Under the pieces are notes generated by a model. It had not been told where the DNA came from. It saw only the letters and a list, made by a program, of their open reading frames with translations, and did not search any database. Shown in pieces: positions 1 through 64,000 of a stretch of DNA of 64,000 bases. How positions within the stretch are numbered: the stretch's first letter is position 1; every line of letters begins with the position of its first letter. The DNA is from a virus: positions 91,278 to 155,277 of IMG/VR virus record IMGVR_UViG_3300003323_001324. The stretch is one strand, 5' to 3'. Both the position numbers and the translations under genes were made by a program.

Positions 1-178
1 TCCTCCGGCCGACGCCCCCAGCGACGAGTCCCTCTCGGACGTCGAGTTCGCCGAGAAGCTCGAGCGCGAGAACACGAAGGCTGTCCTCGTTTCCATGGCG
101 GAGGCCGCCGGCCTCGACTCCACGGGGAACAAGGCCGAGCTCGCCGCCCGTCTCGTCGCCCACTACCGCTCCAAGTAA
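1..178 (+). CDS. C-terminal fragment with SAP/HeH-like domain (partial)
   Basis: Only the last 58 codons are present; the reading frame is open from base 2 to the TAA at 176-178. The final ~35 residues (starting TKAVLVSMAEAAGL, then STGNKAELAARL) follow the SAP/HeH pattern: a helix, a Gly-containing turn, an NKAEL stretch and a second helix. Such domains bind nucleic acid or serve as small helical docking units, and they often sit at the ends of phage structural or DNA-processing proteins. The residues before it are acidic and look like a linker. The main function lies outside the window and cannot be inferred. The next gene starts 33 bases downstream in the same direction. Confidence 0.6.
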   Translation, partial: PPADAPSDESLSDVEFAEKLERENTKAVLVSMAEAAGLDSTGNKAELAARLVAHYRSK

Positions 179-211
179 CGCCGCTTCGGCCTCCAATCCC
201 GGCCGGACGAC

Positions 212-1411
212 GTGAAGAACTTTCTGACAAACGCGACGAAGAAGCGCCTCATCGAGGAGCTCCGTCAGATCCTGTATGCGCACCCGCGCTACAGGGGCGA
301 CTCTCAGAACGTCCAGAACAAGTACGCCTTCGATCAGCGCCCCCAGCGCGGGATCATCGTCAATAACGCGTCGGCGGACCGTATCCGCCTCGCCGCCGAC
401 AACTATATGGGGAGGCTCTCCTCCTTCGTCATGCAGGCGATGGTCGGGGAGCAGCCGGGGACGACCGTCGAGTGGGTGATGGAGAACAAGTCGCTCCTGG
501 AGAAGTACTCTCCCGACCGCTCCGTGTTCCCGAGCCCGCCCGGCGTCTACGTCCTCGACATCAAGACTGTCCCGAACGACGCCAGGAACGTCCCCGGCAC
601 CTTCACCGTGGAGCCCATCCTCACGGTGTCGGACGAGATGCTCCTCATCTTCGGCCAGGACGCCCAGCTCTCCAGGCAGGGCATCTACCCCGGCGCCGTA
701 CGTCTCTGGGCGGACGGCCGCCGCCCCCTGGTTGACGGGGTCGACTTCGAGGTGGACTACGCGGAGGGCCTCATCACCTTCCTGAAGCCCGTCCCTCCCG
801 GCACGAACGTCTTCGCCGACTACAGGTACAAGCTCCCCGTGCAGGGTCCGTACTATTACCGGACGGACGCGGCGGACTACGACTCCATCCCCGGCGCCGT
901 CATCGCGTTCGGCGACCGGCACCAGGCCGGGGACAAGCTGGCCGTGGTGGTTGGCCAGACCCGCTCCGAGGTCGCCGACGTGCACGGCGGAAAGTTCGAG
1001 GTCACCTTCGAGCTCGTCGTCTTCACCAAGGACCCGGAGGACCGGGAGAAGATGTCGGACTACGTCGTGGCCTCCATCCTCGAGCGCCAGAACCAGCTCG
1101 GCTTCGACGGCCTCGAGCTCCTCGACGTCTCCCCGGGCGGGGAGTCGGAGGAGGTCTACGTCACCGAGATCGACGACTACTATTACGACGGCTCCGTGAG
1201 CGTGTCCATCCGCGTCGACTGGGAGATCTACACTCCTCTTCCGATCGAGATCTACCGGGCGGAGACGGTGTCCAAGGCCCGGGAGCGCGAGCAGGGCAAC
1301 CTCGCCGGGACGGCCCAGTCCGACCTCGTCCGGGCCGCCGCGAAGAAGTGGGAGCTCGCCGGCGTCGCCTCCATCAAGGGGCGCCGTCCGCAGTTCGAGC
1401 GCATGCGCTGA
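212..1411 (+). CDS. virion structural protein, neck / tail-terminator-like
   Basis: This 399-residue protein starts at GTG 212. The N-terminal ~90 residues are helical and charged. The middle (about 170-215) contains a beta module of the type V-x-L-W-A-D-G ... DYAEGLITF ... V-F-A-D-Y-R-Y that recurs in the sheath and other tail proteins here. The C-terminal half (about 225-350) alternates beta strands and helix and ends in a tyrosine-rich segment, YVTEIDDYYYDGSVSVSI, before a PLPIEI motif. This resembles tail-terminator or neck proteins, which cap the tail and join it to the head. Its place just upstream of the sheath fits that role. The family assignment is inference. A general virion protein is the alternative. 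Confidence 0.5.
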   Translation: MKNFLTNATKKRLIEELRQILYAHPRYRGDSQNVQNKYAFDQRPQRGIIVNNASADRIRLAADNYMGRLSSFVMQAMVGEQPGTTVEWVMENKSLLEKYSPDRSVFPSPPGVYVLDIKTVPNDARNVPGTFTVEPILTVSDEMLLIFGQDAQLSRQGIYPGAVRLWADGRRPLVDGVDFEVDYAEGLITFLKPVPPGTNVFADYRYKLPVQGPYYYRTDAADYDSIPGAVIAFGDRHQAGDKLAVVVGQTRSEVADVHGGKFEVTFELVVFTKDPEDREKMSDYVVASILERQNQLGFDGLELLDVSPGGESEEVYVTEIDDYYYDGSVSVSIRVDWEIYTPLPIEIYRAETVSKAREREQGNLAGTAQSDLVRAAAKKWELAGVASIKGRRPQFERMR

Positions 1412-1414
1412 CGG

Positions 1415-1420
1415 TATCGT
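1415..1420 (+). promoter_or_regulatory. TATCGT hexamer 5 nt before GTG 1426
   Basis: GGTATCGT lies five bases before the GTG start of the FmdB-like gene, and no Shine-Dalgarno is present. It belongs to the recurring TANNNT-N5-8-start family of this window and is read as a -10 element giving a leaderless or nearly leaderless transcript (inference). Confidence 0.4.
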
Positions 1421-1425
1421 CGGTC

Positions 1426-1863
1426 GTGCCCACGTACGAGTACTCTTGCGACGCCTGCGAGGCCACGTTCGAGGAGCTCCACCTCAGCCGCTCCGAGGCC
1501 GAGAAGCACTCCAAGGAGTATCCATGCCCGGGGTGCGGGGTCCCCGCGCCGCGCGTCCCCTCGGCCTCCAACTTCCAGTTCGCCGGTAAGGCCGGCAGCG
1601 ACCCCACTAGCGGCCGCTCCTCGTCCGGCTCTCACGACCTCGACTACCCCTCCTTGGACAAGGCCGTCGGGCGGTCCGCCAACCGCCGCTGGAAGGCGTA
1701 CGAGCCCCGCAAGGAGGCACGGGACGCCGTCCGCAAGGAGACGAAGTCCGTGGCCATCTCCGACACCCGCGACGGCGGGTTCGTCCCCACGGACCAGGCG
1801 ACCCTGAAGGCGCGCGAGGCGGGCCTCAAGATGTTCAAGAAGGCCCGCGAGTCCGGCGGCTAG
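1426..1863 (+). CDS. FmdB-family zinc-ribbon protein
   Basis: The 145-residue protein opens PTYEYSCDACEATFEE, the hallmark of the FmdB/CxxC_CxxC_SSSS family, followed by a second knuckle CPGCG at about residue 36. The two CxxC pairs should bind one zinc. GTG 1426 is chosen as start because the family begins at this point and a TATCGT hexamer lies five bases upstream. The rest is basic and Ser/Lys-rich without further motifs. Cellular FmdB proteins are regarded as small regulators; the role in a phage is unknown. Its stop codon overlaps that of the convergent gene in a single CTAG (1860-1863). Confidence 0.75.
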   Translation: MPTYEYSCDACEATFEELHLSRSEAEKHSKEYPCPGCGVPAPRVPSASNFQFAGKAGSDPTSGRSSSGSHDLDYPSLDKAVGRSANRRWKAYEPRKEARDAVRKETKSVAISDTRDGGFVPTDQATLKAREAGLKMFKKARESGG

Positions 1864-2279
1864 TCCTCCATGACCTCGTACACCTTGATGGCGTCGCACC
1901 CCCTCTGGTGATACTCGGCCTCCGTCCTGTACTCGTCGTAGACGACTCTCCCGCAGGCCGGGCACGTCTCGTGGCGGATCACCGTCCTGGCCTCCGTCGT
2001 CATCCTGCCCCCGGGCCCCGGGAACCTTGTCCCGTTCTCCGAGAAGGCGCGGATTGTTGTCTTCCTCCCCTTCCGGATGACGGACAGCCTGGACACCCTT
2101 AGGTCGTTGGACTCGACCTCGACCATCGTGTCCACGATGGCGTTTATCAGGGCCCTGTCCTTCTCCGCCGCCTCCTGGTAGCTCGCGAGCCCGTCGAAGA
2201 GCTCGAGGTTGGTCCTCAGGTCCAGGCTCTCGAACCTTCTCTCGGTCACGCGCGGCAGCGTCTTCAATAGGCTCTTCAT
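1860..2279 (-). CDS. hypothetical protein with C-terminal zinc knuckle
   Basis: This 139-residue antisense gene is convergent with the FmdB-like gene and divergent from the sheath gene. The N-terminal two thirds are helical and charged; the C-terminus has CPACG, then HQRGC about 20 residues later, a plausible CxxC...HxxxC zinc site. Nothing else is recognised. The small size, opposite strand and position in the gap before the sheath make it look like an accessory insertion rather than a tail part. Confidence 0.65.
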   Translation of the reverse strand: MKSLLKTLPRVTERRFESLDLRTNLELFDGLASYQEAAEKDRALINAIVDTMVEVESNDLRVSRLSVIRKGRKTTIRAFSENGTRFPGPGGRMTTEARTVIRHETCPACGRVVYDEYRTEAEYHQRGCDAIKVYEVMED

Positions 2280-2409
2280 TGCGACCGGTCACGTCAGGCG
2301 GCGCTTCTCGGATACGCCTTGGACCATACCAGACCGATACTGAGACTTTGTTCGCGAAACGCGTGAGAATACTGATATTTAGACTTCTGCTCGAGACACA
2401 GGAGCTGAG
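2280..2409 (+). promoter_or_regulatory. intergenic promoter region of the sheath gene
   Basis: This 130-base gap is much richer in A+T than its surroundings. TTGTTC (2348-2353) and TACTGA (2370-2375), 16 bases apart, form a plausible -35/-10 pair, with TATTTA (2376-2381) as an alternative -10. Two perfect palindromes, TTCGCGAA (2351-2358) and ACGCGT (2359-2364), lie inside the spacer and could be an operator. A Shine-Dalgarno AGGAG precedes the ATG at 2410. The same gap must also hold the promoter of the divergent gene ending at 2279. Confidence 0.4.
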
Positions 2410-5400
2410 ATGACCATCGGACCGTTCACGACCTACGCGCCGCCCGGAGTCTACACCCAGACCATCGTGGACCCCGTTGTGGGGCAGCTGCTCGGAGGCC
2501 TCCGGGTCCCGGTCATCATCGGCGTTGGACAGGAGACCCTGACCCAGACGGACGTGGAGATGATCCGCGGCTCCTCGAGCTTTGCGGACACGCCGATCTT
2601 CGGCGAGGACCCTACGGGCCGATGGGTCGTCGGCGGCACGGCGAACAACCCGATCCTCGGTCAGCAGGACGGGAGCCGCGCCTCGTTCCGCGTCAGGAAC
2701 TACCCGATCGTCACGGGCGAGGGTTCCGGCAAGACGAACTACGACGTCTCGAAGGTCTCGGTCTCGGTCAACGGTCAGCAGACGGTGGTCGCGCAGTGCG
2801 ACGGCCTGAACGGCATCATCTCCCTGCTCGTCCCTCCCGGCCCGAACGACGTTGTCTCGGTCAACTACTTCTTCCACCGCAAGGACACCCGCATCACCGA
2901 CAACGTGTCGGCGCAGGTGACCTCCGGCCCCGCGGTCCTCGTCACGCCGAAGGCGGAGACCTACGAGATCCAGGCTGACGTCAACGACCTCCTCGAGGTC
3001 TACGTCAACGACTCGACCTCCGTCTCGACCGTCAAGCTCACGCCCGGCACCCGCTCGGCTTCCGACATCGCCAGCGACATCAACGCCGCGGCGATCTCCG
3101 GCCTGACCTCCTCGGTCCACCTCGACGCGGAGGGCCTCGCCCACGCGCAGCTCGTTGCCCTCGGCAACGTCCGCATCGGCTCCGGCGCCGCCAACGGCAT
3201 CCTGGGCTTCAACCCCGGCGACTACACCGGCCGCAACAGGACCTTCCGCGTCTTCAACGGCCCGATCGTCGACGGCTCGGACGGCGGCATCACCACCACC
3301 GACACGACCAAGGTCGTCGTCATGGTGAACGGCCTGCAGGTCGTCCCGTCCTCGGTCGACGGCGCCAACAGCGACGTCACCCTTCCGTTCGCCCCGAACG
3401 ACGGCTCCATCGTCACGGTCCAGTACTGGTTCAACACCTGGCAGGACACGTTCGACTACCTGCCGAACTCGAACGTCGTGTTCGTCGGCAACGTGGGCAT
3501 CGCCCCCGGCCGCCGCGACTACCTCAACGGCCCCGACTTCGTCATCGTCAACGACGGCGACCAGTCCAAGATCGTGTGGGGCACCTCGTGGCAGGTCGTG
3601 GCCGGCGACACCACCGGCTCCACCCCGTTCGACTCCACCCAGGTCGTCGGCATGCTGGTGGACAACCGGATCTTCGGCGTCCCCGTCTCCCGCTACACCG
3701 ACCCGACCACGAACACGGTCTCGACGACCCGCTTCGTCCTCCCGCTCCAGGCCACGACCGGCAACGGCCGCGATACGCCCCTCGGCACCAGCCTGTACCA
3801 GACGATCACGAACGGCCGCATCGACCTCCCGACGAACCGCCCGGACCTCGTCACCGTGTACGTCGGCAAGAGCTTCCGCGACGCGTACGCCCGCCCGCCG
3901 GTCACCGTGCTCGAGGTCGACTCGGCGACGAACATCATCACCCTGAAGGACCCGGTCCCCGCGGACCTGGCCGCCTTCGCGACCTTCTGGTACAGCACGC
4001 TCCAGGAGGACACCTACACCCTCGAGGTCGCGACCCCCGGCCCGAGCGGCGTCGGCAAGTACACCATCCGCTCGCAGGCGCAGAACAACGCGCTCTTGTA
4101 CGGCATCAAGTTCGGCACCAAGACCGCCCTCCCGCAGAGCGTCCAGTGGCCGAGCGGCGTGCAGAACGTGCCGGACGCGATCCACTACGGCGGCCACCCC
4201 GTCGCCGAGACGGTCACCGTCCAGTTCCTGACCTCGCTCCTGCCCGCCTCCCACGCGTCGTTCTCGAACGCCGAGTCAGACCCGTACGACATCTACACCT
4301 ACACCCGCGTCTTCGGCGGGATCGTGGTCGACGGCAACGCCCCGGTCTCGGTGGACCTCTCTACGGCCTTCAAGGCGCAGCTGCTCAGCCAGCCCGTCAC
4401 GACCCCGTTCGCGGCCCTCCCGTCCACCGCCCGCCTGGTCCTCCAGATCGACGGCGTGACCATCACCGTGAACCTGAGCGGCCTGACCTCGGTCTCGGCC
4501 GTCGTCTCGGCGATCAATTCGGCCGTCGACGCCGACGCCCAGGCCCACGCCGACGGGAGCTCCACGTTCGCCACCACGGCCCCGAACAACCTGGCCTCTT
4601 CCGTCACCTACGGGACGGAGGAGCTCCTCAAGGTCGTCGGCAGGAACGTCAAGTCGGCCACGAACGGCCTGCTCTCCAACGTGAAGGTCCTGTCGCCGAC
4701 CGCGGCAGGCCAGACCAACGGCGCGGCGGCCCTCGGCCTCTCGCCGAACCTGGAGAGCCTCGGCTCCTACAACGCCCTGAACGAGCCGGCCCAGCTCGTC
4801 GGCACCAAGACCGGCGCGTACAACATCTCGGCCGGCATCAACGACCTCTTCCTGTTCGGCATCGACGGCCAGAGCTACTCCGCGCAGCTCCCCGCCGGCA
4901 CCGCCGTCCCGGTTCAGGCCGTCGTCGACTACATCAACGCCGGCTACGCCGCCACGGCCCCCGCGGCCGACAAGGCGACCATCCTGGCCGCGGCGGTGAC
5001 CCTCGGCAACGAGATCAAGTCGGACTACAACAACCACCGCACCGCGGTCGGCGTCCACGTCTCGGACGACTCGACGAACATCGTGACGGCGACGAACGCG
5101 ACCGACCTCGCGACGCTGCTCACCCTGTGCGCCGACATCCGCTCGAAGTACCACGCCCACATCGCGAGCACCGTGTTCCACCTCGCGGCGGACACGGAGC
5201 ACACGATCTCCGAGCCCGCCCCGACGGACCTCGCCTCCGCCGTGCGCTTCCTGTACGCGGCCAAGACCGCCTACAACGCGCACATCGCGGACACGACCTA
5301 CCACCAGATCGCGGACGGCTCGAACGCCACCTCGGCCTCGAACGCCCAGGTCGCGGCGCGCGTCGGCCAGGGCGCCCAGGCCGGCCTCGTCGTCCTGGAC

Positions 5401-7077
5401 TCCAGGGTCAACACGGTCTCCTCGGTGGTCACGGCCTCGGCCCTCGGCACCGCGAACACCGTCCTGGGCTTCACGCCCGGCGCCACCTCTCTCCGCCGGC
5501 AGCCCACCGCGTCCCTCATCGCCGCCGCCCTCAACGCCAGCTCGGGCTTCGCGGCCCTCGCCGCCGCGTGGGGCATCCTGGCCCCGGGACTCGGGAACTT
5601 CCTGCGGATCGACTCCCTCACCGCGGGCTCGACCTCGACCATCACGTTCACGAACGTCGGCAACACGACCTTCGTGCCCGACACCGGCATCGGGATCGTC
5701 CCGGGCACGAGCGGCGACTCCGGCGAGGCGGCCCAGTCTGGCTTCCGGGTCTCGAGCTCGGCCCCGGGAGGGTCCTCCGGCACCGGCATCCCCGGCCAGA
5801 CCTACACGGACGCCGTCACCGGCCTGCGCTTCACTGTGCTGCCGCCGACCGCCGGCGACTACGCGGACGGCGGATCGTTCACCCTGATCGTCGACTCGAC
5901 GATCACGGCGGACGCCTCCATCCCGGTCCGCTGCATCCCTGGCCTGGAGATGACGGTCTACAACACCCTCGGCACCGCCGTGGAGACGACCGCCCTCCTG
6001 ACGACCTACGGCAGGAGCGGCAATGAGCCGGCCGTGGGCGACATCTACTACATCAGCTACCAATACGCCAAGACGAGCCTGGCCACCAAGCTCTTCCGCG
6101 ACAAGAAGGCGATCCGCGCCAACTTCGGCCCGCCGACCCCCGACTTCCCGCTGTCGCTGGCCGCCTCGGTGTCCCTCGACAACGGCGCGGTCCTCATTGG
6201 CCTGAAGCAGGTCCTGAAGGCCCCTGGCACGTCCCAGGCCTCGACGGCCTCCTTCAAGGCCGCCATCGACGAGCAGCGCAGCCCCATCGAGGGCTCCGTG
6301 AAGCCGGACGTCATCACCCCGCTCGGCACCGATCCGGAGATCTTCGGCTACCTGAACCAGCACTGCGTGTTCATGTCGTCCCCGCGCCAGGAGGGCGAGC
6401 GCATTGGCGTCGTCGGCCCGGCCGCCGGCACGAACCCGCTGGGCGTGACCTCCATCGCCCAGGGGCTCGCCTCCGAGCTCATGGTGGTGTCCTACCCCGA
6501 CTCGTACGTCCTGTCGGTCCAGGACGCGAACGGCAACACGTTCGACCAGCTGGTGGACGCGACCTACATGGCCGCGGCCCTGGCCGGCTCGTCCTGCAAC
6601 CCGTCCGTGGACGTCGCCACGCCCTGGACCCGCCGCCAGGTCTTCAACTTCAAGAAGCTCGGCCGCGTCCTCGACCCGACCGAGGCGAACCAGGTCGCCG
6701 TCTCCGGCGTCACGGTCATCGAGCAGGTCGACGCCGGGATGCGCGTCCGCCACGGCCTGACGACGAACGTGAGCAACGTGATCACGAGGACCCCCTCGGT
6801 CACGCTGACCATCCAGTACGTCCAGCAGTCCATCCGCCGCGTCCTCGACCCGTACATCGGCCAGAAGTTCACGGGCTCGCTGATCAAGACCGTGGAGAAC
6901 GCCCTCGTCGGCCTCTTCTCGACGCTCATCGACCAGCAGATCGTGACCAAGGTCGCCGGCATCGCGGTCTCGGTGGACGAGGACGACCCGACGATCATGC
7001 GCACCGAGGCGATCTACGTCCCGGTGTTCCCCCTCGAGTACATCACCTCGACGCTCCAGGTCCGCATCAGGATCTGA
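2410..7077 (+). CDS. contractile tail sheath protein, giant multidomain form
   Basis: At 1,555 residues this is about three times the usual sheath length. The N-terminus (APPGVYTQTIVDP) and the C-terminal ~200 residues carry the sheath signature: a PxxY...RRQVFNFKKLGRVLD segment, VSGVTVIEQVDAGMRVRHG, the IRRVLDPYIGQKF helix and a closing EYITSTLQVRIRI strand. The middle is a string of inserted modules: two VNG-type beta modules (about 96-164 and 277-354), segments resembling the flagellar-hook IN motif (about 177-277, 671-720 and 803-847), and a run of paired-histidine helical units (about 860-977). These would decorate the tail exterior. The gene has an AGGAG Shine-Dalgarno and is followed by a hairpin. 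Sheath identity is firm; the module roles are inferred. Confidence 0.93.
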   Translation: MTIGPFTTYAPPGVYTQTIVDPVVGQLLGGLRVPVIIGVGQETLTQTDVEMIRGSSSFADTPIFGEDPTGRWVVGGTANNPILGQQDGSRASFRVRNYPIVTGEGSGKTNYDVSKVSVSVNGQQTVVAQCDGLNGIISLLVPPGPNDVVSVNYFFHRKDTRITDNVSAQVTSGPAVLVTPKAETYEIQADVNDLLEVYVNDSTSVSTVKLTPGTRSASDIASDINAAAISGLTSSVHLDAEGLAHAQLVALGNVRIGSGAANGILGFNPGDYTGRNRTFRVFNGPIVDGSDGGITTTDTTKVVVMVNGLQVVPSSVDGANSDVTLPFAPNDGSIVTVQYWFNTWQDTFDYLPNSNVVFVGNVGIAPGRRDYLNGPDFVIVNDGDQSKIVWGTSWQVVAGDTTGSTPFDSTQVVGMLVDNRIFGVPVSRYTDPTTNTVSTTRFVLPLQATTGNGRDTPLGTSLYQTITNGRIDLPTNRPDLVTVYVGKSFRDAYARPPVTVLEVDSATNIITLKDPVPADLAAFATFWYSTLQEDTYTLEVATPGPSGVGKYTIRSQAQNNALLYGIKFGTKTALPQSVQWPSGVQNVPDAIHYGGHPVAETVTVQFLTSLLPASHASFSNAESDPYDIYTYTRVFGGIVVDGNAPVSVDLSTAFKAQLLSQPVTTPFAALPSTARLVLQIDGVTITVNLSGLTSVSAVVSAINSAVDADAQAHADGSSTFATTAPNNLASSVTYGTEELLKVVGRNVKSATNGLLSNVKVLSPTAAGQTNGAAALGLSPNLESLGSYNALNEPAQLVGTKTGAYNISAGINDLFLFGIDGQSYSAQLPAGTAVPVQAVVDYINAGYAATAPAADKATILAAAVTLGNEIKSDYNNHRTAVGVHVSDDSTNIVTATNATDLATLLTLCADIRSKYHAHIASTVFHLAADTEHTISEPAPTDLASAVRFLYAAKTAYNAHIADTTYHQIADGSNATSASNAQVAARVGQGAQAGLVVLDSRVNTVSSVVTASALGTANTVLGFTPGATSLRRQPTASLIAAALNASSGFAALAAAWGILAPGLGNFLRIDSLTAGSTSTITFTNVGNTTFVPDTGIGIVPGTSGDSGEAAQSGFRVSSSAPGGSSGTGIPGQTYTDAVTGLRFTVLPPTAGDYADGGSFTLIVDSTITADASIPVRCIPGLEMTVYNTLGTAVETTALLTTYGRSGNEPAVGDIYYISYQYAKTSLATKLFRDKKAIRANFGPPTPDFPLSLAASVSLDNGAVLIGLKQVLKAPGTSQASTASFKAAIDEQRSPIEGSVKPDVITPLGTDPEIFGYLNQHCVFMSSPRQEGERIGVVGPAAGTNPLGVTSIAQGLASELMVVSYPDSYVLSVQDANGNTFDQLVDATYMAAALAGSSCNPSVDVATPWTRRQVFNFKKLGRVLDPTEANQVAVSGVTVIEQVDAGMRVRHGLTTNVSNVITRTPSVTLTIQYVQQSIRRVLDPYIGQKFTGSLIKTVENALVGLFSTLIDQQIVTKVAGIAVSVDEDDPTIMRTEAIYVPVFPLEYITSTLQVRIRI

Positions 7078-7083
7078 GGCGCG

Positions 7084-7103
7084 GCGCGGGCTTCGGCCCG
7101 CGC
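7084..7103 (+). terminator. hairpin with TTCG loop after the sheath gene
   Basis: GCGCGGGC (7084-7091) and GCCCGCGC (7096-7103) pair perfectly around a TTCG tetraloop, seven bases after the sheath stop. There is no T-tract, so it may act as a weak terminator or as a 3' end stabiliser for an abundant mRNA. It also lies just beyond the 3' end of the convergent small gene. Confidence 0.65.
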
Positions 7104-7132
7104 TCCACGGGACGGCCCGGGGGCGGCGACGC

Positions 7133-7315
7133 TCACCGGGCCGAGCTCTGTCGGCGCAGGAAGTCCGACGCCGCGGCCAGCGCCGTCAGCGCGGCCCCGA
7201 CCGCGAGCCATCCCGTCAGGTGCCTCTCCAAGGCCCCGGTGACGGCGTTGAAGGCCCCACTCCCTCCCCAGTATCCGACCGTCATTGCCGCCGTGTTCCG
7301 CCAGGCGCCTTGCAT
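7133..7315 (-). CDS. small membrane protein
   Basis: The 60-residue product has one strong hydrophobic segment (LTGWLAVGAALTALAAA, about residues 34-50) followed by a basic tail (FLRRQSSAR), so it probably spans the membrane once. ATG 7315 is preferred over an upstream in-frame start at 7396 because TACCGT lies eight bases before it, matching the start motif of the window, and because the longer form would run into the collagen gene start. A holin, antiholin or superinfection role is possible but there is no direct evidence. Confidence 0.5.
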   Translation of the reverse strand: MQGAWRNTAAMTVGYWGGSGAFNAVTGALERHLTGWLAVGAALTALAAASDFLRRQSSAR

Positions 7316-7323
7316 CCTTCCTG

Positions 7324-7329
7324 ACGGTA
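7324..7329 (-). promoter_or_regulatory. TACCGT hexamer 8 nt before ATG 7315
   Basis: On the minus strand GGTACCGT precedes the start of the small membrane-protein gene by eight bases. An AGGAAGG run abuts the ATG, too close for normal Shine-Dalgarno use. Read as a -10 element (inference). Confidence 0.4.
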
Positions 7330-7376
7330 CCAACCCGGTCGTATAGACGAGGCCTCTAATCCCGTCTTCGGTGACC

Positions 7377-8420
7377 ATGTCGGACATCGAGGTCAAGATC
7401 TATAACGATGCCGGCGCTGCCACGGGCCTCCCCGGCGTCCTCATCGTCCCCGGCCCCACCGGCCCGCGCGGTCATACGGGCTCTGTCGGGCCTCAGGGCC
7501 CGACCGGCCTTCAGGGCCCGACCGGCGCGGACGGCCTCGTCGGCCTCACCGGGGCCCTCGGCCCTCAGGGGCCCACCGGCCCGCGCGGCGCCACCGGCGT
7601 CGGCGCCCAGGGGCCCCAGGGATCGCCCGGCGTCACCGGGCCTCAGGGTCAGCAGGGCGCCACGGGCCCCTTCGGCGGGCCTCAGGGCTCCCCCGGCGTG
7701 ACCGGCCCCCAGGGCCCGACCGGCCCCTTCGGCGGGCCCACCGGCCCCCAGGGCCTCCAGGGCTCCCCCGGCGTGACCGGCCCCCAGGGCCCGACCGGCC
7801 CCGGCTTCACCGGCCCGACCGGCCCTCGCGGCAGCACGGGAGCCCAGGGCGCCACCGGCGTGGGCGCCACCGGACCCCAGGGCGCCACCGGACAGGTAGG
7901 CCCGACCGGACAGGTCGGCCCCCAGGGCCCCACCGGCCCCTCCGGCGGCCCCGTCGGCCCCACGGGCGCCCCGGGCCCCACCGGCCCGGCCGGCGTCGGC
8001 TACCAGGGCCCGGAACACATCGCCTCCCCCGGCGGCCTCACGCAGACCATCGACTGGTCCCTCGGCCCGAACCAGGCCGTCGCCGTCGGGACGAACGTCA
8101 CGTTCCACTTCCTGCCCCCGGCCGGCGCCGGCCCCCTCGTCCTCCGCCAGTACTTCACGAGGACCGTCTATAGCGGCCCCGTGTGGCCCGCGGGGGCGAC
8201 CGGCGTGCAGCCGATCCAGAACATCGGGGTGTGGGCGGACGGCCTGAAGAACTCGTTCCTCGAGAACGCGGGCGGCGCCCCCATCGGCTACACTGGCGGC
8301 TTCAACATCGACGAGCTCTACTACGACGGGGTCCGGTACTGGATGCGCGACGCCATCGTTCGCTACGTCCCGACCGCCGCCTCCCCGGCCTACGCGACAG
8401 CGACCGGCGGCATCCCCTGA
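7377..8420 (+). CDS. collagen-like fibre protein 1
   Basis: The 347-residue protein has a short N-terminal anchor ([20 protein letters not shown]), a Gly-X-Y collagen-like stretch at about 26-206 rich in GPTGPQG and GSPGVTG triplets, and a C-terminal domain of ~140 residues rich in aromatic residues and glycine. Gly-X-Y stretches in phages trimerise into thin rods, so this is probably a tail or head fibre with a C-terminal trimerisation or receptor-binding head. ATG 7377 is used instead of the in-frame GTG two codons upstream. The collagen part contains a duplicated DNA block. It differs from the other two collagen-like proteins of the window in both end domains. Confidence 0.8.
7686..7802 (+). 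repeat. duplicated 42-bp block inside collagen gene 1
   Basis: An identical 42-base block occurs at 7686-7727 and 7761-7802, a 75-base offset (25 codons), so expansion or contraction by slippage would keep the frame and change the length of the collagen rod. Confidence 0.75.
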
Positions 8421-8537
8421 TCGTCCTCTCCGGGATGACCCTCCGGGCCGCCGACTTCTGATCGTCCGTAGATCCCGGATCTCCTCCTCTATCTTCCTCC
8501 TCGGGGCTGGCCTGTGCCGCCCCTAGGAGAAACTAAG

Positions 8538-8888
8538 ATGGAGATGAAGAAGATCATTGCGGAAGTCGTGCGTGAGGCTCTCCCGGAGGTCGTCCGGGAT
8601 CTGGTAAGGCAGGAGCTCGGTCTCGGGGCAGCGCCTCGTGGCCGTAAGCCTTCCATGCCCGTCACGCGCCGCAAGCGTCGCCCCTCCGCCGCAGCCGACG
8701 CCGGGGTGAGCGTCGGGCAGCGCTGGTCCGCCAAGCCCTACACGGGGCAGGCCGGGCGCGTCATCGAGATCGCCGAGCTCGGCAAGGACAAGGCCGTCCC
8801 TACCGTGGTGAAGGGGATAGGGACCCGGAGTGTGGCGAAGCCCATCAGCTACAGCATGCTCGTGAAGTGCTACGACCTCGTGAAGTGA
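8538..8888 (+). CDS. small protein with SH3-like C-terminal domain
   Basis: The 116-residue protein starts at ATG 8538 behind a strong Shine-Dalgarno (TAGGAG, nine bases upstream). Residues 1-30 form an amphipathic helix, about 35-55 are a basic linker (RGRKPSMPVTRRKRR), and 62-116 resemble a small SH3-like beta barrel (VGQRWSAK...GRVIEIAEL...Y.L) seen in many small phage and actinobacterial proteins. The basic linker suggests nucleic-acid contact, but this is not shown. The stop lies directly before a strong hairpin. Confidence 0.6.
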   Translation: MEMKKIIAEVVREALPEVVRDLVRQELGLGAAPRGRKPSMPVTRRKRRPSAAADAGVSVGQRWSAKPYTGQAGRVIEIAELGKDKAVPTVVKGIGTRSVAKPISYSMLVKCYDLVK

Positions 8889-8894
8889 CGGCCT

Positions 8895-8923
8895 GAGGGA
8901 GTGCCGCCTAGCGGCACTCCCTC
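8895..8923. terminator. bidirectional hairpin between convergent genes
   Basis: GAGGGAGTGCCGC (8895-8907) and GCGGCACTCCCTC (8911-8923) pair over 13 bases with a CTA loop. It lies seven bases after the + strand stop (8888). The loop itself is the TAG stop codon (8908-8910) of the minus-strand lipoprotein gene, so one arm is coding. It can act on both convergent units. Confidence 0.75.
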
Positions 8924-9501
8924 CAGTGCTCGCTCCTCGCGACCTCGGCCTGCCGGCCCCGGATAAGGAGGCTTACGGAGGTCCACCGGACTCTCCCGAC
9001 GGCCTCGCAGTGCTGTTCCTCCGCGTCCTCGACGTGGAGGACGTCACCGGACGTCCGGGAGAGCCAGGCCTCGGCCCGGCACTGGTCCCCTCGGCAGTCC
9101 TTCCAGACCTTGACGAACTCGTCCTGGCCGTCCCCGTCGACGTCGACCGCCCTCACCGCCGGCGCCCCGTCGCCGCGCCAGACCTCCCTCCCTGCCTCGT
9201 GCACGACGAGCTCGTTCCGGGATCCTGGCCCCGAGCACGGCCCGGCCGTGACGGACGTCATCGTCTGGTCGGCCCCCGCCCGCGTGAACGACCCGCCTAT
9301 CTCGGACGTCGCGACCGCGCACTCTTCCTCGGGGAAGGCCGCCCTCGCTCTGGCCTGCGCCTCCTCTCCGGCCTCCCGGGCCTCCAGGTCCTCGAGGGAG
9401 AGGACCTGCACGACCCTGGCGTCCGCGACCGGCGCCTCCGGCCCTTGGCCGCGCGCGCAGGCCGCCGTCAGCGCCGCGATCAGGATCAGGTTTGCTCTCA
9501 T
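8908..9501 (-). CDS. predicted secreted lipoprotein
   Basis: The 197-residue protein begins MRANLILIAALTAACARG, a short signal peptide with a likely lipobox TAAC and Cys at residue 15. The mature part is acidic, has a VDVDGDGQDEF calcium-loop-like motif as in FG-GAP/dockerin-type sequences (about residue 119) and several cysteines that could form disulfides. It should sit lipid-anchored outside the cytoplasm. Phage lipoproteins made after infection often block superinfection or alter the envelope; that role is inference. It follows the collagen-like gene on the same strand, 34 bases away. The T at -3 of the lipobox is unusual, so lipidation is likely rather than certain. Confidence 0.65.
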   Translation of the reverse strand: MRANLILIAALTAACARGQGPEAPVADARVVQVLSLEDLEAREAGEEAQARARAAFPEEECAVATSEIGGSFTRAGADQTMTSVTAGPCSGPGSRNELVVHEAGREVWRGDGAPAVRAVDVDGDGQDEFVKVWKDCRGDQCRAEAWLSRTSGDVLHVEDAEEQHCEAVGRVRWTSVSLLIRGRQAEVARSEHWRECR

Positions 9502-9535
9502 GGCGCCCTCTACCCGGCCGCCCTGAGGACCTACG

Positions 9536-10630
9536 TCAGAACGTCCGGTCGATCTCGAACCCGACGTACCCGACGCCTATGCCGACCGCCGACCCGCGGT
9601 CGACCACGATCTCGTAGACCTTGTCCGAGGACAGGAACGAGACCGGCGCGGACGAGTACTTCGCGAGGCTCGACCCGCTGACGGGGAGGGTAGCCACCCC
9701 GGCCCCGCCGTCCGTGACGCTTCTGACCGACACGAACCCGGTCCCGGAGACGCTGCGGTTCGCCATGGCAACCAGCTTTACCGAGAGCGCGGCCCCGCTC
9801 ATCCGGTAGTTGTCGGGGTTGAACGACTGGGCCCCGGCGACGACCGCCCCGCTGGCCGTGTTCGTCAGGCCACCCGCGAAGATCGGGAGGTCGCTCCTCA
9901 GGAGCTGGCCCGGAGCGAACCCGGCGCCCCTCGGGCCCGTGGCCCCGGGGAGCCCCGCCGGCCCCGTGGTGCCGAAGCCCGCCGGCCCCGTCGCTCCGCG
10001 CGGCCCTGTCGGCCCCGGGGCCCCGCCCCCTGTCGGGCCCTGAGGCCCGATGGCGCCCTGCGGGCCCGTCGGCCCCGGCGGCCCCTGCGGCCCCGGGTTG
10101 CCGAACGGGCCGGTCGGCCCCTGGCCTCCGGCCGGCCCCGTCGTCCCCGGCGATCCCTGGAACCCTCGTGGGCCCGTGGGGCCCTGTGCGCCCGTCGGGC
10201 CCTGGACGCCCGTGGCGCCTGTCGGCCCCGGAGGGCCTCCGTACGGCCCGGTGGCGCCCGCCGGCCCCGTCGGCCCGCGGGCTCCCTGATCCCCCTGGTT
10301 ACCCTTCTTCCCGACGTTCCCCTGAGGCCCGGGAGGGCCCATGAACTGGAGAAGGAGCGGGTCCCTCGTCCCGACCTTGACCAGCCGGATCGCGAAGGAG
10401 TAGGCGTACAGGGCCGTGAACGGCTGGGTGACCTCGGAGAGCGTGATCTGGCTGAGGAACCACGACTTCGGGTCCAGCCCCAGGGTTGAGTATATCTGCG
10501 AGAAGACCTTCGGGTCGTTCACCGCCGTGAGCGGGTTCGCCAGGATGGCGTCCGTGTTGAGCAGGACGTACGCGGCAACGACGTTGCTGGCGTCTGACGG
10601 GAGCTTCTCTACGCCTACGGTGAACGTCAT
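9536..10630 (-). CDS. collagen-like fibre protein 2
   Basis: This 364-residue protein has an N-terminal domain (1-97) with helices and beta strands, a Gly-X-Y region (about 98-236) and a C-terminal beta-rich domain (about 240-364) ending [13 protein letters not shown]. The C-terminal part is compatible with a jelly-roll-like trimeric head. The N-terminal domain is unlike that of collagen-like protein 1, so the two probably attach to different places. It is encoded opposite to the tail genes and is therefore separately expressed. TAGCGT six bases before the ATG fits the start motif of the window. Confidence 0.78.
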
Positions 10631-10636
10631 CGGGTG

Positions 10637-10642
10637 ACGCTA
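10637..10642 (-). promoter_or_regulatory. TAGCGT hexamer 6 nt before ATG 10630
   Basis: On the minus strand GGTAGCGT-N6-ATG precedes collagen-like gene 2, with no Shine-Dalgarno. A six-base gap would put the transcript start at the A of ATG (inference). Confidence 0.45.
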
Positions 10643-10665
10643 CCGTCCTGGCGAAAAAAGCCGAA

Positions 10666-11112
10666 CTATCCGAACGGGAGCTCGAGCTGCCCGGTGTCCC
10701 GCGCCATCTCCGTCCGCTCTTCCGTCCTCCTCGGCACTATCCTCGGGCCGGCCTCGAGGACCTTCCGGAGCTCCTCCTCTTCCTCCATGGTGTCGTTCTC
10801 GAGGGACGCGTACCAGGAGGTGTGGTGTCGCAAGTTGTGGCGCAGGGACTTATCCGGTTCCTCGGACTGCAGAAGCACGATCTCTGCTTCCCGTGCCTTC
10901 TCCGCCGTCTTCCGGAGCTCTCTGTCCAGGACCTCGAGGCTTGCCCTAAGGTCTTCCCTCCGCGGGTGCGTGTCGCACTGCGGGTCGTCGCAGACGTACC
11001 CGCAGTCACCGCAGAGGGGGCACCACTTCAGGCTCCCGTGACAGCAGAGGGATCCTGGGCACTGCCTCACGAGCTCCCCCTCGATTATCTCGTATATGTA
11101 CTCGTCGGACAC
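10666..11112 (-). CDS. cysteine-rich zinc-binding protein with coiled coil
   Basis: The 148-residue product has eight cysteines in its first 46 residues (CPGSLCC, CPLCGDCGYVC, CDDPQC), arranged like treble-clef or B-box zinc knuckles, then a long charged helix (about 50-85) likely to be a coiled coil. The extreme C-terminus is GQLELPFG; QLELPF fits the loose QxxLxF pattern of sliding-clamp-binding peptides. The GTG start overlaps the previous stop (TGAGTG), so it is translated with the upstream gene. Function unknown. Confidence 0.6.
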   Translation of the reverse strand: MSDEYIYEIIEGELVRQCPGSLCCHGSLKWCPLCGDCGYVCDDPQCDTHPRREDLRASLEVLDRELRKTAEKAREAEIVLLQSEEPDKSLRHNLRHHTSWYASLENDTMEEEEELRKVLEAGPRIVPRRTEERTEMARDTGQLELPFG

Positions 11113-11427
11113 TCAGTTCATCTGCGCCACGATGGCGCGGCGCACGGCCTCGGGGAACGCAGACTGGGCCTCCGCGGTGTCGAACTTTCCCTCGAGGTCC
11201 AGGCCGACCTCTCTCGAGGTCACGGAGACCATGGGCTTCCCGTCGCGCAGGAAAACCCGGACCGTGACGTCCGGCCGCGCCTTCCCGGCGTTCACCACGC
11301 CCTTGCCGAGGTAGATGCAGTCGGTCTTCGTCGACTCGCGGACCGACACTGGGATGTCCCGGAGCAGCCGGTTTAGCTGGTCCGTCATCGTCAGTCTCAT
11401 CAGCTTCGCCATCACTTTCTGTCTCAT
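11113..11427 (-). CDS. hypothetical protein, 104 aa
   Basis: It has an alternating beta/alpha pattern with a central DVTVRVFLRDGKPMVSV beta hairpin and a C-terminal amphipathic helix. Start candidates are ATG 11427 (104 residues) and ATG 11388 (91 residues, MTDQLN...). The longer form is annotated because TACTGG lies eight bases upstream, but MTDQLN is equally plausible. It is the first gene of a minus-strand unit that continues into the zinc-binding gene, the collagen gene and the lipoprotein gene. No family recognised. Confidence 0.55.
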   Translation of the reverse strand: MRQKVMAKLMRLTMTDQLNRLLRDIPVSVRESTKTDCIYLGKGVVNAGKARPDVTVRVFLRDGKPMVSVTSREVGLDLEGKFDTAEAQSAFPEAVRRAIVAQMN

Positions 11428-11502
11428 CGCGCCCGCCAGTATCGTGTTCGGGGCCAGATTTCCGGGCCGAAGGATGGTAGGCTTGTTTTGTCCCCTACGC
11501 GC

Positions 11503-12993
11503 ATGAGTCTGTCCAGGGTCGCTGCTTACCTGAGCTCCCTCGCCCCGGCCGAGTACCGGGTGTCGGACGCCGCCGCGGGGGTGGTGAACTACCTCCTGGA
11601 CTCCTATTTCCAGAAGGTGGACCAGAGGCACGCCGCGGCGGACGCGGGCCGCCGCCCCGTCCCCTACGACCTCGTCGCCTACATCAAGGAGCTCTGGCTC
11701 GGCGCGGAGGTCCACAACTGCCTCAGCCTCTCCCAGGGCTACCCCGCCTACGCCAAGAGCCTCAACGCCTGGGCCTTCTCCCGCCTCTTCTCCGCCTTCG
11801 CCGGCCCCGAGGCCCCGTACGACATCGTCCCCTTCCTCGAGAGCTACGAGTGGAAGGAGGCCGTCAAGGGCGAGTTCAAGATCGAGTCGGAGCAGCTGAA
11901 CGTCAGCCTCACCGAGTCGGCCACGATCCCCGTCTTCGGGACCTTCTTCGTGCGGCACCGCGTCACCGGCGCCCAGCTCGTCGTGAGCTGCGACTTCTGC
12001 TTCTACCGCAACGGCTGCCTCGTCTCCGTGATGTCGAACCCCGCCAACCAGGCGGACGCCGAGCGCTTCTACGCCGACCTTCACGCGTCGATGCGCACGA
12101 ACGACATCTACCTCAACCGGTGCCTCTCCTTCGACAAGGGGAAGCTGGACTTCTTCGGCATCAAGCCGACCTCCTGGGGCGACGTCATCCTCAAGGACGA
12201 CAAGAAGCTCCAGATCCGGGACAACACGGTCGGCGTCCTGTCGAACATGTCGGCCCTCGCGTCCGTCGGCATGATCCCGAACCGGAACGTCATCCTCATT
12301 TCCCCGCCCGGCATGGCGAAGACCACCATGTTCCGGGCCACGTCGGACGAGATCGAGGGCTCCGCCACGCGCATCTGGTGCACCGGCAAGTCCATTCTCT
12401 ACCCCGACCACGTGACGGCCATGTTCGAGGCCGCCCGCTCTCTGGCCCCCTGCATCATCTTCATCGAGGACATGGACCTCTTCGGCGGCGACCGCAACAC
12501 GCTCGGCCGGGACAGCTCCGTGCTCAACGAGTTTCTCGCCCAGCTCGACGGGGCCCAGGCCAACTCCGGCATCGTGGTGATGGCCTCCACCAACGACATC
12601 GCCTCCATGGACGAGGCCCTCGTGAACCGGCCCGGGCGCTTCAGCGTGAAGGTCGAGATCCCCTACCCGGACGACGAGGACCGCCGCCTCATGCTCCGGA
12701 AGTTCATGGGGTCCCTCAACGTCGTCCCGGACCAGTCGGTCACCCCCGACACCATCAAGACCGTCATCGACATGTGCGACGGCTTCACGGGCGACTACGT
12801 CAAGTCCGTGGTCGAGGCCGCTGTCATCCGGGCCGTGGCCGCCCGCAGGTCCGAGGGCGGGAAGGTGACGGTCAACTCCGACGACCTCATCTCGGCCGTC
12901 GAGCAGGCCCTGCAGAACTTCAAGATCGGCAAGAAGGCGAAGAAGCACATCCAGGTGGACGTCGCCCTTCAGGACGAGAAGATGCCGGGCTGA
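11503..12993 (+). CDS. AAA+ ATPase, Cdc48/Bcs1-like
   Basis: The 496-residue protein has an N-terminal alpha/beta domain (1-~225) and one AAA+ module. Visible motifs are Walker A SPPGMAKT (267-274), Walker B IIFIED (318-323), sensor-1 Asn in ASTND (361-365) and the NRPGRF arginine-finger/SRH motif (375-380); a lid helical domain follows. Walker A has Ser and Ala where the usual GPPGxGKT has Gly. The protein should act as a hexameric unfoldase or remodelling factor. Extracellular contractile injection systems carry a related single-module AAA+ protein needed for particle assembly, so a tail-assembly role is attractive but inferred. TAGGCT lies 19 bases upstream of the ATG. The 170-residue helical gene follows 30 bases later. 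Confidence 0.85.
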   Translation: MSLSRVAAYLSSLAPAEYRVSDAAAGVVNYLLDSYFQKVDQRHAAADAGRRPVPYDLVAYIKELWLGAEVHNCLSLSQGYPAYAKSLNAWAFSRLFSAFAGPEAPYDIVPFLESYEWKEAVKGEFKIESEQLNVSLTESATIPVFGTFFVRHRVTGAQLVVSCDFCFYRNGCLVSVMSNPANQADAERFYADLHASMRTNDIYLNRCLSFDKGKLDFFGIKPTSWGDVILKDDKKLQIRDNTVGVLSNMSALASVGMIPNRNVILISPPGMAKTTMFRATSDEIEGSATRIWCTGKSILYPDHVTAMFEAARSLAPCIIFIEDMDLFGGDRNTLGRDSSVLNEFLAQLDGAQANSGIVVMASTNDIASMDEALVNRPGRFSVKVEIPYPDDEDRRLMLRKFMGSLNVVPDQSVTPDTIKTVIDMCDGFTGDYVKSVVEAAVIRAVAARRSEGGKVTVNSDDLISAVEQALQNFKIGKKAKKHIQVDVALQDEKMPG

Positions 12994-13023
12994 TAGCCCT
13001 TCAATTCCGACAGAGGAAAGACC

Positions 13024-13536
13024 ATGAACAAGGAAGCAGCCGTAAAGAGTCTGATCGCCGCGTCCCGCCGCCTGGCCCAGATGGACCCGCAGGACGAGGC
13101 CGTCTCGCGCACTGTCGCCGAGATGCAGGAGACCGCGAAGCTGCTCTCCGAGCAGGCCCGGGAGGACAAGTCGTCCCCCTGGGGCTCTCAGTCCATGAAG
13201 GACGACATCGACTCCATCGGCGACCAGATCAAGCGCCTGAAGGCCGCCTCGGCCATCCCGGCCGCCAACTACCGCCGCATCTACGACATCTGCAGCTCGT
13301 TCGAGCGCGCCTGGGCCGTCGCCTCGCGCCCCCAGAACGCCGCCGTCCGCCCGAAGGTCGCCGGCCTGCTGAAGAAGGTCGCCGGCATCTTCGCCGAGGT
13401 CGACACCGTCCAGGACCTGGCCAAGCCGCTCGACGCCATCGAGAAGGCCGTCCACAGCCTGTACGGCGACCAGTCGAAGAACAGCACGTACTACTTCGAC
13501 CGCCGCGGCAAGGGCCACCACTCGCAGGGCGAGTGA
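13024..13536 (+). CDS. helical protein downstream of the AAA+ ATPase
   Basis: The 170-residue product is almost entirely alpha-helical by composition (MNKEAAVKSLIAASRRLAQM..., long Ala/Lys/Glu stretches) with a polar C-terminal tail. It has a Shine-Dalgarno (GAGGAAA) and follows the ATPase by 30 bases on the same strand, so the two are probably co-transcribed. A partner or substrate adaptor of the ATPase is a reasonable guess; no family was recognised. Confidence 0.6.
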   Translation: MNKEAAVKSLIAASRRLAQMDPQDEAVSRTVAEMQETAKLLSEQAREDKSSPWGSQSMKDDIDSIGDQIKRLKAASAIPAANYRRIYDICSSFERAWAVASRPQNAAVRPKVAGLLKKVAGIFAEVDTVQDLAKPLDAIEKAVHSLYGDQSKNSTYYFDRRGKGHHSQGE

Positions 13537-13542
13537 CCCCCG

Positions 13543-13974
13543 TCAGGCCTTGCGCCTGATGAAGTCCCCGAGAGACGCGCTGACGGGCCCCGAGCGAGGG
13601 GCCTCCGGCTCTCGGGGCGACAGCCCCTCCGCCGTCCTGTCGTAGCCCGGGACGCGCTTCTCCCTCTCCCGCTTGACGACGCGGGCCAGGGCCTTCCGCA
13701 CCTCCTCCTCGGTGTGCTCCCGGTTGATGATGAGCACGGGGATGTCGGGATATCTGCGGAAGTGCTTCTTCAGGAACTTCCGGGAGCTCTTGACCTGGAC
13801 CGGCATGTCCCCGACGTCGTGGGTCTCCACGACCACGTCCATGCCCCGGGCGTCCTCCTCCTCGGTCGCCATCCGTATGCGCTTGACCCAGGGGAACACC
13901 CGCGGCCAGCACTGGTCGAAGCAGACCGACGCCAGCATCTCGTGCTCCCGGCTTTGCTTCTTGAGCGGGTCCAT
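13543..13974 (-). CDS. PD-(D/E)XK-like nuclease, QXK variant
   Basis: The 143-residue protein has the arrangement MDVVVETHDVGDMPVQVKSS (about 45-64), then VLIIN after a helix. An acidic residue on one strand and Q-V-K on the next match the PD-(D/E)XK fold in its QXK form, as in Mrr-type enzymes. Upstream helices (CFDQCWPRVFPWVKRI) fit the usual N-terminal helix. The tail is basic and disordered. It could cut or bind DNA; no other domain is attached. TAGCGT five bases before the ATG marks its own start. Fold assignment is by motif only. Confidence 0.5.
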   Translation of the reverse strand: MDPLKKQSREHEMLASVCFDQCWPRVFPWVKRIRMATEEEDARGMDVVVETHDVGDMPVQVKSSRKFLKKHFRRYPDIPVLIINREHTEEEVRKALARVVKREREKRVPGYDRTAEGLSPREPEAPRSGPVSASLGDFIRRKA

Positions 13975-13979
13975 CCCCC

Positions 13980-13985
13980 ACGCTA
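13980..13985 (-). promoter_or_regulatory. TAGCGT hexamer 5 nt before ATG 13974
   Basis: On the minus strand CGTAGCGTGGGGGATG precedes the PD-(D/E)XK-like gene. It matches the window's short-spaced start motif. The GGGGG run abuts the ATG and is not a usable Shine-Dalgarno. Confidence 0.42.
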
Positions 13986-14014
13986 CGCCGGCCGGGGCCG
14001 ACCCTTCGGGCCCC

Positions 14015-14221
14015 TCACGTCTCCGGGAGGGGGAAGTGCGACGCGTACAGGCTCATGAGCTCCGAGTCGGCCGGGACGTCCTGGTCGAGCAGCCTCGTGT
14101 CGTGGCACCTCCGTATGACGGCCGCGACCGCCCCGTAGGTCTCCTGCCTCCTCTCCGGCGTCGCGTAGACGAAGGTCGTGAGGATGAGGAACAGTGCCTT
14201 TCTCTCGTCGTCCCTTTCCAC
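14015..14221 (-). CDS. small helical protein, paralogue of the gene at 16400-16648
   Basis: The 68-residue protein starts at GTG 14221. Its core ERKALFLILTTFVYATPERR...LLD lines up with ERSALHLILVNFVHQGPDER...VLD in the gene at 16400-16648: the two share the same helical frame, F-V and L-D positions. Together the two genes flank the kinase and the small zinc-ribbon gene. The family is not recognised. GAGGG upstream may serve as ribosome-binding site. Confidence 0.6.
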   Translation of the reverse strand: MERDDERKALFLILTTFVYATPERRQETYGAVAAVIRRCHDTRLLDQDVPADSELMSLYASHFPLPET

Positions 14222-14251
14222 CCCGGCCCTCTGTCACCAAAGGCCTCATTC

Positions 14252-16072
14252 TCAGAGCACCTCGTACTGGAAAGAGTAGCAGAAGCCGACCGGGGTCGTC
14301 CCCTCCGTCAGAGGCCGGTACCTCCACTTCGTCATCGCGCTCCGGAACGCCGGGACGAGCGCGGGCGTCCGGGGGCTCGTGACGCTGACCGACGTCGGGG
14401 CCCCGTTGGTCCCCACGCACATCCTGACGCTCGCCTGGAACGGCCCCATGTTCTCTATCGCGCTCGGTATCTGGGGCCGATAGGGCGCGACCGTCGGGCT
14501 TATCGTCAGGCGACGGTGTCCCTCGGAGGAGGACAGGGACCTCGGCCCCGCAGGAGGGGCCTGAGGGTCGAGCATCGTCTCGAAGGGGGTCTTCGACCGC
14601 GGCGCCGTCTTCGGCGGCGGCGCGATGGCGGCCGCCACCGTCGGCGCCGCTGGCGGGGCCGTGTGAGCCTCTTCTACGGGAGCCGGCACCTCCTTCTGCG
14701 CCGGCTCGACCGCCGGGGCCACGCTGGGCTCGGCCTTCTGGACCCTCTCCGCCGTCCGCCTCGCGGCCGGCGCCTGCGGCGCGGGCCTCTCCTCCGCGGC
14801 GGGTTGCGGGGCAGGGGGCGGCTGGACTATCACGGTCCGGACCTCTCCCGGGAGGTACACCGTCTTCTCGACGACCTCCTTCTCCTTGTACAGGTAGGCC
14901 ACGGGGACGAGCAGGGCCATCGGCACGAATATGATCCCCATGACCCAGAACAGGGCCTTCCGGATCTCCCCCATCGTGTCGACCGGGGCCTCCGGCGGCC
15001 TTGACCTGGTCTGGACCCTGGAGACGTCCGGGGAGCTCCGCTCCGCAATCTCCTCGGCCGCCTTGATCTGCGCCGTCGTCTCGCTTATCCGGTCCGACAG
15101 GAGCCTCTCCAGGTACTCCTGGATCTCCCGCTCGATGCCCGGCTCGAACGCCTCCGGGACCGCGGCCTCGAGCGCCCGGAGGACCTCCTCGGCCCCCGAG
15201 TACCTCTTGTCCCTGTTCTTCTCCAGGGACTTCATGACCACCTTCTCCAGCTCCTCCGGGTAGAAGTCCGTCATGTCCGACGGGAGCATCGGCGGCTTGT
15301 CGGAGATGATGCGCGCCAGGATCCCGTCGGGGGTCCCCGCGACGTCGCGGAACGGGTGGGACCCCGTGGTCGCCATGTAGAGCATGACGCCGACGGCGAA
15401 GACGTCCACCCTCCGGTCCACGGTCTGCTGCATCAGCACCTCCGGGGCCAGATAGGACAGCTTCCCCTTCAGCTCCCCCGCCTGCGTCATAGCCGCGCTG
15501 GTGGAGGCCTTCGCTATGCCGAAGTCCAGGAGCTTGGCGACGCCCCCGTACGTCACTATGACGTTCCCCGGGGTCACGTCCCGGTGCACCAGCCCCAGCG
15601 GCCGGCCGCCCTCGTCCACGAGGTCGTGGGCCGCCTGCAGGCCGCGGCACACCTGCCCTATGATGTTCACCGCCACCTTGAGCGGGAGGCCGCCGGCCGC
15701 CTTCGCGGCCTTGAAGAGGCCGAGGAGGGTCTCCCCGCGCACGAGCTCCATGGCGAGGTAGCACACTCCCCGGTGCTCTCCGAAGTCCTCTACGGCCACC
15801 ACGTTCGGATGGTGGATCATCGACGCGAGCCTGGCCTCCTGGAAGAGCATGTCCTCCATCCGCGCCTCCTCGTGCTCTGACGCCAGGATCGTCTTCACGG
15901 CGAGGAGCCTCTTGAAGCCCCTTCCGCCCTTGGCGCGGGCGACCCACACCCTCCCCATGCCTCCCTTCGCCACGGGCGTCAGGAGCTCATAACGGCCGTC
16001 GAGCACGGTCCCCGTCGCCAGGTCCGACTCCGACATCTTTTCCCGGACGTTCTCGGTCTTGGTTGTCTCCAT
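14252..16072 (-). CDS. membrane Ser/Thr protein kinase with TonB-like C-terminal domain
   Basis: The 606-residue product is a Hanks-type kinase (about 28-305): glycine loop KGGMGRV (36-42), Lys60 in AVK, Glu79, catalytic HRDVTPGN (163-170, Asp165, Asn170), DFG (183-185) and APE (209-211), all intact. A transmembrane helix follows at about 373-394, then a Pro/Ala-rich spacer (415-530) and a ~60-residue C-terminus (MCVGTNGAPTSVSV...MTKWRYRPL) resembling TonB_C/AgmX-type domains. The kinase would be cytoplasmic and the TonB-like part periplasmic. This architecture is characteristic of Myxococcota kinases and suggests capture from such a host. ATG 16072 is chosen: GGAG precedes it and the kinase begins soon after; a longer in-frame start at 16180 adds a basic, unlikely extension. 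Confidence 0.9.
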   Translation of the reverse strand: METTKTENVREKMSESDLATGTVLDGRYELLTPVAKGGMGRVWVARAKGGRGFKRLLAVKTILASEHEEARMEDMLFQEARLASMIHHPNVVAVEDFGEHRGVCYLAMELVRGETLLGLFKAAKAAGGLPLKVAVNIIGQVCRGLQAAHDLVDEGGRPLGLVHRDVTPGNVIVTYGGVAKLLDFGIAKASTSAAMTQAGELKGKLSYLAPEVLMQQTVDRRVDVFAVGVMLYMATTGSHPFRDVAGTPDGILARIISDKPPMLPSDMTDFYPEELEKVVMKSLEKNRDKRYSGAEEVLRALEAAVPEAFEPGIEREIQEYLERLLSDRISETTAQIKAAEEIAERSSPDVSRVQTRSRPPEAPVDTMGEIRKALFWVMGIIFVPMALLVPVAYLYKEKEVVEKTVYLPGEVRTVIVQPPPAPQPAAEERPAPQAPAARRTAERVQKAEPSVAPAVEPAQKEVPAPVEEAHTAPPAAPTVAAAIAPPPKTAPRSKTPFETMLDPQAPPAGPRSLSSSEGHRRLTISPTVAPYRPQIPSAIENMGPFQASVRMCVGTNGAPTSVSVTSPRTPALVPAFRSAMTKWRYRPLTEGTTPVGFCYSFQYEVL

Positions 16073-16092
16073 TCTCCGACCCTCTCGACTTT

Positions 16093-16110
16093 GGCGGTCT
16101 CCTAACCGCC
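16093..16110. promoter_or_regulatory. hairpin in the kinase leader
   Basis: GGCGGT (16093-16098) and ACCGCC (16105-16110) pair around CTCCTA. It lies ~20 bases before the kinase start. Read on the + strand it is followed by TTTT and looks like an intrinsic terminator; on the minus strand it sits in the 5' leader with TAGGAG in the loop. It may insulate the kinase or control its translation. Confidence 0.45.
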
Positions 16111-16164
16111 TTTTCGTCGTCCCGTGCCCTATCCGGCCCCTTCGCGGACTTCCGGCCCGCGCCC

Positions 16165-16398
16165 CTACCGGTCTTCCCACACCATGCTGTAGGGCGTCCT
16201 CTCGTTACCGCACTCGCACCTCGGCGCCTCGAGCCCCCTGGCCTCGCCGACGGCGAAGGGGACGGAGGCCGTGAGCACGCGCCCGCACTCCCCGCACGGG
16301 GCCGAGAACGGCTCCATCCCGAACCTTCTCCTCCACGCCTCGGGGTCGGCCCCGTGCAGCAGTCTCAGCCACCTCGTCCGGGTGAGGACGAGGCGCAC
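16165..16398 (-). CDS. small zinc-ribbon protein
   Basis: The 77-residue protein has two pairs, CGECG at about 35-39 and CECGNE at about 61-66, spaced as in a zinc ribbon, behind a basic N-terminal helix (MRLVLTRTRWLRLLHG). The GTG start at 16398 follows the previous stop by one base (TGAGGTG), so it is coupled to the gene at 16400-16648. Function unknown; nucleic-acid or protein docking is typical for such ribbons. Confidence 0.6.
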   Translation of the reverse strand: MRLVLTRTRWLRLLHGADPEAWRRRFGMEPFSAPCGECGRVLTASVPFAVGEARGLEAPRCECGNERTPYSMVWEDR

Positions 16399-16399
16399 C

Positions 16400-16648
16400 T
16401 CAGCCCTTCTTTCTGCGCTCGTCGAGGTAGAAGTCCATGAGCTCGCTCCTCGGACCGCCCGCGAACATGACCGGGTCCTGGAGGAGGTCGAGCTCCGGCG
16501 TCCTCCCGACGTCCAGGACGCCCATGTCCGTGGCCTTCTTCACCGTGGCCCTCACCGCGGCCTCGCTCCTCGCCCTCTCGTCCGGTCCCTGGTGGACGAA
16601 GTTCACGAGTATGAGATGGAGGGCGCTTCGCTCGACCGAGGCGTTCAT
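16400..16648 (-). CDS. small helical protein, paralogue of the gene at 14015-14221
   Basis: The 82-residue protein starts at ATG 16648, with TAGGGT five bases upstream. Residues 5-45 match the 68-residue protein downstream of the kinase; the C-terminal ~37 residues (GRTPELDLLQDPVMF...) replace its shorter tail. It is the first gene of the minus-strand unit leading into the zinc ribbon and the kinase. No family recognised. Confidence 0.6.
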   Translation of the reverse strand: MNASVERSALHLILVNFVHQGPDERARSEAAVRATVKKATDMGVLDVGRTPELDLLQDPVMFAGGPRSELMDFYLDERRKKG

Positions 16649-16653
16649 GCAAC

Positions 16654-16659
16654 ACCCTA
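16654..16659 (-). promoter_or_regulatory. TAGGGT hexamer 5 nt before ATG 16648
   Basis: On the minus strand CGTAGGGTGTTGCATG precedes the start. No Shine-Dalgarno is present. This is the probable promoter of the unit leading to the kinase. Confidence 0.45.
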
Positions 16660-16685
16660 CGCCTTCGATTGCCCATCCCGTGGTC

Positions 16686-17219
16686 ATGGACCAGGTCCCG
16701 AAGCTTGTCCGCGGCCCCGCCTTCCACCTGGACGGCGACGGGCGGTGGGACGTCCAGGAGCTTCCCTGGGAGGTGCGCCAGAAGGCCGAGTACTCCGGCG
16801 AGATCGAGATCGAGGGCTTCCCCGCCGTCGTCTTCGAGATGCCGGACGGCGACCAGTGGGCCCAGAAGGCCCCCGGGTCTCCCTCCCCGAAGGGGGAGGA
16901 GGCCGTGGAGGACGCTCTCGCCCAGGTTTCGGCCTCCTTTTCGGACCCGTTTCTCGAGATGGGAAAGCGCGTCGTCGCCAAGGTCGAGCTGGAGCAGAAC
17001 CAGCTGGCCTCCGCCCGCGCGCTCCTCCAGGAGCTCAAGGTCTGCAGGGACTCCATCGACAAGGCCCTTCGCCACAGCCGCGCCCTCTCGACCGACTCCT
17101 CCCTCTCCTGGATCCACGACTCGCTGGAGGCCAAGAAGGAGGAGGTCGACGGCATGGCGCAGGGCATCCGAGAGTCGCTCGAGTACCTGACCCGCATGGA
17201 CTTCCCCGACAGCCCGTAG
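16686..17219 (+). CDS. hypothetical protein with C-terminal coiled coil
   Basis: A 177-residue product from ATG 16686; an in-frame ATG at 16647 would add 13 residues and overlap the divergent start. The N-terminal ~60 residues are beta-rich and acidic (FHLDGDGRWDVQELPW). From about residue 85 to the end it is a long charged helix likely to form a coiled coil (VVAKVELEQNQLASARALLQ). No family recognised. It starts the + strand set that continues to RtcB. Confidence 0.6.
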   Translation: MDQVPKLVRGPAFHLDGDGRWDVQELPWEVRQKAEYSGEIEIEGFPAVVFEMPDGDQWAQKAPGSPSPKGEEAVEDALAQVSASFSDPFLEMGKRVVAKVELEQNQLASARALLQELKVCRDSIDKALRHSRALSTDSSLSWIHDSLEAKKEEVDGMAQGIRESLEYLTRMDFPDSP

Positions 17220-17263
17220 ATCCTCCGGACGCCGCGTTACGGCCCCGCAGGAGAAACGGGACC

Positions 17264-17605
17264 ATGAGCGACAAAGAGACTGCGGAGAAGATCTGTGAGG
17301 ACATGGAGTACGTGATCGTCCACTCGGGGCGCCTGCTCGGCCATCCGGCGGAGCCGGACTTCGTGATGGCGATCCGGGAGATCGGCGCCAACGTCGTCGC
17401 CTTCGCGGGCGACGGCCACGTCCCCCTCCCCGCCCAGCTCGAGGTCAGCGACCACGCGCACGCCCTTCTCATCGCCGCGGCCACCAAGGTGAACGTCCGC
17501 GTCCTCGTCAGCCGGCCTCACGGCATCGAGGACAGCGAGCACCTGGAGGACGTCGCCGCCGCCGTCGCCCAGGTCCGCATCGGGGTGGAGCAGATCGCGG
17601 CCTGA
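17264..17605 (+). CDS. hypothetical protein upstream of rtcB
   Basis: The 113-residue acidic protein starts at ATG 17264 behind AGGAG. Two hydrophobic stretches, ANVVAFAGDGHVPLP and AHALLIAAATKVNVRVLV, alternate with acidic helices, suggesting a small alpha/beta fold. No family recognised. It ends 15 bases before RtcB, but RtcB has its own start motif. Confidence 0.55.
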   Translation: MSDKETAEKICEDMEYVIVHSGRLLGHPAEPDFVMAIREIGANVVAFAGDGHVPLPAQLEVSDHAHALLIAAATKVNVRVLVSRPHGIEDSEHLEDVAAAVAQVRIGVEQIAA

Positions 17606-17608
17606 CTG

Positions 17609-17614
17609 TAGGCT
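17609..17614 (+). promoter_or_regulatory. TAGGCT hexamer 6 nt before ATG of rtcB
   Basis: TGTAGGCT-CCCCGC-ATG places the hexamer exactly six bases before the rtcB start, with no Shine-Dalgarno. It is one of the best leaderless-promoter candidates in the window. Confidence 0.45.
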
Positions 17615-17620
17615 CCCCGC

Positions 17621-19030
17621 ATGTCCATGAAGTACGCGGCCGAGAGGGTGGAGGACGGCCACTACGTCCTCCCGAGGATGACCGGGACGGCCATGAGGGT
17701 GGAGGCCCACGCCTTCCTCTCCGACGCCCTGTACGAGGCCTCGGAGGAGGGCATGTGGCAGCAGCTCGCGGCCGCAGCCTCCTACGAGGGCGTGACCGGA
17801 GCGTACGCGATGCCGGACTGTCACCTCGGCTACGGCGTCCCCGTCGGTTGCGTCGTCGTGACCGACGACGTCATCATTCAGGCGGCCTCCGGGTACGACA
17901 TCTCCTGCGGCGTCCTCTACATGCGGACGAGCCTGACCGCCGCGGACGTCGCCGACCCCGAGCGCCGTCGGTCCTGGATCCAGGCCGTCGAGAAGCGGAT
18001 CGCGACCGGCGTCGGGTCCTCTCGCCCCGACCTCATGCCGAAGTTCAACGTCAGGGCCCAGGAGGACATCCTCCGCTACGGGGCCCGGGCTATGGGCGTG
18101 TCGGCGGACCTTTGCGAGCGCCAGTACATCCCCGTCCCCGAGGACCTGGACCTCGACGCCATCGAGAAGGCCCGGTCCAAGGTCGGCGACCAGCTCGGGT
18201 CCGTCGGCGGCGGCAACCACTTCGTCGAGATGCAGGTTGATCGCGACTCCGGCGAGGTGTTCGTGATGGTCCACTGCGGCTCGCGCGGCTACGGCTGGCA
18301 GACCGCGAACCACTTCTTCTATAAGGGCGCCGAGCTGCGAGAGCTCCCCATGAACCGTCGCGAGGACTCTTGGGTCCGGGCGGACGAGCCCCTCGGCAAG
18401 GAGTACTGGGCCTACCACAACTCGGCCGCGAACTTCGCCGTGGCCAATCGCCACGTCATCGCGAAGGGAGTCGCCAGTTCCCTCCAGGAGGTCTACGGGG
18501 CCGAGTCCTCCGTCTACTACGAGATCTCCCACAACCTCGTCCAGAGGGAGACCCTCGTCCTCCCCGACGGGACGACGAAGAGGGGCTTCGTCCACCGCAA
18601 GGGCGCGACGCGCGCCTTCCCCGCCGGCCACCCCGACCTCGTGGGGACGGCATGGGAGGAGACCGGCCACCCCTGCCTCATCCCTGGCTCCATGTTCCAC
18701 GGCGCCGCCGTCCTCTTCGCCGAGCCAGGATCTCACAAGTCCGCCTGCTCCGTGAACCACGGATCGGGCCGCGTCCTCGGCCGCGGCGCCGCCAAGCGCG
18801 CCCTGGAGTCGAGGCAGGGCGAGATAAACGACGAGATGCGGGACGTCGTCCGGACCTTCGGCGGCGTCCCGGTCAAGGGCATCCTCACCAACACCCGCGA
18901 CGTTGTGCTCGACGAGTGCGGGCACGTCTACAAGGACCTGGACGCCGTCCTCGACACGCTCTCTCAGGCCGGCATCGCCCGCGTGTCCCGTCGTCTCTAC
19001 CCCGTCGCCAACATCAAGGGCGCCGACTAG
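17621..19030 (+). CDS. rtcB: RNA-splicing ligase RtcB
   Basis: RtcB joins RNA 2',3'-cyclic phosphate or 3'-phosphate ends to 5'-OH ends using GTP and manganese. The 469-residue length is normal for the family. Visible motifs are MPDCHLGYG (64-72), the metal site GYDISCG with Asp93 and Cys96, GGGNHFVE (196-203), HCGSRG (218-223), and NHGSGR (379-384), whose His380 corresponds to the guanylylated histidine. All key residues appear intact. In phages RtcB is thought to repair tRNAs or rRNA cut by host anticodon nucleases and other defences. It is followed directly by a small SH3-like gene whose ATG comes right after the stop. Confidence 0.95.
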   Translation: MSMKYAAERVEDGHYVLPRMTGTAMRVEAHAFLSDALYEASEEGMWQQLAAAASYEGVTGAYAMPDCHLGYGVPVGCVVVTDDVIIQAASGYDISCGVLYMRTSLTAADVADPERRRSWIQAVEKRIATGVGSSRPDLMPKFNVRAQEDILRYGARAMGVSADLCERQYIPVPEDLDLDAIEKARSKVGDQLGSVGGGNHFVEMQVDRDSGEVFVMVHCGSRGYGWQTANHFFYKGAELRELPMNRREDSWVRADEPLGKEYWAYHNSAANFAVANRHVIAKGVASSLQEVYGAESSVYYEISHNLVQRETLVLPDGTTKRGFVHRKGATRAFPAGHPDLVGTAWEETGHPCLIPGSMFHGAAVLFAEPGSHKSACSVNHGSGRVLGRGAAKRALESRQGEINDEMRDVVRTFGGVPVKGILTNTRDVVLDECGHVYKDLDAVLDTLSQAGIARVSRRLYPVANIKGAD

Positions 19031-19252
19031 ATGGGCGTTCGGGCGCAGAGGAAGAAGGCCGCCAAGACCTTCAAGGTCGGCGACTCGGTCACCTGGGGGA
19101 ACGGCAGCGTCTCCCATCCGGTGGTCGAGGTCTCCCACAACGGGGTGTACGTCGACGCCACCTCTGCCGGCTTCGGCCCGCGCTACTTCGTGAAGTTCTT
19201 CGACAAGAGGTACGGCCTAGACTGCAGTCTCCGGCACGCCGGGAAGACCTGA
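19031..19252 (+). CDS. small SH3/KOW-like protein
   Basis: The 73-residue basic protein begins immediately after the rtcB stop. FKVGDSVTWGNGSVSHPVVEV and the following VYVDATS and YFVKFFD strands fit a five-stranded SH3-like barrel, as in KOW or Tudor-type small phage proteins. Fifteen basic N-terminal residues precede it. It is probably translated with rtcB; an RNA-binding helper is possible but unproven. Confidence 0.6.
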   Translation: MGVRAQRKKAAKTFKVGDSVTWGNGSVSHPVVEVSHNGVYVDATSAGFGPRYFVKFFDKRYGLDCSLRHAGKT

Positions 19253-19515
19253 TGCTGACCGGGAAGATGATCCGGAGGCTCGCGAAGATGGCGGACTTCT
19301 CGGACGTCTCCTATCGTCAGGGAGACCGGCACGTTAGCGATCCCCCGATATCAATGAGGTTCATCATCCACGACTGGAGGCCGACCGCGTTCGGCTATCG
19401 CTGCAGCAGGTGCAAGGCCTTCTGTTCTTCCCCGACCCTGGTCTTCGACTCCACATCCCCGGTCGAGAAGGTGGACTGCCTGACCGCCCTCGTCGAGGAC
19501 GTCATGGAGAGCTAG
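19252..19515 (+). CDS. hypothetical protein with CxxC motif
   Basis: The 87-residue product starts at ATG 19252 within the previous stop (TGATG). A CSRCKAFC cluster near residue 51 and a later Cys could bind a metal. The sequence before it is RFIIHDWRPTAFGYRC. Last gene of the rtcB unit; its end overlaps the convergent small membrane gene by 14 bases. Function unknown. Confidence 0.55.
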   Translation: MLTGKMIRRLAKMADFSDVSYRQGDRHVSDPPISMRFIIHDWRPTAFGYRCSRCKAFCSSPTLVFDSTSPVEKVDCLTALVEDVMES

Positions 19516-19690
19516 GGCCGGCCGGCTGCTGCGTGTGCTGTCGCTTGCTCGGTAGTTCTCGCTCCGCCTTCAGGTTGGCCATGTGGCAGAGCCAGACGCA
19601 GAACGCGATTGCGATGGCGAACCCGAGCAGGAAGAGCTTGCCGAACCAGGCTCCGAAGCTTCCGTCGTTCTTTGGGTCGTAGCCGCTCAT
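19502..19690 (-). CDS. small single-pass membrane protein
   Basis: The 62-residue protein has one clear membrane segment, GKLFLLGFAIAIAFCVWLC (about 17-35), with a polar Lys/Gln/Pro C-terminus. The start at ATG 19690 has TAGGGA five bases upstream, a near match to the window's start motif. A holin-like, superinfection or envelope role is possible; no family recognised. Confidence 0.55.
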   Translation of the reverse strand: MSGYDPKNDGSFGAWFGKLFLLGFAIAIAFCVWLCHMANLKAERELPSKRQHTQQPAGPSSP

Positions 19691-19726
19691 GTCCGTCCCT
19701 ATCCTGGGATAGACCTGACTTACGGC

Positions 19727-19966
19727 CTACGACTCCATCACGTAACGGACGACGCAGGCCTTCTTCTTGCACTCCCACGTGGCCCTCGCGTGGACGCAGA
19801 TCCTCCCTAGCTTCCTCTGGCGGGTCACCCATGCCTCGCACTTGGCGCAGACCGGCCCCTTGACCTCCATCTCCGGCATCAGCGGGGTCAGGGACTCCGA
19901 CAGCTCCTTGCAGAGCTTGCAGCGGTTCAGGTTGGGCCGCGGCGTCTTTCTCTTTCTCTCATCCAT
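19727..19966 (-). CDS. small zinc-finger protein
   Basis: The 79-residue basic protein has CKLCKE (16-21), CAKCEAW (40-46), C57 and CKKKAC (66-71), which could form two zinc knuckles. ATG 19966 lies inside the end of the upstream gene (40-base overlap), so translation is coupled. Likely nucleic-acid binding; function unknown. Confidence 0.55.
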   Translation of the reverse strand: MDERKRKTPRPNLNRCKLCKELSESLTPLMPEMEVKGPVCAKCEAWVTRQRKLGRICVHARATWECKKKACVVRYVMES

Positions 19967-20223
19967 ACGCGCAGCCTCGAGCAGTTCGCGCATACGATCT
20001 CGCACTTGGCGATTTCCGCCAGCAGCCTCGCTTTCGAGAGGTGGAGCATTCTCGCTATCGGCACCTTCCTCCCTCCCGGGCTGAGCACGTCTATCTGGCT
20101 CGGGTGGTAGCTGTGGCCGCAGTCCTTGCACGGGTGGCGGGACTTCTCCCGGTCGAGGATCGCCCTCGACTCGAACCTCCGCCTGGCCATCTTGGCGGCG
20201 TTCTCTCTGCGGGGATCGAACAT
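19927..20223 (-). CDS. HNH-like protein lacking catalytic histidines
   Basis: The 98-residue protein follows the layout of small phage HNH proteins: HPCKDCGHSYHP (about 30-41) then AEIAKCEIVCANCSRLR (about 70-86), with the two CxxC pairs that hold the structural zinc. In active relatives the first half carries a DH motif and the second is CANCHR. Here the DH region reads QIDVLSPGGRK and the second is CANCSR, so both catalytic histidines seem lost. It may be a remnant or a repurposed DNA-binding protein. It overlaps the next gene by 40 bases and is divergent from the tube gene. Confidence 0.6.
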   Translation of the reverse strand: MFDPRRENAAKMARRRFESRAILDREKSRHPCKDCGHSYHPSQIDVLSPGGRKVPIARMLHLSKARLLAEIAKCEIVCANCSRLRVWMRERERRRGPT

Positions 20224-20269
20224 ACGAAACCTGTCGTATCCGGGAGCCCGTTAATAGGGGCCCAACGGT

Positions 20270-20941
20270 ATGGCAAGAGACTCCGCCGACAGCTATATCT
20301 ACCGCGTAGGCTCCTCCCCGAACACCCGGGTTGCGATCTCGCAGAAGAACCGCGTGTTCTCTCGCCCCTACACGGTGAACCAGCCGTCGGACAAGCAGAT
20401 CGGCGTCCTGTCGACCTTCGACTACAACGAGTCGCGCGCCATCGACCCCGTCCGCGGCGTCGGCTTCGGCGACAAGATCCAGGAGCTCGTGCCGAACGTG
20501 ACCGAGCCGATGACCGTGACCCTGAACAGGACTCTCCTGTACACGGCCGGCATCATGCAGGAGGTCGGGTACCGCGGCGGCGTCGACGGCCTCGTCCGCT
20601 CGCTGCGCCAGCACCGCTGGCCCTTCGACCTCCGCTCGGAGCTCGTGTTCTCCGAGCTCGTGACGGCCCGCGACTCGGCCGCCGTGCTCGTGAAGACCCC
20701 GGCCACGGACGACCCGAACTACGCCCTCGTGACGTTCTTCGAGGCGTGCTGGCTCAACTCCATCTCGGCGAGCTTCCCGTCCGACTCGGCGATCGTCATG
20801 GAGGACGCCTCGGCGACCTGCACCGACGTGACCGACGGCTCGAGCTTCTACGGCAACGGCCCCGACAACTACGGCCCGCAGCTCGACTCGGGGAACAATC
20901 CCATACTCAAGCCCGGCAGCGGATCTCGTTTGTACGGATGA
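20270..20941 (+). CDS. tail tube protein
   Basis: The 223-residue protein is the likely inner tube subunit. Its features are a beta-rich core with RVAISQKNRVFSRPY near the N-terminus, TVTLNRTLLYTAGIMQEV in the middle, and FEACWLNSISASFPSDSAIVMEDASATCTDV late, the last resembling the conserved hairpin of gp19-type tubes. Size fits a myovirus tube. It is the first tail gene after the accessory island and lies ahead of the chaperones and tape measure, the normal order except for the gap from the sheath. A hairpin follows. Called from context and sequence style. Confidence 0.8.
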   Translation: MARDSADSYIYRVGSSPNTRVAISQKNRVFSRPYTVNQPSDKQIGVLSTFDYNESRAIDPVRGVGFGDKIQELVPNVTEPMTVTLNRTLLYTAGIMQEVGYRGGVDGLVRSLRQHRWPFDLRSELVFSELVTARDSAAVLVKTPATDDPNYALVTFFEACWLNSISASFPSDSAIVMEDASATCTDVTDGSSFYGNGPDNYGPQLDSGNNPILKPGSGSRLYG

Positions 20942-20988
20942 CGCAACGCGTCATGAATTGAGACTGGTAGCTGAGCCTCGGGGGCCTG

Positions 20989-21008
20989 CGGAGGTCCTCG
21001 GACCTCCG
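20989..21008 (+). terminator. hairpin after the tube gene
   Basis: CGGAGGTC (20989-20996) and GACCTCCG (21001-21008) pair around CTCG, 48 bases after the tube stop, with no T-tract. It probably separates the highly expressed tube mRNA from the next gene, whose start motif overlaps its 3' side. Confidence 0.6.
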
Positions 21009-21011
21009 GCG

Positions 21012-21017
21012 TACCTT
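21012..21017 (+). promoter_or_regulatory. TACCTT hexamer 5 nt before ATG 21023
   Basis: CGTACCTT-CCGGC-ATG lies directly after the terminator-like hairpin, the arrangement expected for a new leaderless transcript. No Shine-Dalgarno. Confidence 0.42.
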
Positions 21018-21022
21018 CCGGC

Positions 21023-21361
21023 ATGAAGGTCATCTTCGTCGCCGGCGCGTACAGCGGCGCCAACGCCTGGGAGGTGGAGCGGAACGTCCGCGTCTGCGAG
21101 GAGGCGTCCCTGCTCGTCTCCCGGCTCAACGGCGTGCCCATCTGCCTGAACGTCATGGGCAGGTTCTGGAACGGGACCCTCCCCTACGACCACTGGATAG
21201 AGGCCGCCAAGGTCCTCATACTGAGGTCGGACGCCGTCTTCCTGTCCTCCGGCTGGCAGGTGTCCTCCGGCGTGCCGAAGGAGATAGCCTTCTCCGAGGC
21301 GAACAACAGGCCCGTCCTCTACACGGAGGCCGAGCTACGGGACTACCTGGCCGCCGCCTGA
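21023..21361 (+). CDS. DUF4406 / nucleoside 2-deoxyribosyltransferase-like protein
   Basis: The 112-residue protein begins MKVIFVAGAYSGAN, continues with DHWIEAAKVLILRSDAVFLSSGW, and ends SGVPKEIAFSEANNRPVLY. These blocks match the Rossmann-like DUF4406/YtoQ-type relatives of nucleoside 2-deoxyribosyltransferases: a nucleotide loop after the first strand, a Trp after the fourth, and the S-G-x-x-x-E-I-x-x-A helix with the catalytic-type Glu. Such phage enzymes are thought to act on nucleotides, for instance in base modification or NAD/nucleotide turnover, but the substrate cannot be read here. It has its own start motif between tube and chaperone genes. Confidence 0.7.
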   Translation: MKVIFVAGAYSGANAWEVERNVRVCEEASLLVSRLNGVPICLNVMGRFWNGTLPYDHWIEAAKVLILRSDAVFLSSGWQVSSGVPKEIAFSEANNRPVLYTEAELRDYLAAA

Positions 21362-21373
21362 CCCGCCGCCCGG

Positions 21374-21379
21374 TACCGT
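21374..21379 (+). promoter_or_regulatory. TACCGT hexamer 6 nt before ATG 21386
   Basis: CGGTACCGT-CCGGGC-ATG precedes the first chaperone gene with six-base spacing and no Shine-Dalgarno. It would start the transcript covering both chaperones and the tape measure. Confidence 0.45.
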
Positions 21380-21385
21380 CCGGGC

Positions 21386-22426
21386 ATGAGCGATGACGAC
21401 ATTATCGCGGAGATAGACCGCGAGCTCTCCAACGTCAACCTCGACAAGTGCTGGAAGAAGCAGATCGGGGACCTGAACCTCTGGTTCTCGACGGTCAGCT
21501 ACGAGCACTCCAACCTGGCGAAGAAGAGCCTCAAGGAGGAGTTCGGGCTCGAGGAGACGAAGCGCGTCACCCTGTCCGCGGCCATCGTCGGGTTCGGCGA
21601 GACCGACCTCCGGGAGTACCGGATAACCGGGAAGAAGTTCAAGGTCAAGGGCAAGGACGGCAAGCAGGTCTTCCTCAGCCTCCAGGAGTTCATCTACTCT
21701 CGGATCGCCAACTGGGACGCGGAGTTCGTGGACCTCGCCTACGACGTCTTCGCCGACCTCATGGCCTCCCACAACAAGGACCTCTCCAAGAACATCGTCT
21801 TCGAGAACGCCCGCACTCCCCTGGAGGAGCTGGAGGAGCTGGAGGAGCGCGCCGCGGACATGCGGCGTACCCTCGGCCTTCCTCCCCTGGTCGAGGCGCA
21901 GCGCCTCGCCGACGCGGTCGAGGAGGCCTCGCAGGAAGCTCCCCCGGAGGAGGAGCCCGTCCGGGACGAGGCTCCCGCCCCGTCCGCGGCCGACGTGGAC
22001 TACGAGGGCGCGGAGGAGGACTTCGACCCCTTCCAGGCCGTCAAGCGCGGAGCTGCGAGGGTCGCCCGTCCCGCCGAGCCCGCGGCCTCGGATCCGGATC
22101 CGGAGCCCGTCCGCCCGCCCCGCGAGGACGTGTCCGCCATGTCGGACGACGAGGAGCTCCCGTTCCCGAAGGCCGGGGCGTCGGTCCCCGTCCCGACCCC
22201 TCCCCCGGCGGAGCCCCGCACCCCGAGCGCCATCGAGTCCGCGATGGCCGCCCGCTCTCGCAGCACTCCCCTCGCCCCTGGCGTCCCGACCCACGTCGCC
22301 CAGCCTTCGGTCCCCTCCGAGGTCATCGAGAAGCCGGCGGCCGTGCAGGTCGTCCAGCCTCCCCGCTTCGATCCGAAGGCCTCCGCCCAGAGCCGTAACC
22401 CGAGGTTTCGCCGCACCGCGCCATGA
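21386..22426 (+). CDS. putative tail assembly chaperone, first protein
   Basis: The 346-residue protein has an ordered N-terminal domain (1-~150; helices and KKFKVKGKDGKQVFLSLQEF) and a long acidic, Pro/Ala-rich disordered tail. Position before a second gene and the tape measure is where tail assembly chaperones lie; they coat the tape measure during tail growth. The stop overlaps the next start in ATGA (22423-22426). No slippery heptamer was seen at the junction, so the two seem to be separate coupled proteins rather than a frameshift pair. Called mainly from context. Confidence 0.55.
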   Translation: MSDDDIIAEIDRELSNVNLDKCWKKQIGDLNLWFSTVSYEHSNLAKKSLKEEFGLEETKRVTLSAAIVGFGETDLREYRITGKKFKVKGKDGKQVFLSLQEFIYSRIANWDAEFVDLAYDVFADLMASHNKDLSKNIVFENARTPLEELEELEERAADMRRTLGLPPLVEAQRLADAVEEASQEAPPEEEPVRDEAPAPSAADVDYEGAEEDFDPFQAVKRGAARVARPAEPAASDPDPEPVRPPREDVSAMSDDEELPFPKAGASVPVPTPPPAEPRTPSAIESAMAARSRSTPLAPGVPTHVAQPSVPSEVIEKPAAVQVVQPPRFDPKASAQSRNPRFRRTAP

Positions 22427-23583
22427 GCGCCGACGCGGCCCCCGAGCGCGTCCGGATAAGCCTTCCCGACGCGTACAAGCCGGTCGACGAGGAGGTCTGG
22501 GTCGACCTCGAGGCCTACCTGTACCAGGGGTTCCTGACGTGCTCCGCCCACATCGTGGGCAAGACGTTCGTCTTCAAGACCATCAACCACCACGAGCTCC
22601 GCTATATCGGTTACCTCAAGCCGATGAAGACCTCCCCGGTCGAGGTCAAGGAGGCTCACCGGGCGGCGCTCATCGCCAGCAGCGTCTTCATGGTCGACGG
22701 GGAGAACCTGCTCCCGGACCGACACCGTAAGACCGCGCGCCTCTCCCGGGTCGTCCGTAGGCTCCCCTCGGGCGTCCAGGACACCATAGTCCAGAGCCTC
22801 GCGGCCCTGAACGAGAAGGCGGCCCGCCTCCGGCCTCTCGTCGAGATCTTCGTCCACGAGAACCGATCCAGGTACCGCTGGATGCACACCTCCGGGGCCC
22901 CCGTCCACTCCCCCTCCAACACCGGCGTGGCCGGGACGGACGAGCTCGGGATGAACTACTGTCAGCAGGCCTGGACGAGCCTGAACCGCCTCATGGACTC
23001 CCGGGAGGCCATGGAGCGCGACTGGACGAACGCCAAGTTCATCGGGTCCTGCTTCGCCGGGAAGGGGGTCCGCTCCATCGACGAGAAGGACCGGGCTCGC
23101 GCCGCGCGCGAGAAGGCCGAGCTCGAGGAGCTCAAGATGAAGGTCCTCTACGGCTACCTGAACCGGTCCGGCGCGGAGCAGAAGGAGGCCGAGATCGTCC
23201 TTCCGGACGGCAGGAAGGCGACCGTCGTCGGCCGCTTCCGGGCCGACTCGGCTGAGGAGCTGCGGGCCCAGATGGAGGCCGCCCTCTCGGAGGAGAAGGA
23301 CCATCACGACCTTGTCGTCGAGCAGCAGATAGCCCGTGCCCGGGCCCGCGCCGCCTCCATCGAGGACTCTCGGCAGAGCATATACCGCGCCCCCGTCTTC
23401 TCCGACGGCGTCCCCGTCTCCGGTTCCTCCAGGGTCCTCGGGGGTCGCGAGGAGGCCGAGGCCCTGCTGGCCCGCATCAGGGCCCTCCAGTCCCAGCAGA
23501 TGTCGTCCCACGCCCGCAAGATCCAGGGTGAAGAGAGCTCCGATGAGCCTACTGTGGACGGAGACCTGAATGGCCGCCAGTAA
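22423..23583 (+). CDS. putative tail assembly chaperone, second protein
   Basis: The 386-residue protein has an N-terminal helical/beta domain (1-~210, including KTINHHELRYIGYLKPMK and a WMHTSG segment) and a long charged helical C-terminus with Arg/Ala-rich coiled-coil stretches. It is translationally coupled to the gene before it (ATGA) and overlaps the tape-measure start by 14 bases. The context makes a tape-measure chaperone or T4 gp26/gp51-type assembly factor likely; there is no direct motif. Confidence 0.5.
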   Translation: MSADAAPERVRISLPDAYKPVDEEVWVDLEAYLYQGFLTCSAHIVGKTFVFKTINHHELRYIGYLKPMKTSPVEVKEAHRAALIASSVFMVDGENLLPDRHRKTARLSRVVRRLPSGVQDTIVQSLAALNEKAARLRPLVEIFVHENRSRYRWMHTSGAPVHSPSNTGVAGTDELGMNYCQQAWTSLNRLMDSREAMERDWTNAKFIGSCFAGKGVRSIDEKDRARAAREKAELEELKMKVLYGYLNRSGAEQKEAEIVLPDGRKATVVGRFRADSAEELRAQMEAALSEEKDHHDLVVEQQIARARARAASIEDSRQSIYRAPVFSDGVPVSGSSRVLGGREEAEALLARIRALQSQQMSSHARKIQGEESSDEPTVDGDLNGRQ

Positions 23584-26500
23584 AGAGACCATCACGACGA
23601 AGGTCCTCGTCAAGCCCGAGTGGGACAAGCCCGCGCTCAAGAAGATGGAGCGGGAGTTCGGGAAGACGCAGAAGAAGCTGGCGTCGATGAAGATGGACTG
23701 GGGCTCCATCTCCAAGAGCTCCGGCTCTGCCGTCCGGGAGGTGGCCAAGATCGCCGCGGCCGCCAAGGCCATGTCCGGCGAGCTCTCCGCCGCGACCAAG
23801 GAGTCCGTCAAGAACATGGCGGCCCTCGCCAAGCAGCTCCAGGAGGCCAAGAAGAAGGCCGAGGAGCTCAAGCGCAAGGCGGCCTCGGCCGGCTCCGCCG
23901 ACGAGCGCGCGCAGGCGGAGGTCGGGGCCTCCGCCGCCGAGAAGGAGATGGCGGACCTGACCCGCCAGCTCCGCGAGAACCGGAAGTTCGAGCGCCAGAA
24001 CCTGAACGAGATCAAGCAGGTCATCAAGGCCCGCAAGCAGGAGCGCGACCAGCTCCGTAAGGCCGCCAACTACTCGGGCAAGGACTTCCAGAAGGAGATA
24101 GGGGCCTCCGTCGGGAAGGCCTTCGGCGGCATGAAGTCGGGCGGCCTGCGCGGCATCCTCGGCGCCGCCGGCTCCGTCCGCCACGCCGTGCGCGCCGGCG
24201 GGAAGATGTCCCAGGCGGCCTCCGCCCGCGCCGCCCTCGGCGAGGGGAGCTCCGTCGTCGCCGGGCTCGCCAAGCTCGCCCCCGTCCTCGGGGGCCTCAC
24301 CGTCGGGTTCGCCGCCTTCCTCGGCTTCGTCGCCAAGGCCTCCTCCGCCATAACCGGCATGAACAAGGCCCTGATCGAGGGCGCGGGGACGGCCAACGAC
24401 TTCACGACGAAGGCTGGCGCCTACACCGAGGCCATCGACGACCTGCGCAAGGGCGCCAAGGACGCGACCGGGCACCTCCTGACGATGGGCGGCTCCGTCG
24501 AGAAGACCGCCGGCATCATCAACTCCTACATGAGGGAGGCCTCCGGGTCCGTCGTCAAGACCCGCGACGCCATGATGACGCTCGGCAAGGGCGACACCGC
24601 GAAGGGTGTGGAGGTCCTCGCGAAGAACGCGATGATGTACGGGAAGGCCCTCGGGATGGAGGCGAACGACGTCGCCGCCATGATGGGCAAGCTCGAGAAC
24701 GAGGTCGGCCTCGGCGCGGACCAGGTCCAGAAGTCGATGGAGAACATCGTGAAGGCGGCCGCCACGTCCGGCATGCCGGTGTCCAAGTTCATGGGCATCT
24801 TCCACGACACCATCCCGTCCCTCGAGCTCTACACCAACCGAATGGAGGAGCTGTCCGGCGTCATCAAGATGCTCTCCAAGAACATGTCCGCCGCCGACGT
24901 GAAGCGGTACATGGACGCGTTCGGGAAGGGCTTCAAGGGGATGTCGTTCGAGGAGCGCGTGAAGCACACGCTCGTCGCGGGGGTCGACACCACGAACAAG
25001 ATCCTCAAGGACGGGTTCCTCAAGAAGGCCGACGTCATCGGCGAGGCCCTGGGCCCCGAGCTCGGGGACAAGTTCGTCGCCGCCTTCAAGAAGGGCGACA
25101 AGGCCGCCATGAACGACATCCTGACCCAGGCCAAGGCCTCGGGCGCGCAGGCGTCGACCATCGGCGAGGCCCAGAAGCTCATGGGGGCGGACGAGGACCG
25201 CCGCAGGGGCGGGGCTCTCGGCGTGGCCTCGGCCACCAAGGGCGCCTCCATGCGCGACACGATGAAGCTCTTCGAGGCGGAGCTCACCCGGATCACGGGC
25301 CACGTCGCCGGCCAGCGCGTCTCCGGCATCAACGAGCACGTTGCCGAGTCCCGCGGCATGTCCTCCGACATGATCGAGGCCCTCAACCAGTACAACTCGT
25401 CGATGGACCTCTACATGAAGTCCCTGCACGAGTACGGGACGACGGTCAGCAAGTCCATGGACTCCGCCCTCCGCGGCATCCTCCAGAAGCGGATGGGAAA
25501 GCAGGAGATCACGGCCGAGGACATGGCCAAGGCCTCGCGCGACGAGATAGAGCAGGCCGCCGAGCTCTCCAACAAGGACGAGAAGGTCCAGCAGACCGCC
25601 ATGGACCTCCAGCGCGAGAACACCGACGCGACGATGTCGCTCGGCGAGAAGCTCGACAACGTCATCTCCTACATCCTGGAGCAGATCTACGAGAAGGTCT
25701 CGGGCATCCTGAAGGTCGTCTCCGACATCTTCAACGGCATGCTCGACTGGTGGAGCGGCGACTCCAAGAAGACGGCGGCCAAGGCCGCCATCGACAAGTG
25801 GAACATCAAGGGCTACGGCGCCGGGGGCCAGGAGTCCTTCAAGAACTACAAGGAGCAGCTCAAGGGCGGGGTCGAGCAGGGCAAGAGCGGCGTGGCCCTC
25901 GCCAACACGGCGGGCGACTACTACAAGTCGCAGTACGACAAGATGATAGCCGAGGGCAAGGAGTCCTGGGCGAAGGCCAACTCCGCGACGGACCCGGCGG
26001 AGCGCAAGCGGTACGCGGAGGAGGGGAAGCGCTCGGACGAGGCGGCGGTCGCCCTGAAGGAGGCCCTGCGCTCGAACATCGAGAAGATGCTGTCCTCCCG
26101 CAAGATGCACCCCGCCCAGCAGGCGAACCTGATGAAGGGCGTGACGGAGGCCCTGGACCAGGGGAAGTTCGGCAAGGCCATGGAGACCGTCGCCGCCTAC
26201 AGCGGCAAGGGCGACGCGGACGCCCTTCTCGAGTTCGGCCAGAACGTGCTGCCGAAGGCCATCACGGAGGCCGACAAGCGGGCGGGGGACCAGGGCGGCC
26301 CCGGCCAGATGCGCCGGGCCGGGACCTCGCAGGCCGAGATCCACAAGTTCCAGAAGGACAAGGAGGTGGCCGACGAGGTCTCGGACACCGTCTCCAACCT
26401 CCAGCGCATCAACGCCAAGTCCGCAGACGCCGCCGCCTCGATGGCGGACGCGGCGAAGGAGACGGCCAAGCCCTCCCCGGCCGCCGTCCCCGGCCAGGCC

Positions 26501-27142
26501 CCGCCCGGCCAGCCTGCGCGCTCGGGGGACTCCCTCCGCGCCTCCGAGTCCGCCCACAAGGAGGCGGTCAACACGCAGAAGGACGGGACGGACGCCGTCA
26601 CGAAGGCGACCGACGACGTCTACGAGGGCGTGCACGACGTAGCCTCCGTCCTCAAGCGCGGCATCAGGTACGAGCCCGGCTTCCTGAACGGCCAGTACTC
26701 CAAGGTCATCCGCGACAGCACCCTCACGTCCTTCAAGGACGCCCTGCTCGAGTTCGGCATCCTCCAGGCCAAGATGCAGGAGTCGCCCGCCATCCGCCGC
26801 ATGATGGCCGACTACGCGTACGGCGTCGGCGTCCAGGGCGGGTCGGCCATGGGGACCCTCGCCACGATGGACACGAACGTCTCGAGCCCGAACGAGGCCT
26901 GGAAGTCCTTCGACGAGAAGACCAAGGGCAGCAAGCAGGTCGGAGGGCCCATCCCCGACACCGGGAACTACCGTCTCCACCGCGGCGAGTATGTGGTGCC
27001 GGCCCTCCCGGCGAACGACACCGGGCGCGAGCGCGGCGGGACCGTGAACGCGACCGTCAACATCAACGGCTCCGGCCTTACCCAGAAGCAGCTCGAGGGC
27101 GCCGTCTTCAACGCGATGGACAAGCTCGCCCGGAGGCCCTGA
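23570..27142 (+). CDS. tail tape measure protein
   Basis: At 1,190 residues and mostly helical, with long Ala/Lys/Glu coiled coils, this is the tape measure that sets tail length and is ejected before DNA. A hydrophobic stretch (LAKLAPVLGGLTVGFAAFLGF, about 230-250) could insert in the host membrane. The C-terminus has GGPIPDTGNYRLHRGEYVVPA, the common GG...HxGE.VVPA ending of tape measures. At about 0.15 nm per residue the length suggests a tail near 180 nm, an estimate only. It overlaps the gene before it by 14 bases and the next by TGATG. Confidence 0.9.
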   Translation: MAASKETITTKVLVKPEWDKPALKKMEREFGKTQKKLASMKMDWGSISKSSGSAVREVAKIAAAAKAMSGELSAATKESVKNMAALAKQLQEAKKKAEELKRKAASAGSADERAQAEVGASAAEKEMADLTRQLRENRKFERQNLNEIKQVIKARKQERDQLRKAANYSGKDFQKEIGASVGKAFGGMKSGGLRGILGAAGSVRHAVRAGGKMSQAASARAALGEGSSVVAGLAKLAPVLGGLTVGFAAFLGFVAKASSAITGMNKALIEGAGTANDFTTKAGAYTEAIDDLRKGAKDATGHLLTMGGSVEKTAGIINSYMREASGSVVKTRDAMMTLGKGDTAKGVEVLAKNAMMYGKALGMEANDVAAMMGKLENEVGLGADQVQKSMENIVKAAATSGMPVSKFMGIFHDTIPSLELYTNRMEELSGVIKMLSKNMSAADVKRYMDAFGKGFKGMSFEERVKHTLVAGVDTTNKILKDGFLKKADVIGEALGPELGDKFVAAFKKGDKAAMNDILTQAKASGAQASTIGEAQKLMGADEDRRRGGALGVASATKGASMRDTMKLFEAELTRITGHVAGQRVSGINEHVAESRGMSSDMIEALNQYNSSMDLYMKSLHEYGTTVSKSMDSALRGILQKRMGKQEITAEDMAKASRDEIEQAAELSNKDEKVQQTAMDLQRENTDATMSLGEKLDNVISYILEQIYEKVSGILKVVSDIFNGMLDWWSGDSKKTAAKAAIDKWNIKGYGAGGQESFKNYKEQLKGGVEQGKSGVALANTAGDYYKSQYDKMIAEGKESWAKANSATDPAERKRYAEEGKRSDEAAVALKEALRSNIEKMLSSRKMHPAQQANLMKGVTEALDQGKFGKAMETVAAYSGKGDADALLEFGQNVLPKAITEADKRAGDQGGPGQMRRAGTSQAEIHKFQKDKEVADEVSDTVSNLQRINAKSADAAASMADAAKETAKPSPAAVPGQAPPGQPARSGDSLRASESAHKEAVNTQKDGTDAVTKATDDVYEGVHDVASVLKRGIRYEPGFLNGQYSKVIRDSTLTSFKDALLEFGILQAKMQESPAIRRMMADYAYGVGVQGGSAMGTLATMDTNVSSPNEAWKSFDEKTKGSKQVGGPIPDTGNYRLHRGEYVVPALPANDTGRERGGTVNATVNINGSGLTQKQLEGAVFNAMDKLARRP

Positions 27143-27939
27143 TGCCCGTCGAGATGCCGAGCGTCAAGAACCCGGCGCAGGCCGACGCGCTCACCGCCCA
27201 GGTCAAGCGCGGCGGGCGGCCGTTCCTGTTCCAGATCACGGACCCGATGCGCCAGCCGCTCTACCCCTACCTCCTGGCGCTGCACGTCAACCCGTCGGAG
27301 CTCTCGGAGAACTTCCAGAAGAGCAAGAACCAGGTGATGACGGTGGGCGGGTACGTGGAGTTCAATTGGCCGGACGAGCTCGACACCCTCTCGGCCCAGT
27401 CCAGCACGGGGGCGTTCCTCGGCCCCGGCGTGGGCCTCACCGCCGGCTCGGACGACACGGCCGGGAGCCAGGGCCAGCCGTCCTTCGCCCGCGGCGGCAA
27501 GGGCCGCCACGCGACCATGGCCTGGGAGAGGCAGCAGGACCTCCTCGAGCTCTTCCATAACAACGGCGTCATCTACGACGGGAACGGCCTCCCGGCCCTC
27601 CGGGGCCGCGTCATGGCCATCTACGACCGCGGCATCTACTTCGGCCACTTCACGAGGTTCGAGGTCAAGGAGACCGACGAGAAGGCCTTCGCCTTCGACC
27701 TCAGCTGGGAGTTCGCCGTGGAGGAGTCCCTCTACACCTTCCCTGGCTCGACGAGCCGCGTCGTGTTCCCGAGCCAGCGCGGCGTCGCCCCGTCCCCCTC
27801 CCCGAGCCAGAGCGAGGCGGACCTCCTGTCCGGGAGCGGGGACTTCGCCCAGAACGGGCCCGCGGTCGCCCCGTCCCCGCAGACCGCGGACGACGTCATC
27901 AACGCCGCGCTCTTCCCGGGCGTCGGGGGAGGCGGCTGA
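27142..27939 (+). CDS. baseplate hub-proximal tail protein
   Basis: The 265-residue protein has a beta-rich core, YPYLLALHVNPSELSENFQK, followed by WERQQDLLELFHNNGVIYDG and FEVKETDEKAFAFDLSWEF. The same pattern (VNPSEF...L.IYKTNG...FEITDSD.KPHNMAYSYRFSV) forms the C-terminal domain of the next gene, so the two are paralogous over ~180 residues. Such proteins link the tape measure end to the hub in contractile tails (LysM/gp53-type region). The last 55 residues are Ser/Pro-rich and flexible. TGATG coupling joins it to both neighbours. Confidence 0.6.
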   Translation: MPVEMPSVKNPAQADALTAQVKRGGRPFLFQITDPMRQPLYPYLLALHVNPSELSENFQKSKNQVMTVGGYVEFNWPDELDTLSAQSSTGAFLGPGVGLTAGSDDTAGSQGQPSFARGGKGRHATMAWERQQDLLELFHNNGVIYDGNGLPALRGRVMAIYDRGIYFGHFTRFEVKETDEKAFAFDLSWEFAVEESLYTFPGSTSRVVFPSQRGVAPSPSPSQSEADLLSGSGDFAQNGPAVAPSPQTADDVINAALFPGVGGGG

Positions 27940-29663
27940 TGGCGATACCCAAGGTCGTCGCCGAGAAGTTCGCCTACCCTCTGACGAACGTCCTTTCCCA
28001 GATGGAGAGGCTCGTCATGCCCCGCGGCTTCGGCCTCGCCGCCCCGGGCGACGTCACGACCGGCGTCTACGGCAGCGCCATGCCCGCGCGCCGCAACTTC
28101 AAGCCGTTCATCGTCGGCCTCATCCCTCCCGACGTCCCGGTCGACTTCCTTCCCTACAAGCGGGTCCAGACGACCCTGACCGAGTACGAGGTCGCCCCTC
28201 CCCCGGCGAGCTCCGGCCCTCCCATCAAGAAGGCCGACGGCAAGCCCCTGAACAACACCCGGTTCCAGGCCAGCAACGCCGGCCTCCAGGCGAGGACGAG
28301 GACCGAGGTCAACATCGCCGAGCTGCGGCAGAAGATACGCGACGCCTACGCGGACGGCAGGTACGGGGCCGGCGTCGTCCCGACCGAGGCCACCATCAAC
28401 CTCATCGCCTCCCAGATCTTCAAGGAGTCGGGGCGCGTCCCCGGCTCGAGCTCCTTCAGGACCTACAACTACAACCTCGGCTATAGCCTGGCCCCCGGCG
28501 CGAAGCGCGGGACCTACGCCCCAGGTTCCGCGAACCTGAAGGACAGGCAGGCCCAGTTCGGGAAGGGCTCCGAGAACAGCCCCGAGTCGGGCATCGTCGA
28601 CGCCCCGAAGGAGCCCGGCGGCGGGACCTACTACCTCAGCGTCGACTACGACGGGAACAACAACGCGTTCCCCATGTACTACAAGGGCAACGTCTCCCTG
28701 GACGAGGCCGTCAACTACCACGTCAACCTCCTCGTCAGGGCCTACCCCGACGCCGCCGTCGCCCAGACCCCGCAGGAGTACACGGACGGCCTCCTGAACG
28801 GCGTGGGGGGCCGCAAGTACTTCCAGGCCTCCCCCAAGGTCTATCAGGACGGCCTGACCATGCACTACAACGCCCTGAGCGCCGAGGTGGCCGCCGGGCG
28901 CCACGGCGGCAACATCGGGGCGGACTCGGGCCCCCCGAAGGACCCGAACGTCAGCGAGACCGCCGACGCCGAGGAGGCCCAGGTCCGGGGCTCCATCATG
29001 ACCACCGGGTCGACCCAGCTCGAGTCGGACGCCGCGGGCGACCGCATAGGGAAGCTGGTCGAGTTCGACGCCTCCCGCCTGGAGATCACGCGCCTGCAGA
29101 CCGACGCCCTCCGGCGCCAGATAGAGGCCGTCCGGGCCGTCCCCGGCCTCCTCATGATGGTGAACCCGAGCGAGTTCACCCTCAGCTTCGAGCCGACCGT
29201 CGACAACACCGTCAAGGGCCGGAACGGGAACATCGTCCACGTCTGGCTCGAGAAGCCCGTGGAGCTCTCCTGCTCGGGCGTCACCGCCGGCCAGTACGTC
29301 GTCGACTCCTCCGGGAACGGGGGCATCACGGGCGAGCTCCGCACCTTCAGCGCGAGCCACCAGAACCTGCTCTCCCTCCTCGCGATCTACAAGACGAACG
29401 GCATCATCTTCTCCGGCCCGGAGGCCCCCGCGAACCAGGGGGTGGCCGAGCTCGGGTACAGCGTCTTCATCTACTTCGACAACTTCCTCTACGTCGGCTC
29501 CTTCACCTCGTTCGAGATAACCGACTCCGACATGAAGCCCCACAACATGGCGTACAGCTACCGCTTTAGCGTCAGATACTACTTCGAGGTCGGGAACGAC
29601 GGGAGGTTCACGGACTTCGAGGTCGGCGTCAACGGCGGGTTCCGCCCGGCGGTGGGCCAGTGA
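27939..29663 (+). CDS. tail protein with lysozyme-like domain and hub-proximal domain
   Basis: Of 574 residues, about 120-310 resemble a lysozyme-superfamily muramidase/transglycosylase: INLIASQIFKESGRVPGSS holds a likely catalytic Glu (KESG), followed by YNYNLGYS and a Tyr-rich YTDGLLNGVGGRKYFQASPKVY, as in tail-associated cell-wall enzymes of the YxxGL...YFT type. Residues about 400-570 repeat the fold of the gene before it. The protein would locally open peptidoglycan while sitting in the hub. The enzyme assignment is by motif and moderate; the structural role is firm from position. Its stop overlaps the next start (GTGA). Confidence 0.6.
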   Translation: MAIPKVVAEKFAYPLTNVLSQMERLVMPRGFGLAAPGDVTTGVYGSAMPARRNFKPFIVGLIPPDVPVDFLPYKRVQTTLTEYEVAPPPASSGPPIKKADGKPLNNTRFQASNAGLQARTRTEVNIAELRQKIRDAYADGRYGAGVVPTEATINLIASQIFKESGRVPGSSSFRTYNYNLGYSLAPGAKRGTYAPGSANLKDRQAQFGKGSENSPESGIVDAPKEPGGGTYYLSVDYDGNNNAFPMYYKGNVSLDEAVNYHVNLLVRAYPDAAVAQTPQEYTDGLLNGVGGRKYFQASPKVYQDGLTMHYNALSAEVAAGRHGGNIGADSGPPKDPNVSETADAEEAQVRGSIMTTGSTQLESDAAGDRIGKLVEFDASRLEITRLQTDALRRQIEAVRAVPGLLMMVNPSEFTLSFEPTVDNTVKGRNGNIVHVWLEKPVELSCSGVTAGQYVVDSSGNGGITGELRTFSASHQNLLSLLAIYKTNGIIFSGPEAPANQGVAELGYSVFIYFDNFLYVGSFTSFEITDSDMKPHNMAYSYRFSVRYYFEVGNDGRFTDFEVGVNGGFRPAVGQ

Positions 29664-32600
29664 CGAGGGTCTCCGCCTTCCGCGGGACTTGGGGCCCGAA
29701 CCGCCGCCCGTTCGTCTCCCTGACGCCGGACGTGTACGTGTCCATCCAGGGGGAGACGACGGTCATCGCGTGCGGCGAGTGCCGCCGCGAGATCGACGTG
29801 AACCGCTACGTGACGGCGGTCAACACGGAGGCCTCCGTCGACTCCCCTCCCGGGAGCGCCAGCATCACCCTCTCGGTCCCCGACACCGACGTCAACAACT
29901 TCTACGTCGACGGCCGGCTCGTCATCATGTCGATGATGGAGATCGAGGTCTACGCCAAGGGCTACTACACGGTCGGCGGGACGCCCCAATACTACCGGAC
30001 CTTCTGGGGCATCGTCTCCTCCGTCACCCGCTCCTGGAGCAACGGGGTGACGACCATAACCCTGCAGTGCAAGGACATCCTCCGGTGGTGGGAGCTCACG
30101 AACTTCTCCACCAACGCGGCCTGGACGGACCAGGACAAGACCCAGTCCGGGTGGAACATGTTCGGCAACTACTTCGCCGGCATGAACCCCTACACGGTCA
30201 TCGTCGCCCTCGCCAGGGAGGCGATGGGCGACTTCTCCATCACCACCGGCTCCTTCCTCTCCTTCCGCCCCGAGTACGGCGCCGAGCAGCAGGTCGTCGC
30301 CCAGTACGCCAAGGACATCATGGCGTACTGGCAGCTGAAGTTCGGCAACATCTGGAACAGCCTCGTCCTGTACGGGTCCAGCGGCCAGGCCTACACGTTC
30401 TCCGGCGTCCCGGGCGACACCTCGCCCCTCAAGATCTCCAGGGCCATCTTCGAGCAGGAGGCCCAGAACCTCGGGCTCAACCCGGAGACGAACCTGTTCA
30501 AGACGCAGCCGGGGGAGGTCGCCGTCTTCAAGAAGGAGCTGTCGCGCGCGGCGGAGCTCAACTTCTTCCAGACCGACACGCAGAGCAAGCTCCAGATAGC
30601 GATGACCGCGGCTCAGCAGGCCGGGGCCTACGAGTTCTACTGCGACCCGACCGGCGACATCGTCTTCAAGCCGCCGTTCTACAACCTCAACGTCCTGCCG
30701 AACAAGCCGGTGTCCTGGATCCAGGACTTCGAGATGATGGACGACTCCATCACCGACAACGAGCAGGACGTGTACACGCACGTCACCTCTCACGGAAACG
30801 CCTTCGGCGGCGTGATGGACTGGGGCCTGAACTCCGACATCACGACCCCGCGCACCGGCGTCATCGACTGGCATCTGCTCAAGCGCTACGGCTGGCGCCG
30901 CATCGACGTCGAGATAGAGTGGGCCGGCGACGCCAAGAAACTCTTCTATCACCTCCTCGACCACATCGACAAGGTCAACTCCAAGCGCGAGTCGGGGACC
31001 GTCACCATCCCCATGCGCCCGGAGCTCCGGATGGGCTTCCCCGTCTGGATCCCGCGCTATGACGCGTTCTTCTACGTCGCCGGCGTCTCCCACGCCTACG
31101 CGGTCGGCGGCCAGGCCACGACGACCCTCACCCTGACCGCGAAGCGCGGAAAGTTCGTCGCCCCCAAGAACATCGGGCGCATCATGGCCAGCGGGAGCAC
31201 GAGGCCGAGCACGTTCGTCAACCCGGACACGAAGAGGGCGAGCACCGTCCAGGAGCCGACCTACGTCGTGAACTTCCCCTCCAACGTCGGGGAGACAATG
31301 GGCCTGACGGAGACCGGGCAGACCGAGGACTTCGGCGGCCCGATGGTCCTGCGCGAGCCCAAGACGGGGAAGCTCCTCGGCTTCCCCAACGCCGTCATGG
31401 TCTACCGGCAGACCCTGGACGGGCAGGTCCTCTCCCGCATCCTCCAGCAGAGCGGCAGCACGAAGGGCGCGAAGCCGAAGACCCAGGACCAGCAGAACCA
31501 GGAGGGGCCGAAGGCCACCTACGACCGGACCGCGGGCGACGTCCTGGCGAGCCTCCAGAACAACCGGAGGTCCCAGATCATCGACCGCCTCCGCCTCAAC
31601 CGGTACGAGGCGGGGATGACGAACGCCGGCCTCTACGACTACGCGCACGACGTCGGCGGCCACTTCCTCGAGTTCTCGGTCATCCCGGCCGACAAGATCT
31701 CCTGGGACCCCTCCATCACGGCCGAGACGACCACGGCGGAGCAGAAGAAGCAGCGCCAGGCCTCCCTCGCCGAGGACGTGAAGGCCCTGGAGGCCGAGCG
31801 CAAGGAGGCGCTCGCGCTCTCCAAGGCCGCCAACGCCGACAAGCTGAGGGCGGAGAAGGACCTGGCGGCCTTCAAGCGCAAGAACCCGCCGAAGGGCAAC
31901 GAGCTCTCGGCGGAGGCGAAGCTCCTGCAGACCGCCGCGGACCTCGCGGCCTCCGCCGCCGCGACCGCCGCGACCCGGCTGAAGGCGGTCGAGACCTCGA
32001 TCGTCTCGAAGAAGACGGAGTCGCAGTCCATCCGGACCCTCACCTCCATCAACATCATGGTCCGCCCCGTCTCGGACGAGTACGGGTTCGAGGTCATCGG
32101 CCACAACCGGTACGGCCGCGGCGCCTTCATCGACCGCGGCCAGGTCCAGCTCCCGGACCCGAACCAGCAGGCGTCCAACCCTCAGACCTCGGTCAACCAC
32201 CTCGACATCCAGTTCGCGGCGGTCGGAGGGCTCCTCACCGACAACCCGGCGCAGCCCAACCTCGGCCCCCAGTCGGCGAACTTCGCCGAGATGTTCGAGA
32301 AGATGTCCCCGGACGACTACGTGACGGGCGCCTCCTTCAAGGGGTCGAACTACGCCGCCGGCGCCCCCGTCCAGGAGCTCTCGACGGTGAAGCAGGCCAC
32401 GTACACGAAGGCGATAAACGACAGGGCCGGGAGGGCGGTGTTCGCCGAGGCGGACGCCGTGCGGCGCGCCGTCACCCTCGCGGAGCTCAGCCCGACGCTC
32501 TCCACCGGCATCTCCGCCGTGGGCTACAACCGCTGCTCCTGCGCCCTCTCCAGGGCCTCGTGGCTGACGGTCTTGCCGCAGAACCTGATAAGGCAGATCC

Positions 32601-33280
32601 TCGGCCCCGTCACCTCGACCCCGGCCGGCCTCGCCGCGGACGTCGGGGAGGCCCTGGTGGACGGATCCGAGGGCCTCGGGGCGGACGGGATCGCCGGGGT
32701 CGTCGGCCAGGACGAGGTCAACGCCGCCACCTCGACCATCCTGTCGGAGCAGGACCAGGCCCTCGGCAACAGCTTCGACGTCGAGTCCCCCGAGGGCTTC
32801 TTCGGCGTCCTCCGGAACTACCTTGTCACGAAGTTCCAGGCCGAGTACCGCGACAACTCCGCCCGCGAGCAGTACGCCCGCAACGGCGGGAGGACCGTCG
32901 TCCGTCCGAACGAGGGCTCGGAGTCCACCAACATCCTGAAGGACCCGTCCTCCGGCCTCCTCCAGCGCGCCTCCATGGGCGACCCCGCGGCCCTCCAGGC
33001 CCTCCAGGGCGAGGTGAACCTGAACTTCGGGCGGACCACGGACGCGGTCAAGAAGTTCAACGAGACGTTCGCGGACGGCGGCCCCCAGGACCAGCTGAAC
33101 GCCTCCGCGAGCGCGCTCCCGGGCTCCATCTGGGACGCCTCGAAGCGCGGCCTCGTCCCGGCCGCCTCGGTCGGCGGCTCCCAGAACACGCCGGGGAACG
33201 TCCGGCCGCAGTACCAGCCCCCGGGCCGCGTGCCGAAGGTCGGGGAGACCATCAACCCGGGCCCTCCCCAGGGGACCTAG
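29660..33280 (+). CDS. baseplate hub protein (gpD/gp27-like), extended
   Basis: The 1,206-residue protein starts at GTG 29660. The N-terminal ~520 residues are hub-like: SASITLSVPDTDVNNFYV, RTFWGIVSSVTRSWSNGVTT and ITLQCKDILRWWEL are typical of gpD/gp27-family domains that form the ring above the spike, and FDVEIEWAGDAKK...SGTVTIPMRPELRMGFPVWI the later barrel. Residues ~694-792 are a long Lys/Glu/Ala coiled coil not usual in hubs. The C-terminal ~350 residues are unrecognised. Ordinary hub proteins have about 350-400 residues, so two thirds here is extra. It ends at a CTAG shared with the convergent gene. Confidence 0.75.
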   Translation: MTRVSAFRGTWGPNRRPFVSLTPDVYVSIQGETTVIACGECRREIDVNRYVTAVNTEASVDSPPGSASITLSVPDTDVNNFYVDGRLVIMSMMEIEVYAKGYYTVGGTPQYYRTFWGIVSSVTRSWSNGVTTITLQCKDILRWWELTNFSTNAAWTDQDKTQSGWNMFGNYFAGMNPYTVIVALAREAMGDFSITTGSFLSFRPEYGAEQQVVAQYAKDIMAYWQLKFGNIWNSLVLYGSSGQAYTFSGVPGDTSPLKISRAIFEQEAQNLGLNPETNLFKTQPGEVAVFKKELSRAAELNFFQTDTQSKLQIAMTAAQQAGAYEFYCDPTGDIVFKPPFYNLNVLPNKPVSWIQDFEMMDDSITDNEQDVYTHVTSHGNAFGGVMDWGLNSDITTPRTGVIDWHLLKRYGWRRIDVEIEWAGDAKKLFYHLLDHIDKVNSKRESGTVTIPMRPELRMGFPVWIPRYDAFFYVAGVSHAYAVGGQATTTLTLTAKRGKFVAPKNIGRIMASGSTRPSTFVNPDTKRASTVQEPTYVVNFPSNVGETMGLTETGQTEDFGGPMVLREPKTGKLLGFPNAVMVYRQTLDGQVLSRILQQSGSTKGAKPKTQDQQNQEGPKATYDRTAGDVLASLQNNRRSQIIDRLRLNRYEAGMTNAGLYDYAHDVGGHFLEFSVIPADKISWDPSITAETTTAEQKKQRQASLAEDVKALEAERKEALALSKAANADKLRAEKDLAAFKRKNPPKGNELSAEAKLLQTAADLAASAAATAATRLKAVETSIVSKKTESQSIRTLTSINIMVRPVSDEYGFEVIGHNRYGRGAFIDRGQVQLPDPNQQASNPQTSVNHLDIQFAAVGGLLTDNPAQPNLGPQSANFAEMFEKMSPDDYVTGASFKGSNYAAGAPVQELSTVKQATYTKAINDRAGRAVFAEADAVRRAVTLAELSPTLSTGISAVGYNRCSCALSRASWLTVLPQNLIRQILGPVTSTPAGLAADVGEALVDGSEGLGADGIAGVVGQDEVNAATSTILSEQDQALGNSFDVESPEGFFGVLRNYLVTKFQAEYRDNSAREQYARNGGRTVVRPNEGSESTNILKDPSSGLLQRASMGDPAALQALQGEVNLNFGRTTDAVKKFNETFADGGPQDQLNASASALPGSIWDASKRGLVPAASVGGSQNTPGNVRPQYQPPGRVPKVGETINPGPPQGT

Positions 33281-33705
33281 CCCTCGTCGTCGGCGTCGTC
33301 CGCGGGGTCCGGGTCCGGGCGGCGCCGCGCCCCGATGGCCGCCAGGAACTTGGAGTCGCAAGACTCCCGGTCCATGAGGTAGGCCATGACGGCCTCGACC
33401 GTCCGGTTGAGCGGCTTCAGCCAGGCGATGGTCTCCACCTCGGGCTTGCCGTCCCCGGCGTCCAGGAAGTGCGAGAACTTCTCGAGGAAGTACCCGAGGG
33501 TCACCGACTGCCCGCCGTCCTCCTCCCTCTCGAGGACGCACTCCTGGGCCTGGGCGTTCGCCAGGTACTTCAGGAGCTTGGCGTCCTTGAAGGGGACGTT
33601 CACCCGGACGTGCTCGCCCGACGACAGCCTTCCGAGGTCCTTTACCTTCCAGCTCGCGGCCTCCAGAATCTTGCCGCCCATGTTCGTGACCTGGATCGTC
33701 GCCAT
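33277..33705 (-). CDS. antisense hypothetical protein within the tail operon
   Basis: The 142-residue protein is encoded against the tail genes, between hub and spike. The N-terminal half is beta-rich (ATIQVTNMGGKILEAASWKV), the C-terminal half helical, and the tail is highly acidic. Its start has TAACGT five bases upstream and its stop shares CTAG with the hub gene. It interrupts the otherwise co-directional tail genes, so it is probably an accessory gene. Function unknown. Confidence 0.6.
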   Translation of the reverse strand: MATIQVTNMGGKILEAASWKVKDLGRLSSGEHVRVNVPFKDAKLLKYLANAQAQECVLEREEDGGQSVTLGYFLEKFSHFLDAGDGKPEVETIAWLKPLNRTVEAVMAYLMDRESCDSKFLAAIGARRRPDPDPADDADDEG

Positions 33706-33710
33706 GCGGG

Positions 33711-33716
33711 ACGTTA
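33711..33716 (-). promoter_or_regulatory. TAACGT hexamer 5 nt before ATG 33705
   Basis: On the minus strand GGTAACGT-CCCGC-ATG precedes the antisense gene. A second motif faces the other way at 33740, so two divergent short-spaced promoters share a 53-base gap. Confidence 0.45.
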
Positions 33717-33739
33717 CCCTGTTATGGTCCTCCGGGAGG

Positions 33740-33745
33740 TACCGT
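33740..33745 (+). promoter_or_regulatory. TACCGT hexamer 13 nt before ATG 33759
   Basis: GGTACCGT precedes the spike gene with a longer gap that contains GGACGGAG, a possible Shine-Dalgarno. This one would give a short leader rather than a leaderless message. Confidence 0.38.
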
Positions 33746-33758
33746 CCGAGGACGGAGC

Positions 33759-36008
33759 ATGGCGAAAGACGAACTCCACATCCCGCCGCCCACCTACACC
33801 AGGCCGGGCGGGGCTCGCCAGTCCTCCCAGGAGACCGAGGCCTCCCGGAGCCTCATGTGGGCCGCCCGCATCGTCCACGTGGACGTCGAGTCCATGTGCT
33901 GCTCCATCCAGCTCGAGAGCGGGACCGGCGTCTATCACGACGTCCCCCTGCCGGCGCCCGGCGGGGCCGGCCCGCGCTCCTGGTCCGGGAACGTCCCCGA
34001 GCGCGGCTCGAAGTGCCTCATCCAGTGGCGCCGCTACAGCGAGCGCAGCTACTCCCCCTCCATCGTCGAGTGGATGACGGTCGGGACGTACGGGGCCCGC
34101 GACTTCGCCCCCTTCTCCGTCATCGACCCGGCCGACGCCGAGGAGGTCCGCAGGGTCGCCCCCGAGCTCTTCGACGACCCGCACCTCGGCCTCGACCAGG
34201 TGCGCCTGAAGCTCCGGAAGGTGTACTCCGGCGACTATCTCGCCCAGGCCGGGTCCGGCGCCGAGGCCGTCCTGGACCGGGACGCCCGCATCGCCAACCG
34301 CGCCGGGAACGAGTACTGGCTCCGCGACTCGGACCAGACCTCGGTCCTCCAGACCGTGAACGAGCTCTCGAACAACGCGGCGGGCACCTACCGGCGCGGG
34401 CTCATTCGGAGGGACGCCTTCAACCTCCTCCCCGACCTCGCCATCTCCGGGTTCGACCCCGCGGTGGACGACTACGACCGGTACGTGGCGGGGAAGCTCA
34501 CGGAGTCGGCGGACGGCCTCCGGACCCTGGTGACGAAGGTGGAGCCCGGGAGCGAGGCGTACTCCAAGCTCCTGGAGTTCGGCCTCATAAACCCAGACGG
34601 GACGCCGGTCGAGGCCGTCGGGTCGGACCCCGAGGACCCGTTCTACCCCTACGTCGTCCTCCCCGACGGCCGACGGTCGAGCTACGTCGTCATGGGCGAG
34701 CACGACCTGTCCTTCGCCGAGACGGACCAGGGCTACGTCGAGGACCGCGCGGACCTGCGGCACACCAGCGACGGCGTGATGGCCGTGACCGAGGACGGGG
34801 ACGGCGTCCAGGTCGACCAGGTCCCGCCCATCTTCATCGAGGACGTCAAGGGGACGGTGGTCGGCAACGACCCGTACACGGAGGCCGGCCGCTCTCTCTA
34901 CAAGCGCATCCTGAAGATGCGGGTGTTCGACGACCCCGACCAGCAGTCGTCCGCCTCCGCCCCGGTCCTCGAGCCCGTCGACACCACGACGAGCCAGACC
35001 GAGGCGGACACGAAGGCGCTCGCCCGCCTCTTCCGGGTGCAGAGCCCGACGACGAGCAACCAGTTCGTCTTCGGGGTCTCCAAGGAGGGCCGCGTCTACC
35101 TTCACGTCCCGAAGACCCGGACCGGGACCGCCCAGGAGCGCGGCAAGTCCGTCGACGCCAACATCCTCGGCCTGCTCAAGGCCGTCATCGGCGCCGACGA
35201 GAACTCGGGGAAATCTATCGACCTCCGCACGATGGGCGGCGTGCGCGCCGAGATCGGCGCGTTCCAGGACTACTCGACCGGGACCCCGGAGCAGGTCTCC
35301 ATAGACCTCGTCCTGCACGGCAAGATAAGGACGACCTACGCCGGGACCCAGGGCCGGGAGCAGATGGTCGGCGGCTCCGACTTCAGGAGCGTCTCCGGCT
35401 CCACGATGGACGTCGTCGGGGGCAACGCCGTCAGGAACGTCGGCGGGTCCGAGGCCGTCGAGGCGAGCTCCGTCACCCACAACGTCGGCTTCGGGGGCTA
35501 CAAGCTCAAGTCCGCCGGCGACGTGAACCAGACGTTCCTCGGCAAGACGACCGAGCTCTACGGCCAGCTTCGCCAGTCGACCTTCGCCCTGTCGGACACG
35601 AAGACCATGGTCGCCGGCGTCGACTCGGCGACGGTCCTGGTCGGCGGGATGACGAGGACTGTGGTCGCGGGCTCCGGCATCTCGGACACGGTCGCCGCCG
35701 GAAACATGCTCTCGAGCGTCGGGGCCGGCAACATGGGCCTGACCGTCGGGGCCGGCAACCTGACGGCCTCCGTCGGGGCCGGCAACCTCGCGATGTCCGC
35801 CGGGGCCGGCACGGCCTCGGTCACCGGCGGGATCTCGGCCTCCCTCATGTCCGGCGTCATCGCCATGATGGCCGCCCCGGTGAACAAGATAGGGACCGCC
35901 CCCGTCGGCTGCGCCGTGGCCGGCGTCCCTGGCCCTCCCGCCCCTGCCCTCGATTACGTGACCGGCCTCCCGCTCCTCGGCATCCCCACCGTTCTCATCG
36001 GCCCCTGA
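33759..36008 (+). CDS. baseplate spike protein (gpV/gp5/VgrG-like)
   Basis: The 749-residue protein has an N-terminal OB-like barrel (about 35-115: ARIVHVDVESMCCSIQL...VPERGSKCLIQWRR) and a C-terminal repetitive region (about 520-710) of short beta turns with AGNM..SVGAGN, TVGAGNL and SVGAGNL units, as in the triangular beta-helix of tail spikes and VgrG. The region between (120-520) is an extra insert. The spike punctures the outer membrane. The end of the protein is hydrophobic. It starts a new transcription unit right after the antisense gene. Confidence 0.8.
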   Translation: MAKDELHIPPPTYTRPGGARQSSQETEASRSLMWAARIVHVDVESMCCSIQLESGTGVYHDVPLPAPGGAGPRSWSGNVPERGSKCLIQWRRYSERSYSPSIVEWMTVGTYGARDFAPFSVIDPADAEEVRRVAPELFDDPHLGLDQVRLKLRKVYSGDYLAQAGSGAEAVLDRDARIANRAGNEYWLRDSDQTSVLQTVNELSNNAAGTYRRGLIRRDAFNLLPDLAISGFDPAVDDYDRYVAGKLTESADGLRTLVTKVEPGSEAYSKLLEFGLINPDGTPVEAVGSDPEDPFYPYVVLPDGRRSSYVVMGEHDLSFAETDQGYVEDRADLRHTSDGVMAVTEDGDGVQVDQVPPIFIEDVKGTVVGNDPYTEAGRSLYKRILKMRVFDDPDQQSSASAPVLEPVDTTTSQTEADTKALARLFRVQSPTTSNQFVFGVSKEGRVYLHVPKTRTGTAQERGKSVDANILGLLKAVIGADENSGKSIDLRTMGGVRAEIGAFQDYSTGTPEQVSIDLVLHGKIRTTYAGTQGREQMVGGSDFRSVSGSTMDVVGGNAVRNVGGSEAVEASSVTHNVGFGGYKLKSAGDVNQTFLGKTTELYGQLRQSTFALSDTKTMVAGVDSATVLVGGMTRTVVAGSGISDTVAAGNMLSSVGAGNMGLTVGAGNLTASVGAGNLAMSAGAGTASVTGGISASLMSGVIAMMAAPVNKIGTAPVGCAVAGVPGPPAPALDYVTGLPLLGIPTVLIGP

Positions 36009-36011
36009 CGC

Positions 36012-36596
36012 ATGGCCCTCCTCCCTCCTCCGGTGGCCGGCATACTCCTGGCCAACTTCGCAGGCCAGACCATCCTCGGCATCTCCGCCGTCCAGATGGC
36101 CGCGGCCGTCTCCGCCGGGTTCTGCGGGTACATGGTGTCCGCGCCCGTGGTCACGACCGCGGACGTGGGGACGCTCGGCGCGGGCGCCGGCGTCGGGTTC
36201 GGCCCCGTGCTCGCCCCTCCGTCCCTGGCCTCCGCCCTCCGCTCCTCCTTCGACGCCCACGCCATCAAGGGGAACAACCGGGACATGCTCATCGCCGCGC
36301 TCTCGAACGGCCTGTCGCAGTCCCTCCTCCTGGCCCAGATACTCACCGTCAACGCGGGGACCGCAATAGGGACGGGGAAGGTCGTCGGCGTCGCGCCCGT
36401 CCCGGCCGTGTCCATCCCCCTCATGATAGCGTCCTTCGTCGGCTGCGGCCTTCTCGGGATAGCCTCCATAAACCTCGCGACCGCCATCGCCCAGGGCGTC
36501 GACCAGGCCCTCCCGCAGGTCCAGGCCCAGGTCGTCATCGCCGGTCCCTCGTCCCCGTTCCCCGGGGGCGGCGCCGGCGTCGGGAAGTTCCTGTAA
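36012..36596 (+). CDS. hydrophobic protein next to the spike
   Basis: The 194-residue protein has several hydrophobic Gly/Ala-rich stretches (PPPVAGILLANFAGQTILGI, QMAAAVSAGFCGYM, IPLMIASFVGCGLLGIASI) and ends with a Gly-rich tail (PGGGAGVGKFL). It follows the spike by three bases. PAAR-type tip proteins sit here in other contractile tails, but no PAAR repeats were recognised. Membrane insertion or packing inside the spike/hub is possible. Confidence 0.5.
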   Translation: MALLPPPVAGILLANFAGQTILGISAVQMAAAVSAGFCGYMVSAPVVTTADVGTLGAGAGVGFGPVLAPPSLASALRSSFDAHAIKGNNRDMLIAALSNGLSQSLLLAQILTVNAGTAIGTGKVVGVAPVPAVSIPLMIASFVGCGLLGIASINLATAIAQGVDQALPQVQAQVVIAGPSSPFPGGGAGVGKFL

Positions 36597-36635
36597 TCTC
36601 GGCCGGCCCCGTCGGTAGGGCTCGAATTGCCCCGG

Positions 36636-36641
36636 TAAGGT
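36636..36641 (+). promoter_or_regulatory. TAAGGT hexamer 6 nt before ATG 36648
   Basis: CGGTAAGGT-CGCCCA-ATG precedes the 1,808-residue baseplate gene; six-base spacing and no Shine-Dalgarno. Confidence 0.45.
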
Positions 36642-36647
36642 CGCCCA

Positions 36648-39600
36648 ATGCCCCTCGACACTAGCGGAGCCCTCCTCGAGGGCGTGAGGATCAGCGAGGG
36701 GAACAACCCCTACTCCTTCCCTCCCCGGGACGTCGTGTCCGACTGGTCGGCCTTCTCCGCCGTCTCGGAGCGCGCCGAGTACGTCCTGGTGACCTACTCG
36801 ACGGACCCGGCCAAGCTCGAGCTCGAGATAGCCGACCCGACCCTGCGGTTCCGCTGGACGAGGAACGAGTCCTCGGTCCAGCGCTTCTCCTACGACTCCT
36901 TCTCGAAGCGCTGGCTCCCCGCCCCCGGCTCCGCCCCCGACGTCCTCGGCCCCCTCTCGAACGACGAGAGGCTCGTGATGCCGGTCCCCGACCCCTCGGT
37001 CACCTCCGCCCCGTTCGCGGTCTACGTGGGATCCCCCGTTCGCGCCGTGACCTTCACGATCGTCATCGTGGGCGAGGAGGCCGACTTCTCCCCTCCGGCC
37101 TCCGTCCCCGCGGGGACCGTCCAGGTCTCGTCGCGCGACGGGAAGATGAACTTCAGCGCCGCCGACGTCGCCGAGTACGGGGGGAGCGACGTGCTCTCGC
37201 AGCGCCAGAGCTTCCTCGACCGGAAGTCGGCCACCGGGCGCTTCGGGACCCTCCCCGCCTCCTCGGACGTCGACTACTTCCTCTTCCTGAACCCGCGGCC
37301 CGCCTCCGGGCAGACCCCGCTCGTGAGGATCGGGTACGGCCTCCACCTGACGGCGGTCCAGTACGCGACCGAGGCGTCCCTCCCGCCGAGCCCGGCCGCC
37401 GGGACGTTCGCCTGGTCCGTGGACACCGGGCGCGTCGTGTTCTCCCCGTCCGACGTGGACGCACACGCCCGTGAGGGCGCCTACTACGACGGGGTGTCCA
37501 TAGGCTCCGTCGCCCCCGCCCGCACCTCCCTTCCCTCGCACCCCGGTTGGCCGTCCGTCGCCTTCACGGTGCCCCTGGACGCGGTCGGCGTCCTCGACAA
37601 CCGGTACGTCCTGTTCGCCGAGCTCGGGGGAGTCCGGACGTACTGGGAGATGGAGGTCTCCGCCTCCGCCCCGACGAAGGCCCCAAGGACCGGAACCTTC
37701 GTCGTCAGGACCGACACGGGGCAGTGCTACGTGTCGGCCGAGGACGTCGCCGACTTCGCCTCCTGGTCGTGGGCTTGGCTGGACTCCCTCATGCCGATAG
37801 AGGACGGGGTCTCCGTCCAGGTCTACCGCAGCGGCGTCAACGGCTCCGGCGAGCCCGTCGCCCCCGACTTCACGGTCTACTACGCGGTCGAGAACCAGGT
37901 GCTGGTCGACGGGATATCCCAGTCCCCGTTCGTGATGCTCCCCACCGTCCCCGTGGACGGTCCCTCCCTGACCTACCGGATAGAGCAGGGGCCGTCGAGC
38001 AGCGGGACCTTCACCGGCGACCTCGCGGACGGGACGGACCCGGCGAAGATGGGCATGGCCTACCTGCTGAACCTCGACCAGAGGCAGCTGAAGTTCGCCT
38101 TCAGGAAGGAGGTCGTCGTCACCCTGGCGACGTCCACCCCCGCGGTCAAGCTCCCGGAGGCCGCCATCTCCGAGCTCGGCCTCGAGGCGGAGATCGACGG
38201 CCACGCGGCGGAGCCCGGCGTCGACTTCGGGTTCGACCCCCAGACGGGCATCGTGACCTTCACCGAGCCGCTCGGCCAGAGCGACCCCGGGGACGCCTCC
38301 GGCCTCCTCGGTACCGTCACCCTCCCCGTCTTCCTGGAGACCGCGGCCGGCTTCTCGGACGCGGACGTCGGAAAGTGGGTCCTCGTCGAGTCCGGCCCGA
38401 ACGTCGGGGCGAGGCAAATCCGGGCCGTCACCTTCGGCCGGGCCACCGTCTCCCCCGCCTTCGTCCAGCCCGGGTCCCAGACCTTCGACGTCAGGTCCGC
38501 CGCGGACGTCATCGTGGACCGGATATGGGCGGAGCTGGACCCTCCGTACAAGAAGTTCTCCCTGGCCTCCGGCCCCTCCGCGTCGGGCCCCTTCTCCTCC
38601 GTCCCGAGGAGCGGCTTCTCCGTCCTCCCCACGACGAGCCAGGTCAACCTGACGGACCCGGCGGAGCCGGGCCAGGCCTTCCTCGCCACCTACGTCGGGC
38701 TCGTGACCGACGACGAAGGGGCGACCTACAGCCCCGTGAACCTCGTGGAGCTCGCGACCTTCAAGGTCCGCCAGGAGACCGCGACCTCGACCCCGGGGTC
38801 CCCCGTCGTCACGTTCAACCCCGAGGGCCGGCCCGTGTCCGCCGACTCCGGGATGAAGGTCTACGTCAACGGCGTCCCCCTCGAGCCCGGCTTCTTCGAG
38901 TACCAGGCCCCCGGGACCCTCCGCCTCGCGGACCCGGTCCAGTCCGGCCAGACCGTCGTGCTCGACTACTGGGTCCAGGTCGCCCTCGGAGGGGAGACCT
39001 CCTTCAACCTCCGCGTCCAGCCCCTGGACCTCGACTCGCTCCAGGTGGCGGCCGGGTCGGACACGTTCACGGCGAACGGGGACCAGACGGACAAGGTCTC
39101 CGCCGGCTCCGTCATCCTCGTCGGAGGGGCCGAGGCGGCCCTCGTGGACGGCTCCTCCTACGACCCCGTGAGCGACGTCACCACGGTGACCCTCGCCGCC
39201 CCGATGGCGGCCGCCTCCGCCGGGGCCGACGTCCTCTCCTGCGCGCCCCTCCCCGAGTCCTACATCGTCCCGGAGACCTCCTCTGTCGGCTCCGTCGTGG
39301 CCGGCTCCAACTCGTTCGTGATCGCCGGGGACGTCACCGCCTCGTACCCCGGCGGGACCCTCGTCTTCTTCGGCGACGACGTGTACCGCGTCTCCGCCTC
39401 CCAGTACCTCGCCCCTTCCGGCAGCACGAGGATCAACCTGTCCTCTCCCGCCCGGAAGAACTACGTCCTTCCCGAGGTCGAGAGGACCGTCCGCCCCGTG
39501 GCCTTCCCCGACGTCTCGTTCAAGACGACGAGGGACGCCGACCTCTCCTCTCCGTTCCAGCTCGTCAGGATGGGGAGGAGCCCCGCCGTCCTCGTCGCGG

Positions 39601-42074
39601 GCGTCGACTATCAGGTCCTCGCCGGCGGGTCCATCACCCTGCGCGAGCCCGCGGTTTTCGGGGACGAGCTCATCGCCTTCTACGTCGCGCAGTCCCCCCT
39701 GCCCGCGGGGACGGTCCTGACCTTCAACTATGCCTACGCCGTGGCGCCGAGCGCGCAGAACGGCCTCGTCGGGCAGCGCCTGGTGTCCGACTACGTCCTC
39801 TACGCCCCGGACACCTTCTACTACCGGGTGGAGACGGTCCTGACCTTCCTTCCCGAGGTGCAGGACCTCCTCCGCTCGGGCGCCACGTCGTCCGGGAGCT
39901 CCGGCCCCAGCACGCAGAGCGCGACCGGGATGTCCAACAAGGACTTCGGCCGGCCGAGCCTCTACTACGAGGAGCAGCACCAGGGGAACCTGGACGCCGT
40001 CACCGTCCGCCTCCTGAAGTTCTACAACGACCTCGTGAACCTGTACGAGGACTTCCTGGCCGACCTGGACGGCCGCGTCGTCGGGGGCCAGGACGGGAGG
40101 TTCCGCTTTGACGGGAACCTGAGCAACCCGCCGCGCGCGAGCTATGCCGCCGTGACGAACGACATCGACGACCTCGTCACCCTCTACTACCGCAAGAAGC
40201 TCGCCGGGTTCTACTTCTACCAGAACGTCCCCGTCTACGGGAAGATGGCGTTCCCCAACTCTGTCTCCCGCCTCTTCCCGACCGCCGTCACGAGGTCCGT
40301 CGCCCTGAGCGACCAGGTCACGTCCGCCGACCGCGGGGAGGCTATCGGGAGCCTCGACCTGGAGAACATCCAGTCTGTCGGGACGATGACGAGCGCGCGA
40401 TCCAACCAGTTCTTCACCTCCGCCTCCGGGGCCTCCTACGTCGTCCAGGAGAACGGGCAGGAGGACCTGCTCGTGCCGCCGTTCGTCGCCGGCCAGAAGG
40501 TGAGGGTCTTCGCCGACGACGGCTCCCCCGACGTCGACGGCTCTGTCATGTCCGTCACGGGCTCCGGGCCGTTCGCCGTGGTGCTGGACGCCCCGACGAC
40601 GCTCCGCCGGGGCAGCATACTCAGGGACGTGTCCGAGGTCCCGGCGACCCCGACCGCCGACTCGAACCACTTCTACCAGCCCGGCCGCGACGTCGGGGTC
40701 GACCCCGAGAGCGGTCAGGTCCTGAACGCCACGGTCGGCCCTCCCTTCCTCCCCGACCTCGGCGGGAGCCAGGCGAGGGTGTGGGGGTCGGAGATCGTGG
40801 ACGCCCGCGTCAACTTCGGCAACAAGGACATCGCCGCCCTCCGGATCCCGGCTCTCGACGGCTCCACGCTCGACGACGACGGCCGGGTCCCCGCGCCGCG
40901 CCTGCTCATGGAGGCGGAGTCGATCCTTCTCCAGGACGAGCTCGCCGCCATCGGGGGCGTCGGCGTCGGCTCGTCCGCCGTCGGGTCCGCGAAGGTCTCC
41001 CTGGACGGGATAACCCTTACCGGGGTGACCGTGCCGTTCGCGGTCGGCGACGTCCTTGTCTTCACCTCCGGCCTCAACTCCGGCCTCCGCCGCGCCGTGG
41101 CCTCCGTCATCGACGTGAGCACCCTGACGGTCGACTCGGCCCTCGACGAGGACACCATCGCGGAGCCCCTGGCCTCCCTCTCCGTGGTCCTCACCCCGGC
41201 CACCGTCGCGCCCGGCGCGGGAGTCCGCTTTCTCAGCGGCCCCAACGCGGGCGGGGTCTACACCGTCTCCTCCTCCGGGCCCGGGTTCTTCCGCGTGGGG
41301 CAGCTCGCCCACGTGGATCCTGGGAGCAACTTCGAGACCGCGGCCCAGGGCGTCGTCCTGACCGACGTCCTCGCCCGGGAGCTCGGTGTCCTCGCCACCA
41401 ACGTGGCGGCCGCCCCCGTCCCTCCCGCCCTCGTCGGCAGGGTGGCCTCTGAGCTCTCGTCCCTGGCCGCGGTCGTCCAGTACTCGGGCCCGGTCCTCGC
41501 GTCCGGCACGGGCACCTCGGCCGGGACGACCCTCTCCGACCCGTCCGTCAACTTCATCCTGGCCGGGGTCGTCGCCGGGTCCCTCCTCTGGCTCACCGGG
41601 TCCGGGTACGGCCTCTATAAGGTCTCGTCCGTCGCCTCCCACGTCCTGACCCTGGACGTCGCCGCGCCCTTCGCCCCCGTCCCGGTCACGGGCTCCGTCG
41701 CCTACCAGGTGATCCAGCCCGAGTCCTTCCTCCGTCCTGCCCAGTGGGGCACCGTCTCCCAGGCCATAAGGGAGACGAGGGCCTTCTACTTCGCGACCGT
41801 CGCCTGGTACGGGTCCATCAGCCCGGCCGGCATCCCGGCGAGGGCGGCCGCCATCGCGGCCCGCCTGGCGCAGCTCGACGCCTACTACACGGCCTTCGGG
41901 AAGATCCTCGTCGACGGGAAGCTCTACGAGACCCGGTATCTCTGGATCAACCAGCGCGTGGACCGCCAGGACGGGAACCTCGTCCAGCAGTCGCAGGCTG
42001 CTGCGCGCAGGGTGAAGAACCTGGCGAAGATGCTGGCGGACCAGACCAAGCTCCTAGTCGCGGACTCCATATGA
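36648..42074 (+). CDS. very large baseplate / virion structural protein
   Basis: The 1,808-residue protein is the largest in the window. It is mainly beta modules: VNG-type units (e.g. GMKVYVNGVPLEPGFFEYQ near 740 and a DYWVQV strand after it), and DVGKWV-type units (ADVGKWVLVESGPNVGAR near 570; FAVGDVLVFTSGLNSGLR near 1465) which recur in the last gene of the window. The C-terminal ~130 residues are helical and end in a Lys/Gln-rich helix, likely the assembly anchor. Position between spike and later baseplate genes suggests a wedge or tail-fibre network protein. Its stop overlaps the next start by ATGA. Confidence 0.6.
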   Translation: MPLDTSGALLEGVRISEGNNPYSFPPRDVVSDWSAFSAVSERAEYVLVTYSTDPAKLELEIADPTLRFRWTRNESSVQRFSYDSFSKRWLPAPGSAPDVLGPLSNDERLVMPVPDPSVTSAPFAVYVGSPVRAVTFTIVIVGEEADFSPPASVPAGTVQVSSRDGKMNFSAADVAEYGGSDVLSQRQSFLDRKSATGRFGTLPASSDVDYFLFLNPRPASGQTPLVRIGYGLHLTAVQYATEASLPPSPAAGTFAWSVDTGRVVFSPSDVDAHAREGAYYDGVSIGSVAPARTSLPSHPGWPSVAFTVPLDAVGVLDNRYVLFAELGGVRTYWEMEVSASAPTKAPRTGTFVVRTDTGQCYVSAEDVADFASWSWAWLDSLMPIEDGVSVQVYRSGVNGSGEPVAPDFTVYYAVENQVLVDGISQSPFVMLPTVPVDGPSLTYRIEQGPSSSGTFTGDLADGTDPAKMGMAYLLNLDQRQLKFAFRKEVVVTLATSTPAVKLPEAAISELGLEAEIDGHAAEPGVDFGFDPQTGIVTFTEPLGQSDPGDASGLLGTVTLPVFLETAAGFSDADVGKWVLVESGPNVGARQIRAVTFGRATVSPAFVQPGSQTFDVRSAADVIVDRIWAELDPPYKKFSLASGPSASGPFSSVPRSGFSVLPTTSQVNLTDPAEPGQAFLATYVGLVTDDEGATYSPVNLVELATFKVRQETATSTPGSPVVTFNPEGRPVSADSGMKVYVNGVPLEPGFFEYQAPGTLRLADPVQSGQTVVLDYWVQVALGGETSFNLRVQPLDLDSLQVAAGSDTFTANGDQTDKVSAGSVILVGGAEAALVDGSSYDPVSDVTTVTLAAPMAAASAGADVLSCAPLPESYIVPETSSVGSVVAGSNSFVIAGDVTASYPGGTLVFFGDDVYRVSASQYLAPSGSTRINLSSPARKNYVLPEVERTVRPVAFPDVSFKTTRDADLSSPFQLVRMGRSPAVLVAGVDYQVLAGGSITLREPAVFGDELIAFYVAQSPLPAGTVLTFNYAYAVAPSAQNGLVGQRLVSDYVLYAPDTFYYRVETVLTFLPEVQDLLRSGATSSGSSGPSTQSATGMSNKDFGRPSLYYEEQHQGNLDAVTVRLLKFYNDLVNLYEDFLADLDGRVVGGQDGRFRFDGNLSNPPRASYAAVTNDIDDLVTLYYRKKLAGFYFYQNVPVYGKMAFPNSVSRLFPTAVTRSVALSDQVTSADRGEAIGSLDLENIQSVGTMTSARSNQFFTSASGASYVVQENGQEDLLVPPFVAGQKVRVFADDGSPDVDGSVMSVTGSGPFAVVLDAPTTLRRGSILRDVSEVPATPTADSNHFYQPGRDVGVDPESGQVLNATVGPPFLPDLGGSQARVWGSEIVDARVNFGNKDIAALRIPALDGSTLDDDGRVPAPRLLMEAESILLQDELAAIGGVGVGSSAVGSAKVSLDGITLTGVTVPFAVGDVLVFTSGLNSGLRRAVASVIDVSTLTVDSALDEDTIAEPLASLSVVLTPATVAPGAGVRFLSGPNAGGVYTVSSSGPGFFRVGQLAHVDPGSNFETAAQGVVLTDVLARELGVLATNVAAAPVPPALVGRVASELSSLAAVVQYSGPVLASGTGTSAGTTLSDPSVNFILAGVVAGSLLWLTGSGYGLYKVSSVASHVLTLDVAAPFAPVPVTGSVAYQVIQPESFLRPAQWGTVSQAIRETRAFYFATVAWYGSISPAGIPARAAAIAARLAQLDAYYTAFGKILVDGKLYETRYLWINQRVDRQDGNLVQQSQAAARRVKNLAKMLADQTKLLVADSI

Positions 42075-42445
42075 CCAAAGAACTTCCTGCGCGCCCCTGG
42101 ACCTCCGAGCACGTGCGGGCCCTCATCGGCGTTAGCGACGCCGTGAGCCAGGTCCGCATGAACCCCTACAACTATGCGGACATACGAAGGTTCGCCCGTG
42201 ACGCGATGGACCTCGAGGAGAGGCCGGAGATGCTCGCGACCGGCCTGGTAAGCCATTTCGAGGGCGTCCCCACGTACGTCGACAAGTCGGTCCTTCGGGG
42301 AGTGTCCGTCTCCGTCGCCAAGGACGGGTCCGATATAGCCCATATGGTGTCCTATCAGGACGGGGAGCCGACCTTCGTCCACCTGGGGTCATTCCACGCC
42401 TGCTCCGACGAGCGCTGCGTCCTGCACTCCGTGATGAACTCCTGA
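42071..42445 (+). CDS. hypothetical protein, 124 aa
   Basis: Coupled to the large baseplate gene by ATGA. The N-terminal half is helical (TSEHVRALIGVSDAVSQV), and the C-terminal half is a beta sheet with VPTYVDKSVLRGVSVSV and a Cys pair in HACSDERCVLHSV. No family recognised. The small size suggests a chaperone or accessory protein for the baseplate, but this is a guess. Confidence 0.55.
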   Translation: MTKELPARPWTSEHVRALIGVSDAVSQVRMNPYNYADIRRFARDAMDLEERPEMLATGLVSHFEGVPTYVDKSVLRGVSVSVAKDGSDIAHMVSYQDGEPTFVHLGSFHACSDERCVLHSVMNS

Positions 42446-42452
42446 GCGCGTA

Positions 42453-42475
42453 GGGTTCCTTTGCCGAGGGAACCC
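42453..42475 (+). promoter_or_regulatory. hairpin with TAGGGT at its 5' edge
   Basis: GGGTTCC (42453-42459) pairs with GGAACCC (42469-42475) two bases before ATG 42478. TAGGGT (42451-42456) overlaps its first arm. The hairpin could limit translation of the 58-residue gene or mark a transcript end; no T-tract. Confidence 0.4.
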
Positions 42476-42477
42476 GC

Positions 42478-42654
42478 ATGGCCGAGAAGGAAGAACCGAA
42501 GAAGGCCGCCTGGAGCCACGACGCTAAGCTGGACCTCGGCGGCCTCCGGGACTCCGTCCAGAAGACCCGGGACGACACGGCGGCCGCCCTGAAGAAGCTC
42601 CAGGAGGAGCTCGAGAAGAAGAGGGCCGTCCTCGCCCGGTTCGGGAGCCGCTGA
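42478..42654 (+). CDS. small coiled-coil protein, 58 aa
   Basis: Reads MAEKEEPKKAAWSHDAKLDL, then an uninterrupted charged helix to the end at FGSR. The heptad pattern (LRDSVQKTRDDTAAALKKLQ) suggests a coiled coil. The next structural gene starts three bases after its stop, so they are probably co-translated. Likely a small assembly factor; no family recognised. Confidence 0.55.
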   Translation: MAEKEEPKKAAWSHDAKLDLGGLRDSVQKTRDDTAAALKKLQEELEKKRAVLARFGSR

Positions 42655-42657
42655 CCG

Positions 42658-45009
42658 TTGGCCAACTGGCAGTCCATAACCGTCAAGTTCGACGTCTTCG
42701 AGCCGCTGCGCCCGCCGCTCGAGACGACGCTCCAGGCCCTGGAGACCGTCGAGGCCGTGCTCGAGGCCATCCTCGCCCTCCTCAAGCCCTTCTTCCTCGA
42801 CCTCTCGAACCCCCTGCGCGCGCTGGTCGCCCTCCTGCTCGCCGCCGTCCGGGCCCTCATCAACCAGATAAGGTCGGCCGGCTTCTCCGTTCTCCTCGTC
42901 CACCCCGACTTCAGCCAGCCCGACTTCTCCGGGGTCCTCTACTCCGTCAGCGGCGCCTACCCCGGCTTCGAGTCGAAGGTCGTCGGGAAGTTCTACGACA
43001 CGTCCGACGAGTTCCGTCCTCAGTACCCGCCGGGGTCCTCCGTCGCCATGCTCGTCCTGTACGTCGGGGCCGACTCGCCCGGCGACCTCATGGGCCTTCT
43101 CTTCTCGCTGCTTGCCCTCATCAAGCACCCGATAAACCTCACCGGGCTCCCCGCGCCGGTCGGCCTGAAGGTCCTCCCCGTCAACCAGTCGGGCTCCTCC
43201 GTCTCCCAGTTCCGCCAGCTCTTCGACCCCGGGCTGAAGCAGGCGCTCCAGCTCGAGTGGCGGATGCCGCAGTCCGCCTCCGGCCTCGCCAGCCAGGGCT
43301 TCGCCGGCCAGGCGGTGTCCCTCTACAACCAGTTCAGGTTCCCCAACTTCGTCGTCGAGCGCACCGGCCCCTTCCCCCAGGAGGAGGGCGAGGCGCAGCT
43401 CTCGCCGCAGGGCGAGACCGTGCAGATCCAGGTCAGCACCCAGACCCTCGGCAAGGGCGTGGTCGACGGGATCGTGGAGAAGTACGACTTCCCGGCCGTC
43501 GGCTCCCTCGTCGCCCTGCGCGAGCAGGACGGCTCGGTCTACAAGCACTTCCCGACCAGGATACCCATCCAGTTCGGGGCCGGCGGGGTCGCCCAGGCCG
43601 GCATCTCCCAGGGGAGCTCCGCCTCCGCGCTCGCCCAGGCCGGGACCCTCGTCACCGGCATCGCGACCGGGAAGTACAAGTTCCTCGACGAGGACCCGTC
43701 GCTCAAGCCCGGCAAGACCTACTACTACCGGGTTCGCGCGTTCTTCGGCGACGCGACCGACTACGTGGCGGCCACCGTCGGCTCCCTGCAGAACCCCGGG
43801 AGCCCGCTCGTCTTCACCCAGGGCAACCAGCGCGTGATGCGCACGGACCCGAAGATGAACATCGGCCGCCCGTCGCCGGTCGTGAAGGGGTTCGTCCCCA
43901 GGAAGCTCGTCGACGAGTCCGGCGCCTCCCTCTCGTTCAACGCCTACGAGGACGTGTTCCGCGCCGTGCAGGCGGCCCTCCTCCTGAACTTCGACCTTCC
44001 CGCCACCTTCCCTCCCGGGAGCGGCATCTCCAACTCGGTCTTCCGGAACGAGCAGCGGACCGGGTGGGGGACGCTCGGGAGCGTCGGCGGCCAGATCGGC
44101 GCCCTCAAGTCCGCCTACCCGCGCTCGGACCAGCTCCGCTCCTCCGTCGTCTTCAAGGCGACCGCGCGCCGCCTCGCCAACAAGTGCGCGACCGTCCTGC
44201 AGGACACGCCCGAGCTCGTGGACATGCTGGCCAAGATGTGGGCCGGGACGGTCGAGGAGGTCGTCAACCGCATCGTCCCGAAGTCCGGGTCGACCGGGTC
44301 CGCCTCCTCGGCCTTCGTCGCCAACAGCGTCGTGTCGGACGCCAAGAGGAAGGACTCGGAGCTCTCGAACCAGGAGACGTGGGCCTTCGTCGGGGTCGTC
44401 GGGGGGATCACCGAGGAGGTGGCCCTGAAGATAGAGGCGTACCTGGCACGGGAGGAGACGTACGCGGACGGCGGCGAGCTTACCGGCCCCCTCCCCCTCG
44501 CCCCGGTTGCCGGGGCCCCCTACGTCAACGTCGAGGAGAGGCAGGCCCTCGCGGACTTCGTCCGCTCGGCCCTCTCCACCGTCAGCACCCAGACCTCCTA
44601 CCTGTCCTGGTACTCGCTCACGGTCGGCGACCTCTTCCCCGCCCTCGTCCCGTTCGTCTTCGACTTCGAGCAGTTCCTCAAGTCTCTCCTCAAGGCCTTC
44701 GAGTCCGCCCTCTCGGAGATCACGGACATCATCGAGACCCTCCTGCAGAAGATCCGCGCGCTCGCCCAGACCATCCAGACCCTGGACGACATCCTCCGCA
44801 TCCTGAACGTCTCGGTCACCGTCTCCGTCCTCGCCGTCTCCTCGACGAACGGGAGCGCCGACTCCCTCGTCCAGGACCTCCTCTCGTCGGAGGACAAGCC
44901 CGGGTCCTCGCCCTTCGGCCTGCACTCGGGCCTCGTCATGACCTTCGGCGGCCCCGGCGCCGGCTCCGTCGCCGCCCTGAATGCATTAAAATTTATCCTA
45001 GGCCTCTAG
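42658..45009 (+). CDS. virion structural protein, baseplate, 783 aa
   Basis: It starts at TTG 42658, three bases after the previous stop. Hydrophobic helical segments flank both ends (about 25-65: LETVEAVLEAILALLKPFFL; about 670-720: FLKSLLKAFESALSEITDII), with a beta-rich middle including KYKFLDEDPSLKPGKTYYYR, a fibronectin-III-like stretch. The last dozen codons are AT-rich and unlike the rest (GCATTAAAATTTATC), which fits replacement of the 3' end by the adjacent homing endonuclease. A baseplate or tail-tip role is inferred from context. Confidence 0.6.
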   Translation: MANWQSITVKFDVFEPLRPPLETTLQALETVEAVLEAILALLKPFFLDLSNPLRALVALLLAAVRALINQIRSAGFSVLLVHPDFSQPDFSGVLYSVSGAYPGFESKVVGKFYDTSDEFRPQYPPGSSVAMLVLYVGADSPGDLMGLLFSLLALIKHPINLTGLPAPVGLKVLPVNQSGSSVSQFRQLFDPGLKQALQLEWRMPQSASGLASQGFAGQAVSLYNQFRFPNFVVERTGPFPQEEGEAQLSPQGETVQIQVSTQTLGKGVVDGIVEKYDFPAVGSLVALREQDGSVYKHFPTRIPIQFGAGGVAQAGISQGSSASALAQAGTLVTGIATGKYKFLDEDPSLKPGKTYYYRVRAFFGDATDYVAATVGSLQNPGSPLVFTQGNQRVMRTDPKMNIGRPSPVVKGFVPRKLVDESGASLSFNAYEDVFRAVQAALLLNFDLPATFPPGSGISNSVFRNEQRTGWGTLGSVGGQIGALKSAYPRSDQLRSSVVFKATARRLANKCATVLQDTPELVDMLAKMWAGTVEEVVNRIVPKSGSTGSASSAFVANSVVSDAKRKDSELSNQETWAFVGVVGGITEEVALKIEAYLAREETYADGGELTGPLPLAPVAGAPYVNVEERQALADFVRSALSTVSTQTSYLSWYSLTVGDLFPALVPFVFDFEQFLKSLLKAFESALSEITDIIETLLQKIRALAQTIQTLDDILRILNVSVTVSVLAVSSTNGSADSLVQDLLSSEDKPGSSPFGLHSGLVMTFGGPGAGSVAALNALKFILGL

Positions 45010-45026
45010 TCCCGGTGGAACAGGTC

Positions 45027-45719
45027 GTGATTTGGACTGTTTACTGTCACACTCATGTTGAGACGGGGCGTCGTTATGTCGGAGTCACTTCGCGGACTTG
45101 GCAGCGTCGATTTGCTCAACATCTTTGCCAGTCCAAGCGGCCAACTCGTCGATCTGGCAGGTCTCATTTCCAGAACGCTCTCCGTTTGTACGGGAAGGAT
45201 GCCTTCTCTCATGAGATCCTCGAGATCTGCGAGACCCTCGAGCTCGCGAACGCGGCTGAAGAACACTGGATCGAGAAGTTAGGGACGACAGACCCTTCAA
45301 GGGGATTTAACCTGGCAAAGGGAGGCGGCAGGTATGAACCGAAATCCCTGAAGAGGAACCCCTGGTCGCGTCCCGAGTACAGAAAGCGGATGGCCGAGGT
45401 CAAGCGCGAGCTTTGGTCTGATCCTGTCTACCGTTCCTCCCTCACCGGTTGGAAGCACTCCGAACAGACCAGGAGGAAGATATCAGACTCCGGGAAGGGG
45501 AAGGTACACTCTCAGGAGACGAGGGATAAGATCGCCTTATCCCTCAAGACTACGAAGGCCGACGCCGTTCAGGGAGAAATCTTCTGCAAGAAATGCGGAC
45601 GCTCGAGCCTGAAGGTGTCCTTCTGCCGAAGGTCTCGAACCAGTAACTTCCTTCGCTCGACGTGCTGCGACTGCAACAACGCCCGTATTCGTAAGAAGTC
45701 TCGTCCTGTAGGCCTGTAA
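45027..45719 (+). CDS. GIY-YIG homing endonuclease
   Basis: The 230-residue protein starts at GTG 45027 (alternative GTG 45015). IWTVYCHTHVETGRRYVGVTS carries the GIY-YIG core (TVY and YVG), RRFAQHL has the catalytic-type Arg, and EEHWIEKLG the Glu that binds metal. GWKHSEQTRRKISDSGKG then KVHSQETRDKI is a NUMOD3 DNA-binding motif pair, and the C-terminus has a four-Cys zinc finger (CKKCGRSS...CCDCNNAR). Base composition is clearly less GC-rich than the neighbours. Both flanking genes are complete, so it is free-standing, not in a splicing intron. Confidence 0.9.
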   Translation: MIWTVYCHTHVETGRRYVGVTSRTWQRRFAQHLCQSKRPTRRSGRSHFQNALRLYGKDAFSHEILEICETLELANAAEEHWIEKLGTTDPSRGFNLAKGGGRYEPKSLKRNPWSRPEYRKRMAEVKRELWSDPVYRSSLTGWKHSEQTRRKISDSGKGKVHSQETRDKIALSLKTTKADAVQGEIFCKKCGRSSLKVSFCRRSRTSNFLRSTCCDCNNARIRKKSRPVGL

Positions 45720-45733
45720 TAGTCATACCGGGT

Positions 45734-45904
45734 ATGTCGTCCATCCTGCGCGCGGCCGAGCCCGTCCTCCGGGTCGCCGTCCCCGTCCTCGTCTACAGCG
45801 TCGTCGTCCCGGGCTTCATCGTCGGGCTCGCGGCCCAGGGCGCCTACCTCTCGCTGCGCCGCAGGTACCGTGAGGGACAATGGGTAACTGGACAATCCAA
45901 GTAA
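45734..45904 (+). CDS. small membrane protein, 56 aa
   Basis: Starts MSSILRAAEPVLRVAVPVLV and holds one membrane segment (about 11-38), then a basic stretch SLRRRYREGQWV. It is GC-rich like phage genes, in contrast with the endonuclease upstream. The last 25 bases overlap the next gene. Holin-like size and topology, but no proof. Confidence 0.45.
   Translation: MSSILRAAEPVLRVAVPVLVYSVVVPGFIVGLAAQGAYLSLRRRYREGQWVTGQSK
45866..45871 (+). promoter_or_regulatory. TACCGT hexamer 8 nt before ATG 45880
   Basis: GGTACCGT-N8-ATG lies inside the end of the 56-residue membrane-protein gene. It gives the 65-residue gene its own probable start signal. Confidence 0.4.
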
Positions 45905-46077
45905 AGGGTCTCGGCATCCACCACAACAAGCGCCCGGACGACGCCAACGAGATGGCGAAGGTGTTCGTCGAGGCCCTCCGGTCCGCCGGTCACCAGATCC
46001 TGGGCGCGACCTTCACCGTCGGGAGCCCGGACGAGGACATCTCCGCCCCGCTTCCTCCCGCCACTAAGGCGGAATGA
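45880..46077 (+). CDS. small conserved phage-type protein, 65 aa
   Basis: MGNWTIQVKGLGIHHNKRPD then ANEMAKVFVEALRSAGHQI follows a short protein family seen in many phages and bacteria: a strand, an HHN turn, one helix and a final strand. Function of the family is unknown. Its stop overlaps the start of the HNH gene by ATGA, so the endonuclease is translated with it. Confidence 0.6.
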   Translation: MGNWTIQVKGLGIHHNKRPDDANEMAKVFVEALRSAGHQILGATFTVGSPDEDISAPLPPATKAE

Positions 46078-46745
46078 AGAGTTGTCGGGGGTGCGGGATC
46101 CCGGAGTCAGACACTCCCAACGGATTCCGCATTCACTCCAACGGCTCCAGTACTCGCCTTATCTGCCCGTCCTGTAGCGCCCGCTCGCTCCGGGAGCGAA
46201 ACCGGGCAATGCGTCGAAGATGCTACGAAATCCTTGGAGGAGCCTGTCTTCTCTGTGGAGAGGGCGAGCACGAGTTCCTGACCGTCGATCACGTCTTCGG
46301 GGACGGGGCCGAAGAACGCCTTTCTCTGACTCCCGACCAAATCAAGGCGCGGATTCTGAGAGATCCGACCATTCGTCATCGATACCGAGTACTCTGTCGA
46401 AACTGTAACGACAGCACCGCCTTTCCTTCCAAGCAACCGAATACGTCCCGCGATGAGAGAAGACGGGCGAACCGTCTTTTGCTCAAGGGGAAGATCATTG
46501 GCTTCCTTGGAGGGTCTTGCACTTGTTGTCCGGAGTCCCGAGTTGACCGCCTGACGGTTGATCACGTCCACGACGACGGGAACAGAACTGATCTGCCGAG
46601 AGGCGGAACAGACCTTTATAAGAAGATATTAGACGGCATCGCGCTCCGATCGGACTTTCAACTGCTCTGCTGGAACTGCAACTACAGCAAGCATCTGGGT
46701 GGAGGCTCCTGCATCCATCGCAGAAGACAGGTACAGGTGACGTGA
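46074..46745 (+). CDS. HNH homing endonuclease with two tandem HNH units
   Basis: The 223-residue protein has an N-terminal zinc ribbon (CRGCG...CPSC) and two HNH-like units. Unit 1 is about 57-115: ACLLCGEGEHEFLTVDHV then RVLCRNCNDS. Unit 2 is about 147-208: CTCCPESRVDRLTVDHVHDD then FQLLCWNCNYSKH. Each has LTVDHV with the first catalytic His and a CxxC...CxxC zinc frame; both end in C-N rather than H. Lower GC than its neighbours marks it as a mobile insertion. Its stop is three bases before the frameshifted baseplate gene, so it may have inserted at that gene's 5' end. Confidence 0.85.
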   Translation: MKSCRGCGIPESDTPNGFRIHSNGSSTRLICPSCSARSLRERNRAMRRRCYEILGGACLLCGEGEHEFLTVDHVFGDGAEERLSLTPDQIKARILRDPTIRHRYRVLCRNCNDSTAFPSKQPNTSRDERRRANRLLLKGKIIGFLGGSCTCCPESRVDRLTVDHVHDDGNRTDLPRGGTDLYKKILDGIALRSDFQLLCWNCNYSKHLGGGSCIHRRRQVQVT

Positions 46746-46748
46746 ATC

Positions 46749-47478
46749 ATGGCATTCAACTTTTTTCGGCACGTTCACTACCGGTCAGTGGGAAGCCTTC
46801 AGGGCCTTTGCCCGCGTTCAGCGCCATGACGTGGAGCTCCGCGTCCAGTGGCTGCAGAAGCAGCTGTCCATGAACGGCATCTTCTCGACGGAGTACGACG
46901 GCTCGAACCCGGTCTCCTTCACCGCGTCGGCCGGGAGCTACGCCGCGAAGCTCCTGTCGGCCTACCGGGTGCTCGGCGGGGTCCCGGAGAGGGACATGCT
47001 TCTCCGCACCCGCGATAAGCCGGTGTTCAAGAAGAAGGCGCAGAACATCACCACCGTGACCGCCGGCGTCACCGAGGGCGGCTTCTCCGACCTGTACTCC
47101 AACGGGCGGAGGGAGCGCGGGACCCAGCGCTTCGACCGCGACCTCGGGCTCCGCGTCGAGCGCTTCAAGAGCTGGCAGCTCGAGGCCGTGAAGGCCAAGC
47201 GCGAGCGCATCGAGTTCAAGATAAAGCGCGCCCTGGACTACTCCGACCAGCTCCAGGAGGAGATCGCGGCCCTGACCGCCCTCCTGGACGAGTCGTCCGC
47301 CGCGTCCTTCGACTCCCAGATGGTGTCGGTTGAGAACCAGATGTCGACCCCGGAGGCGATGAACGTCGTCCAGAACCTGGACGACGTCTTCGGCCTCGCC
47401 GTCGGGAAGCCGGGCGACCTGTCGTTCAAGGACGCCCTCCAGCAGGGCCGAGAGAACGACGAGCGCGTCCCCACCTGA
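46749..47478 (+). pseudogene. baseplate-region protein, frameshifted at a T6 run (about 242 aa if corrected)
   Basis: ATG 46749 reads MAFNFF and then runs out of frame. One base to the side, the frame from 46768 onward reads GTFTTGQWEAFRAFARVQRH and continues without break to 47478. Removing one T from the six at 46761-46766 joins them into MAFNFFGTFT..., a natural start. In the long frame the first possible start is GTG 46831, which would cut away the well-formed N-terminus. Either the sequence has an extra T, or a real mutation or slippage exists. The protein is helical and precedes the gp25-like gene; it is probably a baseplate component. Confidence 0.55.
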
Positions 47479-47485
47479 GGAGAGC

Positions 47486-48646
47486 ATGTCCTTCGAGTTC
47501 GCAACCTCCGCCGTCTGCCCGCACCAGGTCCAGTTCGAGTCGAGCCCCATCGACCCGATCACGCGCCAGTGGGCGGACTTCCCCCGCCCTCCCGCCAACG
47601 CCGGGGTCTCGGTCTACGTCGACCGCGTGAAGGTCCCCCAGGACGGCCTTTGGTCCCGGGCCGAGCTCCCGTTCTTCAAGCCCGGCCCCTACAGGATCCA
47701 CCGCGGCCAGAACGACCTGCTCCTCATGTCGTCGGGGTTCGACCCTCCGCGCCTGATACAGCTCACCCCCGGGCCGGCCGTCCCGGCCTCGGACATGGCC
47801 GTCGGCCTCCAGCGCCAGCTCCCGGAGTTCCTCGTCTACGCGAAGGAGAACCGCGTGGTCGTCTCCACCCGCAACCCGGTGAGGGGGACCGGGTTCCAGT
47901 TCAAGGACCCGAGGTGGACCGACAGGTCGGAGTCCCTGCCCACGACCGCCCGCGTCATGGCCGCCTACTCCGACGTCGGCATCGTCCCCGGGCGCGCGGC
48001 GACCGGGAGGAGGCTCTTCCCCGGCTGGTCCGTCCAGCGGGACCCGACCTCCCCGCTCCCCCAGGACAAGCGCCTGGTGTTCTCGGACCCGCTGCCGAAC
48101 GCCGACCCCCTCATCGAGCTCTGCTACGTCACGCCGTCCCAGTACTGCCGCCGCTGTTTCGGCTCCAAGGTCGAGTACGACTACTCGGTGGAGAACGGGA
48201 CGTACGCGCAGGTCCGGAACGTCGACCTCCTCGCCCAGGAGTTCGAGAAGTACCTGATGACCAAGATAGGGTCCCACTGGAAGTGGAACTGGCTCGGCTC
48301 CGGCCTCGTGGACCGCATCGGCGGGAAGGGCAACACAGGCCTCGTCTCGGCCTCCGCCCTCATCTCCGTGGACGTCACCCAGGCCTTCGCCACCTATCAG
48401 CGCATGAAGTCGCAGCAGGAGCTGAACTTCCCGCAGCAGCAGATCACGGACGCGGAGTTCCCGATGGACCTCGCCTCCGTCAACGTCCAGTTCCTCCCCG
48501 ACGACCCGACGGTCGCCGTGCTCGACACCGTCATCGTCAACCGGAGCCAGGTCGACGTCCCCCTCATGCGCGTCGTCGGGAACCCGAGCCCCTTCAGCGT
48601 CGGCTCCGACCCCTCCCGGGTCCTGAGGCTCCTCCCGGGCGGCTGA
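47486..48646 (+). CDS. baseplate wedge protein, gp25/W-like
   Basis: The 386-residue protein starts at ATG 47486 behind GAGGAG. The C-terminal half (about 225-385) resembles the gp25-type wedge domain: DLLAQEFEKYLMTKIGSHW, GSGLVDRIGGKGN and a late VAVLDTVIVNRSQVDVPL strand. The N-terminal half holds a beta-rich extension (PGPYRIHRGQNDLLLMSSGF) not found in the short gp25 family (about 130 residues). gp25-like proteins form the wedge that links hub and J-like proteins and triggers sheath polymerisation. The adjacent J-like gene supports the call; sequence evidence is moderate. Confidence 0.6.
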   Translation: MSFEFATSAVCPHQVQFESSPIDPITRQWADFPRPPANAGVSVYVDRVKVPQDGLWSRAELPFFKPGPYRIHRGQNDLLLMSSGFDPPRLIQLTPGPAVPASDMAVGLQRQLPEFLVYAKENRVVVSTRNPVRGTGFQFKDPRWTDRSESLPTTARVMAAYSDVGIVPGRAATGRRLFPGWSVQRDPTSPLPQDKRLVFSDPLPNADPLIELCYVTPSQYCRRCFGSKVEYDYSVENGTYAQVRNVDLLAQEFEKYLMTKIGSHWKWNWLGSGLVDRIGGKGNTGLVSASALISVDVTQAFATYQRMKSQQELNFPQQQITDAEFPMDLASVNVQFLPDDPTVAVLDTVIVNRSQVDVPLMRVVGNPSPFSVGSDPSRVLRLLPGG

Positions 48647-48662
48647 CGAGACCCTTTATCGG

Positions 48663-48668
48663 TAGCGT
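48663..48668 (+). promoter_or_regulatory. TAGCGT hexamer 6 nt before ATG 48675
   Basis: GGTAGCGT-TGGCGC-ATG precedes the J-like baseplate gene, exactly six bases spacing and no Shine-Dalgarno. Confidence 0.45.
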
Positions 48669-48674
48669 TGGCGC

Positions 48675-51600
48675 ATGACGACGGCCCCGAGGATAAACTA
48701 TTTCGACGGATCCGGGGACACCGACTCCCTGCAGGTCACGACCAACATCTCCTCCGTCGTCCTGACCGGGACCGTCGGCCAGAACGTGGTCGACGTCCAG
48801 ATCAACGTCAACGGCGCCGGGTTCGTCTCCGACCCATCCCTCGTCGACCTGGCGCTCCCGGGCTTCACCGTCCCGAACCTCGCCGCCTACCCCGGCGGCC
48901 TCGTCCTCGAGCGCGGGCGGAACGTCATCCAGCTCCGCTCCGTCGACCTCTCGGGCTCCGTCAGCCCTCCCTCGACCGCCGTCCTCGACGTCGTCTCCCA
49001 GTCGGACCTGCAGACCGTCCTCGCGCCGCCGACCGGGGTCCTCCTTCAGAGGAACGCCAAGAGCGTCCAGGTCCAGTGGTCCAACTTCTCCCCGGACGAG
49101 CCCACGGGCTACAACGTGTACGCCTCGACCGGGGCCGGCGGCTCCGGGTCCGGGTACCTTCGCGTCAACGCGGAGACCATCCCCTACAACTCCCCGACGA
49201 AGATCGAGGAGGTCGCCTTCGACCTGTTCTCCTCGCAGACGACGTTCGACAACCCCGACTCCTCCGACCCGTTCCTGACGGCGGCCTCGAACTTCGACAC
49301 CGTCGACCTCCTCCTCTCCTCGGACCTCGTCGCCTCGGCCACCGGCCAGGTCATCGCCCCCGTATCGAGGACCAGGGCCCCGCTCGGGTCGGACCCGAAG
49401 TACAGGCTCTCGGTCGCCGTGCAGTCCGTCCGGCAGACGAGCTTCTTCAGCTTCGTCCACGACCGCAACGACGGCATCACCAACGGGATCCTGAACAACG
49501 ACGTCTTCTCCGTCGTCGACCCGGAGGACCCCCTCTACTACGTGGTGACGGCCGTCTACTTCGACAAGGCGACGGGCCAGCTCCAGGAGAGCCGCTACTC
49601 CGCCGAGATCCCGGGGGCCCCGCTCCCCCTCGACACGACCGTCCGCGGCATCCGGATCCGCGAGCAGAACGTTATCGTCCGCGACTATATCATGGAGGTG
49701 AACGAGGCGGAGCCCGCGCTCGCCCTCATCCCCGCCTCGACCGTCCGCGAGGTCCACATAGAGCCGTTCGGGAACGAGGTCCAGAAGGCCTACTTCCTGA
49801 TGGACTTCGTCCACCGCGGCAAGTCCTTCGCGGCCATGCTCCAGGTCGACGACCCGAACCTGACCGGGACGAGCGTCCCCGTCTCGGACTCGGGCTACAA
49901 GCAGAACCTCAAGTCTGCCCTCTCGCTCTCGAGCGACGCGGCCGTCCAGTCCCTCATCGACGGGTCCTTCGACTCGCTCTCCGCCAACTTCGGCGTCCCC
50001 CGCCTCGGCCGCCGGCCGGCCCAGGTCTACCAGACCTTCTACACGACGTCCCTCCCGACGAAGGACCTCGTGGTCGCCCAGGGCGCCATCGTCTCGTCGT
50101 CGACGAACAGCTCTGCCCCGCGCTTCGTGACGAGCGGGTCCATCTCCATCCTCGCCTCGAACGCCCAGGCCTACTACAACCCGAACACCCGGCGCTACGA
50201 GGTCAAGATCCAGATGGTGGCCGAGACCCCGGGGTCGCTCGGCAACGTCCCGGCCGGGGACCTCGACACCGTGGTCTCGGGGGCGGACGGCCTGCAGACC
50301 GTGAACGAGACGGCCGCCGACTTCGGCCGCGACCGGCAGAGCAACCTCGAGCTCTCCGAGGTCGCCTCCCGCAAGCTCTACTCCCTCGACGCCGGGACCC
50401 AGGGCGGCTACGAGATGACCGCCGTCGGGACCCCGGGCCTGCTCGAGGTCCTCATCGTCAAGTCCGGGGACCCCGACATGATGCGCGACTACGACCCGGT
50501 GCGCATGAAGCACATCGGGGGGAAGGTCGACGCCTGGGTGAAGGGGACCATCGAGAGGACCGTCACCGAGACCTTCGCGTTCCAGTTCACCGTCGCCAAG
50601 AACGTCCGGTTCGACGTCGTCGACGCCGTGAACCTCGTCTTCCGCGCCCGCGACTCCCGCCTCACGGAGTCGAACCCGATAGACGAGATGCTCTACAACC
50701 CGTCCCAGGGCCTCGGCCTCCGGAACCACTCCAACACCCCGGTGACGGAGTACGACCTGACCGGGGTCGAGCTGGTCGACTATCGGACCATCAGGCTCAA
50801 CACCTCCATCCCCCAGCCCCCGACGCTCCTGGACGACTTCGTCGAGGGCGACTACCGCTACCGGAGCAACAACCGCTTCACGGCCACGGTCCAGCCCGTC
50901 ATGCGCGTCACGTCCGTCGTCGGCGAGGTCTCCGGCCCGCTCGACCCCGACGACGGGTACGAGCTCTACAAGCTCCAGGACCCGCTCCTCGAGGGCGAGT
51001 CCACCATCGCCACGGACTTCGTCGAGATCACCCAGGTCAACGGGGTCCCGTCCGGCAACTCCGTGCCGGTCAACGGGGAGGCGCATGTCCTCATCGGGCA
51101 GTTCGAGGAGCCCCTCGACTCCGTCGGCGTCAACACCTTCACGCTCCGCGTCTACAGCGCGGACAGGTCCGTCGAGTTCAGGGGCCCGAACCTCCCCGAC
51201 CCGGACTTCCTCGTCGTCGCGGGCTCGCAGACCACTCCCCTCAAGATCGTCCGCTCCACCCTCTCGAACATCGAGAGCGGCCAGGCCGTCTCGGTCGACT
51301 ACGAGCACGACGAGAACTTCCAGGTCACCTACGTCGTCAACGACGTCCTGCAGCAGCTCCAGCAGCGCTACAACAAGATGCGGCACGTCACGGCCGACGT
51401 CCTCGCCAAGCAGTCGGTCGAGAACCGCATGTCGGTCGAGTCGACGGTCCAGCTCGCCCCGAACGCGGACCAGGCCTCGACCGACTCCCAGATCCGGACC
51501 AACATCACCGTCCTGACGGACTCGAAGGGGGTCGGCGGGTCCGTCCGCCAGTCGGACGCCGTGTCCGTCATGGACCGACCGGGCGGGGTCGACTTTCTCG

Positions 51601-52142
51601 TCCAGCCCTTCACCAGGTTCACGCTCGCGGACGGGGCGATGCGCGTGCGCGACGAGGTCCTGTCGGACTACGTGGTCCTCCCCTCCCTGAGCCAGTTCTC
51701 CAACCAGGTCTTCCTCCTGACCCAGGCCCTCCCATTCGACACCTCGGACGGCGGGGGCGGGCCGACCGTCCATCACGGCGTCTACAAGGACGAGCTCATC
51801 ATGGCCCAGGCCACGTCCCTCGAGGACGTCGGGACGGCCGTGAACAAGTCCTGGATCATCGGCAGGCTCGGCGCCGTCATCCCCGGGTACAGCGACGACA
51901 CCACCCTCCTCCCCGTCTACCTGACCCAGGAGGCGGTCGTCGCGGCCCGCATCCGCCTCACCGCGAACCGGGTGGTCGTCTCCCTGAACGCGGGCCTCGT
52001 CCCTCCTGACGTCCCGACGGCCCACTCCTTCGCCGCCACCTACATCGTGAGCGGCGACCGCGGCGTCAAGGACCTGGAGACCAGTCAGGTAGAGTACCTG
52101 ACTCCCGGCGACATCGTCCTGACCTACAGGAGCGCCACTTGA
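48675..52142 (+). CDS. baseplate J-like wedge protein (gp6/XkdT-like), extended
   Basis: The 1,155-residue protein has N-terminal beta domains including a fibronectin-III-like unit near 115-160 (VQVQWSNFSPDEPTGYNVYAS). The J-like core at about 480-620 contains GNVPAGDLDTVVSGADGLQT, FGRDRQSNLELSEVASRKLY and a GGYEMTAVGTPGLLEVLIVK strand. This follows the Baseplate_J pattern of GN(V/I)..G.i..l.sG..g...v.N..a..GG.D.Es. J-like proteins form the wedge dimer around the hub. The usual size is 350-660 residues, so this is again enlarged. It couples to the phosphatase gene through TTGA. Confidence 0.78.
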   Translation: MTTAPRINYFDGSGDTDSLQVTTNISSVVLTGTVGQNVVDVQINVNGAGFVSDPSLVDLALPGFTVPNLAAYPGGLVLERGRNVIQLRSVDLSGSVSPPSTAVLDVVSQSDLQTVLAPPTGVLLQRNAKSVQVQWSNFSPDEPTGYNVYASTGAGGSGSGYLRVNAETIPYNSPTKIEEVAFDLFSSQTTFDNPDSSDPFLTAASNFDTVDLLLSSDLVASATGQVIAPVSRTRAPLGSDPKYRLSVAVQSVRQTSFFSFVHDRNDGITNGILNNDVFSVVDPEDPLYYVVTAVYFDKATGQLQESRYSAEIPGAPLPLDTTVRGIRIREQNVIVRDYIMEVNEAEPALALIPASTVREVHIEPFGNEVQKAYFLMDFVHRGKSFAAMLQVDDPNLTGTSVPVSDSGYKQNLKSALSLSSDAAVQSLIDGSFDSLSANFGVPRLGRRPAQVYQTFYTTSLPTKDLVVAQGAIVSSSTNSSAPRFVTSGSISILASNAQAYYNPNTRRYEVKIQMVAETPGSLGNVPAGDLDTVVSGADGLQTVNETAADFGRDRQSNLELSEVASRKLYSLDAGTQGGYEMTAVGTPGLLEVLIVKSGDPDMMRDYDPVRMKHIGGKVDAWVKGTIERTVTETFAFQFTVAKNVRFDVVDAVNLVFRARDSRLTESNPIDEMLYNPSQGLGLRNHSNTPVTEYDLTGVELVDYRTIRLNTSIPQPPTLLDDFVEGDYRYRSNNRFTATVQPVMRVTSVVGEVSGPLDPDDGYELYKLQDPLLEGESTIATDFVEITQVNGVPSGNSVPVNGEAHVLIGQFEEPLDSVGVNTFTLRVYSADRSVEFRGPNLPDPDFLVVAGSQTTPLKIVRSTLSNIESGQAVSVDYEHDENFQVTYVVNDVLQQLQQRYNKMRHVTADVLAKQSVENRMSVESTVQLAPNADQASTDSQIRTNITVLTDSKGVGGSVRQSDAVSVMDRPGGVDFLVQPFTRFTLADGAMRVRDEVLSDYVVLPSLSQFSNQVFLLTQALPFDTSDGGGGPTVHHGVYKDELIMAQATSLEDVGTAVNKSWIIGRLGAVIPGYSDDTTLLPVYLTQEAVVAARIRLTANRVVVSLNAGLVPPDVPTAHSFAATYIVSGDRGVKDLETSQVEYLTPGDIVLTYRSAT

Positions 52143-52675
52143 CCGAGTACATGATCGTCGAGACCTACGCGAACACCCTGTATGAGGGTCACCGGTGCCA
52201 CAGGTACTGGGTGCCCGGAGGCTTCTTCATCATGGTCGGCGGCTCCCTCCTCGGGCCCGAGGACTGGGAGCACCTCCGGTCCGAGTACGGCATCACTCAC
52301 GTCATCAACGTCGAGACGGAGCACGACGATGCCGGGAAGGTGCCCCCAGAGCGCCTGTGCCAGGCCCGCGTCCCCGACGACGGGACCCCGTTCCCGGCGG
52401 CGAAGGTCCTGGCCGCCTGCCTCTTCGCCGCCGAGAAGGTGGCCAACGCCCCGGCCGGCGAGGATCCGCGCTTCTACGTCCACTGCCAGATGGGCGGCTC
52501 CAGGAGCCCCGCGTTCGCCTACGCCCTGATGCGCGCGGTGTTCGAGATGTCCGCCGAGGGCGCCCTGGCGGCCATCCGGGGGACCCACAAGTCCGACTAC
52601 GGCCACCACGACTTTCACAAGTCGTATATAGCCAGCGTCGAGGCGGCCCTCGCCCCGGTCTTCGGGGGCGGCTGA
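52139..52675 (+). CDS. dual-specificity protein phosphatase
   Basis: The 178-residue protein carries the DSP signature HCQMGGSRSP (115-124) with nucleophile Cys116 and Arg122, and an upstream VPDDGTPFP (78-86) whose Asp is the likely general acid; the ITHVINVETEHD strand fits the fold's core. It should remove phosphate from Tyr, Ser/Thr or other substrates. It starts at TTG overlapping the previous stop (TTGA) and ends with TGATG into the next baseplate gene. It is therefore co-translated with structural proteins and may be packaged or act during assembly. The N-terminal ~25 residues are an extra segment. Confidence 0.88.
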   Translation: MTEYMIVETYANTLYEGHRCHRYWVPGGFFIMVGGSLLGPEDWEHLRSEYGITHVINVETEHDDAGKVPPERLCQARVPDDGTPFPAAKVLAACLFAAEKVANAPAGEDPRFYVHCQMGGSRSPAFAYALMRAVFEMSAEGALAAIRGTHKSDYGHHDFHKSYIASVEAALAPVFGGG

Positions 52676-53496
52676 TGGCCATCGTCAGGGTGTCCTTCGA
52701 CGCCTACGACGACGGCGAGCAGTACCGGGCCCGCCTGATCGCCGAGGCCAACAGCATCTTCCAGGTCTTCCTGTCGATGCTGTCCTCTTACTGGCAGTCG
52801 ACCATCGACGGCCCGAACTACGCCCGCGAGATCAAGGCGATGTCCATCGAGCTCGCCCGGGTCCGCCTGGCCCTCGAGGACGTCCGGGGCGACGTCCGCT
52901 ACTCGGCGACCCGCACGGAGTTCCTCTACCAGGTCCTCTCGTCCATCATGTTCCCGGCGGACCCCGGGGTGCCGAACCCGAACCTCTCGGACCAGGACCT
53001 GAAGGCCCTCCTCATCAAGATCCTCGACATCTACTTCAAGGGGAGCGTCCCCGCCTCCATGAAGGCCGCCGCCGAGCTGTTCTACAAGGGCGCGACGGTC
53101 GTCCTGAAGGAGGCCTTCCTCGAGGCCCGGAAGCCGGGCTCCGGGTACGACATATCGGACGAGTACGGGTTCGAGATAGACGTCATCTTCTCCTCGCTCG
53201 CCGGGACGGACGTCATCCTCTCGGACCGGATGACGCGGATCCTGCTCGACATCATCCGCCCGGCGCACACCCTCTTGCGCATCAAGCACGTCCTCCAGGA
53301 CGAGTGGCCCGGCCAGGGCGACCCCGACCCCTCGAAGGACAACCTGGCCAAGATCGCCGACTCTTTCCGCTTCCACCTCGCCAACTACGGGTATGAGGAC
53401 CTCCGCAAGTACGTGGGCGGCGTCTACGGCGTGGACGAGCTCGGCTTCAAGCGCTCCAAGTCCGTCGTCGGCGAGGACCACTCGGGTGACTTCTAG
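52675..53496 (+). CDS. baseplate / tail structural protein, 273 aa
   Basis: The protein is largely helical (YRARLIAEANSIFQVFLSML, EFLYQVLSSIMFPADPGVPN, then PASMKAAAELFYKGATVVLK) with a hydrophobic C-terminal third around ILLDIIRPAHTLLRIKHVLQ. Directly after a J-like gene one usually finds the XkdU/gpI/gp7-type wedge partner, which this could be. TGATG coupled to the phosphatase. Confidence 0.55.
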   Translation: MAIVRVSFDAYDDGEQYRARLIAEANSIFQVFLSMLSSYWQSTIDGPNYAREIKAMSIELARVRLALEDVRGDVRYSATRTEFLYQVLSSIMFPADPGVPNPNLSDQDLKALLIKILDIYFKGSVPASMKAAAELFYKGATVVLKEAFLEARKPGSGYDISDEYGFEIDVIFSSLAGTDVILSDRMTRILLDIIRPAHTLLRIKHVLQDEWPGQGDPDPSKDNLAKIADSFRFHLANYGYEDLRKYVGGVYGVDELGFKRSKSVVGEDHSGDF

Positions 53497-53603
53497 GCAT
53501 GCGTTAGCCGTCTGATTGCCGCGGGTCGACGGCGTGTCCTCGCGCCGACCGCGCGGGCCACGTCCTCCGGGCCGGCGGACGAGGACGGCGATGAAGGACG
53601 TCG

Positions 53604-56600
53604 ATGGCTGTCGAAAGATTCTCTAACCTCGCGCAGACCACGATCGCCACCGGCGGCGGCATCTCGCCCGTGGCGCTCACCTTCGACGTCGCGAGCGCGG
53701 CCCTCTTCCCGGGCGCGCCGCAGTTCCGCATCCGGATCGGGGACGAGCTCATGCTCGTCACCGGGGTCTCCGGGAACACCTTCACCGTAAAGCGCGGCAT
53801 CGAGGGGACGACCCCGGCCGCCCACGCGTTCGGCGACACGGTCACGCACATCCTGACCGCCGGCGCGATGAGCCAGTTTGCGTTCGACCTGACCGGCCTC
53901 ACCGGCCCGGCCGGTCTCCAGGGCTCCCCCGGCCCCCAGGGCATCCAGGGCTCGCCGGGCGTGACCGGCGCCACCGGCCCGAAAGGGACCACCGGGCCCG
54001 CGGGCCCGCAGGGCGCCCAGGGTCCGACGGGGTTCGTCGGGGCCACCGGGTCCACCGGCCCGCAGGGGCCGACCGGCCCCAAGGGCGACCAGGGTTCACC
54101 GGGCTCCACCGGCGCCACCGGCCCGCAGGGTCCGACCGGCCCGTTCGGCGGACCGCCCGGCGCGACCGGCGCCACCGGCCCGCAGGGTCCGACCGGCCTC
54201 GCGGGCTCCCAGGGCTCCCCCGGCCCGACCGGCCTCCAGGGCTCCCCCGGCGTGACGGGCCCCCAGGGCGTCCAGGGCGCGACCGGCGTCGCCGGCCCTC
54301 CCGGACCGTTCGGCCCGACGGGTCAGCAGGGCAACCAGGGCTCCCCCGGCGTCGCCGGACCCACGGGCCCGGCCGGCCTTACTGGCGCCACCGGACCCCA
54401 GGGCTCCCCCGGCGCCACCGGGCCTACCGGCCCGCAGGGCTCCCCCGGCCTCGCGGGGGTCACCGGCCCTCAAGGCCCGACCGGACAGCGCGGTCCGACG
54501 GGCGCGACCGGACCCCAGGGCTCCCCCGGCGTGACGGGCCCCCAGGGCGTCACTGGCCCGTTCGGTGGCCCGCCCGGCGCCACGGGCCCCCAGGGCCCGA
54601 CCGGACCCACAGGCCCGCGCGGCAGCACCGGAGCGACCGGCCCCCAGGGGCCGACGGGGGCCCAGGGTGTCCAGGGCGTGACCGGGTCTACCGGCCCGGT
54701 CGGCCTCACCGGCGCCACCGGCCCCGCCGGCGCCACCGGCCCCGGCTTCACCGGCCCTCGAGGCGACACCGGAATCCAGGGCCCGACCGGCCCGACCGGC
54801 CCGCAGGGCCCGACCGGCCCCGGTTTCACCGGTCCGACCGGACCGCAGGGGGCGACCGGAGCCACCGGCCCGGTCGGCTTCACCGGCCCTCAGGGGCCGA
54901 CGGGCCCCCAGGGCGTCACCGGCCCCACCGGCGCCCAGGGCATCCAGGGCGCCACCGGCGTCGGCGCCACCGGCGTGATGGGCATCTATCAGGTGCGCCA
55001 GCACGGGGTCGAGTTCTTTCCGGCCGCCCTCTGGCAGCTCGACGGGAACCTGCTCGACATCTTCGGTAGCTCGAACCTGTCCGTCGCCTCGGGCGTCCAG
55101 AACTATAGCGAGGTAGGCCCAGGCCTACGCGGGTTCTCCTTCGACGGCTCCCAGAGCCTGAACGGCCCCAACACGCTCGGCTTCACCGGCCCGATGTCGT
55201 TCGTCGGCGTGATGAACCTTCCGGACGTGGGGACCGGGATCTTCCCTCTCATCGCGTTCGGCGGGCCGAGCGAGGACCCCGGAGACAACCTCCAGTACGA
55301 GGTCTCCTTCGACGCCGCGAGCAGGTACGCCCGTTATCGCTCCGAGTCCGGCGGGGGCACTGACAACGTCTCGGTCGCCACGGGCGTCCGCGCCCCGCTC
55401 GGCCAGCCCTTCCACTTCGGCCTCACGAGGAGCGCCGCGGGCGTCCTCGGCTGGTACCTGAACGGGAAGCTCTACGCGACCGGCCCGTCCGTCGCGGCGG
55501 ACGGAGGACAGAGCGGCTTCTTCCGCCTCGGCGGCCAGGTCGACGGCCCTGCCGTCCTCCCGCCCGGCGCGGTAGTCGCCTCCGCCAAGGTCTTCCCGTC
55601 CGAGCTCTCCGTCCAGAACGTCTACGACGAGTATAGCAAGACCGTCGGCGCCGTCTTCATCGGTTACACCGGCGCGCAGGGTATCCAGGGCGCCACCGGC
55701 CTCCAAGGCCCCCAGGGCGCCACCGGCCTCACCGGCCCCCAGGGCAACGTGGGCTCCCCCGGACCGACCGGCGCCCAGGGCCCGCAGGGCCCCATGGGTC
55801 CTGCCGGCCCCACCGGCGCCGGCGTCCAGGGCTCCCCGGGACCGGCAGGGCCGACCGGTCCTGCCGGCGCCACCGGCGCCGGCATTCAGGGCTCCCCGGG
55901 ACCGGCCGGACTCACTGGCGCGCTCGGCGTATACCAGCTCCGTCCGCACGACACTACCTACAGCCCCGTCGGGCTCTGGCAGCTCGACGGTAGCCTGGCC
56001 GACTCCTCGGGACTCGGCAAGAACCTGACCGTCGCCTCCGGCATCGAGAACTACACGGAGGTCGGACCCGGGATGCGCGGGTTCTCCTTCGACGGCCTCG
56101 AGTTCCTCAGGAGGAGCGTCCACGACCCCGAGCTCTTCATAACCGGCGCGATCACCATCGAGGGCGTCATTAGGCTCCCGAACCCCGTGTCCGCGGCCGT
56201 CCCTCTCGTCAGTCACGCGGGCGTCGGAGAAGGCTCGAGTGACAACGAGGTCTACGGGGCGGCCTTCGCCGGGACGACCCGCTATCCGCAGTTTCTCTCC
56301 GAGTCCGGAGGCGGCGTCGACGCGCAGACCGTGGCCACCGGCGTCGTGGCCCCCGTGGATGAGCCGTTCCACTTCGCGGTCGTCCGCGACGCGGGCCTCA
56401 ACCTCGCCTGGTACATGAACGGCAGGCTTTACGCGACGGGGGCGGCCGCTGCCGTCAACGGCGGTCAGAGCGGCGTCTTCAAGGTTGGCGTCTTCGCCGA
56501 GCAGGCGACCGGCGCCCCAAGGAACCTTGTCGTCGCCTCTCTCAAGGTCGTCCCGACCTCCCTGTCACAGGACGCGATCTACGGCGAGTTCCAGCGGACG

Positions 56601-57347
56601 GTCGGGTCCGTGTTCGTCGGACAGACAGGCCCTCTCGGGGCGACCGGCTCTGTCGGCCCGACCGGCCAGATCGGCCCGACTGGGTACGGATCCCAGGGAT
56701 CCCCCGGGCAGACTGGAGCGACCGGCCCTCAGGGGCCGACGGGAGCCCAGGGCGTCACGGGCTCCATCGGCCCCGCAGGCTCCACAGGCCCCCAGGGCGC
56801 CACCGGTCCGGCCGGGATGGGTTCCACAGGCCCCCAGGGCGCCACCGGCCTCGCGGGGGCCACAGGCCCCCAGGGCGCCACCGGCCTCGCGGGGGCCACA
56901 GGCCCCCAGGGCGCCACCGGCCCGCAGGGCCCGACCGGACAGCGCGGTTCGACGGGCGTCACCGGGCCCCAGGGCGCCACCGGCGCCACGGGGCCAGCGG
57001 GCGCCACCGGCCCTCAGGGACCGCAGGGATCCCCCGGAGCCGGCTCCACCGGCGCGGTCGCCCTGACCGTCACGAGCCCCAAGCACGGGACGTACTCGGC
57101 GAACTTCGGGGAGCTCGTCCTCGTCGTCCCCTCCGCCATCTCGACCGGCTTCTCCATCATCGTCCCGGTCCCGACCCTGAACGTGAACCGGGAGGTTGGC
57201 ATCAAGAACATCACCGACTCCTCCATCCCCGTCTTCGTCACCCCGGCGGACTCCTCCGACGTCGACGGCTCGACGGGCTACGTGATGAACTCCGGGAGGC
57301 AGTACGTGATCCTCAAGTCGATCGGGACGGGCTACATCGTCATATGA
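53604..57347 (+). CDS. long tail fibre with three collagen-like rods and two LamG-like domains
   Basis: The 1,247-residue protein has an N-terminal ~95-residue attachment domain ([20 protein letters not shown]). A collagen-like rod follows at about 99-458, then a LamG/concanavalin-like domain (459-686; [28 protein letters not shown]), a short second rod (688-774), a second LamG-like domain (775-1007), a third rod (1008-1151) and a C-terminal domain (1152-1247). A Shine-Dalgarno AAGGA precedes the ATG. Its rods and lectin-like heads suggest receptor binding. Two more LamG-like genes follow, coupled by ATGA. Confidence 0.82.
56826..56922 (+). repeat. 36-bp tandem repeat, 2.7 copies, in collagen rod 3
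   Basis: Identical 36-base units start at 56826, 56862 and 56898, the last one partial. Each encodes 12 residues of Gly-X-Y, so copy number can change without losing frame. Such exact DNA identity in a coding region indicates recent slippage or recombination. Confidence 0.85.
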
Positions 57348-58054
57348 GCTATCCCGGAAGCGGCAGGGCAAACTACCATGACGCCAGGTTCGGTCCTCTG
57401 GCGCTCTGGCAGCTCAACGACTCGCTCGCGGACTCCGCGGGCGCCGGCGGCTCGCTGTCCCTCGAGGCGGGGACGTCCGTGTTCTGCGACGTCCTCCCCG
57501 GCCTCCGCGGCTTCTACTTCGACGGCTCGACGGCCCTTTGGCGCAATGCGTCCCAGGCGGCCCTCCAAATAGTCGGGGACCTCTCCATCGAGTGCATCGT
57601 TACAAGGAGCCTCGTCGAGGCGGACAAGCCCATCGTGTGCCACGACGGCCAGCTCGAGAGCCAGGGCGACAACTACCTGTACGACCTGTACGTCGACTCG
57701 GCCCAGCAGCTCAACTACTTCGCCGAGTTCGGGTCGGGTTCCAACATCTCCTACACGGCGACCGGGCTCTCCATCCCCGTCGGCACCCCGTTCCACGTGG
57801 CGCTCGTCAGGCGCTCGAATCAGGTGACATTCTACGTCAACGGCAGGCAGTTCGGGCCGTCCTCCACCGGGCTCGTCGCTCCCGAGGGCGGGACCAACGG
57901 AAAGTTCAGGATCGGCGGGGACATCGGGAGCAGCCCTGTGCAGAGGATGACCGGCGCGGTCTCCTCCGTCAAGCTCCTCAACAAGCCCCTGACGGCCGCC
58001 CAGGTGGCCGAGGACTACAACGTGACCCTCGGCGGGGTCTACGGGTACGTATGA
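57344..58054 (+). CDS. LamG-like adhesin, first single-domain copy
   Basis: The 236-residue protein is one LamG/concanavalin-like sandwich: [54 protein letters not shown] and [20 protein letters not shown]. It matches the two LamG domains of the long fibre in order and spacing. It starts by ATGA within the fibre's stop. Sugar or surface-polymer binding is likely; the ligand is unknown. Confidence 0.75.
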
Positions 58055-58758
58055 GCTACTCCGGCAAGAACGCGTCCGTGAGGGGCCACAACGCCTCCAA
58101 GGGGCCCGTGGCCCTCTGGCAGCTCGACGGGAACATGGTCGACTCCATCGGGGGCCTCAACCTCTCGGTGTCGACGGGGACGGAGAAGTACTCGCAGACC
58201 GTCCCCGGGATGGCCGGTTTCTCCTTCAACGGCTCGACCGAGCTCGCGCGCCCCGGGTTCGACGCCTCCCTCGCCCTCGCGGGGGACGTGACCGTCGAGT
58301 GCGTCGCCCGCGTCGGCGCCTCGAGCAACATCCTCTGGTCCTTCGGCGGGAACGGGTCGACCGAGGCCCTGAACATCCTCTACAGCCTCAGGGTGGCTGA
58401 CTCCGTCAACTACCTCGGCATGGAGTGCCTGCACGAGCAGGGGGCCGGGAACAGCGTCGTGTACGACCGGAACGACTGCTTCCCCATCTACGTCCCCTTC
58501 CACGTCGCCCAGGTCCGCAGCGGGAACCAGTACACCCTCTACCTGAACGGCAGGCAGATAGGGCCGGCGTCCTCCGTCCTGACCGCCCCGACCGGCGGGA
58601 CCTCGTCCTCCATGCGGGTCGGCGGCTTCTTCGGCTCCAACTTCTTCAACGGCGTCATCTCCTCCCTCATCGTCTACGGGCGGGCGCTGTCGTCCAAGGA
58701 GGTGGCCTCGGACTATAACCTGACCCTCGGTCCGGCTTACGGCCTCTACTCCCCCTGA
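58051..58758 (+). CDS. LamG-like adhesin, second single-domain copy
   Basis: The 235-residue paralogue of the preceding gene has the same landmarks: [53 protein letters not shown] and VYGRALSSKEVASDYNLTLG. It is ATGA-coupled to it. Four LamG-like copies in a row suggest duplication and divergence of a receptor-binding unit. Confidence 0.75.
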   Translation: MSYSGKNASVRGHNASKGPVALWQLDGNMVDSIGGLNLSVSTGTEKYSQTVPGMAGFSFNGSTELARPGFDASLALAGDVTVECVARVGASSNILWSFGGNGSTEALNILYSLRVADSVNYLGMECLHEQGAGNSVVYDRNDCFPIYVPFHVAQVRSGNQYTLYLNGRQIGPASSVLTAPTGGTSSSMRVGGFFGSNFFNGVISSLIVYGRALSSKEVASDYNLTLGPAYGLYSP

Positions 58759-58763
58759 CCCGG

Positions 58764-58769
58764 TAGGAT
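58764..58769 (+). promoter_or_regulatory. TAGGAT hexamer 5 nt before ATG 58775
   Basis: CGGTAGGAT-CCGCA-ATG precedes the 815-residue protein gene; no Shine-Dalgarno. Confidence 0.43.
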
Positions 58770-58774
58770 CCGCA

Positions 58775-61222
58775 ATGGCTTTCACGGGAAGACTCGGGAC
58801 CCCGAACAGCAGGTTCGCCGACATCGTCTTCGCCGCGGTGGATGGGTTCGGGCCCGCCGCCCCGGACTTTCAGGCGCACCAGCTCACGTCCCGGAGGTTC
58901 CGCGTCCTGTTCAACCTCCAGGTGACCGAGAGCGCGCTCTCGGCCGCCGCCTACTCGCTCTCCGCGGTCGGGTCGGGGACGGTCCCTCCCATCGTGTCGG
59001 TCACGTGGTACGACGAGACCCACGACTCGGTCGTGATAGAGGTCTCGGCGCCGCTGACGACCTCGGCCCAGTACACGGTCTCCGTCTCCTCCGTCGAGGG
59101 GTCCGACGGGGACTTCGTCCTCTCCGCCGCCAAGAACTTCACGGCGAACGTCGTCGACCCGCCGAGGGCCCGCGGGGCCTTCCTCTCGAAGCGCGGCCAC
59201 GTCGACGTCCTGTTCGACAAGCCCGTCGGCCCCTACTCCTCGGGGGCCTCGTTCTCCATCCGGGACGCCTCTGGAGGCCCGGCCGTCGCCATGACCCAGG
59301 CTGCCTGGGGCGGCGAGGGGATCCCGGAGACGACGCTCCGCCTCCAGATACCCGCCGGCGTCCCCACGGCGAACGCCTTCGTCATCTCGACCTCCGCCGT
59401 CGAGGACTACTCGCAGAACACGTCCGCCGAGGACGTGCCGCTCACGCTCGTCCTCCGGTCGCCCGCGCCCTACTCCTACGCGGACCTGACCCAGCTCCAG
59501 CTGACGGACGCCTTCGTCACCGACGTCTCCTCGGACTTCCTGAGGACGGCGAACGTCCGGGTCTTCTTCAGCTGCCCCGTCCAGGGGGCGACCTCCCGAG
59601 GCTCCTGGTCGGTCTTCGCGGAGGCCGCCCACAGGCGGACCGACGACCAGGATGTCCTGACCGCCCCTCCGGCCACGGACCTCCCCTCCCTCATCGTCCT
59701 CCTGAACGACCTGAAGTCCGTCCTGAACAGCCACCTCCGGATCGATCAGGTCCACCTGGCCCGGGCGACCGCCGACCTGGTCACCGCCCCGGACGCCTCC
59801 GACCTCCCGACCTCGGTCGACCTGGCCAACGCCCTGATAGGCTCGCTTCCGGGCCACATGCTCCGTCCCCGGGTCCACGTCTACCTCGACACCGTCAACG
59901 CGGTCTCCCTCGCCCCGGTCCCGCCGGGCGACCTCCCCGCCGCCGTGTCCGCCGCGAACGCCCTCGCCTTGTCCTACTCCGGGCACCTGGAGGAGGAGTA
60001 CCCCCTGTCCTTCTCGGAGGCCTACCAGTCCCCGATCGGGGACATCACCGCGTACGCCGAGGAGCTCGTCCCCGACCTGTGCATGGACGTGGAGGGGCCG
60101 CACACTTACTACGCCGACCTGCGCGTCATCCTGGACGTGGAGCGCCCCTCCCTGAGGGTGGAGGCCAGCCTGACCAGCGAGGACGGCGGGAGCTCCTGCT
60201 CCCCCTCCGACTACACGGGCAACATCGTCGCGCGCTCGGCCGACCACCCGGTGACCGTCCTCTCCTCGCTCGTCTCGGTGGACGAGGCCGTGTCCCTCCG
60301 GACGGACCGGAACGTAGACTCCGTCTCGGACTCGCCGCTCGTCATAGTCGGCGAGGACGGGGTCGAGATCCCGACCACGCCCGAGCTCGCGGCCACCCTC
60401 CCCTCCCTCCTCTGGGCCTACAACAACGCCCTGGAGGCCTACCGGCGACACATCGTCCCCGGCGCCGCGGGCCACCAGGTCGACGACGACGTCAACATCG
60501 TCACCCCGTCGGACTACGCCTTCCTCCCCCTCGCCTCCGCGATGTCCGGGGCGAACGACGTGCGGCAGAAGGTCATGGCCCACATGGCCTCCGCGATCTA
60601 CCACTACCACGCAGACCCGACCGCGGTCACGGCCCCTCCGGCCACGGACCTCGAGTCCTTCGCCGTCCTCGTGGCGGACCTGGCCTACGTCCTCTCGTCC
60701 CACCTTGTCCGCGTCGGGCCCCACGTCTTCGCCGGCTACCGGATGGTCTCCGCCCCGGTCTTCGACGTCATGGTCCTCTCCTCCGCCCACATGAGGGACG
60801 GCACCGAGAGCCGGGCCCGTGGGAGCCTGATGGACCACCACGTCTACAACGGCCTCCCGGTCTCCCCTCCCCCCGCCCAGCCCGCGGCGAGGTCTCATCT
60901 TGTCCCGGTCGACCTCCCCTTCGTCGCCCTCGCAGTCCGTCCGTCCCTCGCGTCCGCCCTCCCGCAGAGCGGGCTGTCCTTCGACCCCGTCCGGGGCCCG
61001 AAGCTGGAGGCGGACGCCGTCCAGGCCTTCTTCTCGAAGCCGATGAGGGAGGTCCCGGTGACCCCGGCCAACCTCTCTTTCACCGGCGGCTCCATCCAGT
61101 TTATCGGGTCCGGGTGGGTTAGCCCTTCGCTCGCCTCCGTCGCCGTGACGCGAATGGAGAACATCCCATACTCCCTGGTCGCCTCCGGAATGACCGACGT
61201 CGCCGGCAACGAGGTGTACTGA
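58775..61222 (+). CDS. tail fibre/tip protein with Ig-like and His-hairpin modules
   Basis: Of 815 residues, about 30-220 form two Ig-like beta domains (FRVLFNLQVTESALSAAAYS and HVDVLFDKPVGPYSSGASFS), resembling the Big/SbsA type. Residues 285-406 and 547-656 carry the paired-histidine helical units also found in the sheath and the next gene, for example ALEAYRRHIVPGAAGHQVDD and VTAPPATDLESFAVLVADLA. A final Ig-like domain (about 745-815) ends TDVAGNEVY. Coupled by TGATG to the next gene. Extracellular virion surface role inferred. Confidence 0.65.
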   Translation: MAFTGRLGTPNSRFADIVFAAVDGFGPAAPDFQAHQLTSRRFRVLFNLQVTESALSAAAYSLSAVGSGTVPPIVSVTWYDETHDSVVIEVSAPLTTSAQYTVSVSSVEGSDGDFVLSAAKNFTANVVDPPRARGAFLSKRGHVDVLFDKPVGPYSSGASFSIRDASGGPAVAMTQAAWGGEGIPETTLRLQIPAGVPTANAFVISTSAVEDYSQNTSAEDVPLTLVLRSPAPYSYADLTQLQLTDAFVTDVSSDFLRTANVRVFFSCPVQGATSRGSWSVFAEAAHRRTDDQDVLTAPPATDLPSLIVLLNDLKSVLNSHLRIDQVHLARATADLVTAPDASDLPTSVDLANALIGSLPGHMLRPRVHVYLDTVNAVSLAPVPPGDLPAAVSAANALALSYSGHLEEEYPLSFSEAYQSPIGDITAYAEELVPDLCMDVEGPHTYYADLRVILDVERPSLRVEASLTSEDGGSSCSPSDYTGNIVARSADHPVTVLSSLVSVDEAVSLRTDRNVDSVSDSPLVIVGEDGVEIPTTPELAATLPSLLWAYNNALEAYRRHIVPGAAGHQVDDDVNIVTPSDYAFLPLASAMSGANDVRQKVMAHMASAIYHYHADPTAVTAPPATDLESFAVLVADLAYVLSSHLVRVGPHVFAGYRMVSAPVFDVMVLSSAHMRDGTESRARGSLMDHHVYNGLPVSPPPAQPAARSHLVPVDLPFVALAVRPSLASALPQSGLSFDPVRGPKLEADAVQAFFSKPMREVPVTPANLSFTGGSIQFIGSGWVSPSLASVAVTRMENIPYSLVASGMTDVAGNEVY

Positions 61223-64000
61223 TGGTCGACTTCACCGGCATCGCCTCGGTCGCCGACCGGACCCTGTTCACCAACAAGGGCCCGATAGTCAAGAAGCCCC
61301 TGCCGCTCCTGGTCGGGTCCGACCTGAGGGTCTCCTCCTTCTCCGGGGTGACGATAGCCTCGGGCGGGTTCTCCCAGGCGGACGTTGGGAGGCTCCTGAA
61401 GATCGAGGGTTCCCCCGGAGGGAGGAACGACGGGACCTTCCAGATCTCCGAGGTCCTGTCTGCCACCGCGCTCCGCCTCCAGGGCGCGTCCTTCAGCATC
61501 TTGGACGAGGCGGCGACGGTCCAGTCCTGCTGCGACCTCGCCAACGACCTTAAGGTCCAGTACAACCTCCACCGGACGAGGCTCGTGACCGTCGGCGGCG
61601 AGCAGGTCGGCGTCCACGGGACGGACGACGTGACCAACGTCGCGAACGCCGGGGACGCCGTGGACATGGCGTCCGCCATCACCCTGGCCAACGACCTCCT
61701 GGCGAAGTTCGACGCCCACGCGGTCCTCGTGTCCGGGGACCCGAAGGTCCACCTCGAGCCCGACACGGACAACGTCGTCGCCGTCGGCCCGGCCGGGTCC
61801 CTGTCGGACCTCGTCACCCTCCTGAACGAGATCCGGCGCCGCTACGAGCTCCACCGGCAGGACCACTTCGTGCACCAGCACGTGGACCTCGTCGACCGGG
61901 TCGGGGCCCCTCCGGTGCGCGCGACCGTGGACGTCTACCCGGGCCCCCTCACCGGTCCCTTCTCCTGGACCCTCCTCGACCCTCGCTACGGGCAGCCCGC
62001 CGACAGCCCCTACGACGTCCAGGTCACCGTCAACGGGAGCCCGGCCGCGGTCGACGCGGTGTTCGGCCTCATGGGCGCCGTCGTCCTCTCGTCCAAGCCC
62101 TCCTGGGACGACGAGGTCTCCGTCGACTACGACCACATCAGCAACCCCCCTTCTCGCTTCATGCGCCTGAACTCCCCGGAGTTCGTGCTGAACCAGTACG
62201 GCAACACGGCGCTCGCCGGGCTCCCGAAGCACAGGTACCGGTCGAGCTCCCACCTGCTCACGGACGTGGACGGCCCGGAGCTGGCGGCCCCGTTCCAGCC
62301 CGTCCGCCGAGGCTGGAAGTACAAGGCCGTGGAGCGCGCCTACACGGCGGTCCTGAACGACCCGACGAGCCTTCTCCTCAACGTCCCGACGAACAAGCTC
62401 TCCTATCCCGTCCTGGTCGAGCGCGTCCCGGAGGTGACCGTCAGGTACGACCCGCTCACGCTCCCCCAGAACGCCGTCGACCCCTGGACGTTCGAGGGTC
62501 AGGGCACCCTCTCCCTGGCCCCGGGCGGGACCGCCCTGACGGTCGTCGACTCGAGCACCCAGACGGGGGTCGACAGCCGCCCGCCGTTCTTCACCCACCC
62601 TCTGAACCTCGACACCGAGAGCGCCGTGTCCTCGGCCTTCCGGGCCAGGATGTCGGCCGACCCGGCCGTCTTCCTCCCCGACGGCGTCTTCAGCGGCGTC
62701 AGCTTCGGGGTCGCCGACGGGCGCCACATCGCGATCGCCGGCTTCATACTGACCGAGGCGACCGGCCTGACCTCGGCCGTCGTCATGGCGAACGACGCCA
62801 AGGCGCAGCTCAACGCCCACGTGCAGAACGTCGGGTCCCACTTCCCGGACGACCTCTCCGACCAGGTGCTGGTCGTCGACGCGACGGGGCTCCCCTCCCT
62901 CCTCGTCCTCGTGAACGCCCTGAGGGCCTCCTATTCCTCGCACGCGGCCAAGGGCTCGGGCGTCGGGCACGTGCACCTGGCGGCCGACTCCGTCAACGAG
63001 ATATCGCTTCCGGAGGCCGAGGACCTGGCCTCGGCCGTCGCCCTGGTGAACGAGATCCGGGCGAGGCTGAACGCCCACGGGACCCAGGCCGGCGTCCACT
63101 TCGCGGCCGACTCCTCGCACCAGGTCTCCCTCGTGCGCCAGGCCGGGATCCTCACGAACCGCGGGTTCCCGGAGCTCGCCTCCTCCTGGAACGCCTTCGC
63201 GTCCGACTGGACCCAGTACAGGACCTACCGTGTCGCCCGGGACCCGGACGGCGGGGTCGGGGTCTACGTCAACGGCGGCATCGTTGCCTCCGCGGCCGCC
63301 GCCGTCGGGGACCTGCCCGCCCCCTCGGACGTCGACGCGCGGTTCGACGTGATCCAGCAAGCCTTCTTCGGGACCATTGGCCGCGACTCGAAGAGCTCCA
63401 GCGACTGGCAGTTCGTCCGGGTCAACGTCAGCCCCGTCGACCACGACCTCATCGAGAACAATAAGCAGGTCGACTACCCCGCGGCCGTCGTCCCGGAGCT
63501 CGACCCTGATGCTCCCTGGATCACCTACGGCCAGGGCGGGGCCGAGCGGATAGTGGCCCCCGGCGTGCTCATGCTCGACTCGACGGACTCGGCCGCTCCC
63601 GAGGACGTCCCCGAGCTTGGCCTCGTGTCGGGCGCCTACCGGGGCTTCGTCCGCTACGAGCCTATCCTGTCCGTGGACAACGCCATGGTGGCCGAGTTCC
63701 GGATGGGGGCCGACTACTGGACGCAGAGCGTCTCGGACCGCGCCTTCGGCCTGTTCATGTCCGACGGGACCTTCTCGGTCCAGCTCGCCTTCCTGCAGGC
63801 GTCCCCGACCCCGGCCGTCACCGTCGGGACCGTCGCCGAGCCCTTCGTCCTCGTCAACGGGGACACCCTCATCGTCCAGATGGGGACCGACCCGGCCGAG
63901 ACCGTCTCCTTCCTCATCCCGCCGGGGACGAACACCGCTGCCTCCGTGGCGGCGCGCATCAACTCCGTGCTCGGGTTCGCGTTCGCGTCGGCCGTCTCGG
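61222..64000 (+). CDS. large modular tail fibre protein (partial, runs off the window)
   Basis: It is open for at least 926 codons to the window end. It holds a DVGRLLKI-type module near 54-95; His-hairpin units at about 103-223 (LANDLKVQYNLHRTRLV..., LLNEIRRRYELHRQDHFVH) and 515-640 (VALVNEIRARLNAHGTQAGV); a VNG-type beta module near 265-305; LamG-like strands near 425-510 and 660-740; and the start of an IN-like module (VNGDTLIVQMGT...) at the very end. These are the same parts seen in the sheath and the large baseplate protein. It is probably a long surface fibre; its C-terminus is outside the window. Confidence 0.6.
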   Translation, partial: MVDFTGIASVADRTLFTNKGPIVKKPLPLLVGSDLRVSSFSGVTIASGGFSQADVGRLLKIEGSPGGRNDGTFQISEVLSATALRLQGASFSILDEAATVQSCCDLANDLKVQYNLHRTRLVTVGGEQVGVHGTDDVTNVANAGDAVDMASAITLANDLLAKFDAHAVLVSGDPKVHLEPDTDNVVAVGPAGSLSDLVTLLNEIRRRYELHRQDHFVHQHVDLVDRVGAPPVRATVDVYPGPLTGPFSWTLLDPRYGQPADSPYDVQVTVNGSPAAVDAVFGLMGAVVLSSKPSWDDEVSVDYDHISNPPSRFMRLNSPEFVLNQYGNTALAGLPKHRYRSSSHLLTDVDGPELAAPFQPVRRGWKYKAVERAYTAVLNDPTSLLLNVPTNKLSYPVLVERVPEVTVRYDPLTLPQNAVDPWTFEGQGTLSLAPGGTALTVVDSSTQTGVDSRPPFFTHPLNLDTESAVSSAFRARMSADPAVFLPDGVFSGVSFGVADGRHIAIAGFILTEATGLTSAVVMANDAKAQLNAHVQNVGSHFPDDLSDQVLVVDATGLPSLLVLVNALRASYSSHAAKGSGVGHVHLAADSVNEISLPEAEDLASAVALVNEIRARLNAHGTQAGVHFAADSSHQVSLVRQAGILTNRGFPELASSWNAFASDWTQYRTYRVARDPDGGVGVYVNGGIVASAAAAVGDLPAPSDVDARFDVIQQAFFGTIGRDSKSSSDWQFVRVNVSPVDHDLIENNKQVDYPAAVVPELDPDAPWITYGQGGAERIVAPGVLMLDSTDSAAPEDVPELGLVSGAYRGFVRYEPILSVDNAMVAEFRMGADYWTQSVSDRAFGLFMSDGTFSVQLAFLQASPTPAVTVGTVAEPFVLVNGDTLIVQMGTDPAETVSFLIPPGTNTAASVAARINSVLGFAFASAVS

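Follow-up and report, generated by a model that had tools for sequence, protein, structure and literature searches.

A membrane-spanning kinase with a TonB-type end is encoded as cargo in a variable gene slot of a phage genome, and its nearest relatives are kinases of Polyangiaceae-type Myxococcota. The gene lies at positions 14252–16072 (minus strand) of the window, the 64,000-nucleotide stretch analysed here, which corresponds to bases 91,278–155,277 of a linear, 157,577-bp IMG/VR virus record (IMGVR_UViG_3300003323_001324). The protein is probably either a receptor-like kinase or a TonB decoy, a functional assignment made from its sequence. The reading favoured here, held with a little better than even confidence, is that of a host-signalling receptor: a membrane kinase carrying an unpowered TonB-type reader, through which the phage would retune its host.

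The gene is complete and encodes 606 amino acids. Translation runs from position 16072 to 14252, and GGAGA lies just 5' of the ATG. In-frame GTG codons are present further upstream; the ATG was chosen because it is the top-scoring start and agrees with the N-termini of full-length homologues. The coordinates proposed in the preliminary description are exact, and so is the domain order it gave. Four regions follow one another: a Hanks-type kinase domain (aa 30–298; 15179–15985), a single transmembrane helix (aa 373–391; 14900–14956; mean hydropathy 2.4), a Pro/Ala-rich spacer presumed to be periplasmic (aa 394–508; 14549–14893; 22 Pro and 22 Ala between aa 396 and 500) and a TonB-type C-terminal domain (aa 509–606 plus stop; 14252–14548), all on the minus strand. 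This order is borne out by hydropathy, composition, homologues and predicted fold. The kinase domain matches Pfam Pkinase with E 1.3e-34 (120 bits against a cut-off of 31.7), and its nearest solved relative by sequence is PknA (E 2e-40). All the Hanks catalytic motifs described earlier as intact are indeed there. The GGMG loop (G37–G40), K60 and E79 of helix alpha-C are present, as are HRD (H163–D165), N170, DFG (D183) and APE (E211), and these catalytic residues are invariant in a four-member family alignment. By domain score and residues the protein is classed as a Hanks-type Ser/Thr kinase with predicted activity.

Assignment of the C-terminal domain depends on comparison with a bacterial relative. 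In the phage sequence alone, the TonB_C profile (PF03544) scores E 0.002 (18.9 bits), which is below its cut-off of 24.6, and direct sequence comparison of the last 98 or so residues with solved TonB structures is weak (E 0.2–0.3). The phage end domain is 39% identical over 98 residues to the C-terminus of a full-length bacterial homologue (E 2e-21). In the one homologue checked, this region exceeds the TonB_C cut-off, with 33–37 bits. An AlphaFold model of the 98-residue end on its own (pLDDT 70) retrieved TonB-family C-terminal domains as all 15 of its best PDB matches (best E 0.004, probability 1.00). The phage end is read as TonB-type because the bacterial homologue passes the cut-off and because the model finds these structures. 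The TonB-like similarity claimed earlier is thus sub-threshold by profile in the phage protein and secured through homologue and fold. Two cysteines, C552 and C598, are conserved in the kinases and in most of the standalone proteins that have this domain, a pattern compatible with a periplasmic disulphide. The phage end domain has diverged further from its bacterial homologues than the kinase domain has, and it may have switched partner.

Related bacterial genomes also encode this end domain in standalone proteins. One of them (L149) looks like a true TonB-type transducer because it directly adjoins genes for ExbB and ExbD. Most of the standalone proteins retain in the helix a Ser-xxx-His motif, which TonB and TolA use for docking to their motor (PMC12204202). 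The alignment revealed no such motif in the transmembrane helix of either the phage or the bacterial kinases; the phage helix contains neither His nor Ser. ExbB and ExbD were likewise not found among the island ORFs and flanking genes tested with Pfam. A role for the phage protein as a TonB energy transducer was rejected on these two grounds. Since the kinase lacks Ser-xxx-His, its TonB-type end is probably not driven by ExbB/ExbD force. A tree of end domains, built to time the fusion of kinase and TonB_C, gave no resolution.

An end domain of TonB-type fold that lacks the motor-binding motif would act as a passive competitor. It has therefore to be considered whether the protein is a decoy, occupying TonB boxes of outer-membrane transporters and so blocking receptors on which other phages, or the same phage, depend for entry, a form of superinfection exclusion with kinase activity secondary. 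Phage kinases can serve exclusion: Stk of phage 933W takes part in the exclusion of HK97 (PMC3681748), although Stk is a kinase and no decoy. A decoy would have no need of a kinase domain in which every catalytic residue is kept, and the bacterial homologues resemble the phage protein more closely in the kinase than in the end domain. This explanation is considered unlikely.

The ancestry of the gene was traced in bacterial genomes. A search of 84,980 species genomes of bacteria and archaea with an 86-residue catalytic piece gave a top 45 made up almost entirely of Myxococcota. To gauge how widely the family occurs, a non-exhaustive sample of 134 genomes was searched with an end-domain profile. 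Full-length homologues were recovered from three of them, Myxococcales PMG_095, Polyangiaceae C_No_T20_C_bin.74 and Polyangiaceae TY_HY_2_bin.50. Identity is 43–46% in whole-genome searches (E 1e-118 to 1e-124) and 42–44% by multiple alignment. The alignments span aa 18–604, at most aa 14–605, and so include the end domain. In a fourth genome, Sorangium sp. bin s1, the kinase part (L127) and the end domain (L108) lie at two contig ends and are likely to be one split gene. A maximum-likelihood kinase tree of 105 rows places the phage protein as sister to exactly these four TonB-ended kinases (support 98/89), and the five together sit within a clade of Polyangiaceae-type kinases. The proposal that the phage kinase would nest in Myxococcota is upheld, and the full-length homologues come from that source and not from unrelated phyla. 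The preliminary description had further regarded the architecture as one known from Myxococcota-type bacteria. That statement holds in part: the nearest kinases are by far those of Myxococcota, but the close version of the end domain was found on kinases in only three to four of the 134 genomes searched and is not general to the phylum. More distant kinase–TonB_C fusions (for example L122) suggest that the combination arose more than once. The origin of the gene points to, without proving, a Polyangiaceae-type myxococcal host.

The record itself most likely represents part of a jumbo-phage genome, judging by its phage structural genes and the relatives of its head protein. Flanking stretches encode the terminase large subunit, portal, head-maturation protease and major head protein. 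Relatives of the last were found on 74 further stretches of viral contigs, mostly 84–98% identical and on contigs of up to 436 kb, and it is related to the major head proteins of Tunturi_5 and Bacillus phage G. Several other genes were observed in passing. A homologue of Volactin (PF25216, E 1e-69), an actin-like protein whose name appears in work on cell-shape determinants in Haloferax volcanii (PMC10869688), lies just upstream of the window (L006:13990–14997, plus strand; record 89,990–90,997). NAD-salvage-type genes comprise a nicotinamide phosphoribosyltransferase (L004:7818–9230) and two nucleotidyltransferase-type genes (L004:5963–6505 and L004:9232–10365). A pyrimidine-type cluster (L003:15170–19892) encodes a phosphoribosyltransferase, a dihydroorotate dehydrogenase and an amidohydrolase that is dihydroorotase-like by a match just below cut-off. 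Within the window, a collagen-like repeat protein (9536–10630, minus strand; E 2.4e-15) is encoded close to a tail-fibre gene (7377–8420).

The slot that carries the kinase as cargo varies in content. Synteny with nine related contigs delimits this slot to positions 13537–16685 (no strand assigned), from a conserved 170-residue gene on its immediate left (13024–13536, plus strand) to the 'g260' gene on its right (16686–17219, plus strand). A longer ORF that would extend the right-hand gene back to 16437 is probably spurious, because homology begins near the ATG at 16686. Further landmarks are a conserved AAA ATPase on the left (11503–12993, plus strand; Pfam AAA, E 1.1e-20; 47–78% identical in nine viral contigs) and an RtcB-type RNA ligase on the right (17621–19030, plus strand; PHROG 1075, E 1.7e-68; 82% identical in L237/L246). 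The AAA gene, 170-residue gene, slot and 'g260' gene are collinear in the relatives; in the nearest, L237, RtcB is collinear too. Here the slot holds five minus-strand ORFs including the kinase, in L237 it holds an HNH-like ORF, and in L244 it measures 36 bp. The HNH-like ORF (L237:11055–11804) has Cys/His motifs by eye and no Pfam match.

Three of the other four ORFs of the slot are small. Two of these are paralogues, one of 68 residues downstream of the kinase (14015–14221) and one of 86 codons as read (16400–16660), with 41% identity over 41 residues (E 2e-6); their alignment scores 80, whereas 2000 shuffles gave no score above 42. They bracket the kinase together with a 77-residue Cys-rich ORF (16165–16398), and no counterpart of either turned up in the loci retrieved from related phages. 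The 77-residue ORF contains CxxC and CxC, is zinc-ribbon-like by eye and has no Pfam match. The remaining ORF (143 residues; 13543–13974) is a possible PD-(D/E)xK nuclease. Its match to the MjaI restriction endonuclease is weak (E 0.0026; 18.1 bits, below the cut-off of 22.7), and its structure model is too poor for a nuclease to be called. All four are on the minus strand.

Two less eventful histories have to be set against this arrangement. Bacterial DNA might have been joined to the phage contig at assembly, since the record derives from a single assembly and stretch L006 contains 47 N, though outside the kinase region. The genes on both flanks of the slot are nevertheless collinear with related phages, and no recognised bacterial neighbour gene lies alongside the kinase. 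AGG accounts for 40% of arginine codons in the kinase gene, close to the mean of 36% in phage minus-strand genes, compared with 4% in a bacterial homologue, and identity to bacterial proteins is only about 43%. Synteny and codon usage led to the rejection of contamination or a false join, which is regarded as highly improbable. The phage-like use of AGG instead suggests that the gene has probably been long resident in the phage. Alternatively, a host gene might have been swept into an insertion slot of the homing-nuclease type and kept temporarily, without a role in infection. The variability of the slot, its nuclease-like ORFs (HNH-like by eye in L237, weakly MjaI-like here) and the absence of the kinase from related phage records would agree with such a passenger. 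A frame of 606 intact codons with all catalytic residues, at about 43% identity to bacterial proteins and with phage-like codon usage, argues that the gene has probably been kept for long, and a mere passenger is thought improbable.

Carriage in a variable slot would also suit a weapon. The kinase could sense infection by a competitor and shut down either the cell or the competitor, as a defence-type system resembling the PD-T4-6 kinases. A PADLOC PD-T4-6 model indeed matches aa 19–504 with E 4e-71. This match lacks specificity, because some 20 PD-T4-6 models match the protein and Hanks kinases are matched broadly. The one close homologue read in its genomic context, that of PMG_095, has dnaJ, proC and a cupin gene in its vicinity and no recognisable prophage around it; these are ordinary chromosomal genes and not a defence island. 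An inter-phage weapon is accordingly given little credence, if slightly more than a passenger.

That such a kinase is not a usual phage protein, as first supposed, is in keeping with the viral searches. IMG/VR was scanned with the whole kinase, the catalytic piece, the end domain and the family alignment, and no other viral copy was found. None of 28 related phage records, many of which are fragments, contains a comparable kinase. In the GenBank phage set, matches are confined to the kinase domain at 28–38% identity, and many of them, unannotated or unverified entries with Listeria or Enterococcus labels, are probably host-type PASTA kinases. Two other huge phages carry kinases of different construction. 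In the related 485-kb phage LR745208.1, one of the 28 records, a DnaJ-like N-terminus is joined to a different kinase domain beside a vWA-like gene (L234:1264–2298). The 595-kb phage LR756511.1 encodes a membrane-type Ser/Thr kinase with another C-terminal domain (L008:2974–4545), which suggests that kinases of this sort entered huge phages more than once.

The favoured receptor model can be set out as a series of proposed steps. (i) The phage protein would span the inner membrane of the host, its kinase facing the cytoplasm and its spacer and TonB-type domain exposed to the periplasm. (ii) The TonB-type domain would pair with a partner normally bound by the host's own kinase or by TonB. The likeliest candidate is the TonB box of an outer-membrane transporter, engaged by beta-strand addition. 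In Myxococcus xanthus, the transporter Oar is bound by TonB end domains at its plug-containing part (PMC6434023). (iii) Since the helix has no Ser-xxx-His, through which TonB is coupled to ExbB/ExbD, the end domain is proposed to be unpowered and to read a ligand, as PASTA domains do in PknB. (iv) Binding of the partner would alter dimerization of the kinase and phosphorylation of its activation loop. (v) The kinase would then phosphorylate host proteins, so that envelope, transport or developmental signalling is retuned during infection. The rewiring of host signalling raised in the preliminary description is, we infer, what such a protein could bring about. A bolder version can be put forward only tentatively. 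The protein may represent an undescribed class of receptor: a kinase that uses an unpowered TonB-type domain to read outer-membrane transporters, or some other partner in the envelope. With it the phage could read or seize, across the periplasm, the state of outer-membrane transport in its host, thereby controlling host signalling and possibly keeping competitors from entering.

Few phage kinases have a known role, and one, Stk, is already tied to phage exclusion. The present kinase spans the membrane and carries a TonB end domain, and TonB contacts outer-membrane receptors, some of which are used for phage entry. If the kinase is active, it would give the phage a means of acting on envelope and receptors from within the cell, and the phage may be able to touch and retune host envelope signalling. 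The gene also points to a family of bacterial kinases with TonB-type sensor ends, for which no description was found in the literature searched (mostly that outside subscription journals). For a widespread group of jumbo phages it provides a host lead, to Polyangiaceae-type Myxococcota.

Known systems each share part of this design. The PknB/PrkC plan consists of a cytoplasmic kinase, one transmembrane helix and an external domain. The phage protein has its kinase fold in common with Hanks kinases of the PknA, PknB and PrkC type, but carries a TonB-type end in place of PASTA repeats. Pfam found no PASTA in it and NCBIfam PknB_PASTA gave 233 bits against a cut-off of 450, so that classification as a PASTA kinase was rejected. 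With ExbB/ExbD-coupled TonB it shares the fold of the C-terminal domain and the Pro-rich spacer; it differs in having a kinase as its N-terminus, a helix without Ser-xxx-His and no ExbB or ExbD seen beside the gene. The phage serine–threonine kinases of PHROG 2361 match aa 17–305 (E 2e-43) and leave the end domain uncovered. Stk of phage 933W is likewise a eukaryote-like, phage-carried kinase that acts during infection (PMC3681748), a likeness taken from its description, and unlike the kinase in the window it is a prophage-borne tyrosine kinase. The closest counterparts are the Polyangiaceae-type kinase–TonB_C proteins (L101:9506–11359, L125, L126 and the split L127 plus L108). These have the same architecture, a common juxtamembrane segment, the two end-domain cysteines and no motor motif; the phage version is set apart by its carriage on a phage, its more diverged end domain and a different activation loop.
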